55,443 bases of DNA, taken from Ruminococcus sp. (GTDB lineage Bacteria; Bacillota; Clostridia; Oscillospirales; Acutalibacteraceae). The stretch is from contig JAFUJH010000057.1 of NCBI GenBank assembly GCA_017473775.1, positions 1 through 55,443 on the forward strand. Reading direction: 5' to 3'. The position numbers and the translations under genes were made by a program. Position 1 is the first letter of the stretch; each line of letters starts with the position of its first letter. The notes beneath the pieces were generated by a model. It ran no database searches. It was given only the letters and a program-made list of their open reading frames with translations, and had not been told where the DNA came from. Positions 1 to 55,443 of this stretch are shown in pieces.

Positions 1-861
1 AATACCTTGCAAAAGCAAGAACGCCGCAAAGGGAGAAATGGTAGCGCCCGTATCACGAAGAAGTATTGCACGAATATAGGTAACAAAAGCGGCAGGGCCT
101 ACTGCCTTTACAAAGGACACGCCGTGATAGCTGGGGTTAGGATCGGCAATAGCGGGATACTTTCCGCTTGCCGCCCAATCGAATTTACCGGAATCAACAA
201 TGATACCGCCAAGCGTTGTACCGTGACCGCCGAGGAACTTGGTAGCGGAATGTACCACGATATCTGCGCCGTGCTCGATAGGACGGATGAGGTAAGGCGT
301 ACCGAAGGTATTATCTACCACGAGAGGTAAGCCGTGCTTGTGAGCAAGCTCTGCAAGTGCGTCAAGATCCGGAATATCGCTGTTGGGGTTACCGAGGGTC
401 TCGATGTAGATGGCTCTGGTGTTATCCTGAATAGCCGCCTCGACTTCGGCAAGGTTGTGAATATTTACAAAGCTTGCGGTGATACCGAAATTAGGCAATG
501 TATGGGCAAGCAGATTGTAGCTGCCGCCGTAGATGGTCTTTTGTGCAACAAAGTGTCCGCCGTTTTGGCCAAGTGCCTCAAGTGTATATGTAATGGCCGC
601 CGCACCCGAAGCAAGAGCCAGAGCTGCAACACCGCCCTCAAGGGCTGCCACGCGCTGTTCCAGAACATCCTGTGTAGAGTTGGTAAGTCTGCCGTAAATG
701 TTACCGGCATCGGCAAGGCCGAAGCGAGCCGCTGCGTGAGCGGAGCTCTTGAACACATAAGAAGTGGTTGCGTAAATCGGCACTGCACGGGCATCGGTTG
801 CGGGATCGGGATTTTCCTGGCCTACATGGAGCTGAAGAGTTTCAAATTTATAATTAGACAT
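1..861 (-). CDS. metY: O-acetylhomoserine aminocarboxypropyltransferase (sulfhydrylase), 3' end missing
   Basis: PLP enzyme of the Cys/Met metabolism family that makes homocysteine from O-acetylhomoserine and sulfide. I translated 287 codons from the ATG at 859-861 without a stop; the gene runs off the left edge, so about a third is missing. The start reads MSNYKFETLQLHVGQENPDP, and the PLP-lysine motif HSATKFLGGHGTTLGG is present, as is the IETLGNPNSDIPD segment typical of OAH sulfhydrylases. The start has a clear ribosome binding site (GAAAGGAA). The leader upstream is about 390 bases long and carries a Cys/Met-rich leader peptide and a terminator, which fits control by sulfur amino acid supply. 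A cystathionine gamma-synthase is possible but the motifs favour MetY/CysD type. Confidence 0.93.
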   Translation of the reverse strand, partial: MSNYKFETLQLHVGQENPDPATDARAVPIYATTSYVFKSSAHAAARFGLADAGNIYGRLTNSTQDVLEQRVAALEGGVAALALASGAAAITYTLEALGQNGGHFVAQKTIYGGSYNLLAHTLPNFGITASFVNIHNLAEVEAAIQDNTRAIYIETLGNPNSDIPDLDALAELAHKHGLPLVVDNTFGTPYLIRPIEHGADIVVHSATKFLGGHGTTLGGIIVDSGKFDWAASGKYPAIADPNPSYHGVSFVKAVGPAAFVTYIRAILLRDTGATISPFAAFLLLQGI

Positions 862-922
862 AATCGTTATTTCCTTTCGTTATTGAATGTTTGATGTATA
901 TGATTGATTGGATAGTTAATTT

Positions 923-994
923 TCACTTCATACATCGACACATTCGACCGAATCGAAAATTTGCTCTGACAAGCTTTTCAAAATAGTTTTCCAT
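923..994 (-). CDS. Candidate 23-aa upstream ORF with C-terminal Cys codons
   Basis: Short ORF between the leader terminator and metY, reading MENYFEKLVRANFRFGRMCR followed by CMK and a stop. Two Cys codons and two Met codons sit just before the stop, the placement expected for a regulatory uORF where translation would pause when Cys-tRNA or Met-tRNA is short. The Shine-Dalgarno is weak (AGGTAAG about 7 bases upstream). It begins just after the second copy of an 11-base repeat and ends 61 bases before metY. It can only be translated from transcripts that pass the terminator. Function is inference; it may be chance. Confidence 0.4.
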   Translation of the reverse strand: MENYFEKLVRANFRFGRMCRCMK

Positions 995-1009
995 AGGTTC
1001 TTACCTACC

Positions 1010-1053
1010 TTACAAAATAATAAATCGGAAGACTCCGATAAAGTCTCCCGATT
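1010..1053 (-). terminator. Intrinsic terminator in the metY leader (attenuator)
   Basis: On the minus strand a 12-bp stem (arms 1042-1053 and 1023-1034, one G-U pair) with a 7-base loop is followed by a U-rich tract (UUAUUAUUUU). It lies between the promoter and metY, so it must be passed for metY expression. Confidence 0.8.
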
Positions 1054-1123
1054 GTAAACAAATGTTATTCCGCAAAAAGAACGCGGCTTATGCATTTACC
1101 TCTGAGATGGAGAACATATCGGA
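1034..1123 (-). promoter_or_regulatory. Candidate antiterminator helix of the metY leader
   Basis: The leader-peptide codons 30-34 (1109-1123 on this strand) are complementary to 1034-1048, which is the 5' arm plus loop of the terminator. The helix would be 7 bp (TCCGATA with TATCGGA) plus 5 bp (TCTCC with GGAGA) with a 3x3 internal loop. It is mutually exclusive with the terminator. The strand lies just after the run of Cys codons, so a ribosome stalled there would leave it free, and one reaching the stop would cover it. This is the geometry of classical leader-peptide attenuation. Confidence 0.6.
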
Positions 1124-1210
1124 TTTTTTGACGCAAGAAATCATGCACATACAGCAAGCCTGCATGCACATCCCCTTCATCATAATAGAGGTGGAACCCG
1201 ACTTCTTCAT
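1088..1210 (-). CDS. Cys/Met-rich leader peptide, 40 aa
   Basis: ORF starting at the ATG 1208-1210 behind a strong ribosome binding site (GAAGGAAGGAGAAC). It lies about 40 bases downstream of the promoter. Residues 14-26 read MCMQACCMCMISC: five Cys and four Met in 13 codons. The stop lies 35 bases before the leader terminator. The position between a sigma-A promoter and an attenuator of a homocysteine/cysteine biosynthesis gene argues for a regulatory peptide whose translation reports Cys (or Met) tRNA charging. A metal-binding or other functional small protein is the alternative. I know no named family for it. Confidence 0.72.
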   Translation of the reverse strand: MKKSGSTSIMMKGMCMQACCMCMISCVKKSDMFSISEVNA

Positions 1211-1259
1211 GATTATGTTCTCCTTCCTTCTTGAATTACCTACCTTTTAGGTTGGTATA

Positions 1260-1288
1260 AGTATAGCACGCATTACCTCCCTTGTCAA
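1260..1288 (-). promoter_or_regulatory. Promoter of the metY leader
   Basis: TTGACA (1283-1288), 17-base spacer, TATACT (1260-1265), reading leftwards. An 11-base sequence AAGGTAGGTAA follows about 13 bases downstream (1236-1246) and is repeated exactly at 1001-1011, right after the terminator; a related CTACCTA overlaps the -35 region. These could be operator half-sites. The stretch 1289-1465 between this promoter and the integrase remnant shows nothing else. Confidence 0.85.
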
Positions 1289-1465
1289 TAGGTAGATGAA
1301 AATTTTTCTAAAGTTTTTAATGCCTCAAGCAAACGGTAGCAATGAGGCTTCACTATTGTTGCTATCTCTTTGAATACAAAAATTACGACTAAATGAATTA
1401 GCCTTTTTGAACTTCGTTCACGCAAAGTGTTTTATTGAGTATCTTTCTTACTCGTATGCAATGTA

Positions 1466-1831
1466 CTAACATGGATTGATTGCGGTGTTTACAAGACGAA
1501 TATACTCTGCTTTTGTCAGTTCCTTTTCTTCAGAACAAAAAGCCTTCTTCTGCACTTTGAACTGCTTAATGCAACAATCCACCCATCCCATAAACCGCAA
1601 AAAAGCATTCATCGCCGCAATCATAGAATTAGCACTTGTGATTTCGTAATTCTCTGCTAATAATGCCTTGAACTCCATAACAACCGCTTTGCTAATTTCT
1701 TTTGCACCTACAAACCCGCAAAACGCCATTACATCACGCAAATACTTCTCAATCGTGTTCTCGCTTTTTTCGTCCGAACGAAGATAGGTTTCAAAATCTC
1801 CGATCATTGAATTTGCAATAATTCTGCTCAT
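1466..1831 (-). pseudogene. Truncated tyrosine recombinase (N-terminal domain only)
   Basis: 121-aa ORF with good ribosome binding site (AAGGAGGACTTTCT before ATG). It resembles the N-terminal SAM-like core-binding domain of phage/ICE integrases: FETYLRSDEKSENTIEKYLR and a later AMNAFLRFMGW helix. The catalytic domain with its R...H-x-x-R...Y residues is absent; the frame ends at NTAINPC, where full-length members continue. I see no continuation downstream. It is most likely a relic of an integrated element, next to an intact serine recombinase transcribed divergently. Confidence 0.75.
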
Positions 1832-1914
1832 AGAAAGTCCTCCTTACATACTGCATAATATTTTACACTACAGTTTTTAACAGAGTACACAAGCAGTATA
1901 GTAAGGAGGTTTTG

Positions 1915-1963
1915 TTTGGCAAGAAAATTACAAAATATATAATTTCGCTTTTTTCTTGCCAAA
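1915..1963 (+). repeat. 13-bp inverted repeat between the two recombinase genes
   Basis: TTTGGCAAGAAAA (1915-1927) and its exact reverse complement (1951-1963) are separated by 23 A/T-rich bases. A Shine-Dalgarno-like AAGGAGG just precedes the left arm and would start only an 8-codon ORF (MARKLQNI), perhaps the stub of a deleted recombinase gene. It could be a terminator, an operator or a recombinase site. Confidence 0.5.
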
Positions 1964-2019
1964 TGGAACCTTGCTTTTTATATTAACTTCGCATTCTTGA
2001 AAACAGAAAGGTGGAGTTT

Positions 2020-2166
2020 ATGACAAGCGAAAGAAAATGGCAACAATGTAAGCAATTCAGCGCGAGGCTTGCATTGGAGATGGTAAAAACAGAGCAAAAG
2101 AAAGGGCGTGATAAAACTATGTTACAAGAGAAAACTGAATATTGGCAGGAGGTGAACAACGAATGA
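2020..2166 (+). CDS. Hypothetical 48-aa protein, coupled to the serine recombinase
   Basis: ATG at 2020 behind AGAAAGGTGGAG; the stop overlaps the recombinase start in an ATGA arrangement. The product is polar and charged (MTSERKWQQCKQFSARLALE at the start, several Lys/Glu after) with no membrane segment. Translational coupling to the recombinase suggests an accessory role in the element, but no family is recognised. Confidence 0.6.
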   Translation: MTSERKWQQCKQFSARLALEMVKTEQKKGRDKTMLQEKTEYWQEVNNE

Positions 2167-3680
2167 CAGCAGTAATTTACGCAAGATATTCCTCGGACAA
2201 TCAGCGTGAGGAAAGCATTGACGGTCAGCTCCGTGAGTGTATGGCATTTGCAGAAAGGCAAGGTATTTCTGTAATTGATACCTACATCGACAGAGCATTA
2301 TCTGCTAAAACGGATAACCGACCGCAATTCCAGAAAATGATTAAAGACAGCTCCAAGAAAAAGTTTGATGTAATCATCGTATGGAAGTTGGACCGCTTTG
2401 CTCGAAACCGTTTCGATTCGGCTCATTACAAAAACGTACTGAAAAAGAACAAGGTCAAGGTGATCTCTGCAACCGAAAATATATCTGCCGGTTCGGAAGG
2501 TATATTGCTTGAATCCGTACTGGAGGGTATGGCAGAATACTACTCTGTTGAACTGTCAGAAAAGGTTACGAGAGGTCTTACGGAAAATGCCTTAAAATGT
2601 AAATTTAATGGTGGTACAGTTCCGATTGGCTATCTCATTAACAAGGAGCAGATGTTTGAGATTGATCCGTTAAAAGCTCCCTGGGTGCTTGAAGCCTTTA
2701 AGCTGTACGACAAAGGTAAGACCATTAAGGAGATCGTAACCCTGTTGAACACAAAGGGATTGACCACTTCTCTGGGAAGTGAGATCTCCATCAACATTGT
2801 AACGACTATGCTGAAGAATAGACGTTACATCGGTGAATATAAGTTTAAAGAGATTATTCACGAGAATGGTATCCCACAGATCGTTCCAACGGATTTGTTC
2901 AATAAGGTACAGGAGCAGTTACAGAAGAACAAAAAAGCCGCCGCAAGGCACAAGGCCGAGGACGACTATCTACTGACAACCAAGTTATACTGTGGCAAAT
3001 GCGGTGTTTATATGACAGGAGAAAGCGGTACGGGTAGGAACGGTACTGTACATCGCTACTATAAATGCAACAACGCTAAGTACAAGCACTCTTGTGATAA
3101 AAAGACCGTAAAGAAAGAACGGATCGAAGATATTGTTGTCCGCTACACCAAGGAGATGCTGTTGCAGGACGATGTGATTGAGGATATCGCAAACATCGTA
3201 CTCCGTGTAGCAAATACCGAAAATACATCTGTTATCCTTCTAAAACAGCAGTTGAGCGAAACAGAAAGAGCGATAGCCAATCTGATGAACGCTATTGAAC
3301 AGGGAATCATTACGACTACTACAAAACAGAGGATGATTGAACTTGAGAGCACAAAAGAAGAACTTGAATTAAAGATTATTAAAGAAGAACTGAAACGCCC
3401 TCCTCTTACCAAAGAGGGACTGGTTTTCTGGCTACAGAGATTCTGCAGCTTAGATACAACGAAAAAAGAACACAAGCAAAGACTCATTGACAGCTTCGTG
3501 AATGCAGTGTATGTATATGACGATAAGCTGGTTTTGACCTTTAACTACAACGAAGCAAATACTACCGTTACTCTTGATGAGGTAAATGGTTCGATTATAG
3601 AATGCTCTGGCGCACCATTGAAAACGAGAGTATCCTTAACGGACACTCTCGTTTTCATTTATCAGAACTGTGCAGGGTGA
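2163..3680 (+). CDS. Large serine site-specific recombinase
   Basis: 505-aa recombinase of the resolvase/invertase superfamily that would cut and rejoin att sites of a mobile element. The catalytic domain is at residues 3-140: YARYSSDNQ with nucleophile Ser10, and the VWKLDRFARNR motif. A recombinase (DNA-binding) domain follows at about 155-260, then a zinc ribbon (YCGKCG...YYKC...C) at about 278-320, then a coiled coil near 370-430. The ATG at 2163 is preferred over an upstream TTG (2142) because AGGAGGTGA sits 8 bases before it. No cargo genes flank it. The last codons overlap a terminator. It is probably the surviving recombinase of a decayed element or a very small one. Confidence 0.92.
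   Translation: MTAVIYARYSSDNQREESIDGQLRECMAFAERQGISVIDTYIDRALSAKTDNRPQFQKMIKDSSKKKFDVIIVWKLDRFARNRFDSAHYKNVLKKNKVKVISATENISAGSEGILLESVLEGMAEYYSVELSEKVTRGLTENALKCKFNGGTVPIGYLINKEQMFEIDPLKAPWVLEAFKLYDKGKTIKEIVTLLNTKGLTTSLGSEISINIVTTMLKNRRYIGEYKFKEIIHENGIPQIVPTDLFNKVQEQLQKNKKAAARHKAEDDYLLTTKLYCGKCGVYMTGESGTGRNGTVHRYYKCNNAKYKHSCDKKTVKKERIEDIVVRYTKEMLLQDDVIEDIANIVLRVANTENTSVILLKQQLSETERAIANLMNAIEQGIITTTTKQRMIELESTKEELELKIIKEELKRPPLTKEGLVFWLQRFCSLDTTKKEHKQRLIDSFVNAVYVYDDKLVLTFNYNEANTTVTLDEVNGSIIECSGAPLKTRVSLTDTLVFIYQNCAG
3621..3655 (+). terminator. Terminator overlapping the recombinase 3' end
   Basis: Arms 3621-3635 (AAAACGAGAGTATCC) and 3641-3655 are complementary with one mismatch and end in GTTTT. 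The hairpin lies inside the final codons, so the last 20 or so residues of the recombinase may be recently acquired by readthrough into downstream sequence. Confidence 0.65.
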
Positions 3681-3733
3681 CAGGACTTGAGGCGACTGTA
3701 CCGAGGCGTAGGTGCAACACCGAAGCCGAAGGT

Positions 3734-3758
3734 AAAAATGCTCCTGTGGAGCATTTTT
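3734..3758. terminator. Symmetric terminator hairpin
   Basis: AAAAATGCTCC, a 3-base loop, then GGAGCATTTTT. It works as a terminator on either strand. The stretch 3681-3857 otherwise holds no gene I can support. Confidence 0.7.
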
Positions 3759-3855
3759 AAGGAGAGAGTCGATGAACCCTTCAACCACACACGCCGCAAT
3801 ATGCGAGGCAAAACCTTTCATCTATATTAAACCACTGTCACCCGCACCAAACAGC

Positions 3856-3900
3856 AAAAATCCGAACCTTCTCATAAATTGAGATGGTTCGGATTTATTG
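3856..3900. terminator. Bidirectional terminator at the end of the ATP synthase operon
   Basis: AAATCCGAACC (3858-3868) pairs with GGTTCGGATTT (3886-3896), with extra pairing inside. U-rich tracts follow in both directions. On the minus strand it follows the candidate small ORF behind atpC. Confidence 0.75.
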
Positions 3901-3921
3901 TTTTTGAGAAATACTCTAAGA

Positions 3922-4026
3922 TTAATACGAAGAAGCCAAAAGGCCAACCAATGCTATGAAAATGCACATTACAAAGTTAACAGAAGGATTGGATGTGCGT
4001 TTCTTCTCTGTTCTTTTCCTTCCCAC
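3922..4026 (-). CDS. Candidate 34-aa membrane peptide after atpC
   Basis: GTG-initiated ORF between the atpC stop and the operon terminator. It has a basic N-terminus (MGRKRTEKKRT) and a hydrophobic tail (NFVMCIFIALVGLLASSY), the layout of a small single-pass membrane protein. There is no good ribosome binding site and the start is uncertain, so this could be chance. If real, it is co-transcribed with the ATP synthase genes. Confidence 0.3.
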   Translation of the reverse strand: MGRKRTEKKRTSNPSVNFVMCIFIALVGLLASSY

Positions 4027-4086
4027 CCTGAGTTGACTTATGTTTTAATTACTAATTGACTTCTTCTTAAATATATGCAATTCGGG

Positions 4087-6823
<2,737 letters not shown>

Positions 6824-6827
6824 AGTA

Positions 6828-8549
6828 TCACCGCTCCTTAATATACTTCTTGGCTACACTGATAATACTCTCTTTACATTCATCTGTAAGCACGCCTGTC
6901 ATTTCGATTTCATTAAGCATTTCAAAGTGTTTTTCGCTGAAATGTCGAATAAGACCTGCCACAACGCTTTTTATTTCTGATGCAGGAACATCCTGTAAGA
7001 GATGATTGAGCACAACAACAAGCACAACAACCTGTTCAGAGCCTTTATACGGCTGATACTGTTCCTGACGCAATATTTGCATTAGACCCTGACCATATGA
7101 GAGCTGCTTCTTTGTTGTTTCATCCAGATCGCTTGCAAACTGGGTGAAAACCTCCATTTCGCGATACTGTGCCAGATCCAGACGAATTGCACCTGCCGCT
7201 TTCTTCATTGCCTTTGTCTGTGCATCACCGCCCACTCGGGAAACGGAAAGTCCTACATTAACGGCAGGACGCTGACCTGCAAAGAACAAATCACTTTCAA
7301 GAAATATCTGTCCATCAGTAATAGAGATTATATTGGTAGGGATATATGCTGAAACATCACCCGCCTGTGTTTCTACAATAGGCAGAGCAGTCATACTGCC
7401 GCCACCTTTAGATTCACTTAAATGAGCAGAGCGTTCCAGTAATCGGGAGTGCAGATAAAACACATCACCGGGATATGCTTCTCGACCGGGAGAACGCTCA
7501 AGAAGAAGGCTCAGGGAACGATATGCAATAGCGTGCTTTGAAAGGTCATCGTAAACTATAAGCACATCCTTGCCGTTTTCCATAAAATATTCGCCCAATG
7601 CACAACCTGCATAAGGAGCAATATACTGCATCGGTGCCGAATCACTAGCCGGTGCATTTACCACTATAGTGTAGTCCATTGCACCGCGGAGTCTGAGGTT
7701 CTGAACAAGTTGCGCTACCGAACTTGCCTTCTGTCCGATGGCAACATAAATACAGATAACATCCTTACCCTTTTGGTTGAGAATAGCATCAATGGCAATG
7801 GCAGTTTTACCTGTCTGACGGTCGCCGATAATAAGTTCTCGCTGACCTCTGCCAATAGGAAACATCGAATCTATGGCAAGAATACCTGTTTCAAGGGGAG
7901 TATCAACAGGTTGGCGGTCAATAATACCGGGGGCAGGATGCTCGATAGGACGGTATTCTTCTGAAGAAATATCGCCTTTACCATCAACAGGAACGCCCAA
8001 AGAATTCACAACCCTGCCGATATAGTCATCACCTACAGGAATACCTGCAGTTTTACCTGTACGCCGTACAACGCTTCCTTCGCTGATTTCCTCATCGCTA
8101 CCGAACAAAACGCAACCGACTTCATCAGGTCGCAAATCCTGCACCATACCACGAACACCTGAGGAGAAAATCAGAATTTCACCGTAAGTGGCATTTGGGA
8201 GCCCCTCAACAGTTGCTATTCCGTCACCGACAGTAAGGACAGTTCCTTCTTCGTGGGCAAGTGCTCTTGGTATCCAATTATGGACAGTCTCTTTAAGCAA
8301 AGGAATAATATTTTCACTCTCAGTTTTAAGCGATGATAATACTTCTTTGAACTGTGAGAGGCGTCCCTCAGCACTCCAATCATACATCTCAGAGCCTACC
8401 TGCAAGCGGAAACCGCCCTGAAGGGAGTCATCCTTTTTCCATACAAAAGAGATTTCTTCTTTGTATTTTTGCGAAAGAAATTCTTTGAATCTCGCTTCCT
8501 GCGTTTCGTTTGGCGGAGTATTGGAATATAAAACGGCAGTTTTACTCAT
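6828..8549 (-). CDS. atpA: ATP synthase subunit alpha with N-terminal delta-like domain (delta-alpha fusion)
   Basis: 573 aa, about 70 longer than a normal alpha. From about residue 78 it is ordinary alpha: [19 protein letters not shown]-loop [15 protein letters not shown], then the [14 protein letters not shown] region. Residues 17-74 match the C-terminal part of the delta subunit: [32 protein letters not shown], equivalent to the D-x-S-L-x-G-G...D-x-S...R-L motif at the end of AtpH. The N-terminal six-helix domain of delta is absent, and there is no atpH between atpF and atpA, whose reading frames overlap. The ATG at 8547-8549 is chosen over the preceding GTG because AAAGGGGCG is well spaced for it. 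Inference: the fused piece supplies the peripheral-stalk contact. Confidence 0.93.
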
Positions 8550-9027
8550 CACTTTCGCCCCTTTGTGCTACTGCAAAGAACTGATCAAAAGCATCGGCGC
8601 CACTTCCCAAAACAATTTTTTCGGTGGCGGTGGTTACCATATCAGCAATTTCGCCTTGGGCTTCCTTCAGTATCTTTTCACGCTCTCTCTGAGCAGTAAT
8701 TCTTGCATCTGCAATAATCTTTGCAGCCTCGTTCTCTGCCTGCTTTTTTTGGGCATCAATGGACATAGCCAATTCTTTGCGTGCAATCTCCTTGCTTTTA
8801 GCAATCTCTGCCTCAGATTGAGAAAGTCTTTCTGTATATTCTGCTTTTACCTTTTCGGATTCGGCAAGATTTGCCTTCGCCTCATCGTCGAGATTTTTAT
8901 AGTATTCTGTACGCTCGTCCATAAACTGTTTTACAGGCTTGTAAAGCAGAAAATACAACACTGCAAACAAAATAACGAAGTTGAATAAGTGCAGAAGAAT
9001 TTGTTGCCAATCTATATTCAGCGGCAT
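8542..9027 (-). CDS. atpF: ATP synthase Fo subunit b
   Basis: 161 aa. The membrane anchor ([20 protein letters not shown]) carries the conserved N-D/N-W start and LYKPV end, then a long charged coiled coil forms the peripheral stalk. Because delta is missing its N-terminal domain in this operon, the C-terminus of b must connect to F1 differently from standard enzymes. The stop overlaps the atpA start by 8 bases. Ribosome binding site GGGTGAAA. Confidence 0.95.
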
Positions 9028-9046
9028 TGTATTTCACCCATCTTTC

Positions 9047-9424
9047 TTAGAGTACAAAAATAATCAGAATTGCAATAACCAACGCATAGATAATAGCCGT
9101 TTCAACAAAGACAAGGCCCAACATCAGTGTGGTACGGATTTTGCCCTCAGCCTCGGGCTGACGAGAGATACCCTCTACGGACTTTGCAATTGCCATACCC
9201 ATACCGATAGCACCTGCCGCAGCCGCAATTCCGACAACGATTGCAGCCGCCCATGCCTTATCACCGAGCGTGTTATCTTCTGCTTCATCTGTTATTGCCT
9301 CAGTGCTGACAGCGGTATCTGCTACCTCTTCTGTTTCTCCAGCCGCAAAGACAGGCACAGCTACCATAAGCATCATCATAACTAAAACTAATGCTATAAT
9401 AATTCCTTTAAAACCCTTTTTCAT
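9047..9424 (-). CDS. atpE: ATP synthase Fo subunit c with signal-like N-terminus
   Basis: 125 aa from the ATG at 9424 (GGAGG 8 bases upstream); most c subunits are 70-90. Residues 1-27 form a signal-peptide-like helix ending VPVFA-A; then come about 30 mostly acidic residues, then the usual two-helix hairpin with the polar loop SRQPEAEG. The ion-binding carboxylate is in [15 protein letters not shown]. Thr next to the Glu and Tyr five residues after it resemble Na+-binding rings, but the Gln of helix 1 found in Na+ types is Met here, so ion specificity is open. If the signal is cleaved, the acidic tail would project to the outside. Confidence 0.93.
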
Positions 9425-9442
9425 GATAAAAACCTCCATAGT

Positions 9443-10252
9443 TTATTTCTTTTTATGTGCAGGCTCGGAAACCTCACCGTAGAATAATGCTGTAAGCATT
9501 GTAAGTACATATGCCTGAATCAGCGCGTGCAGTAATGTAAATAACACTCCGACTATAATGGGGAGTCCGTAACTGAGCGCGATATAATGATATACAAGTT
9601 CAGTTACCAACGCACCGCTCAAAAGAGCTCCAAATAATCTGAAACTCATGGATATAGGCAGTGAAAACTCTTTCAATGTTTTTCCTACACCGCGTAATTT
9701 ATTTTCAGCAATACCGCCTGACAGAATGACAAGATATGACAGACAGCCCATCATAACAGCACCGTTGATATCTGCAAGCGGTGCGGGCAACGATATGGGT
9801 GTCCCTTGTGTCGTAATGGCTTGAATACCGAACAATTCAAGTATTGTTCCGACAAAAATATAGGCACCTGCGGTGAATATGTATGCTCCAAGAAACTTGT
9901 TGCGATGGGGACTGTTTGACTTTGCAAGGTTATCAAAGAACCCAACCGCTGTTTCCAACAATAACTGCAGTTTTCCCGGAATCAGTTTGAATCGCGGTAT
10001 CACAAATATCCTCACGATAAGGGCTAATACAAGGAATATGCCGGTTACGGTGAAGGCAGAAATAAGCCCCGGATTTACATCCATCAGACCGAAAAGGCTG
10101 ACCTTGTTTGTTTCGTGAAGGACGGCATCTCTCATCAACTCGCCTATGGAGTCGTGGTGTCCCGGTGATTTCACGATAATCGTGCCGATCATCAAACAAA
10201 CAGCGATGCAGGCAAAAACAATTATGCCGATTTTTCTTTTCTTTTTGTCCAT
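9443..10252 (-). CDS. atpB: ATP synthase Fo subunit a
   Basis: 269-aa membrane protein with at least five hydrophobic segments. The essential Arg lies in LPISMSFRLFGALLSG, and the final segment has LIQAYVLTMLTALFY, both diagnostic. The start is the ATG at 10250-10252, with GGGAGGAC 4 bases upstream, rather than the longer frame. It overlaps a 37-codon ORF upstream by 31 bases. Confidence 0.95.
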   Translation of the reverse strand: MDKKKRKIGIIVFACIAVCLMIGTIIVKSPGHHDSIGELMRDAVLHETNKVSLFGLMDVNPGLISAFTVTGIFLVLALIVRIFVIPRFKLIPGKLQLLLETAVGFFDNLAKSNSPHRNKFLGAYIFTAGAYIFVGTILELFGIQAITTQGTPISLPAPLADINGAVMMGCLSYLVILSGGIAENKLRGVGKTLKEFSLPISMSFRLFGALLSGALVTELVYHYIALSYGLPIIVGVLFTLLHALIQAYVLTMLTALFYGEVSEPAHKKK

Positions 10253-10335
10253 AATGTCCTCCCTGAAATCCCTGTGCTCAAAGCAACTGCGGCACAAATC
10301 AAAACACTCGTGCCATTTACTATCCTTTTATTCAT
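10222..10335 (-). CDS. Candidate 37-aa ORF at the head of the ATP synthase operon
   Basis: ATG with a strong GGAGG 10 bases upstream, the first start site in the atp transcript. The product has a hydrophobic stretch (SVLICAAVALSTGISG) flanked by basic residues, so a single membrane helix is likely. It ends inside atpB in another frame, which suggests translational coupling. The position is where many operons carry atpI/atpZ-type assembly genes, but I see no similarity I can name. Confidence 0.55.
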   Translation of the reverse strand: MNKRIVNGTSVLICAAVALSTGISGRTLWTKRKEKSA

Positions 10336-10479
10336 ATTTTTAAAACCTCCAATCCGTCACAAAAGCGACTTTTAATATGAACAAAATTACATTTTGCAAT
10401 AAACCTCACATCAAAAAAAATTGAGCAACTTTATGTTCGTGTGCTGTTCTGAAAACAAAGCAACAAATGTCGCTTTGTC

Positions 10480-10508
10480 ATTATATTACAGACTTATTTT
10501 ACAGTCAA
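10480..10508 (-). promoter_or_regulatory. Proximal promoter of the ATP synthase operon
   Basis: TTGACT (10503-10508), 17-base spacer, TATAAT (10480-10485). The transcript would have a leader of about 140 bases before the first small ORF. Confidence 0.85.
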
Positions 10509-10600
10509 TTATTTCAAAGAAATTTATATAAAACGGCAGCATGAAGGGGGTATTTGTTGCTTTACGAGAGGCAAACACTTCCGAGCGGAAGTTATTAAGT

Positions 10601-10651
10601 AATAAAAAAATGCAAAGGCGCTCAGGTTATTTTCCAGAACGCCTTTGCTCT
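10601..10651 (-). promoter_or_regulatory. ANTAR-type hairpin overlapping a terminator, upstream of atp
   Basis: Hairpin AGAGC-[AAAGGC]-GTTCT (10636-10651) has a six-base loop with A1 and G4. It overlaps the 5' arm of a terminator (arms 10634-10648 and 10612-10626, U-tract 10601-10611). Only one of the two can form. It sits at the very 5' end of the transcript from the promoter at 10659-10687. Readthrough would enter the ATP synthase operon; termination would release a short RNA of about 50 bases that could bind the ANTAR protein as a decoy. Confidence 0.72.
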
Positions 10652-10658
10652 TTTTTGA

Positions 10659-10687
10659 ATTGTATCACTATCTCCCAAATATTTCAA
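10659..10687 (-). promoter_or_regulatory. Distal promoter feeding the ANTAR-type leader
   Basis: TTGAAA (10682-10687), 17-base spacer, TACAAT (10659-10664). Start expected near 10652, immediately before the hairpin. The rest of 10688-10871 shows no gene. Confidence 0.7.
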
Positions 10688-10871
10688 GTGTAGTTTTCAA
10701 AATATAAAAAAATCTTTATTTATACACATTATAGCGTCATTATTTGCACTTTGCAGACGCCGAAGTTGGCCGTCCCGGCAAAACTCTGCATATAATCATA
10801 TTTAGTAAGCAAACACAATTAAAATTCTGCACTGTACGCTTTATCTTTTTCCTGTTATATTCATAAAAATT

Positions 10872-10907
10872 TGCACCTCCAAAAGTGTCAAGCTTTTTGG
10901 AAGTGCA
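10872..10907 (-). terminator. Probable terminator downstream of dapL
   Basis: 13-bp arms 10895-10907 and 10872-10884 pair fully only in minus-strand RNA (one G-U), followed by AAATTTTTATG. Together with the hairpin at 10990-11016 it would end the long nitrogen/nucleotide operon. Confidence 0.55.
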
Positions 10908-10989
10908 TACCACTTAAATACTATTATTAAAATCAATTTAAAGAAACTTCAGCATTTTTTATAAATACATCACACAAAACAATCACACA

Positions 10990-11030
10990 AGGCTGTCCCA
11001 CTTAGTGAGGCAGCCTCTTTTTATTATTAA
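10990..11030. terminator. Terminator hairpin after dapL
   Basis: AGGCTG (10990-10995) pairs with CAGCCT (11011-11016) and the interior (CTCAC with GTGGG) pairs as well. A strong T-run lies on the plus side and a weaker one on the minus side. Confidence 0.6.
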
Positions 11031-11039
11031 TTTATTTGC

Positions 11040-12224
11040 TCATTTTAGCAGTTCGCAAAGGCGGCGAGCCGCCTCCTTTGTATCTTCAGGACTGCCAAAT
11101 GTTGAAAATCGGAAATATCCTTCGCCACACTTACCGAAGCCTTCTCCCGGTGTACCTACCACCTGAATTTCGTTTAGCAGATAATCAAAGAATTCCCAAC
11201 TATCCATACCGTTCGGGCACTTCAGCCAGATATACGGTGCATTATTACCACCTGTGTACCAAATACCCAGTTTATCCAGTGCCTCCATAAGTACCTTTGC
11301 GTTGTTCTTATAAACCTTAATGTTTTCGTGTATCTGCCTCTGTCCTTCAGCAGTAAACACCGCGGCACCGCCCTTTTGGATAATGTAAGATACACCATTT
11401 GTCTTGGTAGTGCGGTTTCTTACCCACATGGAGTTCAGGTTCATACCCTTTCTTTCCAGCTCCTTGGGGATAACCGTATATCCCATTCGTGTACCTGTAA
11501 AGCCTGCGGTCTTTGAAAGAGAGCAAATCTCTATGGCACAGGTGCGGGCACCCTTGAGTTCAAAAATGCTGTGGGGTAATGTTTCGTCCTCAATGAACGC
11601 CTCGTATGCCGCATCAAAAAGAATTACCGAGCCGTTCTTGTTTGCAAAGTCTACCCATTCCTGTAACTGATGGCGGCTGAACACTGCACCTGTGGGATTA
11701 TTTGGTGAACATATATAAAGTATATCCGCCTTGATACTGTCATCCGGAGAAGGCAGGAATCCGTTTTCCTCACCTGAAGATAGGTGGACAATCTTTCTGC
11801 CTGACATAATATTGGCGTCAACATAGGCAGGATATGCAGGTTCGATAACCAAGGCTGTGCTGTTTGTGTCAAAAAGGTCAAGTATATCACCAAGTTCGTC
11901 ACTGGCACCGCTTGATACAAACACCTCATCAGCAGAAACGGTTACACCCTTGTGAGCATAATAGTCGGCTATAGCCTCTCTGAGAAAACTCGCACCGCAC
12001 TCAGGCATATAGCCGTGAAAGTTTTCTTTGACAGCCTGGTCATCAACTGCCTCGTGCAAAGCCTTGATTACCGCACTGCAAAGAGGCAGTGATACATCGC
12101 CTATACCCATACGGTAAAGACGCTTGTCGGGATTTGCCTCCAAATACGCCTTTGTCTTTTGTGCTATGTTATAAAAAAGGTAAGAATCCTTCAGGTCTGC
12201 ATAGTGCATATTAGGTGTTGTCAT
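11040..12224 (-). CDS. dapL: LL-diaminopimelate aminotransferase-like protein
   Basis: 394-aa PLP aminotransferase of fold type I. It converts tetrahydrodipicolinate plus glutamate directly to LL-2,6-diaminopimelate in the lysine/peptidoglycan pathway. Typical features: YRMGIGDVSLPL near the start, the SPNNPTGAVF motif, and the PLP lysine in ICSLSKTAGFTGTRMGY. Adjacent dapF (4-base overlap) and lysA at 38530 in the same window support DAP rather than a general aminotransferase. It is the last gene of the minus-strand operon. Confidence 0.93.
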   Translation of the reverse strand: MTTPNMHYADLKDSYLFYNIAQKTKAYLEANPDKRLYRMGIGDVSLPLCSAVIKALHEAVDDQAVKENFHGYMPECGASFLREAIADYYAHKGVTVSADEVFVSSGASDELGDILDLFDTNSTALVIEPAYPAYVDANIMSGRKIVHLSSGEENGFLPSPDDSIKADILYICSPNNPTGAVFSRHQLQEWVDFANKNGSVILFDAAYEAFIEDETLPHSIFELKGARTCAIEICSLSKTAGFTGTRMGYTVIPKELERKGMNLNSMWVRNRTTKTNGVSYIIQKGGAAVFTAEGQRQIHENIKVYKNNAKVLMEALDKLGIWYTGGNNAPYIWLKCPNGMDSWEFFDYLLNEIQVVGTPGEGFGKCGEGYFRFSTFGSPEDTKEAARRLCELLK

Positions 12225-13012
12225 ATTAATGTTTCTCCTTCGTAAACAAATTCTGCAGGGCCAGTCATAGTAACTGTGTTATCAGAGGAAATATGAATTT
12301 TCAGAGTTCCGCCGTCAAGATGTACAGATACCGCTTCTGAACACTTGCAAAACATCTTTTGCACTGCCGCCATAGTGCTGGCACAAGCTCCTGTTCCGCA
12401 CGCCATTGTGACACCGCTTCCCCGTTCCCACACACGCATACGCAGTTCGTTCTTGTTGATAACCTGCACAAACTCCACATTCACTCCGTCAGGGAAAGCC
12501 GGATGATGCTCAATTTTCGGTCCCAGTGCGGTTAGCGGAGCGGTTTCTATATCCTCAACAAAAATAACTGCATGGGGATTGCCTACAGACACAGGAGTAC
12601 AGGTTACCTCTTCCCCATCAACATTCAGGGTCAAATCCTCTTTGGCGACTGCTTTGCCCATATCAACCGAAACACTTTTAACTTCTCCGTTGCTTACTTG
12701 AAGGTCAAGTGTACGGATGCCTGAAAGGGTTTCGATTTTCAGATGTTCTTTATCTGTATAGCCCTTGGCATAAACATACTTACCTACGCAACGGATGCCG
12801 TTACCGCACATCATAGCCTCGCTTCCGTCTGCGTTAAAAATACGCATCTTAAAATCAGCAATATCGGAATGTGAAATGTATATCATTCCGTCTGAGCCTG
12901 CGCCGAAATGCCGCTCTGAAAGTCTGATTGACAGCTCGGCAATATTCTCGGGAACCTCACCGTAAACATAAAGATAGTCGTTTCCAAGACCGTGCATCTT
13001 TGTAAAGTGCAT
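12221..13012 (-). CDS. dapF: Diaminopimelate epimerase
   Basis: 263 aa; interconverts LL- and meso-DAP by a two-cysteine mechanism. The catalytic cysteines are in MMCGNGIRC and MACGTGACAS, and the N-terminal FTKMHGLGNDYLYV is canonical. The start is 12 bases after carB and the stop overlaps dapL. Confidence 0.96.
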   Translation of the reverse strand: MHFTKMHGLGNDYLYVYGEVPENIAELSIRLSERHFGAGSDGMIYISHSDIADFKMRIFNADGSEAMMCGNGIRCVGKYVYAKGYTDKEHLKIETLSGIRTLDLQVSNGEVKSVSVDMGKAVAKEDLTLNVDGEEVTCTPVSVGNPHAVIFVEDIETAPLTALGPKIEHHPAFPDGVNVEFVQVINKNELRMRVWERGSGVTMACGTGACASTMAAVQKMFCKCSEAVSVHLDGGTLKIHISSDNTVTMTGPAEFVYEGETLI

Positions 13013-13024
13013 AAACTTAGCCTC

Positions 13025-16000
13025 CTATGCATCGATTGTTGAAATGCCGATTGTTACCTCTTCAAGTACATCAAGTAAAACCTTGACAGTATCCAAAGAT
13101 GTAAGCATTGTGATGTTATTCTGGCTGGCACATCGTCGGATCTGAACTCCGTCTTCATAATGAACACCGGAAAGAACTGCTCTTGTATTGATAACATAGC
13201 TTACATAGCCTGCCCTGATAGAGTCCAGTATTTCCTCGCTACCCTCGCTCAGCTTTCGGCGGATTCTTGTGCGGATACCGTTTTTCTTCAGGAAGTTTGC
13301 AGTGCCGACAGTTGCCTCGATATTAAAGCCCATATCGTAAAATCGTCGAACTAAAGGCAGAGCCTCCTCCTTATCCTCGTCAGCAAGAGTAACTACAACC
13401 GTGCCGTAATTCTGCACCTTGATGCCGGAAGCTATCATTGCTTTATACATAGCACGGTGCAACTTTTTGTCATAGCCGATTGCTTCACCTGTGGACTTCA
13501 TTTCAGGCGAAAGGTATGCATCCATTCCGTTGAGTTTTGAGAACGAAAAAGCAGGAGCCTTAACATAGAAGCGTTCCTTTTCCTTGGGATATATCTCAGT
13601 TATTCCCTGTTCTCTGAGACTCTTACCTAAAATCGCAAGGGTTGCCATATCAGCAAGACTGTAGCCTGTTGCTTTTGAAAGGAATGGTACGGTTCGGGAT
13701 GAACGAGGATTCACCTCAATAATATAAACATTATCATTCTCATCAACTATAAACTGAATATTAAAAAGTCCTACAATTCCTATACCTAAGCCAAGCCGCT
13801 GTGTATAGTCGATAATTATATCTTTAACCTTCTGTGAAATACTGTATGACGGGTACATACTGATGGAGTCACCCGAATGAACACCTGTTCTCTCTACAAG
13901 TTCCATAATTCCCGGGATAAACACCTGCTCACCATCGCATATAGCATCCACCTCGACCTCTTTGCCGCGGATATATTTGTCAACAAGCACAGGCTTATCC
14001 TCGTCAATCTCTACGGCAGTTTTAAGATAATGTCTCAGTTGCTCCTCTTTTGCAACTATCTGCATTGCTCTGCCACCCAGAACAAAACTTGGACGCACAA
14101 GAACAGGATAACCGATTTCTTCTGCCGCTTTGATTCCGGCCTCGATATTTGTTACTGCCCGACCCTTTGGTTGGGGAATATTCAACGAGGACAGAAGTTT
14201 TTCAAAAGCGTCTCGGTTCTCTGCACGCTCGATAGCATCACAGTCTGTACCGATTATTTTTACGCCCCTATCTCTTAAAGGCTCTGCCAGATTTATTGCG
14301 GTCTGTCCGCCTAAGGTTGCAATGACTCCTTCGGGTTTTTCAAGTTCGATAACATTCATGACATCCTCTACGCAAAGAGGCTCAAAATAAAGTTTATCGG
14401 AACATGTATAGTCAGTAGATACAGTTTCGGGATTATTATTTATTATAATAGCCTCGTAGCCTGCTTCCTTAATGGTTTTAACCGCATGAACAGTTGAGTA
14501 ATCAAACTCTACGCCCTGACCGATTCTGATAGGACCTGAACCGAGAACTATGACTTTTTTCTTATCTGATACCAAAGACTCATTTTCCTGCTCGTAAGTA
14601 GAATAGAAATAAGGGATATAACTGTCAAACTCTGATGCACAGGTATCTATCATTTTGTAGACGGGAACTATTCTGTTCTGCTTTCTCATATAAAACACAT
14701 CAAGTTCCGACATATTCCAAAGTTTTGCAATTTCCTTATCGGAAAAGCCCATTCGCTTTGCTGTGTAAAGTACCTCTATGTTTTGAGGATTCTCCTTTAC
14801 CCTTTGCTCCATTTCAACTATATTTTTTAACTTTCTGATAAAGAACTTATCTACAGCCGTGGCTTGGCAAATCACTGAAATATCCACACCAAGTCTCAAA
14901 AGTTGAGCAATGGCATAAATACGATCATCTGTGCCGATTTTAATATAGTCAATAAGCTCGGCAGAGCTGCTGTCATCAAACTTGCGGTGCTGCAAATGGT
15001 ACGCACCTATTTCAAGGGAACGGATAGCTTTAAGCAAACTTTCCTCCAAGGTCCTGCCAATGCTCATAACCTCGCCTGTTGCTTTCATCTGAGTACTGAG
15101 ACTGTTGTTAGCATCAGCAAACTTATCAAAAGGAAATCGGGGCATTTTGGTTACAACATAGTCCAGAGCAGGTTCAAAAGATGCAGGTGTGTTGGCAATC
15201 TGAATCTCGTCCAATGTCATACCCACACCGATTTTTGCCGATACACGCGCTATAGGATAACCGCTTGCCTTTGAAGCAAGAGCCGATGAACGGGAAACTC
15301 TGGGATTTACTTCAATGAGGTAGTACTGAAATGAATTGGGATCCAATGCAAACTGAACATTGCAACCTCCTTCAATTTCAAGTGCACGGATAATCTTTAG
15401 TGCACTGTCACGGAGCATATGGTATTCCTTATTTGTGAGAGTCTGAGAAGGACAAACAACAATTGAGTCGCCTGTGTGAATACCAACCGGGTCTAAATTT
15501 TCCATATTACAAATAGTAATAGCGGTATCATTGCTGTCACGCATTACCTCATATTCAATTTCCTTGTAGCCCTTAATACTCTTTTCAATAAGCACCTGAT
15601 GCACAGGAGAAAGCGAAAGAGCATTCTTCATAAGAGGTAATAGTTCCGATTCATTTTCGGCAAAGCCACCGCCGGTTCCTCCCAATGTGAAAGCGGGTCG
15701 AAGCACCACAGGATAGCCTATCTCCTCGGCAACCTTTAATCCCTCCTCCATAGAGTTTGCTATGTCGGAAGGAAGTACAGGCTCGCCTAAACTTTCGCAA
15801 AGTTCCTTGAACATTTCTCTGTCCTCAGCGCGTTCAATACTACTGCTTTTCGTACCTAAAAGTTCCACACTGCACTCGGCAAGAATACCTTTCTTCTCCA
15901 GTTGCATTGCAAGGTTAAGCCCTGTTTGACCGCCTATACCGGGCAAAATTGCATCGGGTCGTTCAAATCGAATTATCTTTGCTATATATTCCAGAGTCAG

Positions 16001-16204
16001 CGGCTCCATATACACCTTATCTGCAATAGAGGTATCGGTCATAATTGTTGCAGGGTTTGAGTTACATAGAATAACCTCGTAACCTTCTTCCTTTAAAGCA
16101 AGGCACGCCTGTGTTCCTGCATAGTCAAATTCTGCCGCCTGACCGATAACTATAGGGCCTGAGCCAATGACAAGGACTTTTCTTATATCTGTTCTTTTAG
16201 GCAT
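13025..16204 (-). CDS. carB: Carbamoyl-phosphate synthase large subunit
   Basis: 1059 aa, normal length. Two homologous ATP-grasp halves start at [20 protein letters not shown] and [20 protein letters not shown]; an MGS-like allosteric domain occupies about the last 130 residues. It makes carbamoyl phosphate from bicarbonate and ammonia delivered by CarA. The start overlaps carA by 8 bases. Confidence 0.98.
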
Positions 16205-17288
16205 TGCTCTTTTCCTCCTCCATAATCTTTATAAAGCGGTCAAACAAATAAGCACTGTCCCGGGGACCCGGTGCACTTTCAGGATGATACTGTACACTGA
16301 ACACTTTATCTTTATCACACTTTATTCCTTCAATTGTGTTGTCAAGCAAATTGATGTGCGTGGTAACAAGAGGTGTTCCTTTAAGGCTTTCCGAATCAAC
16401 AGCATAAGAGTGATTCTGCGAGGTGATTTCAATTTTATCAGTATCCAGATTCCGAACGGGATGGTTTCCTCCCCGATGACCAAATTTAAGTTTATATGTC
16501 TTTGCACCGTAAGCCAGTGAAATTATCTGATGACCGAGGCAAATGCCGAATATAGGATACTTCCCCAACAAAGATTTTACTGTCTCAATAGTCTCGGGGA
16601 CATCGTTTGGGTCTCCGGGGCCGTTGGAGATAAACACGCCGTCGGGACTTAACGCCGCTATTGCTTCTGCAGTAGTGTTAAAAGGTACAACCGTTACTTT
16701 ACAGTTACGGTTATTCAACGAACGGACAATGTTCATTTTCATACCGCAATCTATAGCAACAACATGTCTCTGCTCATTCTCAGTATGAGATGTCCATATT
16801 TTCTTACAACTAACTTTAGAAACTGCATCTGTGGGGATATCTGTTTCCTTTAACAATTTCAGCCCATCTTCAAGGCTGGTTTTCATACTTGTAATAAGCA
16901 CCTTTCGGCTGCCGAAATCCCTGATTGAACGGTTGAGTTTTCGGGTATCAACACCGTACACACCGGGAATACCGAACTTTTTCATTACATCGGAAAGAGT
17001 AGCAGTGCTTCTAAAATTTGACGGCTCATAGTTATATTCACGAACTATCAAAGCACCTATGGTAGGTGTTTTTGTTTCAAAATCATCGTCTGCCATACCG
17101 TAATTACCGATAAGAGGATAGGTCATAACAACTGCCTGATAGGTATAGGAGGGGTCGGAAAGTATTTCCTGATAACCCACCATAGAGGTATTAAAAACTA
17201 TTTCGCAAATCTTATCTTCTGTGTCACCGAAGGCAAAGCCGTAATACTCCTGACCATCTTCCAAAATAAGTTTTCTGTTATATTCCAT
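16197..17288 (-). CDS. carA: Carbamoyl-phosphate synthase small subunit (glutaminase)
   Basis: 363 aa. The N-terminal CPSase small-chain domain is followed by a class I glutamine amidotransferase with nucleophile Cys in FGICLGHQI and the His/Glu pair in [11 protein letters not shown]. It feeds ammonia to CarB. It starts 15 bases after pyrG ends. Confidence 0.98.
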
Positions 17289-17303
17289 AACTGTATCGAT
17301 ACC

Positions 17304-20455
<3,152 letters not shown>

Positions 20456-20473
20456 TGTGTTCACCTACCCTAA

Positions 20474-21889
20474 TTACAGATTTATTTCTGCACTTGTTCT
20501 CGCAACACCCGAAAGCAAAGGCTCAAGTTTCCTGATAAATGCCTCTACCTGTTCAGGGCATCTGCCGATGTATAAGGAAGGCTCAAGAAGGTTGGCCATA
20601 TCATCTTCAGAAAGACCAAATTCTTTTTCCAACGACAAGCGATAAAGAAGGTCGCATTCTTCACCGTTTTTCATTTTGGCAGTTGCCTCCATGGAACAGC
20701 TTCGGATTATTTCATGAATCTGCTGTCTGTCACCGCCGCGTTTTACAGCCTCCATCATCAGGTTTTCCGTTGCTATAAACGGAAGATATTCTCTGACTGT
20801 TTTTTCCACAATTTTTTCATTTACGCACAGGCCGTCTGTGATATTCCGAGCAAGACGCAGAATAGCATCTGCGCAAAGAAACCCCTCCGGGAGTGAAATC
20901 CTACGGTTTGCCGAGTCATCCAATGTACGCTCTAACCACTGAACAGATGCTGTCAAGGGTGCATTCATTGCATCCACCATAAGGTATCTGGCTAACGAAC
21001 AAATACGCTCGCTCCTCATAGGATTACGCTTATAAGCCATTGCCGACGAGCCAATCTGATTTTTCTCAAAGGGTTCCTCTATCTGTCTGTCGTGCTGTAA
21101 AAGTCTTATATCGTTTGCCATTCTGTAACAACTTTGTGCTATAGAAGAAAGACAGTTTAGAATTCTGCTGTCAACCTTTCTGGGATAGGTTTGTCCACAC
21201 ACATCAAAACACCGATCAAATCCAAAATCAGCAGCAATCATCTTATTCATCTCGTCAATTTTATCGGTATCATTGCCGAAAAGTTCAACAAAACTTGCCT
21301 CTGTTCCTGTTGTGCCACGACAACCAAGAAATTCAATATTATCAATCGCGAAGTCAATTTCATTAAGGTCACTGAGTAAATCCTGCATCCAGAGAGTTGC
21401 GCGTTTGCCTACAGTAACAAGTTGCGCAGGCTGATAATGATTATATCCCAGTGTTGGTAAGCTCTTGTATTTTTCAGCGAAATCCGAAAGATTAGCCAAA
21501 ACTCCTAAAAGTTCTTCACGCAAAAGCAGTAGAGCATCACGGTAAATAATCAAATCCGCATTGTCTGTAACATAACAACTTGTAGCACCTAAATGGATAA
21601 TACCTGCGGCAGAGGGTGCAACCTTGCCGTAAGCATACACATGAGCCATAACATCGTGGCGAACTTCTTGTTCTCTTTTGCTTACACAGTCGTAATCAAT
21701 ATCAGTGATGTGAGACTCAAGTTCTTCAACTTGTGCTTGTGTAATCGTCAATCCCAGATTCATTTCAGCCCTTGCTAATGAAGCCCAGAGTCTACGCCAG
21801 GTCTGATATCGTGTATCCGAGGAAAAAAGTTTCAGCATTTTTTCAGATGCATATCTGGAGGATAAGGGGGATTCATAATGATTGGTCAT
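20474..21889 (-). CDS. purB: Adenylosuccinate lyase
   Basis: 471 aa of the fumarase/aspartase superfamily. The signature SSAMAYKRNPMRSERI is present, as are the HLGATSCYVTDNAD and GTTGTEASF segments. It acts twice in purine synthesis, on SAICAR and on adenylosuccinate, both of which received nitrogen from aspartate through PurC and PurA encoded just upstream. Confidence 0.97.
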   Translation of the reverse strand: MTNHYESPLSSRYASEKMLKLFSSDTRYQTWRRLWASLARAEMNLGLTITQAQVEELESHITDIDYDCVSKREQEVRHDVMAHVYAYGKVAPSAAGIIHLGATSCYVTDNADLIIYRDALLLLREELLGVLANLSDFAEKYKSLPTLGYNHYQPAQLVTVGKRATLWMQDLLSDLNEIDFAIDNIEFLGCRGTTGTEASFVELFGNDTDKIDEMNKMIAADFGFDRCFDVCGQTYPRKVDSRILNCLSSIAQSCYRMANDIRLLQHDRQIEEPFEKNQIGSSAMAYKRNPMRSERICSLARYLMVDAMNAPLTASVQWLERTLDDSANRRISLPEGFLCADAILRLARNITDGLCVNEKIVEKTVREYLPFIATENLMMEAVKRGGDRQQIHEIIRSCSMEATAKMKNGEECDLLYRLSLEKEFGLSEDDMANLLEPSLYIGRCPEQVEAFIRKLEPLLSGVARTSAEINL

Positions 21890-21899
21890 AGGTTTCTCC

Positions 21900-23177
21900 T
21901 TATTTTCTTATGATAATACTGTCTCTTTCCGGACCTACGGAAACATAGGTTATAGGACAACCGACAGTTTTTTCTATATACTCAACATATTTCTGTGCCG
22001 CTTCGGGGAGTTCCTCCCACTTTCGAGCATTGGAAATATCACATTTCCATCCGTCAAAATATCTGATGACAGGCTTTGCGTTGCTTAATGCAGATGGAAA
22101 CGGAAATTCATCTGTCTCTTTGCCATCCAGAATATAACTTGTGCAAACAGGGATTTTCTCCATATAACTCAGGACATCTAACTTTGTTAATGCTATTTCG
22201 GTTGCCGCCTGCACTTCTACTCCGTAACGCGTGGCGACAATATCAATTGGGCCTACTCTGCGCGGTCTGCCTGTTTTTGCACCGAATTCAAATCCTGCTT
22301 TTCTGAGTTCCTCGGCTTCTTCTCCGAACATTTCACAAACGAAGGGACCTTCTCCTACGCAGGTGGAATATGCCTTTACTACACCGATAACATCAGTTAT
22401 CTTTGCGGAAGGAATTCCCGAACCGATAGGGGCATAAGCCGCCGTAGTATTCGAGGATGTTGTGTAAGGATAAATGCCGTAATCAAGGTCTCTGAGTGAA
22501 CCGAGTTGTGCTTCAAAAAGAATGTTTTTGCCTCTTGATTGGGCATCCTTCAAAAATGCTCCTGTATTACAGATATAAGGCTTTATCTTTTCACAGTAGG
22601 TTTCTATCCACTGATCAAGCATTTCCATGGTATAACCGCTTGCTCCGTAAACTTTTGTAAGAGTGAGATTTTTCCAATCCAAAAGGTCCGAAAGATGTGC
22701 CCTTAACTGTTGGGGATAAAAAAGCTCACCTGCAAGAATGGTTTTCTTCTGGTATTTATCTGAGTAAAAAGGTGCTATTCCCTGCTTTGTGGAACCGTAT
22801 TTTTTATCCTTAAGTCTCATTTCCTCAAGTTCGTCCAAATCACGGTGCCACGGCAATAAAAGCGATGCGTGGTCACTGATTTTAAGATTATCAGGGGTAA
22901 GGTTTATACCCTTATTCATTATCTCCTGCATTTCTGTCCAAAGATTTTCGGGGTCAAGAGCAACTCCGTTGCCCAACACATTGACGGTATTAGGTCTGAA
23001 GATACCCGAGGGAAGAAGATGCAACGCAAACTTGCCGTACCGATTTATGACGGTATGTCCTGCATTGCCGCCTCCTTGAAAGCGAACAACAACATCAAAG
23101 TCCTCGGTAAGCAGATCGACCATTCTGCCTTTACCCTCATCACCCCAATTAATTCCTACGATTGCACAGTTCGACAT
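21900..23177 (-). CDS. purA: Adenylosuccinate synthetase
   Basis: 425 aa. INWGDEGKGRMVD carries the GTP-site loop and general base Asp. The second catalytic loop reads RFQGGGNAGHT; the position after GG that I recall as His or Asn in homologues is Gly here, a small oddity worth an alignment. The rest (STKQGIAPFYSDKYQKKTI, GRPRRVGPID) is normal. Start has GAGGAGGAACTCTG upstream. Confidence 0.97.
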   Translation of the reverse strand: MSNCAIVGINWGDEGKGRMVDLLTEDFDVVVRFQGGGNAGHTVINRYGKFALHLLPSGIFRPNTVNVLGNGVALDPENLWTEMQEIMNKGINLTPDNLKISDHASLLLPWHRDLDELEEMRLKDKKYGSTKQGIAPFYSDKYQKKTILAGELFYPQQLRAHLSDLLDWKNLTLTKVYGASGYTMEMLDQWIETYCEKIKPYICNTGAFLKDAQSRGKNILFEAQLGSLRDLDYGIYPYTTSSNTTAAYAPIGSGIPSAKITDVIGVVKAYSTCVGEGPFVCEMFGEEAEELRKAGFEFGAKTGRPRRVGPIDIVATRYGVEVQAATEIALTKLDVLSYMEKIPVCTSYILDGKETDEFPFPSALSNAKPVIRYFDGWKCDISNARKWEELPEAAQKYVEYIEKTVGCPITYVSVGPERDSIIIRK

Positions 23178-23189
23178 CAGAGTTCCTCC

Positions 23190-23903
23190 TCAAATTTTCT
23201 CTAAAAGTCTTTTCATAACCTCGGCATAGGCATCCTCAACACCGCCAAGGTCTCTGCGGAAGCGGTCTTTGTCAAGTTTTTCGCCTGTTTTGCTGTCCCA
23301 GAGTCTGCAGGTATCGGGGCTTATCTCGTCCGCAAGAATTATTGCTCCGTTTGCCTGCTTGCCAAACTCCACCTTGAAGTCCACAAGGGTGACCCCGCAT
23401 TCTGCCCAGAGCGCTTTGAGCTGTTTATTAATTTCAAAGGCATACCTTTTTACTGTTTCTATCTCAGCAGGAGTCACAAGCTTTAATGCAATAGCGTGAT
23501 GTTCGTTAAGAAGCGGATCACCCAGGGGGTCGTTTTTATAAGAAAACTCAATGGTGGGAGAGTCAAATGCAACACCCTCCTCCACTCCGTAGTTCTTCGA
23601 GAAAGAACCTGCGGCGTAATTGCGTATAATAACCTCAAGCGGTACAATATCCACTCTTTTCACTAATGTTTCTCTGTCACTCAACTCCCTTACAAAATGT
23701 GTAGGGATTCCGACATTCTCCAGCATCTGCATAAGAAGGTTACTCATTTTATTATTGATAACACCTTTACCCGCAATGACTCCCTTTTTGAGTCCGTTAA
23801 AAGCAGTCGCGTCATCCTTATATTCAACAATCAGAAGCTCAGGGTCATCGGTAAGAAAAACCTTCTTAGCTTTACCTTCATAAAGTTCAGCTCTTTTTTC
23901 CAT
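23190..23903 (-). CDS. purC: Phosphoribosylaminoimidazole-succinocarboxamide synthase
   Basis: 237 aa from ATG 23903, the usual length; the longer open frame lacks a ribosome binding site. MEKRAELYEGKAKKVF, EVIIRNYAAGSFSKNYG and LVDFKVEFGKQANG are diagnostic of SAICAR synthetase. It joins aspartate to CAIR. It starts 16 bases after asnB ends. Confidence 0.98.
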   Translation of the reverse strand: MEKRAELYEGKAKKVFLTDDPELLIVEYKDDATAFNGLKKGVIAGKGVINNKMSNLLMQMLENVGIPTHFVRELSDRETLVKRVDIVPLEVIIRNYAAGSFSKNYGVEEGVAFDSPTIEFSYKNDPLGDPLLNEHHAIALKLVTPAEIETVKRYAFEINKQLKALWAECGVTLVDFKVEFGKQANGAIILADEISPDTCRLWDSKTGEKLDKDRFRRDLGGVEDAYAEVMKRLLEKI

Positions 23904-23919
23904 ATTTTTCACCTCTCTT

Positions 23920-25500
23920 TTATTTTCCGCTGTCACCGTAGTTTGAAAGTACACGGGCTGACGGGTCATTTACATCACAGCCCTTCCAAGACTTGTTAGG
24001 CATCCAGAAATCCAATATCATTTTCCCTTGGTCGGGATAATACTTTTCAAAAATTTCACGGTAAAGTAAAGACTCTTTTGTAAAAGGAGTCGCATGAGTA
24101 TACTTTTTGCATTTCTCCTCATACTCTGCATCCGAATAATAACCTTCTGCGTATTCCTTTAGGTAATCCACCATTGAATGACCTACCGCATCGGAAAATG
24201 CCGCTTTCTCTCGCCACAAAATTTCAGAAGGCAGGTAATCACCCTTCTCAAAGGCATGACGAAGCAGGTATTTTCCCTTGCCGTATTTGTTAAGTTTAAG
24301 TTCCGGGTCTACGGACATAACATACTTAACAAAGTCCAAGTCACCGAAGGGGACTCTTGCCTCCAGAGAATTTACAGAAATACATCTGTCTGCCCTGAGC
24401 ACATCGTACATATGTAACTCTCGTATACGCTTTTCAGCCTCCGCCTGAAAAGCTTTTGAAGAAGGAGCAAAGTCGGTGTATTTATATCCAAACAGCTCAT
24501 CAGAGATTTCACCTGTTAACAGCACACGAATATCTGTTTGCTCGTGAATGGCTTTACAAATAAGATACATACCCATACTGGCTCTTATTGTTGTAATATC
24601 AAATGTACCTAAAAGTTCAACCACTGTTTCCAAAGAGGACAGAACATCATCTTTGGTTATGATAATTTCCCTGTGGTCACTGCCGATATAGTCTGCAACC
24701 TGTTTCGCATATTTAAGGTCTATTGCATCCTCACTCATACCGATGGCAAATGTTTTTATAGGCAGTTTTGAATTTTTAGCCGCAATGGCACACACAAGAG
24801 AAGAATCAAGTCCACCCGAAAGCAGAAAACCTACCTTTGCATCTGCCACAAGTCGTTTTTCAACGCCTGCAACAAGTTTGTCATGTATATTACTACACAC
24901 TTCTTCAAGCCCGTCAGAGCATACTTTATCAGTCTTTGCAATGTCGCAATAGCAAATAAATTCGCCGCCCTTATAAAAATGTCCGGGAGGAAAAGGGATT
25001 ATCTTATCCGTAAGTCCTACAAGGTTTTTAGGCTCGCTTGCAAACAACACGGCACCGCTTTTATCGTATCCATAATACAAAGGACGGATTCCGATAGGGT
25101 CTCTGGCGGCAATATACTCCCCTGTTTCACCGTCATATATTATGCAGGCAAACTCTGCATCAACTTTCTGAAACATATCGGTTCCGCACTCACGGTACAT
25201 GGGCAGTAAAATTTCACAGTCGGACTGACTTTTAAAGTTATATTTTGCTGATAGTTGATTTTTAATTTTTTCAAAGCCGTAAATCTCACCGTTACAAACC
25301 GCAAAACTGCCGTCAAGTTCAAACGGCTGCATACCGCTTGGTGCAAGCCCCATGATGGAAAGTCTGTGAAATCCAAGCAAACCCTTACCTGTATCAATAA
25401 CTCTGCTATCATCAGGTCCGCGGGAAACAGTACGCCTAAAGCCCTTCATAAAGGTCTTAATGTCAGCACCGCTGCCGCAATATCCCATAATAGAACACAT
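23920..25500 (-). CDS. asnB: Asparagine synthase (glutamine-hydrolysing)
   Basis: 526 aa. The start MCSIMGYCG places the nucleophile Cys at position 2 of an Ntn-type class II glutaminase domain (about 1-190). The C-terminal synthetase domain has GFLLSGGLDSSLVCAIAA and later EARVPFGDLDFV. Its ribosome binding site GGGAGGAGC is strong. It follows a perfect terminator-like hairpin, so it may be expressed both by readthrough and from its own start. Confidence 0.97.
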   Translation of the reverse strand: MCSIMGYCGSGADIKTFMKGFRRTVSRGPDDSRVIDTGKGLLGFHRLSIMGLAPSGMQPFELDGSFAVCNGEIYGFEKIKNQLSAKYNFKSQSDCEILLPMYRECGTDMFQKVDAEFACIIYDGETGEYIAARDPIGIRPLYYGYDKSGAVLFASEPKNLVGLTDKIIPFPPGHFYKGGEFICYCDIAKTDKVCSDGLEEVCSNIHDKLVAGVEKRLVADAKVGFLLSGGLDSSLVCAIAAKNSKLPIKTFAIGMSEDAIDLKYAKQVADYIGSDHREIIITKDDVLSSLETVVELLGTFDITTIRASMGMYLICKAIHEQTDIRVLLTGEISDELFGYKYTDFAPSSKAFQAEAEKRIRELHMYDVLRADRCISVNSLEARVPFGDLDFVKYVMSVDPELKLNKYGKGKYLLRHAFEKGDYLPSEILWREKAAFSDAVGHSMVDYLKEYAEGYYSDAEYEEKCKKYTHATPFTKESLLYREIFEKYYPDQGKMILDFWMPNKSWKGCDVNDPSARVLSNYGDSGK

Positions 25501-25529
25501 AAAAATGCTCCTCCCTTAAACTCAAAAAC

Positions 25530-25567
25530 CACAGTAATCAGTGCAGGATTCTGCACTGATTACTGTG
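25530..25567 (-). terminator. Perfect hairpin between the 55-aa ORF and asnB
   Basis: A 17-bp perfect inverted repeat (CACAGTAATCAGTGCAG with a 4-base loop) is followed on the minus strand by GGTTTTTGAGTTT. It probably ends or reduces transcription from the gdhA/glnN/amt section. It is not one of the A-A-N-G-G-Y loop hairpins. Confidence 0.7.
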
Positions 25568-25575
25568 TTATTCAT

Positions 25576-25743
25576 TTAGTCCCAAGTCGTAGTGTTACGC
25601 TTGTATTCGTTTTCTGTTTCTGCCTCGCGTGAAAGGTAGGCCCTCTCATAAAGCGGGTCTGTCTGACTATCCCCTACAAACACTTGTGGGGTGACATCTG
25701 CAAAAGATATACGATAAGCCAAATCTCTATCTGCTCTTTGCAT
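25576..25743 (-). CDS. Hypothetical 55-aa protein between amt and asnB
   Basis: The ATG at 25743 has AAAGGAGAG 6 bases upstream, which decides it over an earlier in-frame ATG. The product begins MQRADRDLAYRISFADVTPQ and is hydrophilic, with Arg/Glu/Tyr-rich sequence and no membrane segment or Cys. No family is recognised. Its place between an ammonium transporter-PII fusion and asparagine synthase suggests a link to nitrogen metabolism, perhaps as a small binding partner, but that is only context. Confidence 0.7.
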   Translation of the reverse strand: MQRADRDLAYRISFADVTPQVFVGDSQTDPLYERAYLSREAETENEYKRNTTTWD

Positions 25744-25775
25744 TATATTCTCTCCTTTCATGGGGTATTTTTTAT

Positions 25776-27506
25776 TTATTCAACATCCTGTAGAGCGTCG
25801 AAACCTTCTTCGCCGGTACGAACCTTTACAACATTTTCAACATCGTAAACGAAAATCTTACCATCTCCGATATGACCTGTATAAAGCACTTTCTTAGCTG
25901 TTTCGATAACAGTTCTGACAGGAACCGCGCTTACTACAATGTCCACTTGAATTTTGGGGATAAGGTTTGCATCGACCTGAGCACCGCGGTAATACTCAGG
26001 CATACCCTTTTGAGTGCCGCATCCCAGAACATGAGATACTGTCATACCCGTGATACCAATGCTCATCATTGCAGCCTTCAGGCTTTCAAATCTGGACTCC
26101 TTACAAATTATCTCTACCTTTGTAATCTTAGGTGTCTCGGAATCTGCTGATGAAGTATCCTTGACGGGAATTGCCTCTGTAACAGGTACATCACCCATAG
26201 GCTCAGCCTCCACACTTGCAGTAGCATAATCGATGCTTTCAACCGTGGGTGCAAAGTCGGGATATGCACGGTTGCCATGCTCTCCCACATCAAGACCGGC
26301 AATCTCCTCTTCGTGTGTAACACGGATACCAATAGTCTTCTTAAGTGCAAACCAAAGAAGTGCGGTAGATGCAAAAACGAATGCGCCTACGGCTACAATA
26401 CCTAACAACTGTGTACCAAGTAACTTAAAGCCGCCACCATAGAAAAGACCGTTCTTTGTAGAAAGTGTTGTCACACCTTCCTTTGCAAACAAACCTATAC
26501 ATATTGTTCCGAATACACCACAGCATAGATGAACGGAAGTAGCACCTACGGGATCATCAACCTTAATACGGTCAAAAAACAAAACTGCCAATACTACAAT
26601 TATGCCTGCAATAGCACCAATTATCAGAGAATCAACGATAGAAATATAAGCACAGCCTCCTGTAATAGCTACCAGACCTGCAAGACAGCCGTTGATTGTC
26701 ATACCCAAATCGGGCTTACCAATAAATATCCATGAGAAAACTGTTGATGTCAGTACAGCCGCAATCGCGGAAGTGTTTGTGGTAAGAAGTATGTGCATTA
26801 CATCGTCGGGGTTCCGGAAACTCATTGTGGAACCGGGGTTAAAACCGAACCAACCAAGCCAAAGAACAAATAAACCTATAACTGCAAGAGACATATTGTG
26901 TCCGGGAATAGCCCTTGGCTTTCCGTCCTTTCCATACTTGCCGATACGAGGTCCGAGGATGATTGCACCTGCAAGAGCCGCCCAACCGCCGAGAGAATGA
27001 ACCACAGTATCGCCGGCAAAATCCATAAAGCCAAGGTCAGCCAGCCAACCGCCGCCCCAAACCCAGTGACCGACGATAGGATAAATAACCAGTGTAAGGA
27101 CAAATGAGAAAATAATAAATGAAACATACTTGATTCTTTCAGCAACTGCACCGGAAACTATGGTTGCCGCAGTTCCGCAGAACACAAGCTGGAAAAAGAA
27201 CTTGCCCCAGAATGGTACATTTGATGTCAGTGTATTCTCATAAGCAGAGAGGTCTGCATTACCTAAAATAAACAGGTTCTCTGTACCTATGAAGGGATTG
27301 TCGCCGCCAAACATAAGGCCCCAGCCTAAAAGCATAAAACCCAGAGAGGAAACAGCGAAAACTATAAAGTTCTTGGAAAGAATATTAACTGTATTTTTTG
27401 ACCTTGCAAAACCTGCTTCAAGGGATGCAAAGCCAAGGTTCATAAAGAATACCAATATAGCTGCGAGAAAAACCCACAGTGTATCAACTATCATTGAGAG
27501 CTCCAA
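25776..27506 (-). CDS. amt: Ammonium transporter with C-terminal PII (GlnB) domain
   Basis: 576 aa. Residues 1-about 410 form an Amt channel with eleven hydrophobic segments; the twin pore histidines are in VVHSLGGWAAL and TSVHLCCGVFG. After an acidic linker of about 40 residues comes a complete PII domain (about 455-570): VEIICKESRFESLKAAM, a T-loop EYYRGAQVDANLIPK, and the C-loop GHIGDGKIFVYDVE. PII normally plugs Amt when nitrogen is ample, so the fusion carries its own regulator. The start is a TTG behind AAAGGAGAG; an ATG four codons later is possible. It lies 37 bases after glnN, in the same operon. Confidence 0.96.
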   Translation of the reverse strand: MELSMIVDTLWVFLAAILVFFMNLGFASLEAGFARSKNTVNILSKNFIVFAVSSLGFMLLGWGLMFGGDNPFIGTENLFILGNADLSAYENTLTSNVPFWGKFFFQLVFCGTAATIVSGAVAERIKYVSFIIFSFVLTLVIYPIVGHWVWGGGWLADLGFMDFAGDTVVHSLGGWAALAGAIILGPRIGKYGKDGKPRAIPGHNMSLAVIGLFVLWLGWFGFNPGSTMSFRNPDDVMHILLTTNTSAIAAVLTSTVFSWIFIGKPDLGMTINGCLAGLVAITGGCAYISIVDSLIIGAIAGIIVVLAVLFFDRIKVDDPVGATSVHLCCGVFGTICIGLFAKEGVTTLSTKNGLFYGGGFKLLGTQLLGIVAVGAFVFASTALLWFALKKTIGIRVTHEEEIAGLDVGEHGNRAYPDFAPTVESIDYATASVEAEPMGDVPVTEAIPVKDTSSADSETPKITKVEIICKESRFESLKAAMMSIGITGMTVSHVLGCGTQKGMPEYYRGAQVDANLIPKIQVDIVVSAVPVRTVIETAKKVLYTGHIGDGKIFVYDVENVVKVRTGEEGFDALQDVE

Positions 27507-27543
27507 AGTAAATCTCTCCTTTCTTCAAAAAATCACAGAATAA

Positions 27544-29640
27544 TTACTTAACACCGAAGAGCAAATCAGCATAAGAGGGATATGGCCAATACTTCTTGGC
27601 TGTGAGAGTTTCCGCCTCATCACATACCGCTCTAAGGTCATTCATCTTGGTAAGAATGATATCGCGAATTGCATTTGCTTCTTCTCCGATGTCATCAACT
27701 GTACTAAGTTCTGCAATAGCTGTCTTTAGTTCATCAGCCTTAACTGCAATCATATCAATTAATACGGAAAGTTTCTTTACAAGTCCGCTTTCATAACCGC
27801 AGGTAATGGTTGAATCCAACGCCTTCTTTGCGGCTGCTGTCTTTGCGATATCCAGCACAAAGGCTTCTACAGCAGGTGCAATCTGAGTATTTGCCATATC
27901 AACCATTGTGTTAGCCTCAATCACAACTGTCTTACAGTAATTTTCCAGCATAATTTCATATCTGGAGTTAAGCTCTGCAACAGTAAACACCTTATGAGAT
28001 GTGAGCATATCTACATTTTTCTTATCAAGAAGATGAGGCATACAGTCGGCGGTTGTGCGATAGTTAAGAAGACCTCTTACCTCGGTGGCCTCCTTAATCC
28101 ATGCATCGTCATAGCCATTGCCGTTAAAGATAATTCTCTTATGGTCCTTAACGGTCTTTTTAATCATCTCGTGAAGAGTTGTTTCAAAGTCCTCTGCAGC
28201 TTCAAGCCTGTCAGCGTAAATCTTCAGGCTTTCTGCAACAGCAGAGTTCAACATAATATTTGCACAGGCTATGCTGTTGGAAGAACCGAGCATTCTGAAC
28301 TCAAACTTGTTGCCTGTAAAGGCAAAAGGTGAAGTGCGGTTACGGTCTGTTGTGTCACGGTTAAACTTGGGCAGAACACTAACTCCAAGTTTCATTTGTG
28401 TCTTTTCAGCATCACAGTAAGGAGTATCGTTTTCAATAGCCTCAAGCACTGCATTAAGTTCGTCACCCAAGAACATAGAAACCACTGCCGGCGGTGCCTC
28501 GTTTGCACCGAGTCTGTGGTCATTTCCTGCTGTTGCAACAGACATTCTCAGAAGATCCTGATAATCGTCAACTGCCTTAATAACTGCACAAAGGAAAAGC
28601 AGGAACTGTGCGTTTTCGTATGGTGTTTCACCGGGAGAAAGAAGGTTTACACCTGTATCTGTAGCCATAGACCAGTTGTTGTGCTTACCACTACCATTTA
28701 CACCAGCAAAAGGCTTTTCGTGGAGAAGACAAACCAAACCGTGCTTTGCAGCAACCTTCTGCATAATTTCCATAGTCAACTGGTTATGGTCGGTTGCAAT
28801 ATTTGTTGTAGTATAGATAGGTGCAAGTTCATGCTGAGCAGGTGCAACCTCGTTATGTTCTGTCTTTGCAAGAATACCCAACTTCCAAAGTTCCTCGTTA
28901 AGCTCCTGCATAAAGGCTGCAACTCTGGGCTTGATAACTCCAAAATAGTGGTCATCCATTTCCTGACCCTTAGGAGGCTTTGCACCAAATAAGGTGCGGC
29001 CTGTAAAACGAAGGTCGGGACGCCGGTCATACATTTCGCGGGTAATAAGGAAGTACTCCTGTTCAGGTCCAACAGAGGTGCGTACACACTTTACTGTGTT
29101 ATTTCCAAACAGCCTGAGTATTCTTAATGCCTGCTTATTAAGGGCTTGCATAGAACGAAGAAGGGGTGTCTTTTTATCCAGCGCCTCGCCTCCATACGAG
29201 CAGAATGCTGTGGGGATACACAGTGTCTTACCCTTGATAAAAGCATAAGATGTAGGGTCCCATGCTGTATATCCTCTTGCCTCAAAGGTAGCCCTCAGAC
29301 CGCCCGAAGGGAATGAAGATGCATCAGGCTCACCCTTGATAAGCTCCTTACCTGAGAACTCCATAATTACTCCACCGTCAGGTGAAGGAGAAATAAAACT
29401 ATCGTGCTTTTCTGCGGTAATTCCTGTCAAAGGCTGAAACCAGTGAGTATAATGTGTAGCACCGTTTGATACTGCCCAATCCTTCATTGCCTCCGCAACT
29501 GCATTTGCAACGCTTAAATCCAGTTTTTCACCTTCATCAATAGTCTTTTTTAGTGATGCATATACCTTAGCAGACAAGGTGGCTTTCATCACTCTGTCAT
29601 CAAAAACCAGGCTTCCAAATAATTCGGGTACTGTAGACAT
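27544..29640 (-). CDS. glnN: Glutamine synthetase type III
   Basis: 698 aa from ATG 29640 (AAGGAG 8 bases upstream), beginning [19 protein letters not shown] as GSIII enzymes do. The glutamate/ATP site motifs are [13 protein letters not shown] and GPEQEYFLI; the long C-terminal helical region is normal for the family. It makes glutamine from glutamate and ammonia. It sits behind an ANTAR-type attenuator and a long RNA helix. A second, unrelated-length GSI gene is at 36688. Confidence 0.97.
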
Positions 29641-29663
29641 AACAAAAACTCCTTCATCATTCA

Positions 29664-29781
29664 GTGTGACTTGAATTGAGTCCGCCACATGTTGTTATTA
29701 GCGAAATCATAAAAATAGAAGGTCTTCTCGACTGTTAAAGAAGCATTTTCCATATTGTGACGAACTCAATTCAAACCACAC
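29664..29781 (-). promoter_or_regulatory. Long inverted repeat in the glnN leader
   Basis: The 26-base arms 29756-29781 and 29664-29689 are inverted repeats with four differences, and in minus-strand RNA all four become G-U pairs, giving an uninterrupted 26-bp helix. It encloses 66 bases that include CTTCT...AGAAG, so a branched structure is possible. The 3' arm ends about 10 bases from the glnN ribosome binding site. Wobble-preserving changes suggest selection on the RNA. Function unknown. Confidence 0.7.
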
Positions 29782-29790
29782 CAAACAGAA

Positions 29791-29842
29791 ATAAATATAA
29801 AGGCGCCTTTAATGATTGAACATTAAAGACGCCTTTGCCTTT
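29791..29842 (-). promoter_or_regulatory. ANTAR-type hairpin and terminator between gdhA and glnN
   Basis: Hairpin AAAGGC-[AAAGGC]-GTCTTT (29825-29842; loop A1, G4) overlaps the 5' arm of a 16-bp terminator stem (29821-29836 with 29799-29814) and a U-rich tail. It follows the gdhA stop by 24 bases and I see no promoter between, so glnN is probably reached by regulated readthrough from gdhA. Confidence 0.78.
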
Positions 29843-29866
29843 TATATAAATATATAAATAAATTTA

Positions 29867-31300
<1,434 letters not shown>

Positions 31301-31309
31301 TTATCGTAG

Positions 31310-31363
31310 GTTCAAAAACATAAGACATCTCCGAGTTATAAATCCCGAAGACACCCTTGCCTT
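31310..31363 (-). promoter_or_regulatory. gdhA leader: first ANTAR-type hairpin and terminator-like stem
   Basis: Hairpin AAGGC-[AAGGGT]-GTCTT (31348-31363) overlaps a 12-bp stem rich in G-U pairs (31344-31355 with 31324-31335) followed by TTATGTTTTTG. It lies about 10 bases downstream of the -10 box. The two modules repeat the same design in tandem. Confidence 0.7.
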
Positions 31364-31372
31364 ACATTGAGC

Positions 31373-31401
31373 ATTATATACCCCTGTTGTTGACTTGTCA
31401 A
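31373..31401 (-). promoter_or_regulatory. gdhA promoter
   Basis: TTGACA (31396-31401), 17-base spacer, TATAAT (31373-31378). The -35 lies within the palindrome GTTGACTTGTCAAC. It is divergent to the glutamate synthase promoter. Confidence 0.88.
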
Positions 31402-31462
31402 CCCCTTTTTGAAATTTTCATTTTTGTTTCCTGCAAAATCCTTTGTTTTTCATCGGTATATC

Positions 31463-31491
31463 TTGACAATTTGCAGGAATAGGTGTATAAT
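31463..31491 (+). promoter_or_regulatory. Glutamate synthase operon promoter
   Basis: TTGACA (31463-31468), 17-base spacer, TATAAT (31486-31491). The start would fall at about 31498, right at the attenuator hairpin. Confidence 0.88.
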
Positions 31492-31498
31492 ACTTTCA

Positions 31499-31570
31499 AA
31501 TGAGCAAAGGCGTTCATTTCATAGCAGACATTTATCTGTTTTGAAATGAATGCCTTTCTTTTTTTCTTTA
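31499..31570 (+). promoter_or_regulatory. ANTAR-type hairpin and terminator before the glutamate synthase genes
   Basis: Hairpin AATGAGC-[AAAGGC]-GTTCATT (31499-31518; 7 bp, loop A1 and G4) overlaps the 5' arm of a 16-bp terminator (31506-31521 with 31542-31557, one G-U) followed by CTTTTTTTTCTTT. The hairpin occupies the 5' end of the RNA, as in the atp-upstream unit. Confidence 0.82.
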
Positions 31571-31658
31571 TATACTATGTTAGCGTAGGGTTTTTGTTTA
31601 CACTGAAACTTAACAAATAACAAAAATCTTATATTTTCACCGAAAGGAAAGAAACAGT

Positions 31659-32753
31659 ATGAAATTAGAAGGTCAAGTGCGAATCCCATCAGGATGTGCT
31701 ATTGCTGCGGTAATTTCTAAAGAAGGCAATAGAATGTCAGGTGAGATGATTACTGATGCCATGAAGCCGATGCACGACCGTTCCAACGGACTTGGCGGCG
31801 GTTTCGCGGGTTATGGCATATATCCTGAACACAAGGATTTTTATGCATTACATATATTTTTTGACCACAGGAGTACCCGCAAGGATTGCGAGGTATTTCT
31901 TAAAGAACGGTTTGAAATAGTAAAATCAGAGATCATACCCACTCGGAAAATACCTGCTATTACAGATGAGCCGATTATATGGAGATATTTTGTATCCCCA
32001 TTGAAATCCGTTCTCACATCCATGCAACTTGACGAAAAAGAATTTGTAGCCCGAACGGTAATGATAATTAATACCGAAATGAAAGGTGCGTATGTATTTT
32101 CCAGCGGCAAAAACATGGGTACATTCAAGGCTGTAGGTTTTCCTGAAGATGTAGGTGTTTTTTACAAATTAGATGAATATGAGGGATATTCCTGGACAGC
32201 CCACGGTCGTTATCCTACTAACACCCCCGGCTGGTGGGGAGGTGCTCATCCTTTTACTCTACTTGACTGGTCAATCGTACATAACGGCGAGATTTCTTCT
32301 TATGACGCCAACCGCCGATTTATTGAAATGTTCGGATATAAATGTACACTCCAAACCGATACCGAGGTTATTACATATATTATGGATTACCTTGTAAGAG
32401 TTCAAGGCTTAACATTAAGTGAAGCGGCAAGTGTTATTGCAGCACCGTTCTGGAGTACTATCGAAAACAAAACCGACCCGGATGATAGAGAAAAGCACAT
32501 CTATCTGCGAACACTGTTCCCGAGTCTGTTAATTACAGGTCCTTTTTCTATTGTTCTGGGTTTCAACGGTGGACTTATGGCACTTAATGACCGCTTGAAG
32601 CTTCGCTCTATGGTTGTAGGTGAAAAGGACGACAAGGTGTTTATTGCCAGCGAGGAAGCGGCTATAAGAACAATGGAGCCAAACGCAGAAAATATCTGGG
32701 CACCTGCAGGCGGAGAACCTGTTATCGTAAAAGTTAAGGATGGTGCATACTAA
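31659..32753 (+). CDS. Glutamate synthase, glutaminase (amidotransferase) subunit
   Basis: 364 aa, class II glutamine amidotransferase domain equivalent to domain 1 of GltB, as a separate protein like the archaeal-type enzymes. The nucleophile is presumably Cys13 in RIPSGCAIAAVISKEG, so N-terminal processing of 12 residues would be needed; WTAHGRYPTNTPGWWGGAHP and IVHNGEISSYDANRRF match the family. It would release ammonia for the FMN core encoded next. Ribosome binding site AAAGGAA; stop and next start overlap (TAATG). Confidence 0.92.
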   Translation: MKLEGQVRIPSGCAIAAVISKEGNRMSGEMITDAMKPMHDRSNGLGGGFAGYGIYPEHKDFYALHIFFDHRSTRKDCEVFLKERFEIVKSEIIPTRKIPAITDEPIIWRYFVSPLKSVLTSMQLDEKEFVARTVMIINTEMKGAYVFSSGKNMGTFKAVGFPEDVGVFYKLDEYEGYSWTAHGRYPTNTPGWWGGAHPFTLLDWSIVHNGEISSYDANRRFIEMFGYKCTLQTDTEVITYIMDYLVRVQGLTLSEAASVIAAPFWSTIENKTDPDDREKHIYLRTLFPSLLITGPFSIVLGFNGGLMALNDRLKLRSMVVGEKDDKVFIASEEAAIRTMEPNAENIWAPAGGEPVIVKVKDGAY

Positions 32754-34258
32754 TGAGTGTGGAATTTATATATCCCGAATTTGAGGTTATAAGAAACGAT
32801 AATCGATGTATTGCCTGCAGAGTATGCGAAAGGCAATGTGCAAATGAGGTACATACATTCGATACTGAAACAGGTCTTATGATAAGCAATGAAACACTTT
32901 GTGTAAACTGTCAGCGTTGTGTTTCTCTCTGCCCTACAAGAGCCCTGAAAATCATAAAAAGCAACTGTACCCTCAGAGAAAATGCTAACTGGCAAAATGA
33001 CACCATTAAGGAAATCTATAAGCAGGCAAACAGCGGCGGTGTTCTTCTGTCTTCAATGGGGAATCCTAATCCCTTACCTGTATATTGGGACAAAATCCTT
33101 ATCAATGCATCTCAGGTAACCAATCCGCCAATCGACCCGTTGCGTGAGCCTATGGAGACAAGGGTGTTCCTTGGTAAAAAGTCAGCAAATATAGAAAGAG
33201 ATGAACACGGTAAACTTAAATATAACCTGTCACCTCAACTTGAACTTTCTATGCCTATAATGTTTTCGGCAATGAGTTATGGTTCTATCAGTTATAACGC
33301 ACACGCTTCTCTTGCCAGAGCTGCAACCGAGTTGGGTATACTTTATAACACCGGTGAAGGCGGTTTACATGAAGATTTCTATTGCTATGGAGATAACACC
33401 ATTGTTCAGGTTGCCTCAGGCAGATTTGGTGTATATGCGGATTATCTCAGCGCAGGTGCTGCCATTGAAATAAAAATGGGTCAGGGTGCAAAACCCGGTA
33501 TCGGAGGTCATCTGCCGGGTGCTAAGATTGTCGGTGATGTATCCCGCACTCGCATGATACCCGAAGGCTCAGATGCAATCTCCCCTGCTCCCCATCACGA
33601 TATTTATTCTATTGAGGACCTACGCCAACTTGTTTTCTCCTTAAAGGAGGCTACCGAATATAAAAAACCTGTTATTGTAAAAGTTGCAGCTGTGCATAAC
33701 ATTGCAGCAATCGCCAGCGGCATTGCCCGCAGCGGTGCAGACATAATTGCAATTGACGGTTTCAGAGGAGGCACAGGTGCCGCACCTACAAGAATCCGCG
33801 ACAATGTAGGCATTCCCATTGAACTTGCGCTGGCATCTGTTGACCAAAGACTCAGAGACGAAGGCATACGCAATAACGTATCTTTGGTTGTGGGCGGAAG
33901 CATACGCAGTGCAGCAGATGTTGTAAAGGCAATCGCCTTAGGTGCTGATGCTTGCTATGTAGCAACTGCCGCTTTGCTTGCACTTGGTTGTCATCTTTGC
34001 CGCACCTGTCAAAGCGGCAAATGTAACTGGGGTATTGCTACGCAAAGACCCGAACTTGTAAAGAGGTTGAACCCTGATATGGGAAGTGTACGACTTATAA
34101 ACCTGATGAACGCCTGGAGACATGAAATCAAAGAACTCATGGGCGGTATGGGTATTAACTCTATCGAATCACTTCGCGGTAACCGTTTGATGCTCAGAGG
34201 CATCGGACTTACCGAAAAAGAACTTGAAATCATGGGAATTTCCCATGCAGGAGAGTGA
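32753..34258 (+). CDS. gltB: Glutamate synthase FMN core with N-terminal ferredoxin domain
   Basis: 501 aa. Residues about 15-70 hold two 4Fe-4S motifs (CIACRVCERQC, CVNCQRCVSLCP). The rest is the FMN-binding glutamate synthase barrel: MGQGAKPGIGGHLPG, AIDGFRGGTGAAPTRIRDN, and the cluster motif CHLCRTCQSGKC. It reduces 2-iminoglutarate to glutamate. The next genes supply electron-transfer and GXGXG parts, making a five-gene split enzyme. Confidence 0.94.
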   Translation: MSVEFIYPEFEVIRNDNRCIACRVCERQCANEVHTFDTETGLMISNETLCVNCQRCVSLCPTRALKIIKSNCTLRENANWQNDTIKEIYKQANSGGVLLSSMGNPNPLPVYWDKILINASQVTNPPIDPLREPMETRVFLGKKSANIERDEHGKLKYNLSPQLELSMPIMFSAMSYGSISYNAHASLARAATELGILYNTGEGGLHEDFYCYGDNTIVQVASGRFGVYADYLSAGAAIEIKMGQGAKPGIGGHLPGAKIVGDVSRTRMIPEGSDAISPAPHHDIYSIEDLRQLVFSLKEATEYKKPVIVKVAAVHNIAAIASGIARSGADIIAIDGFRGGTGAAPTRIRDNVGIPIELALASVDQRLRDEGIRNNVSLVVGGSIRSAADVVKAIALGADACYVATAALLALGCHLCRTCQSGKCNWGIATQRPELVKRLNPDMGSVRLINLMNAWRHEIKELMGGMGINSIESLRGNRLMLRGIGLTEKELEIMGISHAGE

Positions 34259-34262
34259 TAAC

Positions 34263-34691
34263 ATGAAAAGAGTATATGTAAATGAAGAGTGGTGTCTTGG
34301 CTGTCACCTGTGTGAATACAACTGTGCCTTTGCAAATTCAGGATTAAATGACATGGTTAAAGCATTAAAGGGCAAAACTATTTTCCCCAGAATCCACATT
34401 GAAGGCAACGACAAAATTTCCTATGCAGTTTCCTGCCGACACTGCACTGACCCTATTTGCGAAAAAAGTTGCATCGCAGGGGCTATTACCAAGGAAAACG
34501 GCGTGGTATATATCGACCAGAACAAATGCGTCGGCTGTCTTACCTGTATTTTGGTATGTCCCTTCGGTGCACTCTCTCCCAACGAAAACGGAGTTATGCA
34601 AAAATGCGAACTTTGCCTTAATAATTCTTGCGGAGAACCGGCCTGTGTAAAGGGTTGTCCCAACAAAGCGATTGTATACGAAAAGAGGTAA
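34263..34691 (+). CDS. 4Fe-4S ferredoxin subunit of glutamate synthase
   Basis: 142 aa from ATG 34263 (GGAGAG upstream). Four cysteine groups for 4Fe-4S clusters are seen, for example CLGCHLCEYNC, CRHCTDPICEKSC, CVGCLTCILVC and CELC...CGEPACVKGC. This is the HycB/DmsB-like electron carrier type. It probably passes electrons from the flavoprotein encoded next to the FMN core. Confidence 0.9.
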   Translation: MKRVYVNEEWCLGCHLCEYNCAFANSGLNDMVKALKGKTIFPRIHIEGNDKISYAVSCRHCTDPICEKSCIAGAITKENGVVYIDQNKCVGCLTCILVCPFGALSPNENGVMQKCELCLNNSCGEPACVKGCPNKAIVYEKR

Positions 34692-34697
34692 GAGCAA

Positions 34698-35945
34698 ATG
34701 AAGCAATATGTTATTATCGGAAACGGTATTGCTGCTGCAAGCTGTATTGAAGGTATCCGCAGTATTGACACAGAGGGCAAAATAACCGTTATTTCAGAAG
34801 AAAACCATCCTGTTTACTGCCGACCTCTGATTTCGTATTATCTGGAAGGCAAAACAGATTCAGAACATATGAATTATCGCTCTTCCGATTTTTATGACAA
34901 AATGGATTGTCAGGTAATCTACGGTAAAAAAGCAGAGAAAATTGACAGCTCTGCAAAAAGAATTATTCTTGATGACGGCACTCTTATCCCCTATACCTCA
35001 ACCTGCATTGCCACGGGTTCCTCCTCATTTATTCCTGAATTTGAAGGAATTGAAACAGTAGAAAATAAGTTTTCCTTTATGACTATGGACGATACGCTTG
35101 CTTTGGAGTCAGTTGTTAACAAAAACTCTAAGGTATTAATTATCGGTGCAGGTCTTATCGGGCTTAAATGTGCTGAAGGACTAAAAAACAGGGTTGCAAA
35201 AATAACCGTATGTGACCTTGCAGACCGTGTACTTTCAAGTATTCTTGACAAAGAATGTGCTGATATAATGCAGACACATCTTGAAGCAAACGGTATAGAA
35301 TTTATCCTTGATGATACAGTACAAAACTTTGACAAAAACATTGCAACAATGAAAAGCGGCAAAACAGTAGAATTTGATGTATTGGTACTTGCGGTAGGAG
35401 TGCGTGCAAACATAGAATTGATTAAAGACATCGGCGGCAATTTCAACCGAGGCATAATTATCGACACTAAAATGCAAACAAGCATAGAAGGTATTTACGC
35501 TGCAGGCGACTGTACCGAAAGTGTGGATATATCAAGCGGTGAGAAAAAAGTTCTGGCATTACTTCCCAATGCCAATATGCAGGGCAAGTGTGCAGGTGTA
35601 AATATGGCAGGCGGTAACGAAACCTTTGAAAAAGCAATACCTATGAACTCAATCGGATTCTTTGGTATGCATGCCATGACCGCAGGAAGTTATTACACCG
35701 AAGCAGAGGGTGGAGAGGTTTTCGAGGTAAAGTGCGGAGACAGCCTTAAAAGATTGTTTACAAAGGAAGGCTATCTTACAGGATTTATCATTATCGGAAA
35801 TACTGAACGAGCTGGAATATATACCTCACTTATAATTGAGAGAACTCCACTTGAAACTGTTGATTTTGAAATGTTGAAACTTCACGCAACCTCAATGGCA
35901 TTTTCTCCTGAAATCCGTAGAAATAAATTCGGAGGTGTGGTATAA
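34698..35945 (+). CDS. FAD-dependent NAD(P)H oxidoreductase
   Basis: 415 aa pyridine-nucleotide-disulfide oxidoreductase fold. FAD motif YVIIGNGIAAAS at the start, NAD(P) motif VLIIGAGLIGLKCAEGL near 150, and IYAAGDCTES near 270. It resembles NirB N-terminal or rubredoxin reductase proteins. It replaces the usual GltD as electron input of the glutamate synthase complex, judging from position. Confidence 0.9.
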   Translation: MKQYVIIGNGIAAASCIEGIRSIDTEGKITVISEENHPVYCRPLISYYLEGKTDSEHMNYRSSDFYDKMDCQVIYGKKAEKIDSSAKRIILDDGTLIPYTSTCIATGSSSFIPEFEGIETVENKFSFMTMDDTLALESVVNKNSKVLIIGAGLIGLKCAEGLKNRVAKITVCDLADRVLSSILDKECADIMQTHLEANGIEFILDDTVQNFDKNIATMKSGKTVEFDVLVLAVGVRANIELIKDIGGNFNRGIIIDTKMQTSIEGIYAAGDCTESVDISSGEKKVLALLPNANMQGKCAGVNMAGGNETFEKAIPMNSIGFFGMHAMTAGSYYTEAEGGEVFEVKCGDSLKRLFTKEGYLTGFIIIGNTERAGIYTSLIIERTPLETVDFEMLKLHATSMAFSPEIRRNKFGGVV

Positions 35946-35946
35946 T

Positions 35947-36669
35947 ATGGCATTATTAAATGTAAACGGTCTTGATTATAATGATATTAACGCAAAACTG
36001 CGAGATACCGCTGATAACATCACTATCTCAAACTGTTGCGGTCAAAGATTTATTGCAGCAGGTATGTCAAACAAGCAAATCACCATAAACGGTATTCCCG
36101 GAAATGCGTTAGGTGCTTACCTTAACGGTGCTTCAATTGTCGTCAATGCCAATGCACAGGATGCTGTAGGCGACACAATGAATGAGGGAGAAATAACTAT
36201 TCACGGTAATATCGGTGATGCTGTCGGCTATGCAATGCGAGGCGGCAGGATATTCATCAAAGGAAATGCAGGCTACCGAGCAGGTATCCATATGAAGGAA
36301 TACAAAGAGAAAAAGCCACTTATAATTATAGGTGGAGTTGCCGGTAGTTTTTTGGGAGAATATCAGGCAGGCGGTGTAATCGTTGTACTTGGTCTTAACT
36401 CAGATGGCAAGCGTATTGTCGGTAACTTTCCTTGCACCGGTATGCATGGCGGCAAAATGTTTCTTCGCGGAAAATGTAAGGATATTAAGTTCCCAAATCA
36501 GGTAACAGCAAAAGAAGCTGATGACACAGACCTTGAAGAATTAAAGACATATTTAGCCGATTACTGCCACATATTCGGCTATAACATTGAAAATATACTT
36601 AGTATGCCGTTCACTGTAGTCACACCCGACAGCAAAAATCCATACAAACAAATGTATATAGCAAATTAA
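35947..36669 (+). CDS. Glutamate synthase GXGXG domain subunit
   Basis: 240 aa; start at ATG 35947 with GGAGG 11 bases upstream. It is a right-handed beta helix of repeated Gly-rich turns (ITINGIPGNALGAYLNGA, ITIHGNIGDAVGYAMRGG, IFIKGNAGYRAGIHMKEY), the C-terminal domain of GltB found here as a separate protein. It is structural and helps hold the ammonia tunnel. Confidence 0.93.
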   Translation: MALLNVNGLDYNDINAKLRDTADNITISNCCGQRFIAAGMSNKQITINGIPGNALGAYLNGASIVVNANAQDAVGDTMNEGEITIHGNIGDAVGYAMRGGRIFIKGNAGYRAGIHMKEYKEKKPLIIIGGVAGSFLGEYQAGGVIVVLGLNSDGKRIVGNFPCTGMHGGKMFLRGKCKDIKFPNQVTAKEADDTDLEELKTYLADYCHIFGYNIENILSMPFTVVTPDSKNPYKQMYIAN

Positions 36670-36687
36670 AGGAAAGCAGGTAATGTT

Positions 36688-37899
36688 ATGAAGTATTCAA
36701 AAGAAGAGGTTATTCAGTACATTCAGGAGGAAGATGTAAAATTCATCCGTCTTGCCTTTTGCGATGTATTTGGCAAACAAAAAAATATATCTATTATGCC
36801 GACGGAACTTCCCCGTGCTTTTGAATACGGAATAGCATTTGACGCATCATCTATTGTTGGTTTCGGAGACGAGACCCACTCCGATCTTCTGCTTCATCCG
36901 GAGGCTGAAACCTTGACAGTACTTCCCTGGAGACCGGAGCACGGACGCGTGGTTCGAATGTTCTGTAGCATTTCTTATCCAGACGGAAGGCCCTTTGCGT
37001 GTGATACCCGAAGCCTGCTGAAAAAAGCAGTAGAAGATGCAAAGAAGGCAGGCTACACCTTTGCTTTCGGTGCTGAGCAGGAGTTTTATCTTTTTGAACT
37101 TGACGAAAAAGACAGGCCCACCAAAATCCCCTATGATAATGCAGGATATCTGGACATTGCACCCGAAGACAAGGGCGAAAACATCCGCCGCGAGATTTGC
37201 CTTACCCTTGAACAAATGGGTATCTGTCCCGAAAGTTCACACCACGAGGAAGGCCCCGGTCAGAATGAAATAGACTTTCGCTACTCCGAAGCTCTTACAG
37301 CAGCCGACAACACTATGACCTTCCAGACCGTTGTTAAAACCGTTGCAAGACGAAACGGTATACATGTTGATTTTTCTCCAAAGCCTCTTGATGACCAACC
37401 GGGAAACGGCTTCCACATAAATATGTCAGTAAAAGCCGACGACGGAAGCAATAATATATGCCCGATGATAGCAGGTGTATTGGAAAAAGTCGGCGATATG
37501 ACTGCTTTTCTCAATCCAACTGAAGATTCATATAAGCGTTTTGGAAACAGCAAAGCACCAAGTTATATATCCTGGTCCAGCGAAAACCGTTCTCAACTTG
37601 TAAGAATCCCGGCAGCAGTCGGCGAATACCGCCGTGCAGAACTTCGCTCACCTGATCCAACGGCAAATCCGTATCTTGCTTTTACACTTATGATTTACGC
37701 AGGACTTTACGGAATCCAGAACAATCTGGAGTTACCTATGGTTGCAGACATTAATTTATTCAAGGCTGATACCGAAACTCTGGCAAAATATAAAAAACTG
37801 CCAACAGATTTAAAATCCGCCTGTAATGTAGCAATTAACAGCGATTTTATAAAATCACATATACCCTATGAGATTTTAGATATATATTGTAATAAGTAA
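36688..37899 (+). CDS. glnA: Glutamine synthetase type I
   Basis: 403 aa, shorter than the typical 440-470. The N-terminal beta-grasp domain (RLAFCDVFGKQKNISIMP) and the catalytic motifs GAEQEFYLF, EEGPGQNEIDF and GNGFHINMS are present; the adenylylation-type C-terminus is absent. The loop motif RSQLVRIPAA and RRAELRSPDPTANPYLAF bind substrates. It sits between glutamate synthase and the ANTAR regulator. Confidence 0.95.
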   Translation: MKYSKEEVIQYIQEEDVKFIRLAFCDVFGKQKNISIMPTELPRAFEYGIAFDASSIVGFGDETHSDLLLHPEAETLTVLPWRPEHGRVVRMFCSISYPDGRPFACDTRSLLKKAVEDAKKAGYTFAFGAEQEFYLFELDEKDRPTKIPYDNAGYLDIAPEDKGENIRREICLTLEQMGICPESSHHEEGPGQNEIDFRYSEALTAADNTMTFQTVVKTVARRNGIHVDFSPKPLDDQPGNGFHINMSVKADDGSNNICPMIAGVLEKVGDMTAFLNPTEDSYKRFGNSKAPSYISWSSENRSQLVRIPAAVGEYRRAELRSPDPTANPYLAFTLMIYAGLYGIQNNLELPMVADINLFKADTETLAKYKKLPTDLKSACNVAINSDFIKSHIPYEILDIYCNK

Positions 37900-37927
37900 A
37901 CAAATCAATTGAACGGAGGGGAGCAGA

Positions 37928-38512
37928 ATGAGTTTGAAAAGCCGAATGTACAGCATACTTGTTGTCTCATCAGCAGAAAACTTCAACACTGCTTTACTGG
38001 ATATGCTCCCTGATAATACCTATCATTCTGTTTTCACTGTTTCCAATATTAATTCCGCTAAAAGAGAACTTTCAGAGAAAACCTATGATTTCGTTGTTAT
38101 CAACGCTCCTGTCTCAGGTGACATCGGCACGCAGTTCGCCATTGATATCTGCTGTTCAAAGCAAACTGTTGTACTTATTTTTGTCAAAAACGAAATCTAT
38201 GCTGAAATTTACGATAAGGTAGTTAATTACGGTGTATTTACATTGCCAAAGCCTGTACCGAAACAGGTAATAGCACAAGCACTCAGTTGGATGATAAGTG
38301 CAAGGGAAAGGCTCAGATTATCTGAAAAGAAAACTTTATCAATAGAAGAAAAAATGTTAGAAATACGCATTGTAAACCGCGCCAAGTGGTTGCTTATAAG
38401 CGAGTTGAAAATGGACGAGCATACCGCACACCGATATATTGAAAAACAGGCGATGGATTTGTGTATCTCTAAAAAGGAAGTCGCAGACAACATTATTAAA
38501 ACATACTCATAA
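37928..38512 (+). CDS. ANTAR-domain RNA-binding antiterminator with degenerate receiver
   Basis: 194 aa. Residues 8-125 fold like a response-regulator receiver, but the phospho-acceptor position in FVVINAP is Asn59 and the usual acidic pair at the start is missing (LVVSSAE); Lys108 in TLPKPV remains. A coiled helix (about 125-150) leads to an ANTAR domain (about 143-190): VNRAKWLLISELKMDEHTAH then RYIEKQAMD. ANTAR proteins bind paired hexaloop RNA hairpins and prevent termination. Control by phosphorylation looks unlikely, so a ligand or protein partner such as PII or GS is possible. No kinase gene is adjacent. Ribosome binding site GGAGGGGAG. Confidence 0.93.
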   Translation: MSLKSRMYSILVVSSAENFNTALLDMLPDNTYHSVFTVSNINSAKRELSEKTYDFVVINAPVSGDIGTQFAIDICCSKQTVVLIFVKNEIYAEIYDKVVNYGVFTLPKPVPKQVIAQALSWMISARERLRLSEKKTLSIEEKMLEIRIVNRAKWLLISELKMDEHTAHRYIEKQAMDLCISKKEVADNIIKTYS

Positions 38513-38529
38513 CAAGGGTGAAGTATAAG

Positions 38530-39831
38530 ATGTTTAATTCAGACAATTTATCAGTTAATTCACAAAATCATTTAATAATCGGAAAACATGATACCGTAGA
38601 ACTTGCAAAGGAATTTGGCACTCCTCTTTATGTTCTTGATGAAGACTTAATGAGAAAAAACTGCCGTGAGTTCAAGAAAGCCATTGACACATATTATAGC
38701 GGTAATGGCCTTGTGCTTTTTGCAAGCAAAGCACTGTGTACAATGTACACAGGTAAGTTGGTAGCGGACGAAGGGTTAGGTGCAGATGTAGTTTCCGGCG
38801 GTGAACTTTACACCTTGTACAAAGCCGGTTTCCCAATGGATAAGGTGTTTTTTCACGGTAACAACAAAACTGCTGACGAAATTGAACTTGCATTAAATTG
38901 TGGTGTGGGACATTTTGTCGTTGATAATAAAACTGAACTTGACTTGATTAATGCAATGGCAAAAAGTAAGTGCATCACTCAAAAAATACTTTTCCGAATC
39001 AAACCCGGTATTGATGCACATACACACGATTTTATAAAAACAGGACAAATCGACTCAAAGTTCGGTGTTGCTTTAGAAAACGGTGAGGCTTTTGAAATAC
39101 ACAAGTACGCATCTACGCTCAGCAACATACAAATTGACGGTGTACACTGTCATATCGGCTCACAGATTTTTGATGTTGAGCCTTTCTGCGAGGCTGCAAA
39201 AGTAATGATAAACTTTGTTGCAGACCTTTATGAGAGTCTTGGAATTAAAGCAAATATTGTTAATTTAGGCGGTGGTTTCGGAATCAAGTATGCATCCGTT
39301 GACGACCCGCTTACTCCCGCTGAATATATCAGGAAGGTTGCCGAAACTGTAACCGAAATTGCAAAGGAAAGAAATGTGGACTTGCCTTTCCTGGTGTTTG
39401 AACCCGGCCGCTCCATTGTTGCTTCTGCAGGCATCACTCTGTACACCGTAGGCTCAGTAAAAGAAATCGAAAACATCCGTACCTATGTATCTGTAGACGG
39501 CGGTATGACAGACAATCCCAGATACATTCTTTACGGCTCAAAATATTCAGTTGTAATTGCCAACAATGCCAATGCAGATACTGTTGCACCCATCACTATT
39601 GCAGGCAAGTGCTGTGAATCCGGCGACCTTATTCAAGAAAATATTCTTATGCCCGAAATCAAGGTTGGCGATACATTGGCTGTACTTGCCACAGGAGCAT
39701 ACAACTACTCTATGGCAAGCAATTATAATCGTATTCCCCGACCTCCCATTGTTGCTGTTAATGGTGATAAAAAGAAAGTAATCGTAAAAAGAGAATCCTA
39801 TGAGGATATTATAAAAAACGACATTTTATAA
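38530..39831 (+). CDS. lysA: Diaminopimelate decarboxylase
   Basis: 433 aa from the ATG at 38530; an in-frame GTG lies 12 bases upstream. Fold III PLP enzyme: the PLP lysine is in VLFASKALCT, with HCHIGSQIFD, NLGGGFGIKY, FEPGRSIVA and the CCESGD motif that binds DAP. It makes lysine from meso-DAP and complements dapL/dapF in the other arm of the locus. It is the last gene of the plus-strand operon. Confidence 0.96.
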   Translation: MFNSDNLSVNSQNHLIIGKHDTVELAKEFGTPLYVLDEDLMRKNCREFKKAIDTYYSGNGLVLFASKALCTMYTGKLVADEGLGADVVSGGELYTLYKAGFPMDKVFFHGNNKTADEIELALNCGVGHFVVDNKTELDLINAMAKSKCITQKILFRIKPGIDAHTHDFIKTGQIDSKFGVALENGEAFEIHKYASTLSNIQIDGVHCHIGSQIFDVEPFCEAAKVMINFVADLYESLGIKANIVNLGGGFGIKYASVDDPLTPAEYIRKVAETVTEIAKERNVDLPFLVFEPGRSIVASAGITLYTVGSVKEIENIRTYVSVDGGMTDNPRYILYGSKYSVVIANNANADTVAPITIAGKCCESGDLIQENILMPEIKVGDTLAVLATGAYNYSMASNYNRIPRPPIVAVNGDKKKVIVKRESYEDIIKNDIL

Positions 39832-39952
39832 TTCTTTCAAAAAATTTCTATTCACCTATTGACAGGCAGGTAAGAAACAGGTTATCAAATGAACCGCTGA
39901 TGGTGCAGTCAAATGCAAGTGTTAACTTGCAAAGTGTTCTGCAACATATTGG

Positions 39953-39983
39953 AAACGGCATCACATTTTATGTGATGCCGTTT
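39953..39983. terminator. Bidirectional terminator between lysA and phoR
   Basis: AAACGGCATCACA, a 5-base loop, and its exact complement TGTGATGCCGTTT. It serves both convergent operons. Confidence 0.88.
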
Positions 39984-39989
39984 GTTAGT

Positions 39990-41636
39990 TTAGAATGTAA
40001 TTGTTACGGTGGTACCTTTGCCTACCGTGCTGTCAAGTTTTATGATTCCGTCGTGGTAAGTGACAGCGTGCTTGACGATAGAAAGTCCTAAGCCTGTGCC
40101 GCCTGTTTCTTTGGAGTGGCTTTTATCAACCCGATAAAAACGCTCAAAAATTCTTGACTGATGCTCAAGAGGAATACCGATTCCATTGTCAGAAACAGAA
40201 AGAACTATACCGCTCTTGTTCTTTCTGACATCAATATCCACCCTACCGCCTTCGTTGTTATAGCGAATTGCGTTGTCACAGAGGTTATAGATAATCTCGT
40301 ACAGATACCTGCGTACTCCCTTGATTTTACAGCTTTCGCCGCTGACATTTATCTCAATATTCTTTTTTTGAGCAGATAAGGACAGCACATCCTTAACCTC
40401 ATTTGCCAGAACATACAGGTCTGTTTCTTCCTTTGCAGACTCTACATTTTCATCAAGCTGAGAAAGCCTAATGATGTCATTGATAAGACTTACAAGACGG
40501 GTTGCTTCTTTTCTGATGTTACTCACAAAGCGGCTTGTGTCTTCAGGCTTTACAAGTCCGTTCTCTAAAAGCTCTGCACTGCCGATTATGGACTGCAAGG
40601 GAGTTTTTAGCTCGTGAGATACATTGGCTGTAAACTCCTGACGGTTTCTTTCAGCAAAGGCAGTTTCGGAAATATCAAAGCAGATAATAACTGCACCGAT
40701 TGTCTTGCCGCCTGATTCTATGGAGCTGATACCGAACTGATATTCACTGCTGCCTCTCTGCTCTCTGAACTCGCTGTGCTTACCATTAAGAGCAGCTTCA
40801 ACTCCGTGGCTCATTTTAAGGCTTCGGTCAACTGTTAAGAAGTCCTGTCCTATTGAGGTTTCGTCAGCATTAAACAGCTTTCTTGCGGCAAGGTTCATAC
40901 TGATTATCAAGCCTGATCTGTCAAGGAGCACCAGACCTTCATTCATAGAGGCGGTAATCTGCTCAAACTCATCGGCTTTTCTTCTCAGCTCTTTCATCTG
41001 TTTTGAAATCTGCTTGTGCTGTTTGTTAATCTTTGCAAGCATTGGGGTAAGCTCATCATACACATCATTATCGGCAGGATTTTCAAGGTCAAGTGTGTTG
41101 AGGGGCCTAACAATACTCTTTGAAAGCCACCTTGCCAAAAATGACGATAGAATTATTGAAAGCACCATTATTACTATCATGGGAAAAAGCACATCTAAAA
41201 GCAGTGCAATTACCGAATCCTGACTTGCGGATATGCGAAGAACAGTGCCATCAGAAAGCTTTTCGGCTCTATAAATCATTTTTAATGTCAGTGTATCGGA
41301 GTAACGCTCGCTTTCACCTCTGCCTGTGGTTAACGCTTCAAAGATTTCTTCGCGGTCTTTGTGGTTATCCATTGAGGTATTGTCTGCCTCGGTATCAAAA
41401 AGCACGGTGCCGTCTGCATCTACCCAAGTCACACGATAGTTTTTGCTATTAACCTCATTCAGATATTCTTCGCCGCTTGCCTCCACACCTTGTACTACAA
41501 GGCTCAACTCATCTGAAAGCTGAGTGGTACTTACATTGGAAAAGTGGCTATAAAGCAAAAGAGTAACAACAGAAAAGCTGAGCAAAAGAACCACAATAAC
41601 TGCCAGAAGAATGGAGCGGAATATTTTCTTGGTCAT
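39990..41636 (-). CDS. phoR: Phosphate regulon sensor histidine kinase
   Basis: 548 aa. Two membrane segments (about 7-30 and 145-167) flank an external domain of about 115 residues; then come a linker/HAMP-like region, a PAS domain (about 225-325), and the kinase core with phospho-acceptor His341 in NVSHELKTPLQ and ATP-site motifs DNAIRYN, DNGIGIP and GGTGLGLSIV. It overlaps phoB by 4 bases and ends the pst-pho operon. Confidence 0.93.
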   Translation of the reverse strand: MTKKIFRSILLAVIVVLLLSFSVVTLLLYSHFSNVSTTQLSDELSLVVQGVEASGEEYLNEVNSKNYRVTWVDADGTVLFDTEADNTSMDNHKDREEIFEALTTGRGESERYSDTLTLKMIYRAEKLSDGTVLRISASQDSVIALLLDVLFPMIVIMVLSIILSSFLARWLSKSIVRPLNTLDLENPADNDVYDELTPMLAKINKQHKQISKQMKELRRKADEFEQITASMNEGLVLLDRSGLIISMNLAARKLFNADETSIGQDFLTVDRSLKMSHGVEAALNGKHSEFREQRGSSEYQFGISSIESGGKTIGAVIICFDISETAFAERNRQEFTANVSHELKTPLQSIIGSAELLENGLVKPEDTSRFVSNIRKEATRLVSLINDIIRLSQLDENVESAKEETDLYVLANEVKDVLSLSAQKKNIEINVSGESCKIKGVRRYLYEIIYNLCDNAIRYNNEGGRVDIDVRKNKSGIVLSVSDNGIGIPLEHQSRIFERFYRVDKSHSKETGGTGLGLSIVKHAVTYHDGIIKLDSTVGKGTTVTITF

Positions 41637-42310
41637 CTCACTGCCTCCATCCGGTAACCCACACCAATGACAGTTTCTATGAGCTTACCTGACTCACCTA
41701 ACTTCTGCCTGAGAGTTTTGATGTGCATATCAACAGTACGGGATTCAACGATGTGGTCTACGCCCCAAACCAGAGAAAGAAGTTTATCACGGCTGAAAAC
41801 AATACCTCGATTCTGCATAAAGATTTTGAGAAGCTCGTACTCCTTCAGAGTAAGGGTAACCTTCTCACCCTTTACTGTCACCTTATGTTCATTGTCCTTT
41901 AGTACAATATCGCCTAATATCAGAGTGTCGGGAGTTGACTCTTCTCTCTTGCATCGTCTGAGTACCGCTTTTATACGGCTGACCATTTCCATTGTGCCGA
42001 AAGGCTTTACAAGATAATCGTCAGCACCCTTGTCAAGACCTTGAATTTTGTCAATCTCTGTACCCTTGGCAGTTGCCATAATGACGGGGATGTTCTCGGT
42101 CTCGGGATTACTTCTGATTTCTTTTAAAATCTCCATACCGTCTTTGCCCGGGAGCATTATATCAAGAACAATCAGGTCAGGTTTTTCGGTTTTGAGTGCT
42201 TCAAACAAAGCCTCTCCATCGGGAAACCCCTTGGCGGTGAAGCCTGTTTGCTCTAAGGTATAGACCTCTATTTCTCGGATTGTATTGTCATCATCAACAC
42301 AGAATATCAT
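41633..42310 (-). CDS. phoB: Phosphate regulon response regulator
   Basis: 225 aa, OmpR/PhoB type. Receiver with acidic DDD (6-8), phospho-acceptor Asp50 in VLDIMLPG and Lys in YLVKPFG; winged-helix C-terminal domain from about 130 (LTLKEYELLKIF, SRTVDMHIKTLRQKL). It should bind the Pho box upstream of pstS. Confidence 0.94.
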   Translation of the reverse strand: MIFCVDDDNTIREIEVYTLEQTGFTAKGFPDGEALFEALKTEKPDLIVLDIMLPGKDGMEILKEIRSNPETENIPVIMATAKGTEIDKIQGLDKGADDYLVKPFGTMEMVSRIKAVLRRCKREESTPDTLILGDIVLKDNEHKVTVKGEKVTLTLKEYELLKIFMQNRGIVFSRDKLLSLVWGVDHIVESRTVDMHIKTLRQKLGESGKLIETVIGVGYRMEAVR

Positions 42311-42314
42311 AAGT

Positions 42315-42959
42315 TTACTCTCCTTTATGAACTCCTGTTACAGAAAACTCCACCCACTCCGCAATATTTACAGCGTGATCCCCGATTCGCTCAAAATACT
42401 TTGCAATCATAAGCAGGTCGATGGCATACTCGCCATCCTCGGTATTTTCCGTTATCATAGTTATTAAGTTTGATTTTACACTGTCAAAGCAGTTATCCAC
42501 AATGTCATCATGTTCGGCAACAGACCTTGCAAGGCTCAAGTCTTGCTTTACATATGCATCGATACTATCCGTTACCATTCTGATTGTAGCCTCTGCCATT
42601 TCACGGATATCGTGGCACTCCTCACCTGTTCTGCCCTGAAGAAAAGTAATAATCTCGGCAATATCCTCTGCCTGGTCGCCTATTCGCTCCATATCCGTAA
42701 TCATTTTAAGAGCCGCTGAAATCTGACGCAAGTCTCTTGCCACAGGCTGTTGCTGTAAAAGAAGCTTGAGGCAGATAGCCTCGATTTCTCTTTCCATATG
42801 GTCAATATCATCGTCAATTGATGCAACTCTTTTCGCACCGTCAACATCACCTTCAAGCAAAGCTTTGGCAGATAGTGCAATTATGTTTTCGCACATTGCA
42901 CCCATTTCAATCATCTTTTTATTAAGCAGAGCAAGCTGCTCGTCAAATCTTCCTCGCAT
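42315..42959 (-). CDS. phoU: Phosphate transport system regulator PhoU
   Basis: 214 aa from ATG 42959, which overlaps the pstB stop region; the longer frame reads into pstB. Two repeats of the PhoU three-helix bundle carry the metal-binding-type motifs DMERIGDQAEDIAE and YFERIGDHAVNIAE. It restrains PhoR signalling when phosphate is sufficient. Confidence 0.95.
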   Translation of the reverse strand: MRGRFDEQLALLNKKMIEMGAMCENIIALSAKALLEGDVDGAKRVASIDDDIDHMEREIEAICLKLLLQQQPVARDLRQISAALKMITDMERIGDQAEDIAEIITFLQGRTGEECHDIREMAEATIRMVTDSIDAYVKQDLSLARSVAEHDDIVDNCFDSVKSNLITMITENTEDGEYAIDLLMIAKYFERIGDHAVNIAEWVEFSVTGVHKGE

Positions 42960-42960
42960 A

Positions 42961-43716
42961 TCACCCAAACCTTCCTGTAATATAATCTTCTGTTCGCTTG
43001 TCTTTGGGACTTGAGAAAAGGTTGTCGGTTTTATCAACCTCTACAAGCTCGCCTAAAAGGAAGAATGCAGTATAGTCGGAGATACGCACAGCCTGTTGCA
43101 TATTGTGAGTTACCACAACTATAGTATACTTTTCTTTAAGCTCCAACGCAAGCTCTTCTATTTTTGATGTGGATATCGGGTCGAGGGCAGAAGTCGGCTC
43201 ATCCATTAAAAGCACCTGAGGCTCTACTGCCAATGCTCTGGCAATGCAAAGCCTCTGCTGCTGACCTCCCGAAAGTCCCAAGGCATTTTTCTTGAGTCTG
43301 TCCTTGACCTCATCCCAGATAGCGGCACCTCGCAAGGATTTCTCTACAATCTCGTCAAGCTGAACCTTGCTCTTTATTCCGTGAGTACGAGGACCGTAGG
43401 CAACATTGTCATAAATGCTCATAGGGAAAGGATTAGGCTTCTGGAAAACCATACCCACCTGACGCCTGAGCTCATTCACATCAACGCCTTTGTCAAAAAT
43501 ATCCTCACCGCCGTAGCACACCTCACCTGTAATTCTTACTGAGGGGATAAGGTCGTTCATTCGGTTAAGTGTTTTAAGAAAAGTGGACTTTCCGCAACCT
43601 GAGGGGCCGATAAGGGCAGTTATACTTTTCTCGTGAATATCTATGTTTATATTTTTAAGTGCCTGAGAGTTTCCGTACCAAAGGCACAAATCTCTTGCTG
43701 TCATTATATTACTCAT
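42961..43716 (-). CDS. pstB: Phosphate ABC transporter ATP-binding protein
   Basis: 251 aa. Walker [19 protein letters not shown], signature [16 protein letters not shown], Walker [14 protein letters not shown]-loop VVTHNMQQA. Powers PstCA. Overlaps pstA by 4 bases. Confidence 0.98.
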
Positions 43717-44594
43717 ACTTTTCTCCTTTTCTCAAAGTACTTCTGCACCAGAGTTGCCGAAAAATTGATTATAAGTGTAAGAATCATCAGAATTGCCGCT
43801 ATAGCAAAAGCAACACCGAACTCACCCTGCTCCTTTGCATATACATAAAGTGCAACTGTAAGAGTAGCACCGGGGCTAGTAAGTGCATCAAGGACACCGT
43901 TCATTGCATGGGCAAAGCCTGCTGTAAACAGAAGTGCCGCAGACTCACCTAAAATTCTGCCGATAGAGAGAATACAACCTGTGATAACTCCGTCTACACA
44001 GCCGGGGAGTACCACAGTACGAATCATACGCCATTTGCCCGCACCAAGTCCGAAAGCACCCTCACGATAGCTTTGCGGTACTGTTTTGAGGCTTTCCTGA
44101 GTTGTTCGCATAACATTGGGAAGATTCATAATAACCAATGTAAGCGAGCCTGCAATAAGAGAGGTTTTCATATTAAGGAACTGACAGAAGAAAAGCATAC
44201 CAACAAGTCCGTAAATAATGGAAGGAATACCCGAAAGAGTTTCAGCGGCAAACTCAATAGCCGCCACAATTTTCTTATTCTTGGCATACTCTGTAAGGTA
44301 AATTGCCGCACCGACTCCCAGAGGTAAAACAATAATCAATGTTGTGATTACGATATAGAGGGTGTTGAGAATATCAGGCAGGATGCCTATTCTGTCGGCA
44401 AGGTAGCTTGGCTTTGTAGATAAAAGCTCCCAAGTGATGTTCGGTATTCCCTTGATAAGGATATAGAAAACCAAAAACAGCACCAAAGCCGCAGTCAGTA
44501 GGGTGCAAAGTATCATGGCGCCTTTCATAAATCCGATGTATACTTTTCTGCCTGTTTTCATTTTTCCTTTTAAGTTGTTCTCCACAATACTCAC
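43713..44594 (-). CDS. pstA: Phosphate ABC transporter permease PstA
   Basis: 293 aa with six hydrophobic segments. The permease motif [20 protein letters not shown] contacts PstB. Overlaps pstC by 4 bases, so the transporter genes are translationally coupled. Confidence 0.96.
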
Positions 44595-45454
44595 TTCCTT
44601 TCTTTCTTCAAAAAGAAGTTAAGGGTTACATTGATAAGCATAATAAACAGAAACAGTACCAAGGCTATGGAGAAAAGTGCCTGTTGCTGTAATCCGCTTG
44701 AATATGCCATTTCGCTGGACACGGCAGTTGTGAGAAACCTGACGCTTTCAAAAAGCGAGGGCATATTCGCCACATTGCCTGACACCATCATAACCGCCAT
44801 TGCTTCTCCGATTGCTCTGCCTACACCAAGCACCACCGCGGCGGCAATACCGCTTTTAGCAGCAGGTACAGAAACCTTGAAATATGTCTCGGTAGATGTA
44901 GCACCAAGGGCAAGGGAAGCATCCTCATACTCCTTGGGCACAGCATCCAAAGAGGTAATGGAAACCTTGATAATTGAGGGCAGAATCATTACTGCTAAAA
45001 CTATAATAGCGGCAAGCAGGCTTGCTCCGTCAGGCACATTAAATATCTTCTTAATACCCGGCACTAATATCAGCATACCCACCAAGCCGTACACAACAGA
45101 AGGTATGCCTGCAAGGAGGTTCACTGCATTCTCTATAACCGCTCTGACCTTTTTATTTGCTACCTTTGAAAGATAAACCGCAGTCATAAAGCCGATAGGC
45201 ACACCGATTAAGATTGCACCTGCCGTACCGTAAACACTTGTCAAGATAAATGGCAGTATTCCGTACTCGGGCTCTGCCTCCGTTGGTGCCCACTTTGAAC
45301 CAAACAGAAAATCTACAAGTCCGATTTCCTTAATGGCAGGGATTCCCGATATAATCAGATAAACTGTAATCAGTAGAACAAATCCTACCGTAATAAGTCC
45401 CAGCACCAAAAATATGCCGTGTACTATGTTTTCAAATAATCTTTTCTTCTTCAT
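44591..45454 (-). CDS. pstC: Phosphate ABC transporter permease PstC
   Basis: 287 aa with six membrane segments. The cytoplasmic loop EYEDASLALGATSTETYFKV is the EAA motif that docks on PstB. GAGG upstream of the start. It follows pstS across a stable hairpin. Confidence 0.96.
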   Translation of the reverse strand: MKKKRLFENIVHGIFLVLGLITVGFVLLITVYLIISGIPAIKEIGLVDFLFGSKWAPTEAEPEYGILPFILTSVYGTAGAILIGVPIGFMTAVYLSKVANKKVRAVIENAVNLLAGIPSVVYGLVGMLILVPGIKKIFNVPDGASLLAAIIVLAVMILPSIIKVSITSLDAVPKEYEDASLALGATSTETYFKVSVPAAKSGIAAAVVLGVGRAIGEAMAVMMVSGNVANMPSLFESVRFLTTAVSSEMAYSSGLQQQALFSIALVLFLFIMLINVTLNFFLKKERK

Positions 45455-45475
45455 ATAATAACCTCAGTTTACATA

Positions 45476-45516
45476 GGACAAAAGCGGCGACTGAAATTCA
45501 GCCGTCGCTTTTGTCC
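45476..45516 (-). promoter_or_regulatory. Stable hairpin between pstS and pstC
   Basis: About 20-bp stem with G-U pairs starting GGACAAAAGCGACGG; no U-tract follows on the minus strand. It more likely protects the pstS part of the mRNA or lowers downstream expression than fully terminates it, explaining excess binding protein over permease. Confidence 0.7.
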
Positions 45517-45518
45517 TT

Positions 45519-46316
45519 TTAAGCTGCTACAACACCTGCTGAAGCAATAATTTCTGCGGCATTCTCGGAAGTGATGTAGTCAAAGAATTTTTGTGCGCTC
45601 TCAGAAAGCTCTGCGCCTTCCTTTGTAACCAGCACGAAGGGTCTCTGTACTACATAAGCGCCGTTCTTGATAGTTTCCTCAGTAGGAGCAACACCGCCTA
45701 CTGTAACAGTTTTAACTGAGTCCTCAACCGATGCTACGGAAGCATAACCGATTGCGTCTGCGTTGGAGGAAACGGTTGTGATAACATCACCTGTTGAGGT
45801 AAGCTCCTGACGGTACTTGCAAGCATCCTCTGTGTCTGTAACGCTTTCAAAGCCGTCACGGGTACCTGAGCCTGCCTCACGGCCGATTAAAACAATCTCT
45901 GCATCATTGCCGCCAAGGTCTTTCCAGTTTGTGATTTCACCCTTGAATACCTTTGCAATTGTCTCAATGTCCATATCACTGACAGGGTTTGCATTGTTGA
46001 CGATGATTGCGATACCGTCATAAGCAAGGATTGTACCCACAAGGCCCTCTGCCTTTTCTTCGTCTTTAAGATTTCTTGAGGAAATACCGATGTCGCAGGT
46101 ACCTTCCTTAACTGCCTTAATGCCTGAGCTTGAACCTGTGGGATTGTAGGTTACTGTAATGCCTTCCGCACTTTCAAAAGCTTCGCCCAGAGCTCCGATT
46201 ACTTTCTCCATTGATGTGGAGCCGTCTGTTGTTACCGTTGCCTTTTCACCGCTACAACCTGCAAATACTGCACAAATCATAACTGCTACCAATACTAAAC
46301 TAACAATTTTCTTCAT
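45519..46316 (-). CDS. pstS: Phosphate-binding lipoprotein
   Basis: 265 aa from the ATG at 46316 (AAAGGAA upstream). Signal peptide with lipobox VFAGC near residue 21, then TTDGSTSMEKVIGALGEAF and NPTGSSSGIKAV that form the phosphate pocket with REAGSGTRDGF. First gene of the pst-pho operon. Confidence 0.96.
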   Translation of the reverse strand: MKKIVSLVLVAVMICAVFAGCSGEKATVTTDGSTSMEKVIGALGEAFESAEGITVTYNPTGSSSGIKAVKEGTCDIGISSRNLKDEEKAEGLVGTILAYDGIAIIVNNANPVSDMDIETIAKVFKGEITNWKDLGGNDAEIVLIGREAGSGTRDGFESVTDTEDACKYRQELTSTGDVITTVSSNADAIGYASVASVEDSVKTVTVGGVAPTEETIKNGAYVVQRPFVLVTKEGAELSESAQKFFDYITSENAAEIIASAGVVAA

Positions 46317-46358
46317 AATCAAATTCCTTTCTGTGGTATTTTATCTTTCCACGATTTC

Positions 46359-46414
46359 ATTGTATTATGAGGCAGTAAAATCCGTAAGCAAGCCACTGTA
46401 AAATCGAAGTAAAA
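46359..46414 (-). promoter_or_regulatory. Candidate Pho box and pstS promoter
   Basis: Reading leftwards, TTTTAC occurs at 46409-46414, 46398-46403 and 46375-46380, spaced 11 and 23 bases (one and about two helical turns), with TACAAT (46359-46364) downstream and no TTGACA-like -35. That is the layout of a PhoB/PhoP-activated promoter. Confidence 0.6.
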
Positions 46415-46420
46415 CTTTGA

Positions 46421-46448
46421 AAAAATGGCAGAGGAATTTTCCTCTGCC
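46421..46448 (-). terminator. Terminator before the pst promoter
   Basis: GGCAGAGGAA, 2-base loop, TTCCTCTGCC, then ATTTTTTC on the minus strand. It ends the small operon that starts at 47305-47333. Confidence 0.88.
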
Positions 46449-46480
46449 ACTTTTATAGAACGCAATCAGTAATTTTGTAA

Positions 46481-46600
46481 TTACTTGTTGGATAAATACT
46501 TTTCTCGTCGGTCAAGTTTACGACAGTATTGTAAGCATAATTTATCGGTACAACTCTTAGAACTCGTGCTGAATTTCCTCAGCTCAGGCAATGTGCTCAT
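46481..46600 (-). CDS. Candidate 39-aa Cys-containing small ORF
   Basis: ATG ORF beginning MSTLPELRKFSTSSKS, with three spaced Cys and ending CRKLDRREKYLSNK. It overlaps the end of the preceding short ORF by 17 bases and is followed 33 bases later by the terminator. The start has only GGAAACTGA upstream. It could be a real small protein or, with the neighbour, fragments of one decayed gene in two frames. Confidence 0.3.
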   Translation of the reverse strand: MSTLPELRKFSTSSKSCTDKLCLQYCRKLDRREKYLSNK

Positions 46601-46727
46601 TCAGTTTCCATTTTCTGATATTCACGCCGTCACAATCTATTGTGTTGTCCAAATAGAACATATAACAGTTCTTTCGGTCTTCCGAAACACGCCGACAACC
46701 GTACAGGTTTAAGTATCTGCTCTGCAC
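46584..46727 (-). CDS. Candidate 47-aa small ORF or gene fragment
   Basis: GTG-initiated frame beginning MQSRYLNLYGCRRVSEDRKN and ending KWKLNEHIA. The composition looks protein-like, but there is no ribosome binding site and it begins 7 bases after the XRE gene stop. Possibly a remnant. Nothing in it is recognised. Confidence 0.25.
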   Translation of the reverse strand: MQSRYLNLYGCRRVSEDRKNCYMFYLDNTIDCDGVNIRKWKLNEHIA

Positions 46728-46734
46728 AATCAAA

Positions 46735-46941
46735 TTAAAAGTAAAACAACTCTTCAAACTTTTTATCTAAGGCAATGCATAATATCAATGCTAATTTTGC
46801 GGTGGGGTTGAACTGCCCTGTTTCGATTGAGCTGATAGTGTTTCTGGATACACCTACCATATCGGCTAATTGCTGTTGGGACAGTTTTGCCTCTGTTCTG
46901 GCTTTTTTCAGATTATTCTTTAAGACAAGCGATTCTTCCAT
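46735..46941 (-). CDS. XRE-family transcriptional regulator
   Basis: 68 aa, a lone Cro/CI helix-turn-helix: LSQQQLADMVGVSRNTISSI with the usual IETGQFNPTAKLALILC tail. Start behind AGGGTGAG. It follows a small membrane protein gene by 4 bases and probably represses their common promoter, which carries inverted repeats. Confidence 0.9.
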   Translation of the reverse strand: MEESLVLKNNLKKARTEAKLSQQQLADMVGVSRNTISSIETGQFNPTAKLALILCIALDKKFEELFYF

Positions 46942-46945
46942 ATAC

Positions 46946-47266
46946 TCACCCTATGATATCCAATATATAAATAGCAACATTAGCTATGCAACATAGACCC
47001 CAGATAACAGCCAAAGCAATGTCTGTTTTCTTTTTCAGTTTAAAAGCGTCCAAAATACTCTTTGCAAACATCATTCCCGAGTATATTATCCATATGGGCG
47101 TTGTGCTCCTGTCAAATATAATACGTTCAACAATCACAAGCACCATACATATCAGACCGCCGATTGCGGCACTTATTGCATAAGAACGCAGTTTGAGCTT
47201 TTGTTCTCTTTCGTCACCGTTCTGATTTTCCTCACGGCTCATTTTTAAAATATCTTCTTTGTTCAT
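46946..47266 (-). CDS. Small membrane protein paired with the XRE regulator
   Basis: 106 aa. A polar N-terminus with charged EENQNGDEREQKLKLRS is followed by three hydrophobic segments (about 30-50, 57-70 and 84-104). Such membrane proteins commonly sit beside small XRE regulators in Firmicutes; their role is unknown. Start has AAAGGAGAT upstream. First gene of the operon. Confidence 0.8.
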   Translation of the reverse strand: MNKEDILKMSREENQNGDEREQKLKLRSYAISAAIGGLICMVLVIVERIIFDRSTTPIWIIYSGMMFAKSILDAFKLKKKTDIALAVIWGLCCIANVAIYILDIIG

Positions 47267-47304
47267 AACAAATCTCCTTTGCCAAGTTTTCTGTGCACAA
47301 CTAT

Positions 47305-47333
47305 ATTATAATCTTGCCAAGTACACTTGTCAA
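47305..47333 (-). promoter_or_regulatory. Promoter of the membrane protein/XRE operon
   Basis: TTGACA (47328-47333), 17-base spacer, TATAAT (47305-47310). An inverted repeat CAAGT-GT-ACTTG overlaps the -35 and spacer, and ACTTGGCAA recurs downstream. Confidence 0.85.
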
Positions 47334-47339
47334 TAGTTT

Positions 47340-47359
47340 TTGCAAAGTTTTCTTTGCAA
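47340..47359. promoter_or_regulatory. Operator-like palindrome upstream of the -35
   Basis: TTGCAAAG-TTTT-CTTTGCAA, 8-bp perfect arms, starting 6 bases above the -35 box. Likely a binding site of the XRE protein or of an activator. Confidence 0.55.
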
Positions 47360-47477
47360 CTTCCATATTCATCTGAAAGGATAATATTTTTATTCTTGTT
47401 TGGCGTTTGGAGGAAATCCCGTAAAAAGACATTTATCAAATTATGTTCAGCGGTACTATCTACTGCTATTACCGGTC

Positions 47478-47512
47478 AGAGCCTTTCCTTTTTTGGGGAG
47501 GCTCTTTTTTGT
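47478..47512 (+). terminator. Intrinsic terminator before the binding-protein operon
   Basis: AGAGCCTTTCC pairs with GGGGAGGCTCT (some G-U), then TTTTTTG. No clear gene on the plus strand precedes it, so it may shield the operon at 47590 or end a short untranslated RNA. I see no strong promoter for the operon. Confidence 0.7.
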
Positions 47513-47589
47513 TTTGTCTGCAAGTCCATACAAACTACATAATTATCCCATAAACTTAAACTGACAATAATTTATGAAAGGTGATAATT

Positions 47590-49014
47590 ATGAAAAAACG
47601 GATTATTGCATTTATTCTGCTTGCCTGTATGCTTATATGCTCTATGCTTACAGGCTGTGACAACGGCGGTACAAACAGCACGAATGCACCTTATATTGAC
47701 ACTTCGGTAAATCTGGAGGGTGACCCTTTGATTGTGTACTGCTATGGTTTTTCTGAACAGACAAGCAATCTCATTGAGAAATACAACAAACACTGTGCCA
47801 TATACGGAGATTACAACGACCGAATCGAGGTTATAAGGTACACGGAGTTCTCAAAGTTTAACTCTGCTGTGACTACAGAGCTTATGGCAGGCAAGGGGCC
47901 CGATGTGTTTTTTCTGGATTCTCCGCTTCCCTTTGAAAAGATGACAGAAAACGGAAGCCTTCTGGATATAAATGAGCTTATCAAAGGAAAGGACGCTGAC
48001 ATTGACTTTGCGGATTACAACAAGGTGATTATGGACGCAGGCGTGTTTGAGGGCAAGCGGTATATACTGCCTGTGTTTTACTGTGTTGATACATTCTTCT
48101 CTACTCAGGACAGGGTGGACGCTTTGGGAATTGACCCTGACACCATAACCTATCGGGAGCTTGCAGACATAAAAGAATCAGGCAAAAACTTTATCTTTGC
48201 AGATAATACCGATAACTACGGCAAGGAGCGTCTCCTGCACTGTATTATCCGTCAGTTTGCGGATTTTGAGGAGAAGAAAACCTACTTTGATACAGAGGAG
48301 TTTGCCTCGATTCTGGACAGCATAAACACACTGTACGAGGGAAGCGAAGGTGCAGAGGAGGATTATTTCTTTGAAAATACAGATATCCTGACCAAATCCA
48401 CCTATTCCTACAACTACTACGGAGCGTCGCCTCAATCGGTTTCAGAGAGATACATTTTACAGCAGGAGGCAGGAAAGGAGCTTATCCTCTTTCCTGCATA
48501 CAGCAGAGAGGGCAAGGTATCTGCTTATATAGAAGCAGGAATAGCTGTAAACGCCAACACAGAGAAAACAGACAAGGTTATGAAGCTCATTGAATTCCTG
48601 CTTTCTGACAAAACCCAGAGCTATCACTGCGGAGCACTGAGTAAAGAAAGGCTTTACACCTACAGCACCTGCTCTCTCCCTGTGAAAAACAGCATACTGG
48701 ATAAGGCGTTTCAGGTAGAGCTAGAGGACAACACATACAGCAGCGGTGAGGACACAGAGTATGTTGACCCTGAGCTACTGAAGCAACAGGATGTAATCAA
48801 CGAAAACAAAAACCGCTTTCTGCGTGATGAGTTCCGTCCGCTTGTGGACAGCATTGAGGAATGTACGCTTTTTTACTGCAGAGAACCGCAACAAAGTTAT
48901 TATATTCTGAACATTGCACAGGAGCTGACAGACAAATATCTGCAAGGCACTATTACCAAGGAAAAGTTCATTGCTCAGCTTGACAGTGCAACTAAAGCCT
49001 ATATGACGGAGTAA
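47590..49014 (+). CDS. Extracellular solute-binding lipoprotein (sugar-type ABC)
   Basis: 474 aa from ATG 47590 (GAAAGGTGATAATT upstream). Lipobox MLTGC near residue 21. It has the fold-type sequence of MalE-like family 1 binding proteins: ELMAGKGPDVFFLDSP and a later EAGIAVNANTEKTDKVMKLI with a helix for end-capping. The substrate cannot be told. It is followed by two permease genes and no ATPase. Confidence 0.88.
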   Translation: MKKRIIAFILLACMLICSMLTGCDNGGTNSTNAPYIDTSVNLEGDPLIVYCYGFSEQTSNLIEKYNKHCAIYGDYNDRIEVIRYTEFSKFNSAVTTELMAGKGPDVFFLDSPLPFEKMTENGSLLDINELIKGKDADIDFADYNKVIMDAGVFEGKRYILPVFYCVDTFFSTQDRVDALGIDPDTITYRELADIKESGKNFIFADNTDNYGKERLLHCIIRQFADFEEKKTYFDTEEFASILDSINTLYEGSEGAEEDYFFENTDILTKSTYSYNYYGASPQSVSERYILQQEAGKELILFPAYSREGKVSAYIEAGIAVNANTEKTDKVMKLIEFLLSDKTQSYHCGALSKERLYTYSTCSLPVKNSILDKAFQVELEDNTYSSGEDTEYVDPELLKQQDVINENKNRFLRDEFRPLVDSIEECTLFYCREPQQSYYILNIAQELTDKYLQGTITKEKFIAQLDSATKAYMTE

Positions 49015-49022
49015 GAGGCAAT

Positions 49023-49871
49023 ATGAAACAAAAACGCAAAGAAGCCCTTTGGGGGCTTGCCTTTATACTCCCCTCCCTTGCAGGAATCACTATCTTTTAC
49101 ATTATTCCCTATGGAATCTGCTTTGTAAAAAGTCTTTACATCGGCGAACAGTTTGTGGGACTTGCAAACTATGCAGAGCTGTTTACAAACAAAGCTTTTA
49201 TCTTAGCTATGAAAAACACAGGGATATTCACAGTCACAGCCCTTCCCCTGCTTATGCTGGTGTCCTTTATGATTGCACTTTTTCTTAATTCCTTCAGGAG
49301 ACTCCATGTGTTCTTCAGAAGCTCTCTGCTGATACCTGTTGTGGTACCTGTGGCTTCGCTGATAAGTGTATGGCAGGTGTTGTTTGAGGATTTCGGTGCA
49401 GTGAATTTTCTCCTTGATAAATTGGGGCTTGAGGCTGTAGACTTTTTCAGCTCTGACCTTTCTATGGTGATGATTGTACTGATTTATGTATGGAAGTACA
49501 CGGGCTTTTGCGTGGTGCTGTTTACATCGGGACTTGCAAGCGTACCCCAAAGCCTCTACGAAAGTGCACGCCTTGACGGTGCAAACAAGCTTCAGCTTGT
49601 TACAAGAATAACTGTTCCTATGATTATCCCCACTGCCTTCTTTGTTTTTCTGATGGAGATAATATACTCCTTCAAAATATTCAGAGAGGTGTTTGCATTA
49701 TTCGGCGATTACCCTCACGAGAGCGTTTACTTTTTGCAGAACTTCATCAACAACAACTATTACAATATGAACTACCCGAGGCTGTCAGCCGCATCCACTA
49801 TACTGTCTCTGCTTATTATTCTGATTCTGCTTGTGTTTTATCGCTTGGAGAGCAGACACAGCCACACATGA
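49023..49871 (+). CDS. ABC transporter permease, MalF/UgpA type
   Basis: 282 aa with six hydrophobic segments. The EAA loop reads LYESARLDGANKLQLVTRIT, typical of carbohydrate permeases. Starts 8 bases after the binding protein. The partner ATPase must be supplied from elsewhere, as is common with a shared MsmX-type ATPase. Confidence 0.93.
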   Translation: MKQKRKEALWGLAFILPSLAGITIFYIIPYGICFVKSLYIGEQFVGLANYAELFTNKAFILAMKNTGIFTVTALPLLMLVSFMIALFLNSFRRLHVFFRSSLLIPVVVPVASLISVWQVLFEDFGAVNFLLDKLGLEAVDFFSSDLSMVMIVLIYVWKYTGFCVVLFTSGLASVPQSLYESARLDGANKLQLVTRITVPMIIPTAFFVFLMEIIYSFKIFREVFALFGDYPHESVYFLQNFINNNYYNMNYPRLSAASTILSLLIILILLVFYRLESRHSHT

Positions 49872-49881
49872 TGAGGTGCTT

Positions 49882-50718
49882 ATGAAAAAACTAAAAATCA
49901 CTGTCAGATATGCCCTGTTGATTTTGATTGTAATAATCTTTCTGTTTCCTGTTGTCTATATGCTTGCCTGCTCCTTTATGCAAGAGACACAGGCAGAGGG
50001 TATGCTTGACTTTTCAAAGGGGCAGTATAAGTGGCTGAATATAATCCCGGAGAGTGCCACACTTTTACAGCATTATCAGGTGTACTTCCGCAGACCTGAA
50101 TATCTGCTGAAATTCTGGAATTCGGTTATCACAACCCTGCCTACGGTTGCAGGTCAGGTTATAGTGTCCATGCTTGCCGCCTACGCTTTTGCAAAGCTTC
50201 GGTTTCCTCTGCGAGATAAAATCTTCTTTGTATATATCATTCTGCTTATCCTGCCCTTGCAGGTGACCTTAGTGCCAAACTACATAATCCTTGACAAGCT
50301 GGAATTAATGAACAACTTTCTTTCAATCATTCTGCCGGGCAGTTTCAGTGCCTTCGGAATCTGCCTGCTCAGACAAAGCATAAGGTATATTCCCGATGCT
50401 TCTATTGAGGCGGCAAAGGTTGACGGTGCAGGCAATATCAGGATATTCACAAGGATAATATTGCCTCAGATAAAAGGTGGTATTATCACCCTTGTACTGC
50501 TGTGCTTCATTGACAACTGGAACATAGTGGAGCAACCACTTATCTACTTTGACGACAGTGCAATGTATCCATTGTCTGTTGCAATGTCTGATATAAGCAC
50601 AAGTGCGGATTCTGTAATATTCGCCTGCGGTGTTATGTTTATGATACCGCCGCTGTTGATTTTCACCTACGGACACAGAGATATTGAGTTACCCTTTCAG
50701 ACTACAGACAAAGCATAG
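49882..50718 (+). CDS. ABC transporter permease, MalG/UgpE type
   Basis: 278 aa from ATG 49882 (GAGGTG upstream). Six hydrophobic segments and EAA loop SIEAAKVDGAGNIRIFTRIILP. Pairs with the previous permease. Confidence 0.93.
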   Translation: MKKLKITVRYALLILIVIIFLFPVVYMLACSFMQETQAEGMLDFSKGQYKWLNIIPESATLLQHYQVYFRRPEYLLKFWNSVITTLPTVAGQVIVSMLAAYAFAKLRFPLRDKIFFVYIILLILPLQVTLVPNYIILDKLELMNNFLSIILPGSFSAFGICLLRQSIRYIPDASIEAAKVDGAGNIRIFTRIILPQIKGGIITLVLLCFIDNWNIVEQPLIYFDDSAMYPLSVAMSDISTSADSVIFACGVMFMIPPLLIFTYGHRDIELPFQTTDKA

Positions 50719-50731
50719 GGAGGTACATACA

Positions 50732-51160
50732 ATGAACAAGGACAAGATAAAAAAATGGTCGGTGCGTGCAGGAATAATATTCCTTGCGGTTGTGGCACTG
50801 CTCACATATTTTTCGGACTCAATTGACACTATGCTTCTGCCTAAAGTAAAGGTGACTCAGGTTATCGCCGACACCCTGACAGGAGAGAAAGACCCAAACC
50901 CCAACGCCACCCACTACATAGTACCTTTGTCGGCAATTACTATAGTCGGCAACAGCGGAATTCTGTACGCTGTAAAGCAGGAAAGTGACTGCAAAGGTTA
51001 TGTATACTGTGTCAATGCTGCAATTGAAGCACAGGACGAACTTTACTGTCAGATAACCTCCTCAGATACCATCTTCAACGGTCAATACATAATTTACAGC
51101 ACCTCAAAGGAGATAGCTCAGGGAAGTCGGGTGTATATAGAGGAGGGAGTCAGCCGTTGA
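50732..51160 (+). CDS. Short one-TM protein resembling the tail of a membrane-fusion adaptor
   Basis: 142 aa from ATG 50732 (AGGGAGGTACATACA upstream). One N-terminal membrane helix (about 14-30), then an extracellular domain with YIVPLSAITIVGNSGILYAV and SRVYIEEGV, similar in pattern to the C-terminal part of HlyD/MacA-type adaptors (a P-x-x-A-I strand followed by a V-Y-x-V strand). The coiled coil and lipoyl parts of a real adaptor are missing. It overlaps the next gene by 4 bases, so the two likely work together. Confidence 0.7.
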   Translation: MNKDKIKKWSVRAGIIFLAVVALLTYFSDSIDTMLLPKVKVTQVIADTLTGEKDPNPNATHYIVPLSAITIVGNSGILYAVKQESDCKGYVYCVNAAIEAQDELYCQITSSDTIFNGQYIIYSTSKEIAQGSRVYIEEGVSR

Positions 51161-52308
51161 GATACAAGGCTATAACCTCTGCTGTTTTGCTGTTGCTTGC
51201 ATTATGCGCTTTTTTCTCCTGCCTTTATATTGCAGAGAGCACCTGTGAAAAATTCTGTGCTGTAACTGTGGCAAACTACAATTACAGCACACATACATCA
51301 CCGCTGAGTATCAGCTCTCTGGAGAGATTCGGAGTCAGAATATCCCACAACTTCGTCAGCTTCTGCTGTGAATGTGATAAAACTCAGATAAAAGGGCAAC
51401 AGGTGACCCCTGTGCTTACAAACCACAGCTTCTTCAGCCTTAGTAACATCAGAATTTCAGGAGAAGGAATAACCCAAACCCATACCGATAGCAAAGAGAA
51501 AGTGGTTGTTATCAGCAAGAACTTGGCAATCAGGCTGTTCTTCACTACAGAATGCATCGGCAGGAAGCTTACAATAAACGGAGAAAAGTACACTGTAAGC
51601 GGTGTGTATTTTCCCGACAGCAAAACTCCCATTGATGCACTGTCACGGGATAATTCAGAGCGGGTGTACCTTCCCTACACTTGTATAGAGGACTACCAAA
51701 GCAGAGAAATTCACACACTGATTTATGACCACAACTCCAGAAGCACCCCTATTATGGGACAGATTTGCATAAATCGATATCACCTGACAAATCTATATGA
51801 AAAAGAGAAAGCAATTGAAAGCCTTGTACATATAACTGTGCTGTATGTTTACCTGCTTGTATGTATCGCAGTAATGTACATAAGAGGTGCTATAGCAGCA
51901 AGGCTCACTAAAGATATCAAGGAAAATCTCAGCAAACATTACTTTGTCCGCTCGTTTGGTTCTGTCCCCCACAAGTATCTGTTACTTATCTTTGTTTTGG
52001 CTGTAGTTCCTGTGCTGATGCTGATTGTGATTATCAAAGGAGGCTTTGATATTTATATACCGTCTCAGTACATTCCGCAGGACAATCTGTTTGACATTGA
52101 AAGCTATATCAGAAGCATTGCTGATAACGCAGGATATATGAATTCTTTGTCACTTGCAGGAGACACCTATCTGCCTGTTTTATACAGAAAAACCTTCAGT
52201 GCTGTTCTGGCAACAGGACTGCTGACAACAGGTCTGTTCACAGGATTTGTATGCAGTACAGTGCCGTATCTGAGAATACTCAAAAGCAAAATAACCAAAG
52301 CAGAATAA
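51157..52308 (+). CDS. MacB/FtsX-like permease without ATPase domain
   Basis: 383 aa. One N-terminal membrane helix (about 7-27), an extracellular region (30-225) and three more helices (about 226-250, 273-295, 348-372): the topology of MacB-type permeases. KVVVISKNLAIRLFF, IGRKLTINGEKYTVSGVYFP is the MacB periplasmic-core pattern. No MacB-type ATPase is near. Such permeases are mechanotransmitters, so with the 142-aa protein it may form an envelope module associated with the neighbouring importer; this is inference. Confidence 0.75.
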   Translation: MRYKAITSAVLLLLALCAFFSCLYIAESTCEKFCAVTVANYNYSTHTSPLSISSLERFGVRISHNFVSFCCECDKTQIKGQQVTPVLTNHSFFSLSNIRISGEGITQTHTDSKEKVVVISKNLAIRLFFTTECIGRKLTINGEKYTVSGVYFPDSKTPIDALSRDNSERVYLPYTCIEDYQSREIHTLIYDHNSRSTPIMGQICINRYHLTNLYEKEKAIESLVHITVLYVYLLVCIAVMYIRGAIAARLTKDIKENLSKHYFVRSFGSVPHKYLLLIFVLAVVPVLMLIVIIKGGFDIYIPSQYIPQDNLFDIESYIRSIADNAGYMNSLSLAGDTYLPVLYRKTFSAVLATGLLTTGLFTGFVCSTVPYLRILKSKITKAE

Positions 52309-52315
52309 AAGAAAA

Positions 52316-52345
52316 CAGGCACTTTCCGAAAAGGGAGAGTGCCTG
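52316..52345. terminator. Bidirectional terminator
   Basis: CAGGCACT...AGTGCCTG stem with a T-rich tract on the minus side and a weaker one on the plus side. It ends the transporter operon and the convergent LuxR-type gene. Confidence 0.72.
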
Positions 52346-52402
52346 CTTCCTTGAAGGGGTTATATTGATATTACACTTAAAATCATTTACGGTATAAAAG
52401 GA

Positions 52403-52681
52403 TTAAATATCCTTGTACTTAATTAAAATCTGGCGTCTGCCTGATACATCCAGCTTGCGGTAGATGTTCTTGCAATGAAAGTGAACCGAGGAATAAGTAA
52501 TGTATAATTCCTCTGCTATTTCTGCCAGAGTTTTGTCAGAAAACAGATAGGAGAAAACCTCCAGCTCTCTTGGTGACAGAGTTGACAGCTCCGGGTATTT
52601 CTGGCGAAGTATATTGTATTCTTGCCTTGCAAGATTAAGATAATCAAAATAGTTCATACCGTCAGATTTTTTTGCATTCAT
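52403..52681 (-). CDS. LuxR-type HTH regulator, stand-alone
   Basis: 92 aa from ATG 52681. The GerE/LuxR helix-turn-helix fills the C-terminal two thirds: LSPRELEVFSYLFSDKTLAE, then ITYSSVHFHCKNIYRKLDV. There is no receiver domain. Convergent with the transporter operon, a possible regulator of it. A palindrome sits just upstream of the start. Confidence 0.88.
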   Translation of the reverse strand: MNAKKSDGMNYFDYLNLARQEYNILRQKYPELSTLSPRELEVFSYLFSDKTLAEIAEELYITYSSVHFHCKNIYRKLDVSGRRQILIKYKDI

Positions 52682-52700
52682 TCCTGTCACCACCGTCTCT

Positions 52701-52717
52701 TGGTAGGTTTTCTACCA
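52701..52717. promoter_or_regulatory. Palindrome at the LuxR-type gene start
   Basis: TGGTAG-GTTTT-CTACCA, about 20 bases before the start codon; a possible operator or leader hairpin. The rest of 52718-53054 shows no gene; it has a short CCCCT..AGGGG hairpin at about 52851-52866. Confidence 0.45.
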
Positions 52718-53054
52718 TATTTGATAGTTTATTTTTCCTTTATTGAAAACATCCGCGATTTTTGCTATAATATAGACAAATGAAGAAAGCATTTATCAGC
52801 TTCAACCTTCACTATAATTTTATTATAAAAAATTCAGAAATGCTTTTCTACCCCTAATTCAAGGGGTTTTTCAGGGGATGTTCCGTTTATAAGGATAATA
52901 TCAGGAAATCTCAGGCAGTATTATATGATTCAGTCTACCAGAGTCCTACTGATTATTGTACACAGGGTCATCTCTTTATATTCAAAATCGCAAACCCTGT
53001 TTCCGCCGACAATAGCCGAAACATCAAACACCTTCCGAAAAGGAGGAGACAAGA

Positions 53055-53330
53055 ATGTTCGACAACTCCAACGAAAGCACACATAACAATACCGAAGCAG
53101 ACACACGACCTGTCTCTCCCCTGTGCGTACTGACCAAGGGTGAGCTTGAGGTTCTGAGGCTTATCTCCCTCGGGTACAGCAACGCCGACATCGCAAAGGC
53201 AATGTTTATATCTGAGCACACAGTCAACGACTACACAAAAAAGATATACCGCAAGCTGGATGTACACAACCGCCACGCGGCAGCTCAGATATTCCTCAGG
53301 CACAACAGCTCAGGTAACAGCACAGAATAA
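53055..53330 (+). CDS. LuxR-type HTH regulator, stand-alone (second)
   Basis: 91 aa. GerE/LuxR helix-turn-helix: LTKGELEVLRLISLGYSNAD then ISEHTVNDYTKKIYRKLDVH. Start has AAAAGGAGGAGAC upstream. It is divergent from the first LuxR-type gene and about half its residues match that protein in the HTH, suggesting a regulator pair. Confidence 0.9.
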   Translation: MFDNSNESTHNNTEADTRPVSPLCVLTKGELEVLRLISLGYSNADIAKAMFISEHTVNDYTKKIYRKLDVHNRHAAAQIFLRHNSSGNSTE

Positions 53331-53370
53331 CAATCACGACATTTCCTTAAATCCCCAAAACATACAAACA

Positions 53371-53410
53371 GCAAACGGCTATGCCCTGTTACAGAGCATA
53401 GCCGTTTTGC
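53371..53410. terminator. Bidirectional terminator between luxR-type gene and dockerin gene
   Basis: GCAAACGGCTATGC pairs with GCATAGCCGTTTTGC around a loop of 11; both strands end in T-rich runs. Confidence 0.85.
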
Positions 53411-53431
53411 TATATATAATCCGATTGATTT

Positions 53432-55126
53432 TTAATAAGGAAGTCCTGCCAGGTACTTCTGGATAGCGGTAGCATCCTTGATGGAAACATCCTCATCCTG
53501 ATTAAAGTCTGCAATAACAAGACTATCGTCGGACAGGAATTCTATCTCTGCAAGGTGCTTCTGAATAGCTGTTGCATCCTTGATGTTCACATCACCGTCT
53601 TCGTTTACATCACCTATCAGGAAGTCGTAGACCTTTGAAATAACAACAGGTGCATCAAAGCTACCGGGAACAATCAGTGTGTCTCCCTCTAAGAATTCTG
53701 TCTTTGCACCCTGCACGGTAAGCTCCTCACTGATAACTACAGGCTCATAAGAGAAGATAGCACAGCTTGTCATACTGCCGTTTGTGACCTCCTTGCAAGA
53801 CAGGGTAACCGTACCGCCTGTGATGCTTACGCTGTTGTTTGCGAAGATGCCGTTTGACTCGGTCTGAAGCTCAGTATCCTGTGCATCGGCAACTCCGCCT
53901 GATGCTGTAAAAGAGCCGCCTGTAACAAGCAGGTCGCCGCCTACATACATACCGTCGGAATACACATATCCGCCGTTGGATGCTGCTGTGACCTTGGCAC
54001 CGCTTACTGTTACATCGCCCTTGAGTGCAATATAAGACTCCTCTGTCTCGTCAGTATACTCAGTCTCTGTCAGCGCGTTGATTCCGCAGGAGTCATAGCC
54101 GTAGCCTGCAGTTGCATTGACAATACCGCCTGCAAAGACCAGATTGCCAAAGGTATTGATACCATAGCTGGAGGAGTATTCGTCTGAATCCTCACCTGAT
54201 ACTGTGTATTTTGTGTCACCGCCGATTGCTGTAAGCGAGCCTGCAGTGTCTGCACAGTTGATGCCTCCCTGAAGGTTCACTCCGACAGAAAACACATCCG
54301 CCTCGTCACCCTCGGCGTAAACCTTTGCACCGTGGCTGATGTTAAGGTTTCCTTCCTTTGAAAAATACGCTTCGCCGTCAAACTCGTACCACTGCTCAAT
54401 GGAATAGATACCGTGAGACTCAACACCCTGTGAGCCCTTTGATGTAAGTCGGGTTGAGTTACCCATTACATTAATGTCACCGCAGGCGTTTAATCCGTAA
54501 CTGTAGCCCTTCTCTGTAGGTGCTCCTGTAATGTGGAGATTACTTCCGGTATTCACATCCATATCAAAGGTAAGCACTCCGATACCGTGAGCTGATGAGA
54601 GCTTATCTCCCTCGTAGCCGACAGTTATATTACCGCCTTTTATATAAAGGTCACCGCCTGTCTGGGTATCCTCAATATTCACAAAGGAATACAAACCTAC
54701 GCTGTACTCGTCTGCATAGCCTGACTTGACAGTAAGAGAGGCACTTTCATCGTCATAAAAATGATGGATAGTAAGGTCGCCGCCTACAACTCCGATACCC
54801 ACGCTCCAGGGACATCCGCCTGCATCGGTAACTGTGTTAGTGCCTCTGAACATAATTGTAAGGTCCATATCTCCTGCGTATATACCTGCGCTAAGATAGT
54901 CATCAGAAAGCACTGCACCCTTGATATCTGCATTGACAAGTGTCAATATATTGTGCTCATAATCAAAACGCACCTTGCCGTCGCCCAGCACATCCATTGC
55001 ATTCTGTTTTGTTACCTTGACACCGCCTACCCATAGATTATAGGAAGTTGCCGCTGAGGTACTCACAACAGATATACCTGCCAGAAGCAGTACTGTGAGA
55101 ACAAGTGCCAGTATTCTTTTTTTCAT
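53432..55126 (-). CDS. Secreted dockerin protein with repeat beta-helix-like body
   Basis: 564 aa. Signal peptide (MKKRILALVLTVLLLAGISV, cleavage near TSA-AT). The body (about 30-490) consists of repeated Gly/Val-rich strands such as GDLTIHHF, GDLYIKGGNITV, GSFTASGG and GDVTVSGAKVTA, like carbohydrate-binding or adhesin beta-helix proteins. The C-terminus (about 500-562) is a type I dockerin: two Ca-binding repeats, GDVNEDGDVNIKDATAIQKH and DFNQDEDVSIKDATAIQKYL. It would dock on a cohesin of a ruminococcal cellulosome-like complex. No catalytic domain is recognised. Confidence 0.93.
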   Translation of the reverse strand: MKKRILALVLTVLLLAGISVVSTSAATSYNLWVGGVKVTKQNAMDVLGDGKVRFDYEHNILTLVNADIKGAVLSDDYLSAGIYAGDMDLTIMFRGTNTVTDAGGCPWSVGIGVVGGDLTIHHFYDDESASLTVKSGYADEYSVGLYSFVNIEDTQTGGDLYIKGGNITVGYEGDKLSSAHGIGVLTFDMDVNTGSNLHITGAPTEKGYSYGLNACGDINVMGNSTRLTSKGSQGVESHGIYSIEQWYEFDGEAYFSKEGNLNISHGAKVYAEGDEADVFSVGVNLQGGINCADTAGSLTAIGGDTKYTVSGEDSDEYSSSYGINTFGNLVFAGGIVNATAGYGYDSCGINALTETEYTDETEESYIALKGDVTVSGAKVTAASNGGYVYSDGMYVGGDLLVTGGSFTASGGVADAQDTELQTESNGIFANNSVSITGGTVTLSCKEVTNGSMTSCAIFSYEPVVISEELTVQGAKTEFLEGDTLIVPGSFDAPVVISKVYDFLIGDVNEDGDVNIKDATAIQKHLAEIEFLSDDSLVIADFNQDEDVSIKDATAIQKYLAGLPY

Positions 55127-55172
55127 AGATATTCCCCCTTGAGTAAAGTCTGAATATTACACCGTTAAACTA

Positions 55173-55200
55173 ATTATACCATATCCTGTTCCCGAGTCAA
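55173..55200 (-). promoter_or_regulatory. Promoter of the dockerin gene
   Basis: TTGACT (55195-55200), 16-base spacer, TATAAT (55173-55178), leader about 40 bases, then AAGGGGGAA as ribosome binding site. Confidence 0.82.
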
Positions 55201-55335
55201 TAAACTTTTCCTATAACACATCTCTGCTGATTTTTCTTCATTATACAGAGTATTGATTTATCCCGGAGGTAATGATAATATCAAAAAAGCAACAGATTGA
55301 TTATATGTAGGTTTGTCAATGATGCGTTACAAAGT

Positions 55336-55443
55336 TTAATAAAAAACTTCGCCGGTAGATAAGAAGTGATCTAGAAATTCTTTAGGAGACTTCCAACCAA
55401 GCGGACGCATAGGAAAGTTGTTGTATTTTTTGTTGTGAACAGC
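55336..55443 (-). mobile_element. C-terminal end of an IS transposase (integrase-core type), cut by the window edge
   Basis: 35 codons and a stop, reading NKKYNNFPMRPLGWKSPKEF near the end. Y-N-x-x-x-x-R-P-x-G-x-x-(S/T)-P-x-E-F is the tail of DDE rve-domain transposases of the IS3/IS30 type. The IS end is probably close to 55300, where CCTACA lies, but the other terminal repeat is outside the window. Confidence 0.8.

Follow-up and report, generated by a model that had tools for sequence, protein, structure and literature searches.

A probable layered sulfur amino-acid control region before a clostridial metY gene, with a Met/Cys attenuator and a second leader ORF carrying a conserved CGA-AUG codon pair

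We analyzed the leader of a gene of the O-acetylhomoserine sulfhydrylase family (metY) located at one end of the window, meaning the whole 55,443-nucleotide stretch of DNA, and consider it reasonably probable that this leader is a layered sulfur amino-acid control region with 3 layers, comprising an operator-like dyad over the promoter, a Met/Cys-rich leader peptide (uORF1) with a transcription attenuator, and a second leader ORF (uORF2) built around a CGA-AUG codon pair. The attenuator is well supported as a case of a known kind of control, and the CGA-AUG leader family is widespread and apparently undescribed, with a mechanism that we infer from its conservation. The features are given below in the order in which they occur on the minus strand, down to the metY ATG at 861.

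1274..1293, minus strand: operator-like dyad ACCTATTGACAAGGGAGGTA over the -35 box, matching the pattern ACCTAYTGACAANNNAGGTA
1260..1288, minus strand: sigma-70-type promoter TTGACA-17-TATACT with an extended -10 TG, agreeing with the consensus at 11 of 12 positions
1238..1256, minus strand: second dyad ACCAACCTAAAAGGTAGGT at the expected transcription start, with similar sequence in most of the 16 aligned leaders
1236..1246: first copy of the direct repeat TTACCTACCTT, bordering the uORF1-terminator module on its upstream side
1219..1225, minus strand: Shine-Dalgarno (SD) sequence AAGGAGA of uORF1, read from sequence, with an AGGAG-type SD in the 16 aligned leaders
1088..1210, minus strand: uORF1, predicted 40-codon Met/Cys-rich leader peptide MKKSGSTSIMMKGMCMQACCMCMISCVKKSDMFSISEVNA, from ORF translation, with relatives
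1133..1183, minus strand: uORF1 codons 10-26, where most of its Met and Cys codons lie; putative control codons, judged from sequence and peptide alignment
1109..1123, minus strand: antiterminator strand (region 2) TCCGATATGTTCTCC, uORF1 codons 30-34, from comparative pairing
1070..1086, minus strand: small hairpin CCGC..GCGG just 3' of the uORF1 stop, read from sequence
1023..1053, minus strand: intrinsic terminator, a 14-pair stem and then TTATTATTTT, with region 3 at 1049..1034
1001..1011: second copy of the direct repeat TTACCTACCTT, bordering the uORF1-terminator module on its downstream side
923..994, minus strand: uORF2 MENYFEKLVRANFRFGRMCRCMK, with a weak SD, read from sequence, with homologues
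938..946, minus strand: uORF2 core CGA-AUG-UGU, with the CGA kept among relatives
871..879, minus strand: metY ribosome binding site (RBS) region GAAAGGAAA, read from sequence
1..861, minus strand: metY, O-acetylhomoserine sulfhydrylase family, running off the window start (PF01053, E 3.3e-81)

Cut by the window end, metY is present as its first 287 codons, and its match to TIGR01326 (E 6.5e-125, 417.1 bits) is under the cut-off of 495.1 with only these 287 aa present. The PF01053 match agrees with a sequence-only reading made earlier, which had placed the leader before an O-acetylhomoserine sulfhydrylase, and that reading's single promoter ahead of a 40-aa leader peptide was confirmed as well.

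We searched 203 leader contexts for a terminator preceded by an SD-led ORF with at least 2 Cys and at least 15% Met plus Cys, and uORF1 plus terminator was flagged in 24 of them, repeatedly before metY and MetQ-type genes. The window was counted twice (L051 and L180) and L176 is probably false, leaving 22 contexts, of which 6 (L136, L159, L174, L184, L193, and L211) were judged not alignable and left out; the DNA alignment comprises 16 leaders and the peptide alignment 15, the latter additionally omitting L107, nearly identical to L039. An ORF with its own SD is present in all 16 aligned leaders, and its translation is predicted. In 23 peptides, including the 22 flagged and L209 added by eye, 130 Met and 96 Cys were counted among 867 residues after the start, an enrichment due partly to selection because the peptides were collected with a Met-plus-Cys filter. 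Both Met-heavy peptides (Met/Cys 10/3, 7/2, and 5/2) and Cys-heavy peptides (3/5, 2/5, and 4/6) were found, and Met16 is the sole invariant residue besides the start in the 15 aligned peptides, which suggests that Met and Cys are probably both read as the signal. The peptide had been described as Cys/Met-rich, and this stands, but an emphasis mainly on Cys does not, with Met codons as prominent as Cys codons and Met16 invariant.

The terminator stem begins 34 nt from the uORF1 stop, against the 35 bases given by the sequence-only reading, and region 2 (1123..1109) can pair with 1049..1034, within the terminator 5' arm and loop. Antiterminator and terminator are mutually exclusive because both use this same 5' arm. 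The fold of the 241-nt leader had a z of -4.27, with 0 of 200 shuffles as good. Across the 16 leaders, 92.5% of antiterminator cells were paired (slid controls 31-64%), and double-sided changes were identified at 3 pairs and in 4 cells, against 0.7 for each in shuffles, of which 9 and 1 in 500, respectively, reached the observed numbers; for the terminator, 87.4% of cells were paired (slid controls 36-61%), and 7 of the 14 pairs had changed on both sides, with 0 of 500 shuffles as high, although kinship among sequences can exceed shuffles without structure, against which the slid controls partly guard. Single-sequence duplex tests of the window were not significant (z -0.6, p 0.26 for L051; z -0.8, p 0.21 for L180), and the support for the antiterminator is therefore comparative; such z-scores were discarded as proof of it. 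With the module found in several families and both helices kept in the 16 leaders, ribosome-mediated transcription attenuation at the metY leader is well supported by comparison. The attenuator had been proposed with codons 30-34 against the terminator 5' arm and with an alignment of related leaders as a check, and there the double-sided changes in both helices exceeded the shuffles.

Region 2 is also perfectly complementary to the uORF1 SD stretch (GGAGAACATA with TATGTTCTCC). This possible protector helix was 89.5% paired in the 16 leaders, but 126 of 500 shuffles were as high and both strands are conserved for other reasons as well, and it was not retained as a proven part. Region 2 ends 18 nt (6 codons) before the uORF1 stop, a distance that the ribosome footprint is too short to reach across, so a terminating ribosome would not cover it. 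On both counts the term "classical" is too strong for this attenuator.

The metY leader has 2 relatives in its own genome, at C79 and C42. At C79 (80% identity), uORF1, terminator, and uORF2 precede a gene for an NlpA/MetQ-type lipoprotein (PF03180) that is under the NCBIfam MetQ cut-offs. The short leader at C42 has uORF2, without uORF1 and terminator, and precedes metY (complete, passing the TIGR01326 cut-off with 624.8 bits), a CysK-like gene named by reading its sequence, and an Rrf2-family regulator gene. In the window, the 11-nt TTACCTACCTT repeats flank the uORF1-terminator module, from which we infer that the module was a later insertion into, or duplication within, an older uORF2-only leader; the alternative is its deletion in C42.

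Three perfect matches to ACCTAYTGACAANNNAGGTA were identified in the 2.46 Mb genome, all in leaders, together with 0 sites with 1 mismatch, 2 with 2, and 17 with 3, a level that is noise (38 matches of the reversed control within 3 mismatches); the pattern fits these leaders by construction because it was written from this and related leaders. The 3 leaders with the -35 dyad are those of the window metY, the second metY-cysK-Rrf2 cluster (C42), and the MetQ-type transporter (C79). The Rrf2-family protein of the C42 cluster (PF02082 E 1.1e-33; TIGR00738 116.2 bits, cut-off 73.3) is under both the CymR cut-off (NF047409, 88.2 vs 195 bits) and the IscR cut-off (103.4 vs 207.55 bits) and is therefore not named CymR. 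The lack of any further genome site with 0-1 mismatch, together with the Rrf2 gene in C42, argues for CymR/IscR-like control of the putative operator dyad, which is likely at metY. The sequence-only reading had seen no CymR-type control, yet a dyad lies over the -35 box at 3 leaders, all of sulfur genes.

That reading had also seen no S-box or T-box, and our searches agree. The Rfam covariance search of the window returned no S-box or T-box match at the gathering score, and only 2 irrelevant eukaryotic matches, far below the gathering score, were obtained when 850-1350 was searched at E up to 5; a known riboswitch or T-box was consequently set aside as the controller of the window leader. The riboswitch/T-box search found none in 20 metY loci lacking the uORF2 core, and a plasmid search with the leader gave no match. 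Elsewhere, the genome contains 1 SAM match and 11 matches to the T-box, 5 of the latter above the cut-off. One T-box match (G000:C42:58959-59218, plus strand, 90.1 bits) is just under the cut-off of 93 and lies on the strand opposite the short metY leader, its start some 90 bases away from the dyad there.

Only one leader peptide had been described; the second, uORF2 (994..923), was missed and is more widely conserved. It ends exactly at base 923, the edge of the span that the sequence-only reading had marked, and its peptide has the C-terminal end LVRANFRFGRMCRCMK. Among 116 distinct uORF2 sites, the Arg before Met is encoded by CGA in 112, by AGG in 3, and by CGC in 1, compared with CGA in 4 and 25 at two other Arg positions of the same peptides. 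The codon after AUG is TGT in 47 sites, TGA in 24, TGC in 21, TAA in 5, and others in 19. Twenty-nine of the 116 peptides end exactly at M-stop, and uORFs ending in RM-UGA have no Cys codon after the pair; of the 87 that continue, 83 have Cys within the first 6 residues, with Cys making up 166 of 415 residues in the first 6 after the core and 12 of 248 later. Pfam and NCBIfam models matched none of the window uORF1, the window uORF2, and the C79 uORF2, and NCBIfam models did not match the C79 uORF1.

Because the uORF2 search pattern biases its own relatives, we turned to an unselected set, the 68 metY loci for which a search of 147 genomes of the order supplied upstream DNA, and listed their SD-led short ORFs. 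The commonest codon pair of these uORFs was CGA-ATG, identified in 33 of the 68 leaders (shuffle mean 0.35), followed by ATG-TGA in 14, ATG-TGT in 13, and ATG-TGC in 10; the 33 leaders do not represent 33 independent origins because metY loci are related. CGAATG occurs in 40 of the 68 upstream regions, 33 times in frame with an SD-led ORF and 7 times not, and under this filter the pair was absent from an SD-led ORF in 35 leaders. The peptide bodies differ unrecognizably between families (e.g., MKANIQRRYCRM, MQFIFPLLLRAGWRCGRM, and MKINSLLLRKQLNDRM), and R-M as CGA-AUG recurs. A scan of 197 genomes with RAN[FY]R[FY]G, without the R-M lock, gave 17 matches, of which 12 had R-M (all CGA), 1 had R-T, and 4 were unrelated. 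A uORF2 with Thr (ACG) replacing Met was observed before an NlpA gene (L376, G178), and the metY leader of the same genome keeps Met.

The degenerate DNA scan for RAN[FY]R[FY]GRM identified 18 sites in 16 of 295 genomes of the order, 13 before metY and 5 before an NlpA-type gene, with 0 for the reversed pattern; a slightly looser scan identified 10 sites in 8 of 391 genomes of the class, with 5 genomes outside the order. In a scan of named genomes, at least 117 stretches had the uORF2 pattern, and the 80 titles listed among them were mostly Oscillospiraceae, Ruminococcus, or unclassified Clostridia; the pattern is also present in 2 Butyricicoccus genomes (L111 and L115), a genus with cultured members. 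By similarity, the downstream gene was metY in 86 and MetQ/NlpA in 18 (104 together). Of the remaining 13, L095, L132, and L169 are cut by contig ends and L093 is without a long ORF; the others precede an NlpA fused to a family-3 binding protein (L083), MetF at 424 nt (L172), a CysK-like stretch followed by a class-V aminotransferase (L127), a protein resembling the ABC ATPase of C79 (L145), and ABC permeases at 5 loci (L116, L137, and L146 by Pfam; L159 and L179, which share the N-termini of L146 and L137). On these scans, uORF2 is more widespread than uORF1. The pattern was also observed in bins named Spirochaetaceae, Treponema, and Treponemataceae (L079, L104, and L121), where AGG, CGC, and AGG, respectively, replace CGA, through either transfer or misbinned contigs.

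A scan of 117 genomes for SD-ATG-CGAATGTG gave 51 matches among those listed, 20 of them in frame, before metY (13, by position), metG for methionyl-tRNA synthetase (MetRS; 1), NlpA (1), an NMT1-type binding protein (1), an ABC permease 317 nt downstream (1), and unassigned genes (3). The core before MetRS was found in 2 species of one genus, with a different peptide start; these were 2 of 30 MetRS loci examined, among 36 matches, and with the core absent from the 28 other loci it was rejected as a general rule for MetRS leaders. From the 38 matches of the class scan, we inspected 30 with loci as well as G554:C109 (two overlapping) and G468:C3, leaving out G434:C53, G433, G460, G517, and G483. 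In-frame cases were metY (L338 and L344), MetQ/NlpA (L375), a family-5 binding protein (L377), a protein without a Pfam match (L374), and L328, L337, L349, and L354, taken as chance or as starts of other proteins. Since MetRS, MetF, MetY, and MetQ share methionine, we favor Met as the signal read at the AUG, with Cys added by the tail.

Pairing between the RNA after the core and the RBS had a p of 0.76 in the window. Values of p ≤0.05 were obtained in 5 of 32 metY leaders and 19 of 122 RAN-type leaders (the sets overlap and the sequences are related), with p 0.02 or better in L195, L199, L209, and L214, and a universal RBS-closing helix after the core was rejected, as it holds only in subsets. 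Complements of the core with at least 7 pairs were identified downstream in 35 of 95 RAN-type leaders, which are related sequences, vs 13.8 ± 3.0 in shuffles (maximum 25 in 200 rounds), and in 9 of 32 leaders of the metY set vs 5.7 ± 2.0, no clear excess; with the excess confined to the RAN-type set, such pairing was likewise not accepted as a general rule. The f10/f16 leaders look like a different subclass, with a logic opposite to that of the window type. In 5 of the 6 looked at (L189, L193, L194, L196, and L197), Cys codon(s) and then CGA-AUG are followed by an exact complement of about 10 nt to a GC-rich hairpin before metY, which in 3 of the 5 is terminator-like with a U-run; because the strand after CGA-AUG complements the hairpin, a ribosome waiting at the AUG would favor the hairpin, giving the opposite sign.

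In the layered model, a CymR/IscR-like Rrf2 repressor would bind the dyads over the promoter as the first layer. The second layer, whose anatomy and covariation were observed, would have a ribosome translating uORF1; when Met-tRNA or Cys-tRNA is scarce, it would stall at codons 10-26, and codons 30-34, left uncovered, would base-pair with the terminator 5' arm and let transcription continue; under good supply the ribosome would move on and the terminator would form. The third layer, whose conservation was observed, would act through uORF2 as a second, translation-dependent Met/Cys sensor, with a slow CGA directly before a single AUG and usually then Cys codons or a stop. CGA was slowly read in a Salmonella his-leader assay, according to PMC4046918, and from this a wait of the ribosome at the CGA before AUG may be supposed. 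A ribosome waiting for Met-tRNA, or at the following Cys codons, would mask the RNA just downstream. In some relatives this RNA supplies the 5' strand of an RBS-closing helix, and the wait would thereby open the RBS. More generally, we tentatively suggest that an inosine-read CGA in the P site might sensitize one Met codon and the following Cys codons to low charged tRNA, that Clostridia might use such a codon-pair sensor widely for Met/Cys genes, MetRS included, and that the pause might be wired to a helix downstream, either RBS-closing or terminator-linked. If true, the defining trait of this leader class would be a codon pair and not a codon run or a peptide.

Other explanations of uORF2 were considered. 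Regulation by uORF1 and the terminator alone, with uORF2 as a translation enhancer or reinitiation device that feeds metY and senses nothing, is in our view unlikely. In the 32 metY leaders holding CGAATGTG, the core lies 56-171 nt upstream of the gene, which fits this explanation, and PMC4833913 makes the case that reinitiation allows leader genes to increase translation. However, it leaves unexplained the locked CGA before Met, the Cys-rich tails, and the concentration on Met/Cys and transport genes. Arrest peptides of the metabolite-sensing sort, such as TnaC and SpeFL, are the model for a further explanation, in which the ribosome would halt at R-M-stop/Cys once its exit tunnel contains free Met, Cys, or SAM. 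The recurrence of RAN[FY]R[FY]GRM among many relatives whose other Arg codons are variable, the peptides ending exactly at M-stop, and the right sign that a ligand-induced pause would give in f10/f16 leaders are consistent with it, but distant families have an unrelated peptide body in which only R-M is left, with CGA fixed, and codon locking is unexplained by arrest peptides, which are read at the amino-acid level; we regard this explanation as improbable. It is quite doubtful that CGAAUGUG acts as RNA, through pairing or protein binding, and that its reading frame is incidental. Its 8-nt identity across unrelated peptides and the downstream complements in RAN-type leaders point that way, but about one-third of the 40 metY upstream regions with CGAATG would then be expected to have it in frame with an SD-led ORF, compared with the 33 found, and the complements in the metY set show no clear excess. 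Finally, a chance pairing of an unrelated Cys/Met-rich ORF and terminator, with an Rrf2-type operator alone controlling the gene, would accommodate the operator-like dyad and the nonsignificant single-sequence antiterminator but is made highly improbable by the double-sided changes in both helices of the 16 leaders and the recurrence of the module at metY and MetQ-type genes.

Ribosome-mediated transcription attenuation of the trp/his type involves a short leader ORF with codons for the end product and a competing terminator and antiterminator. The metY leader likewise has an SD-led ORF, end-product codons, a terminator, and a competing antiterminator, and differs in combining Met and Cys codons, in its occurrence in Clostridia, in an antiterminator strand lying inside the ORF 6 codons before the stop, and in a second leader ORF after the terminator. 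Translational attenuators of the ermC kind have a short leader ORF and a downstream RBS that a helix can close; uORF2 resembles them as a short leader ORF with a predicted RBS-closing helix in a subset of its relatives, but its signal would be Met/Cys supply, and the window itself lacks significant RBS pairing. Mycobacteria reportedly have cysteine-responsive, leaderless poly-Cys leader ORFs, going by the title of a 2020 work by Canestrari. Judged by that title, these share Cys codons in a small upstream ORF with the metY leader, which differs in being SD-led, carrying Met plus Cys, belonging to Clostridia, and having the CGA-AUG pair and a covarying terminator and antiterminator.

Compared with CymR-CysK control, as described in PMC2940859, the clustering of an Rrf2-family gene with a cysK-like gene and the dyad over the promoter are similar, and the C42 Rrf2 protein under the CymR and IscR cut-offs and the putative status of the operator are different. 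The T-box and S-box leaders of Firmicutes treated there serve the same pathway and sense tRNA charging or SAM, but had no match at the metY leader despite the genome matches elsewhere. His leader peptides precede hisS/hisZ in bacilli according to PMC2965389, whose authors were aware of no regular leader-peptide system previously known from bacteria other than Proteobacteria and Actinobacteria. A literature search, mostly beyond reach of subscription papers, returned no description of a CGA-AUG core or of such a Met/Cys leader. The metY leader adds Met/Cys leader-peptide attenuation, with support from comparison, to a group better known for T-boxes and S-boxes, together with a uORF2 leader family probably missed by annotation, and the locked CGA-AUG pair poses the question of whether starvation could be sensed through the context of one codon alone.

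Two ORFs just upstream of the metY promoter were also observed in the window. The one at 1466-1831 (minus strand) has, of a tyrosine integrase, the N-terminal SAM-like domain alone, and the one at 2163-3680 (plus strand) encodes a large serine recombinase (Resolvase, Recombinase, and zinc ribbon). They are the putative remains or edge of a mobile element beside the metY leader. Among the uORF2 loci, the metY of L037 has an in-frame TAA at codon 7, just after the start, reflecting a sequence error or a broken copy.
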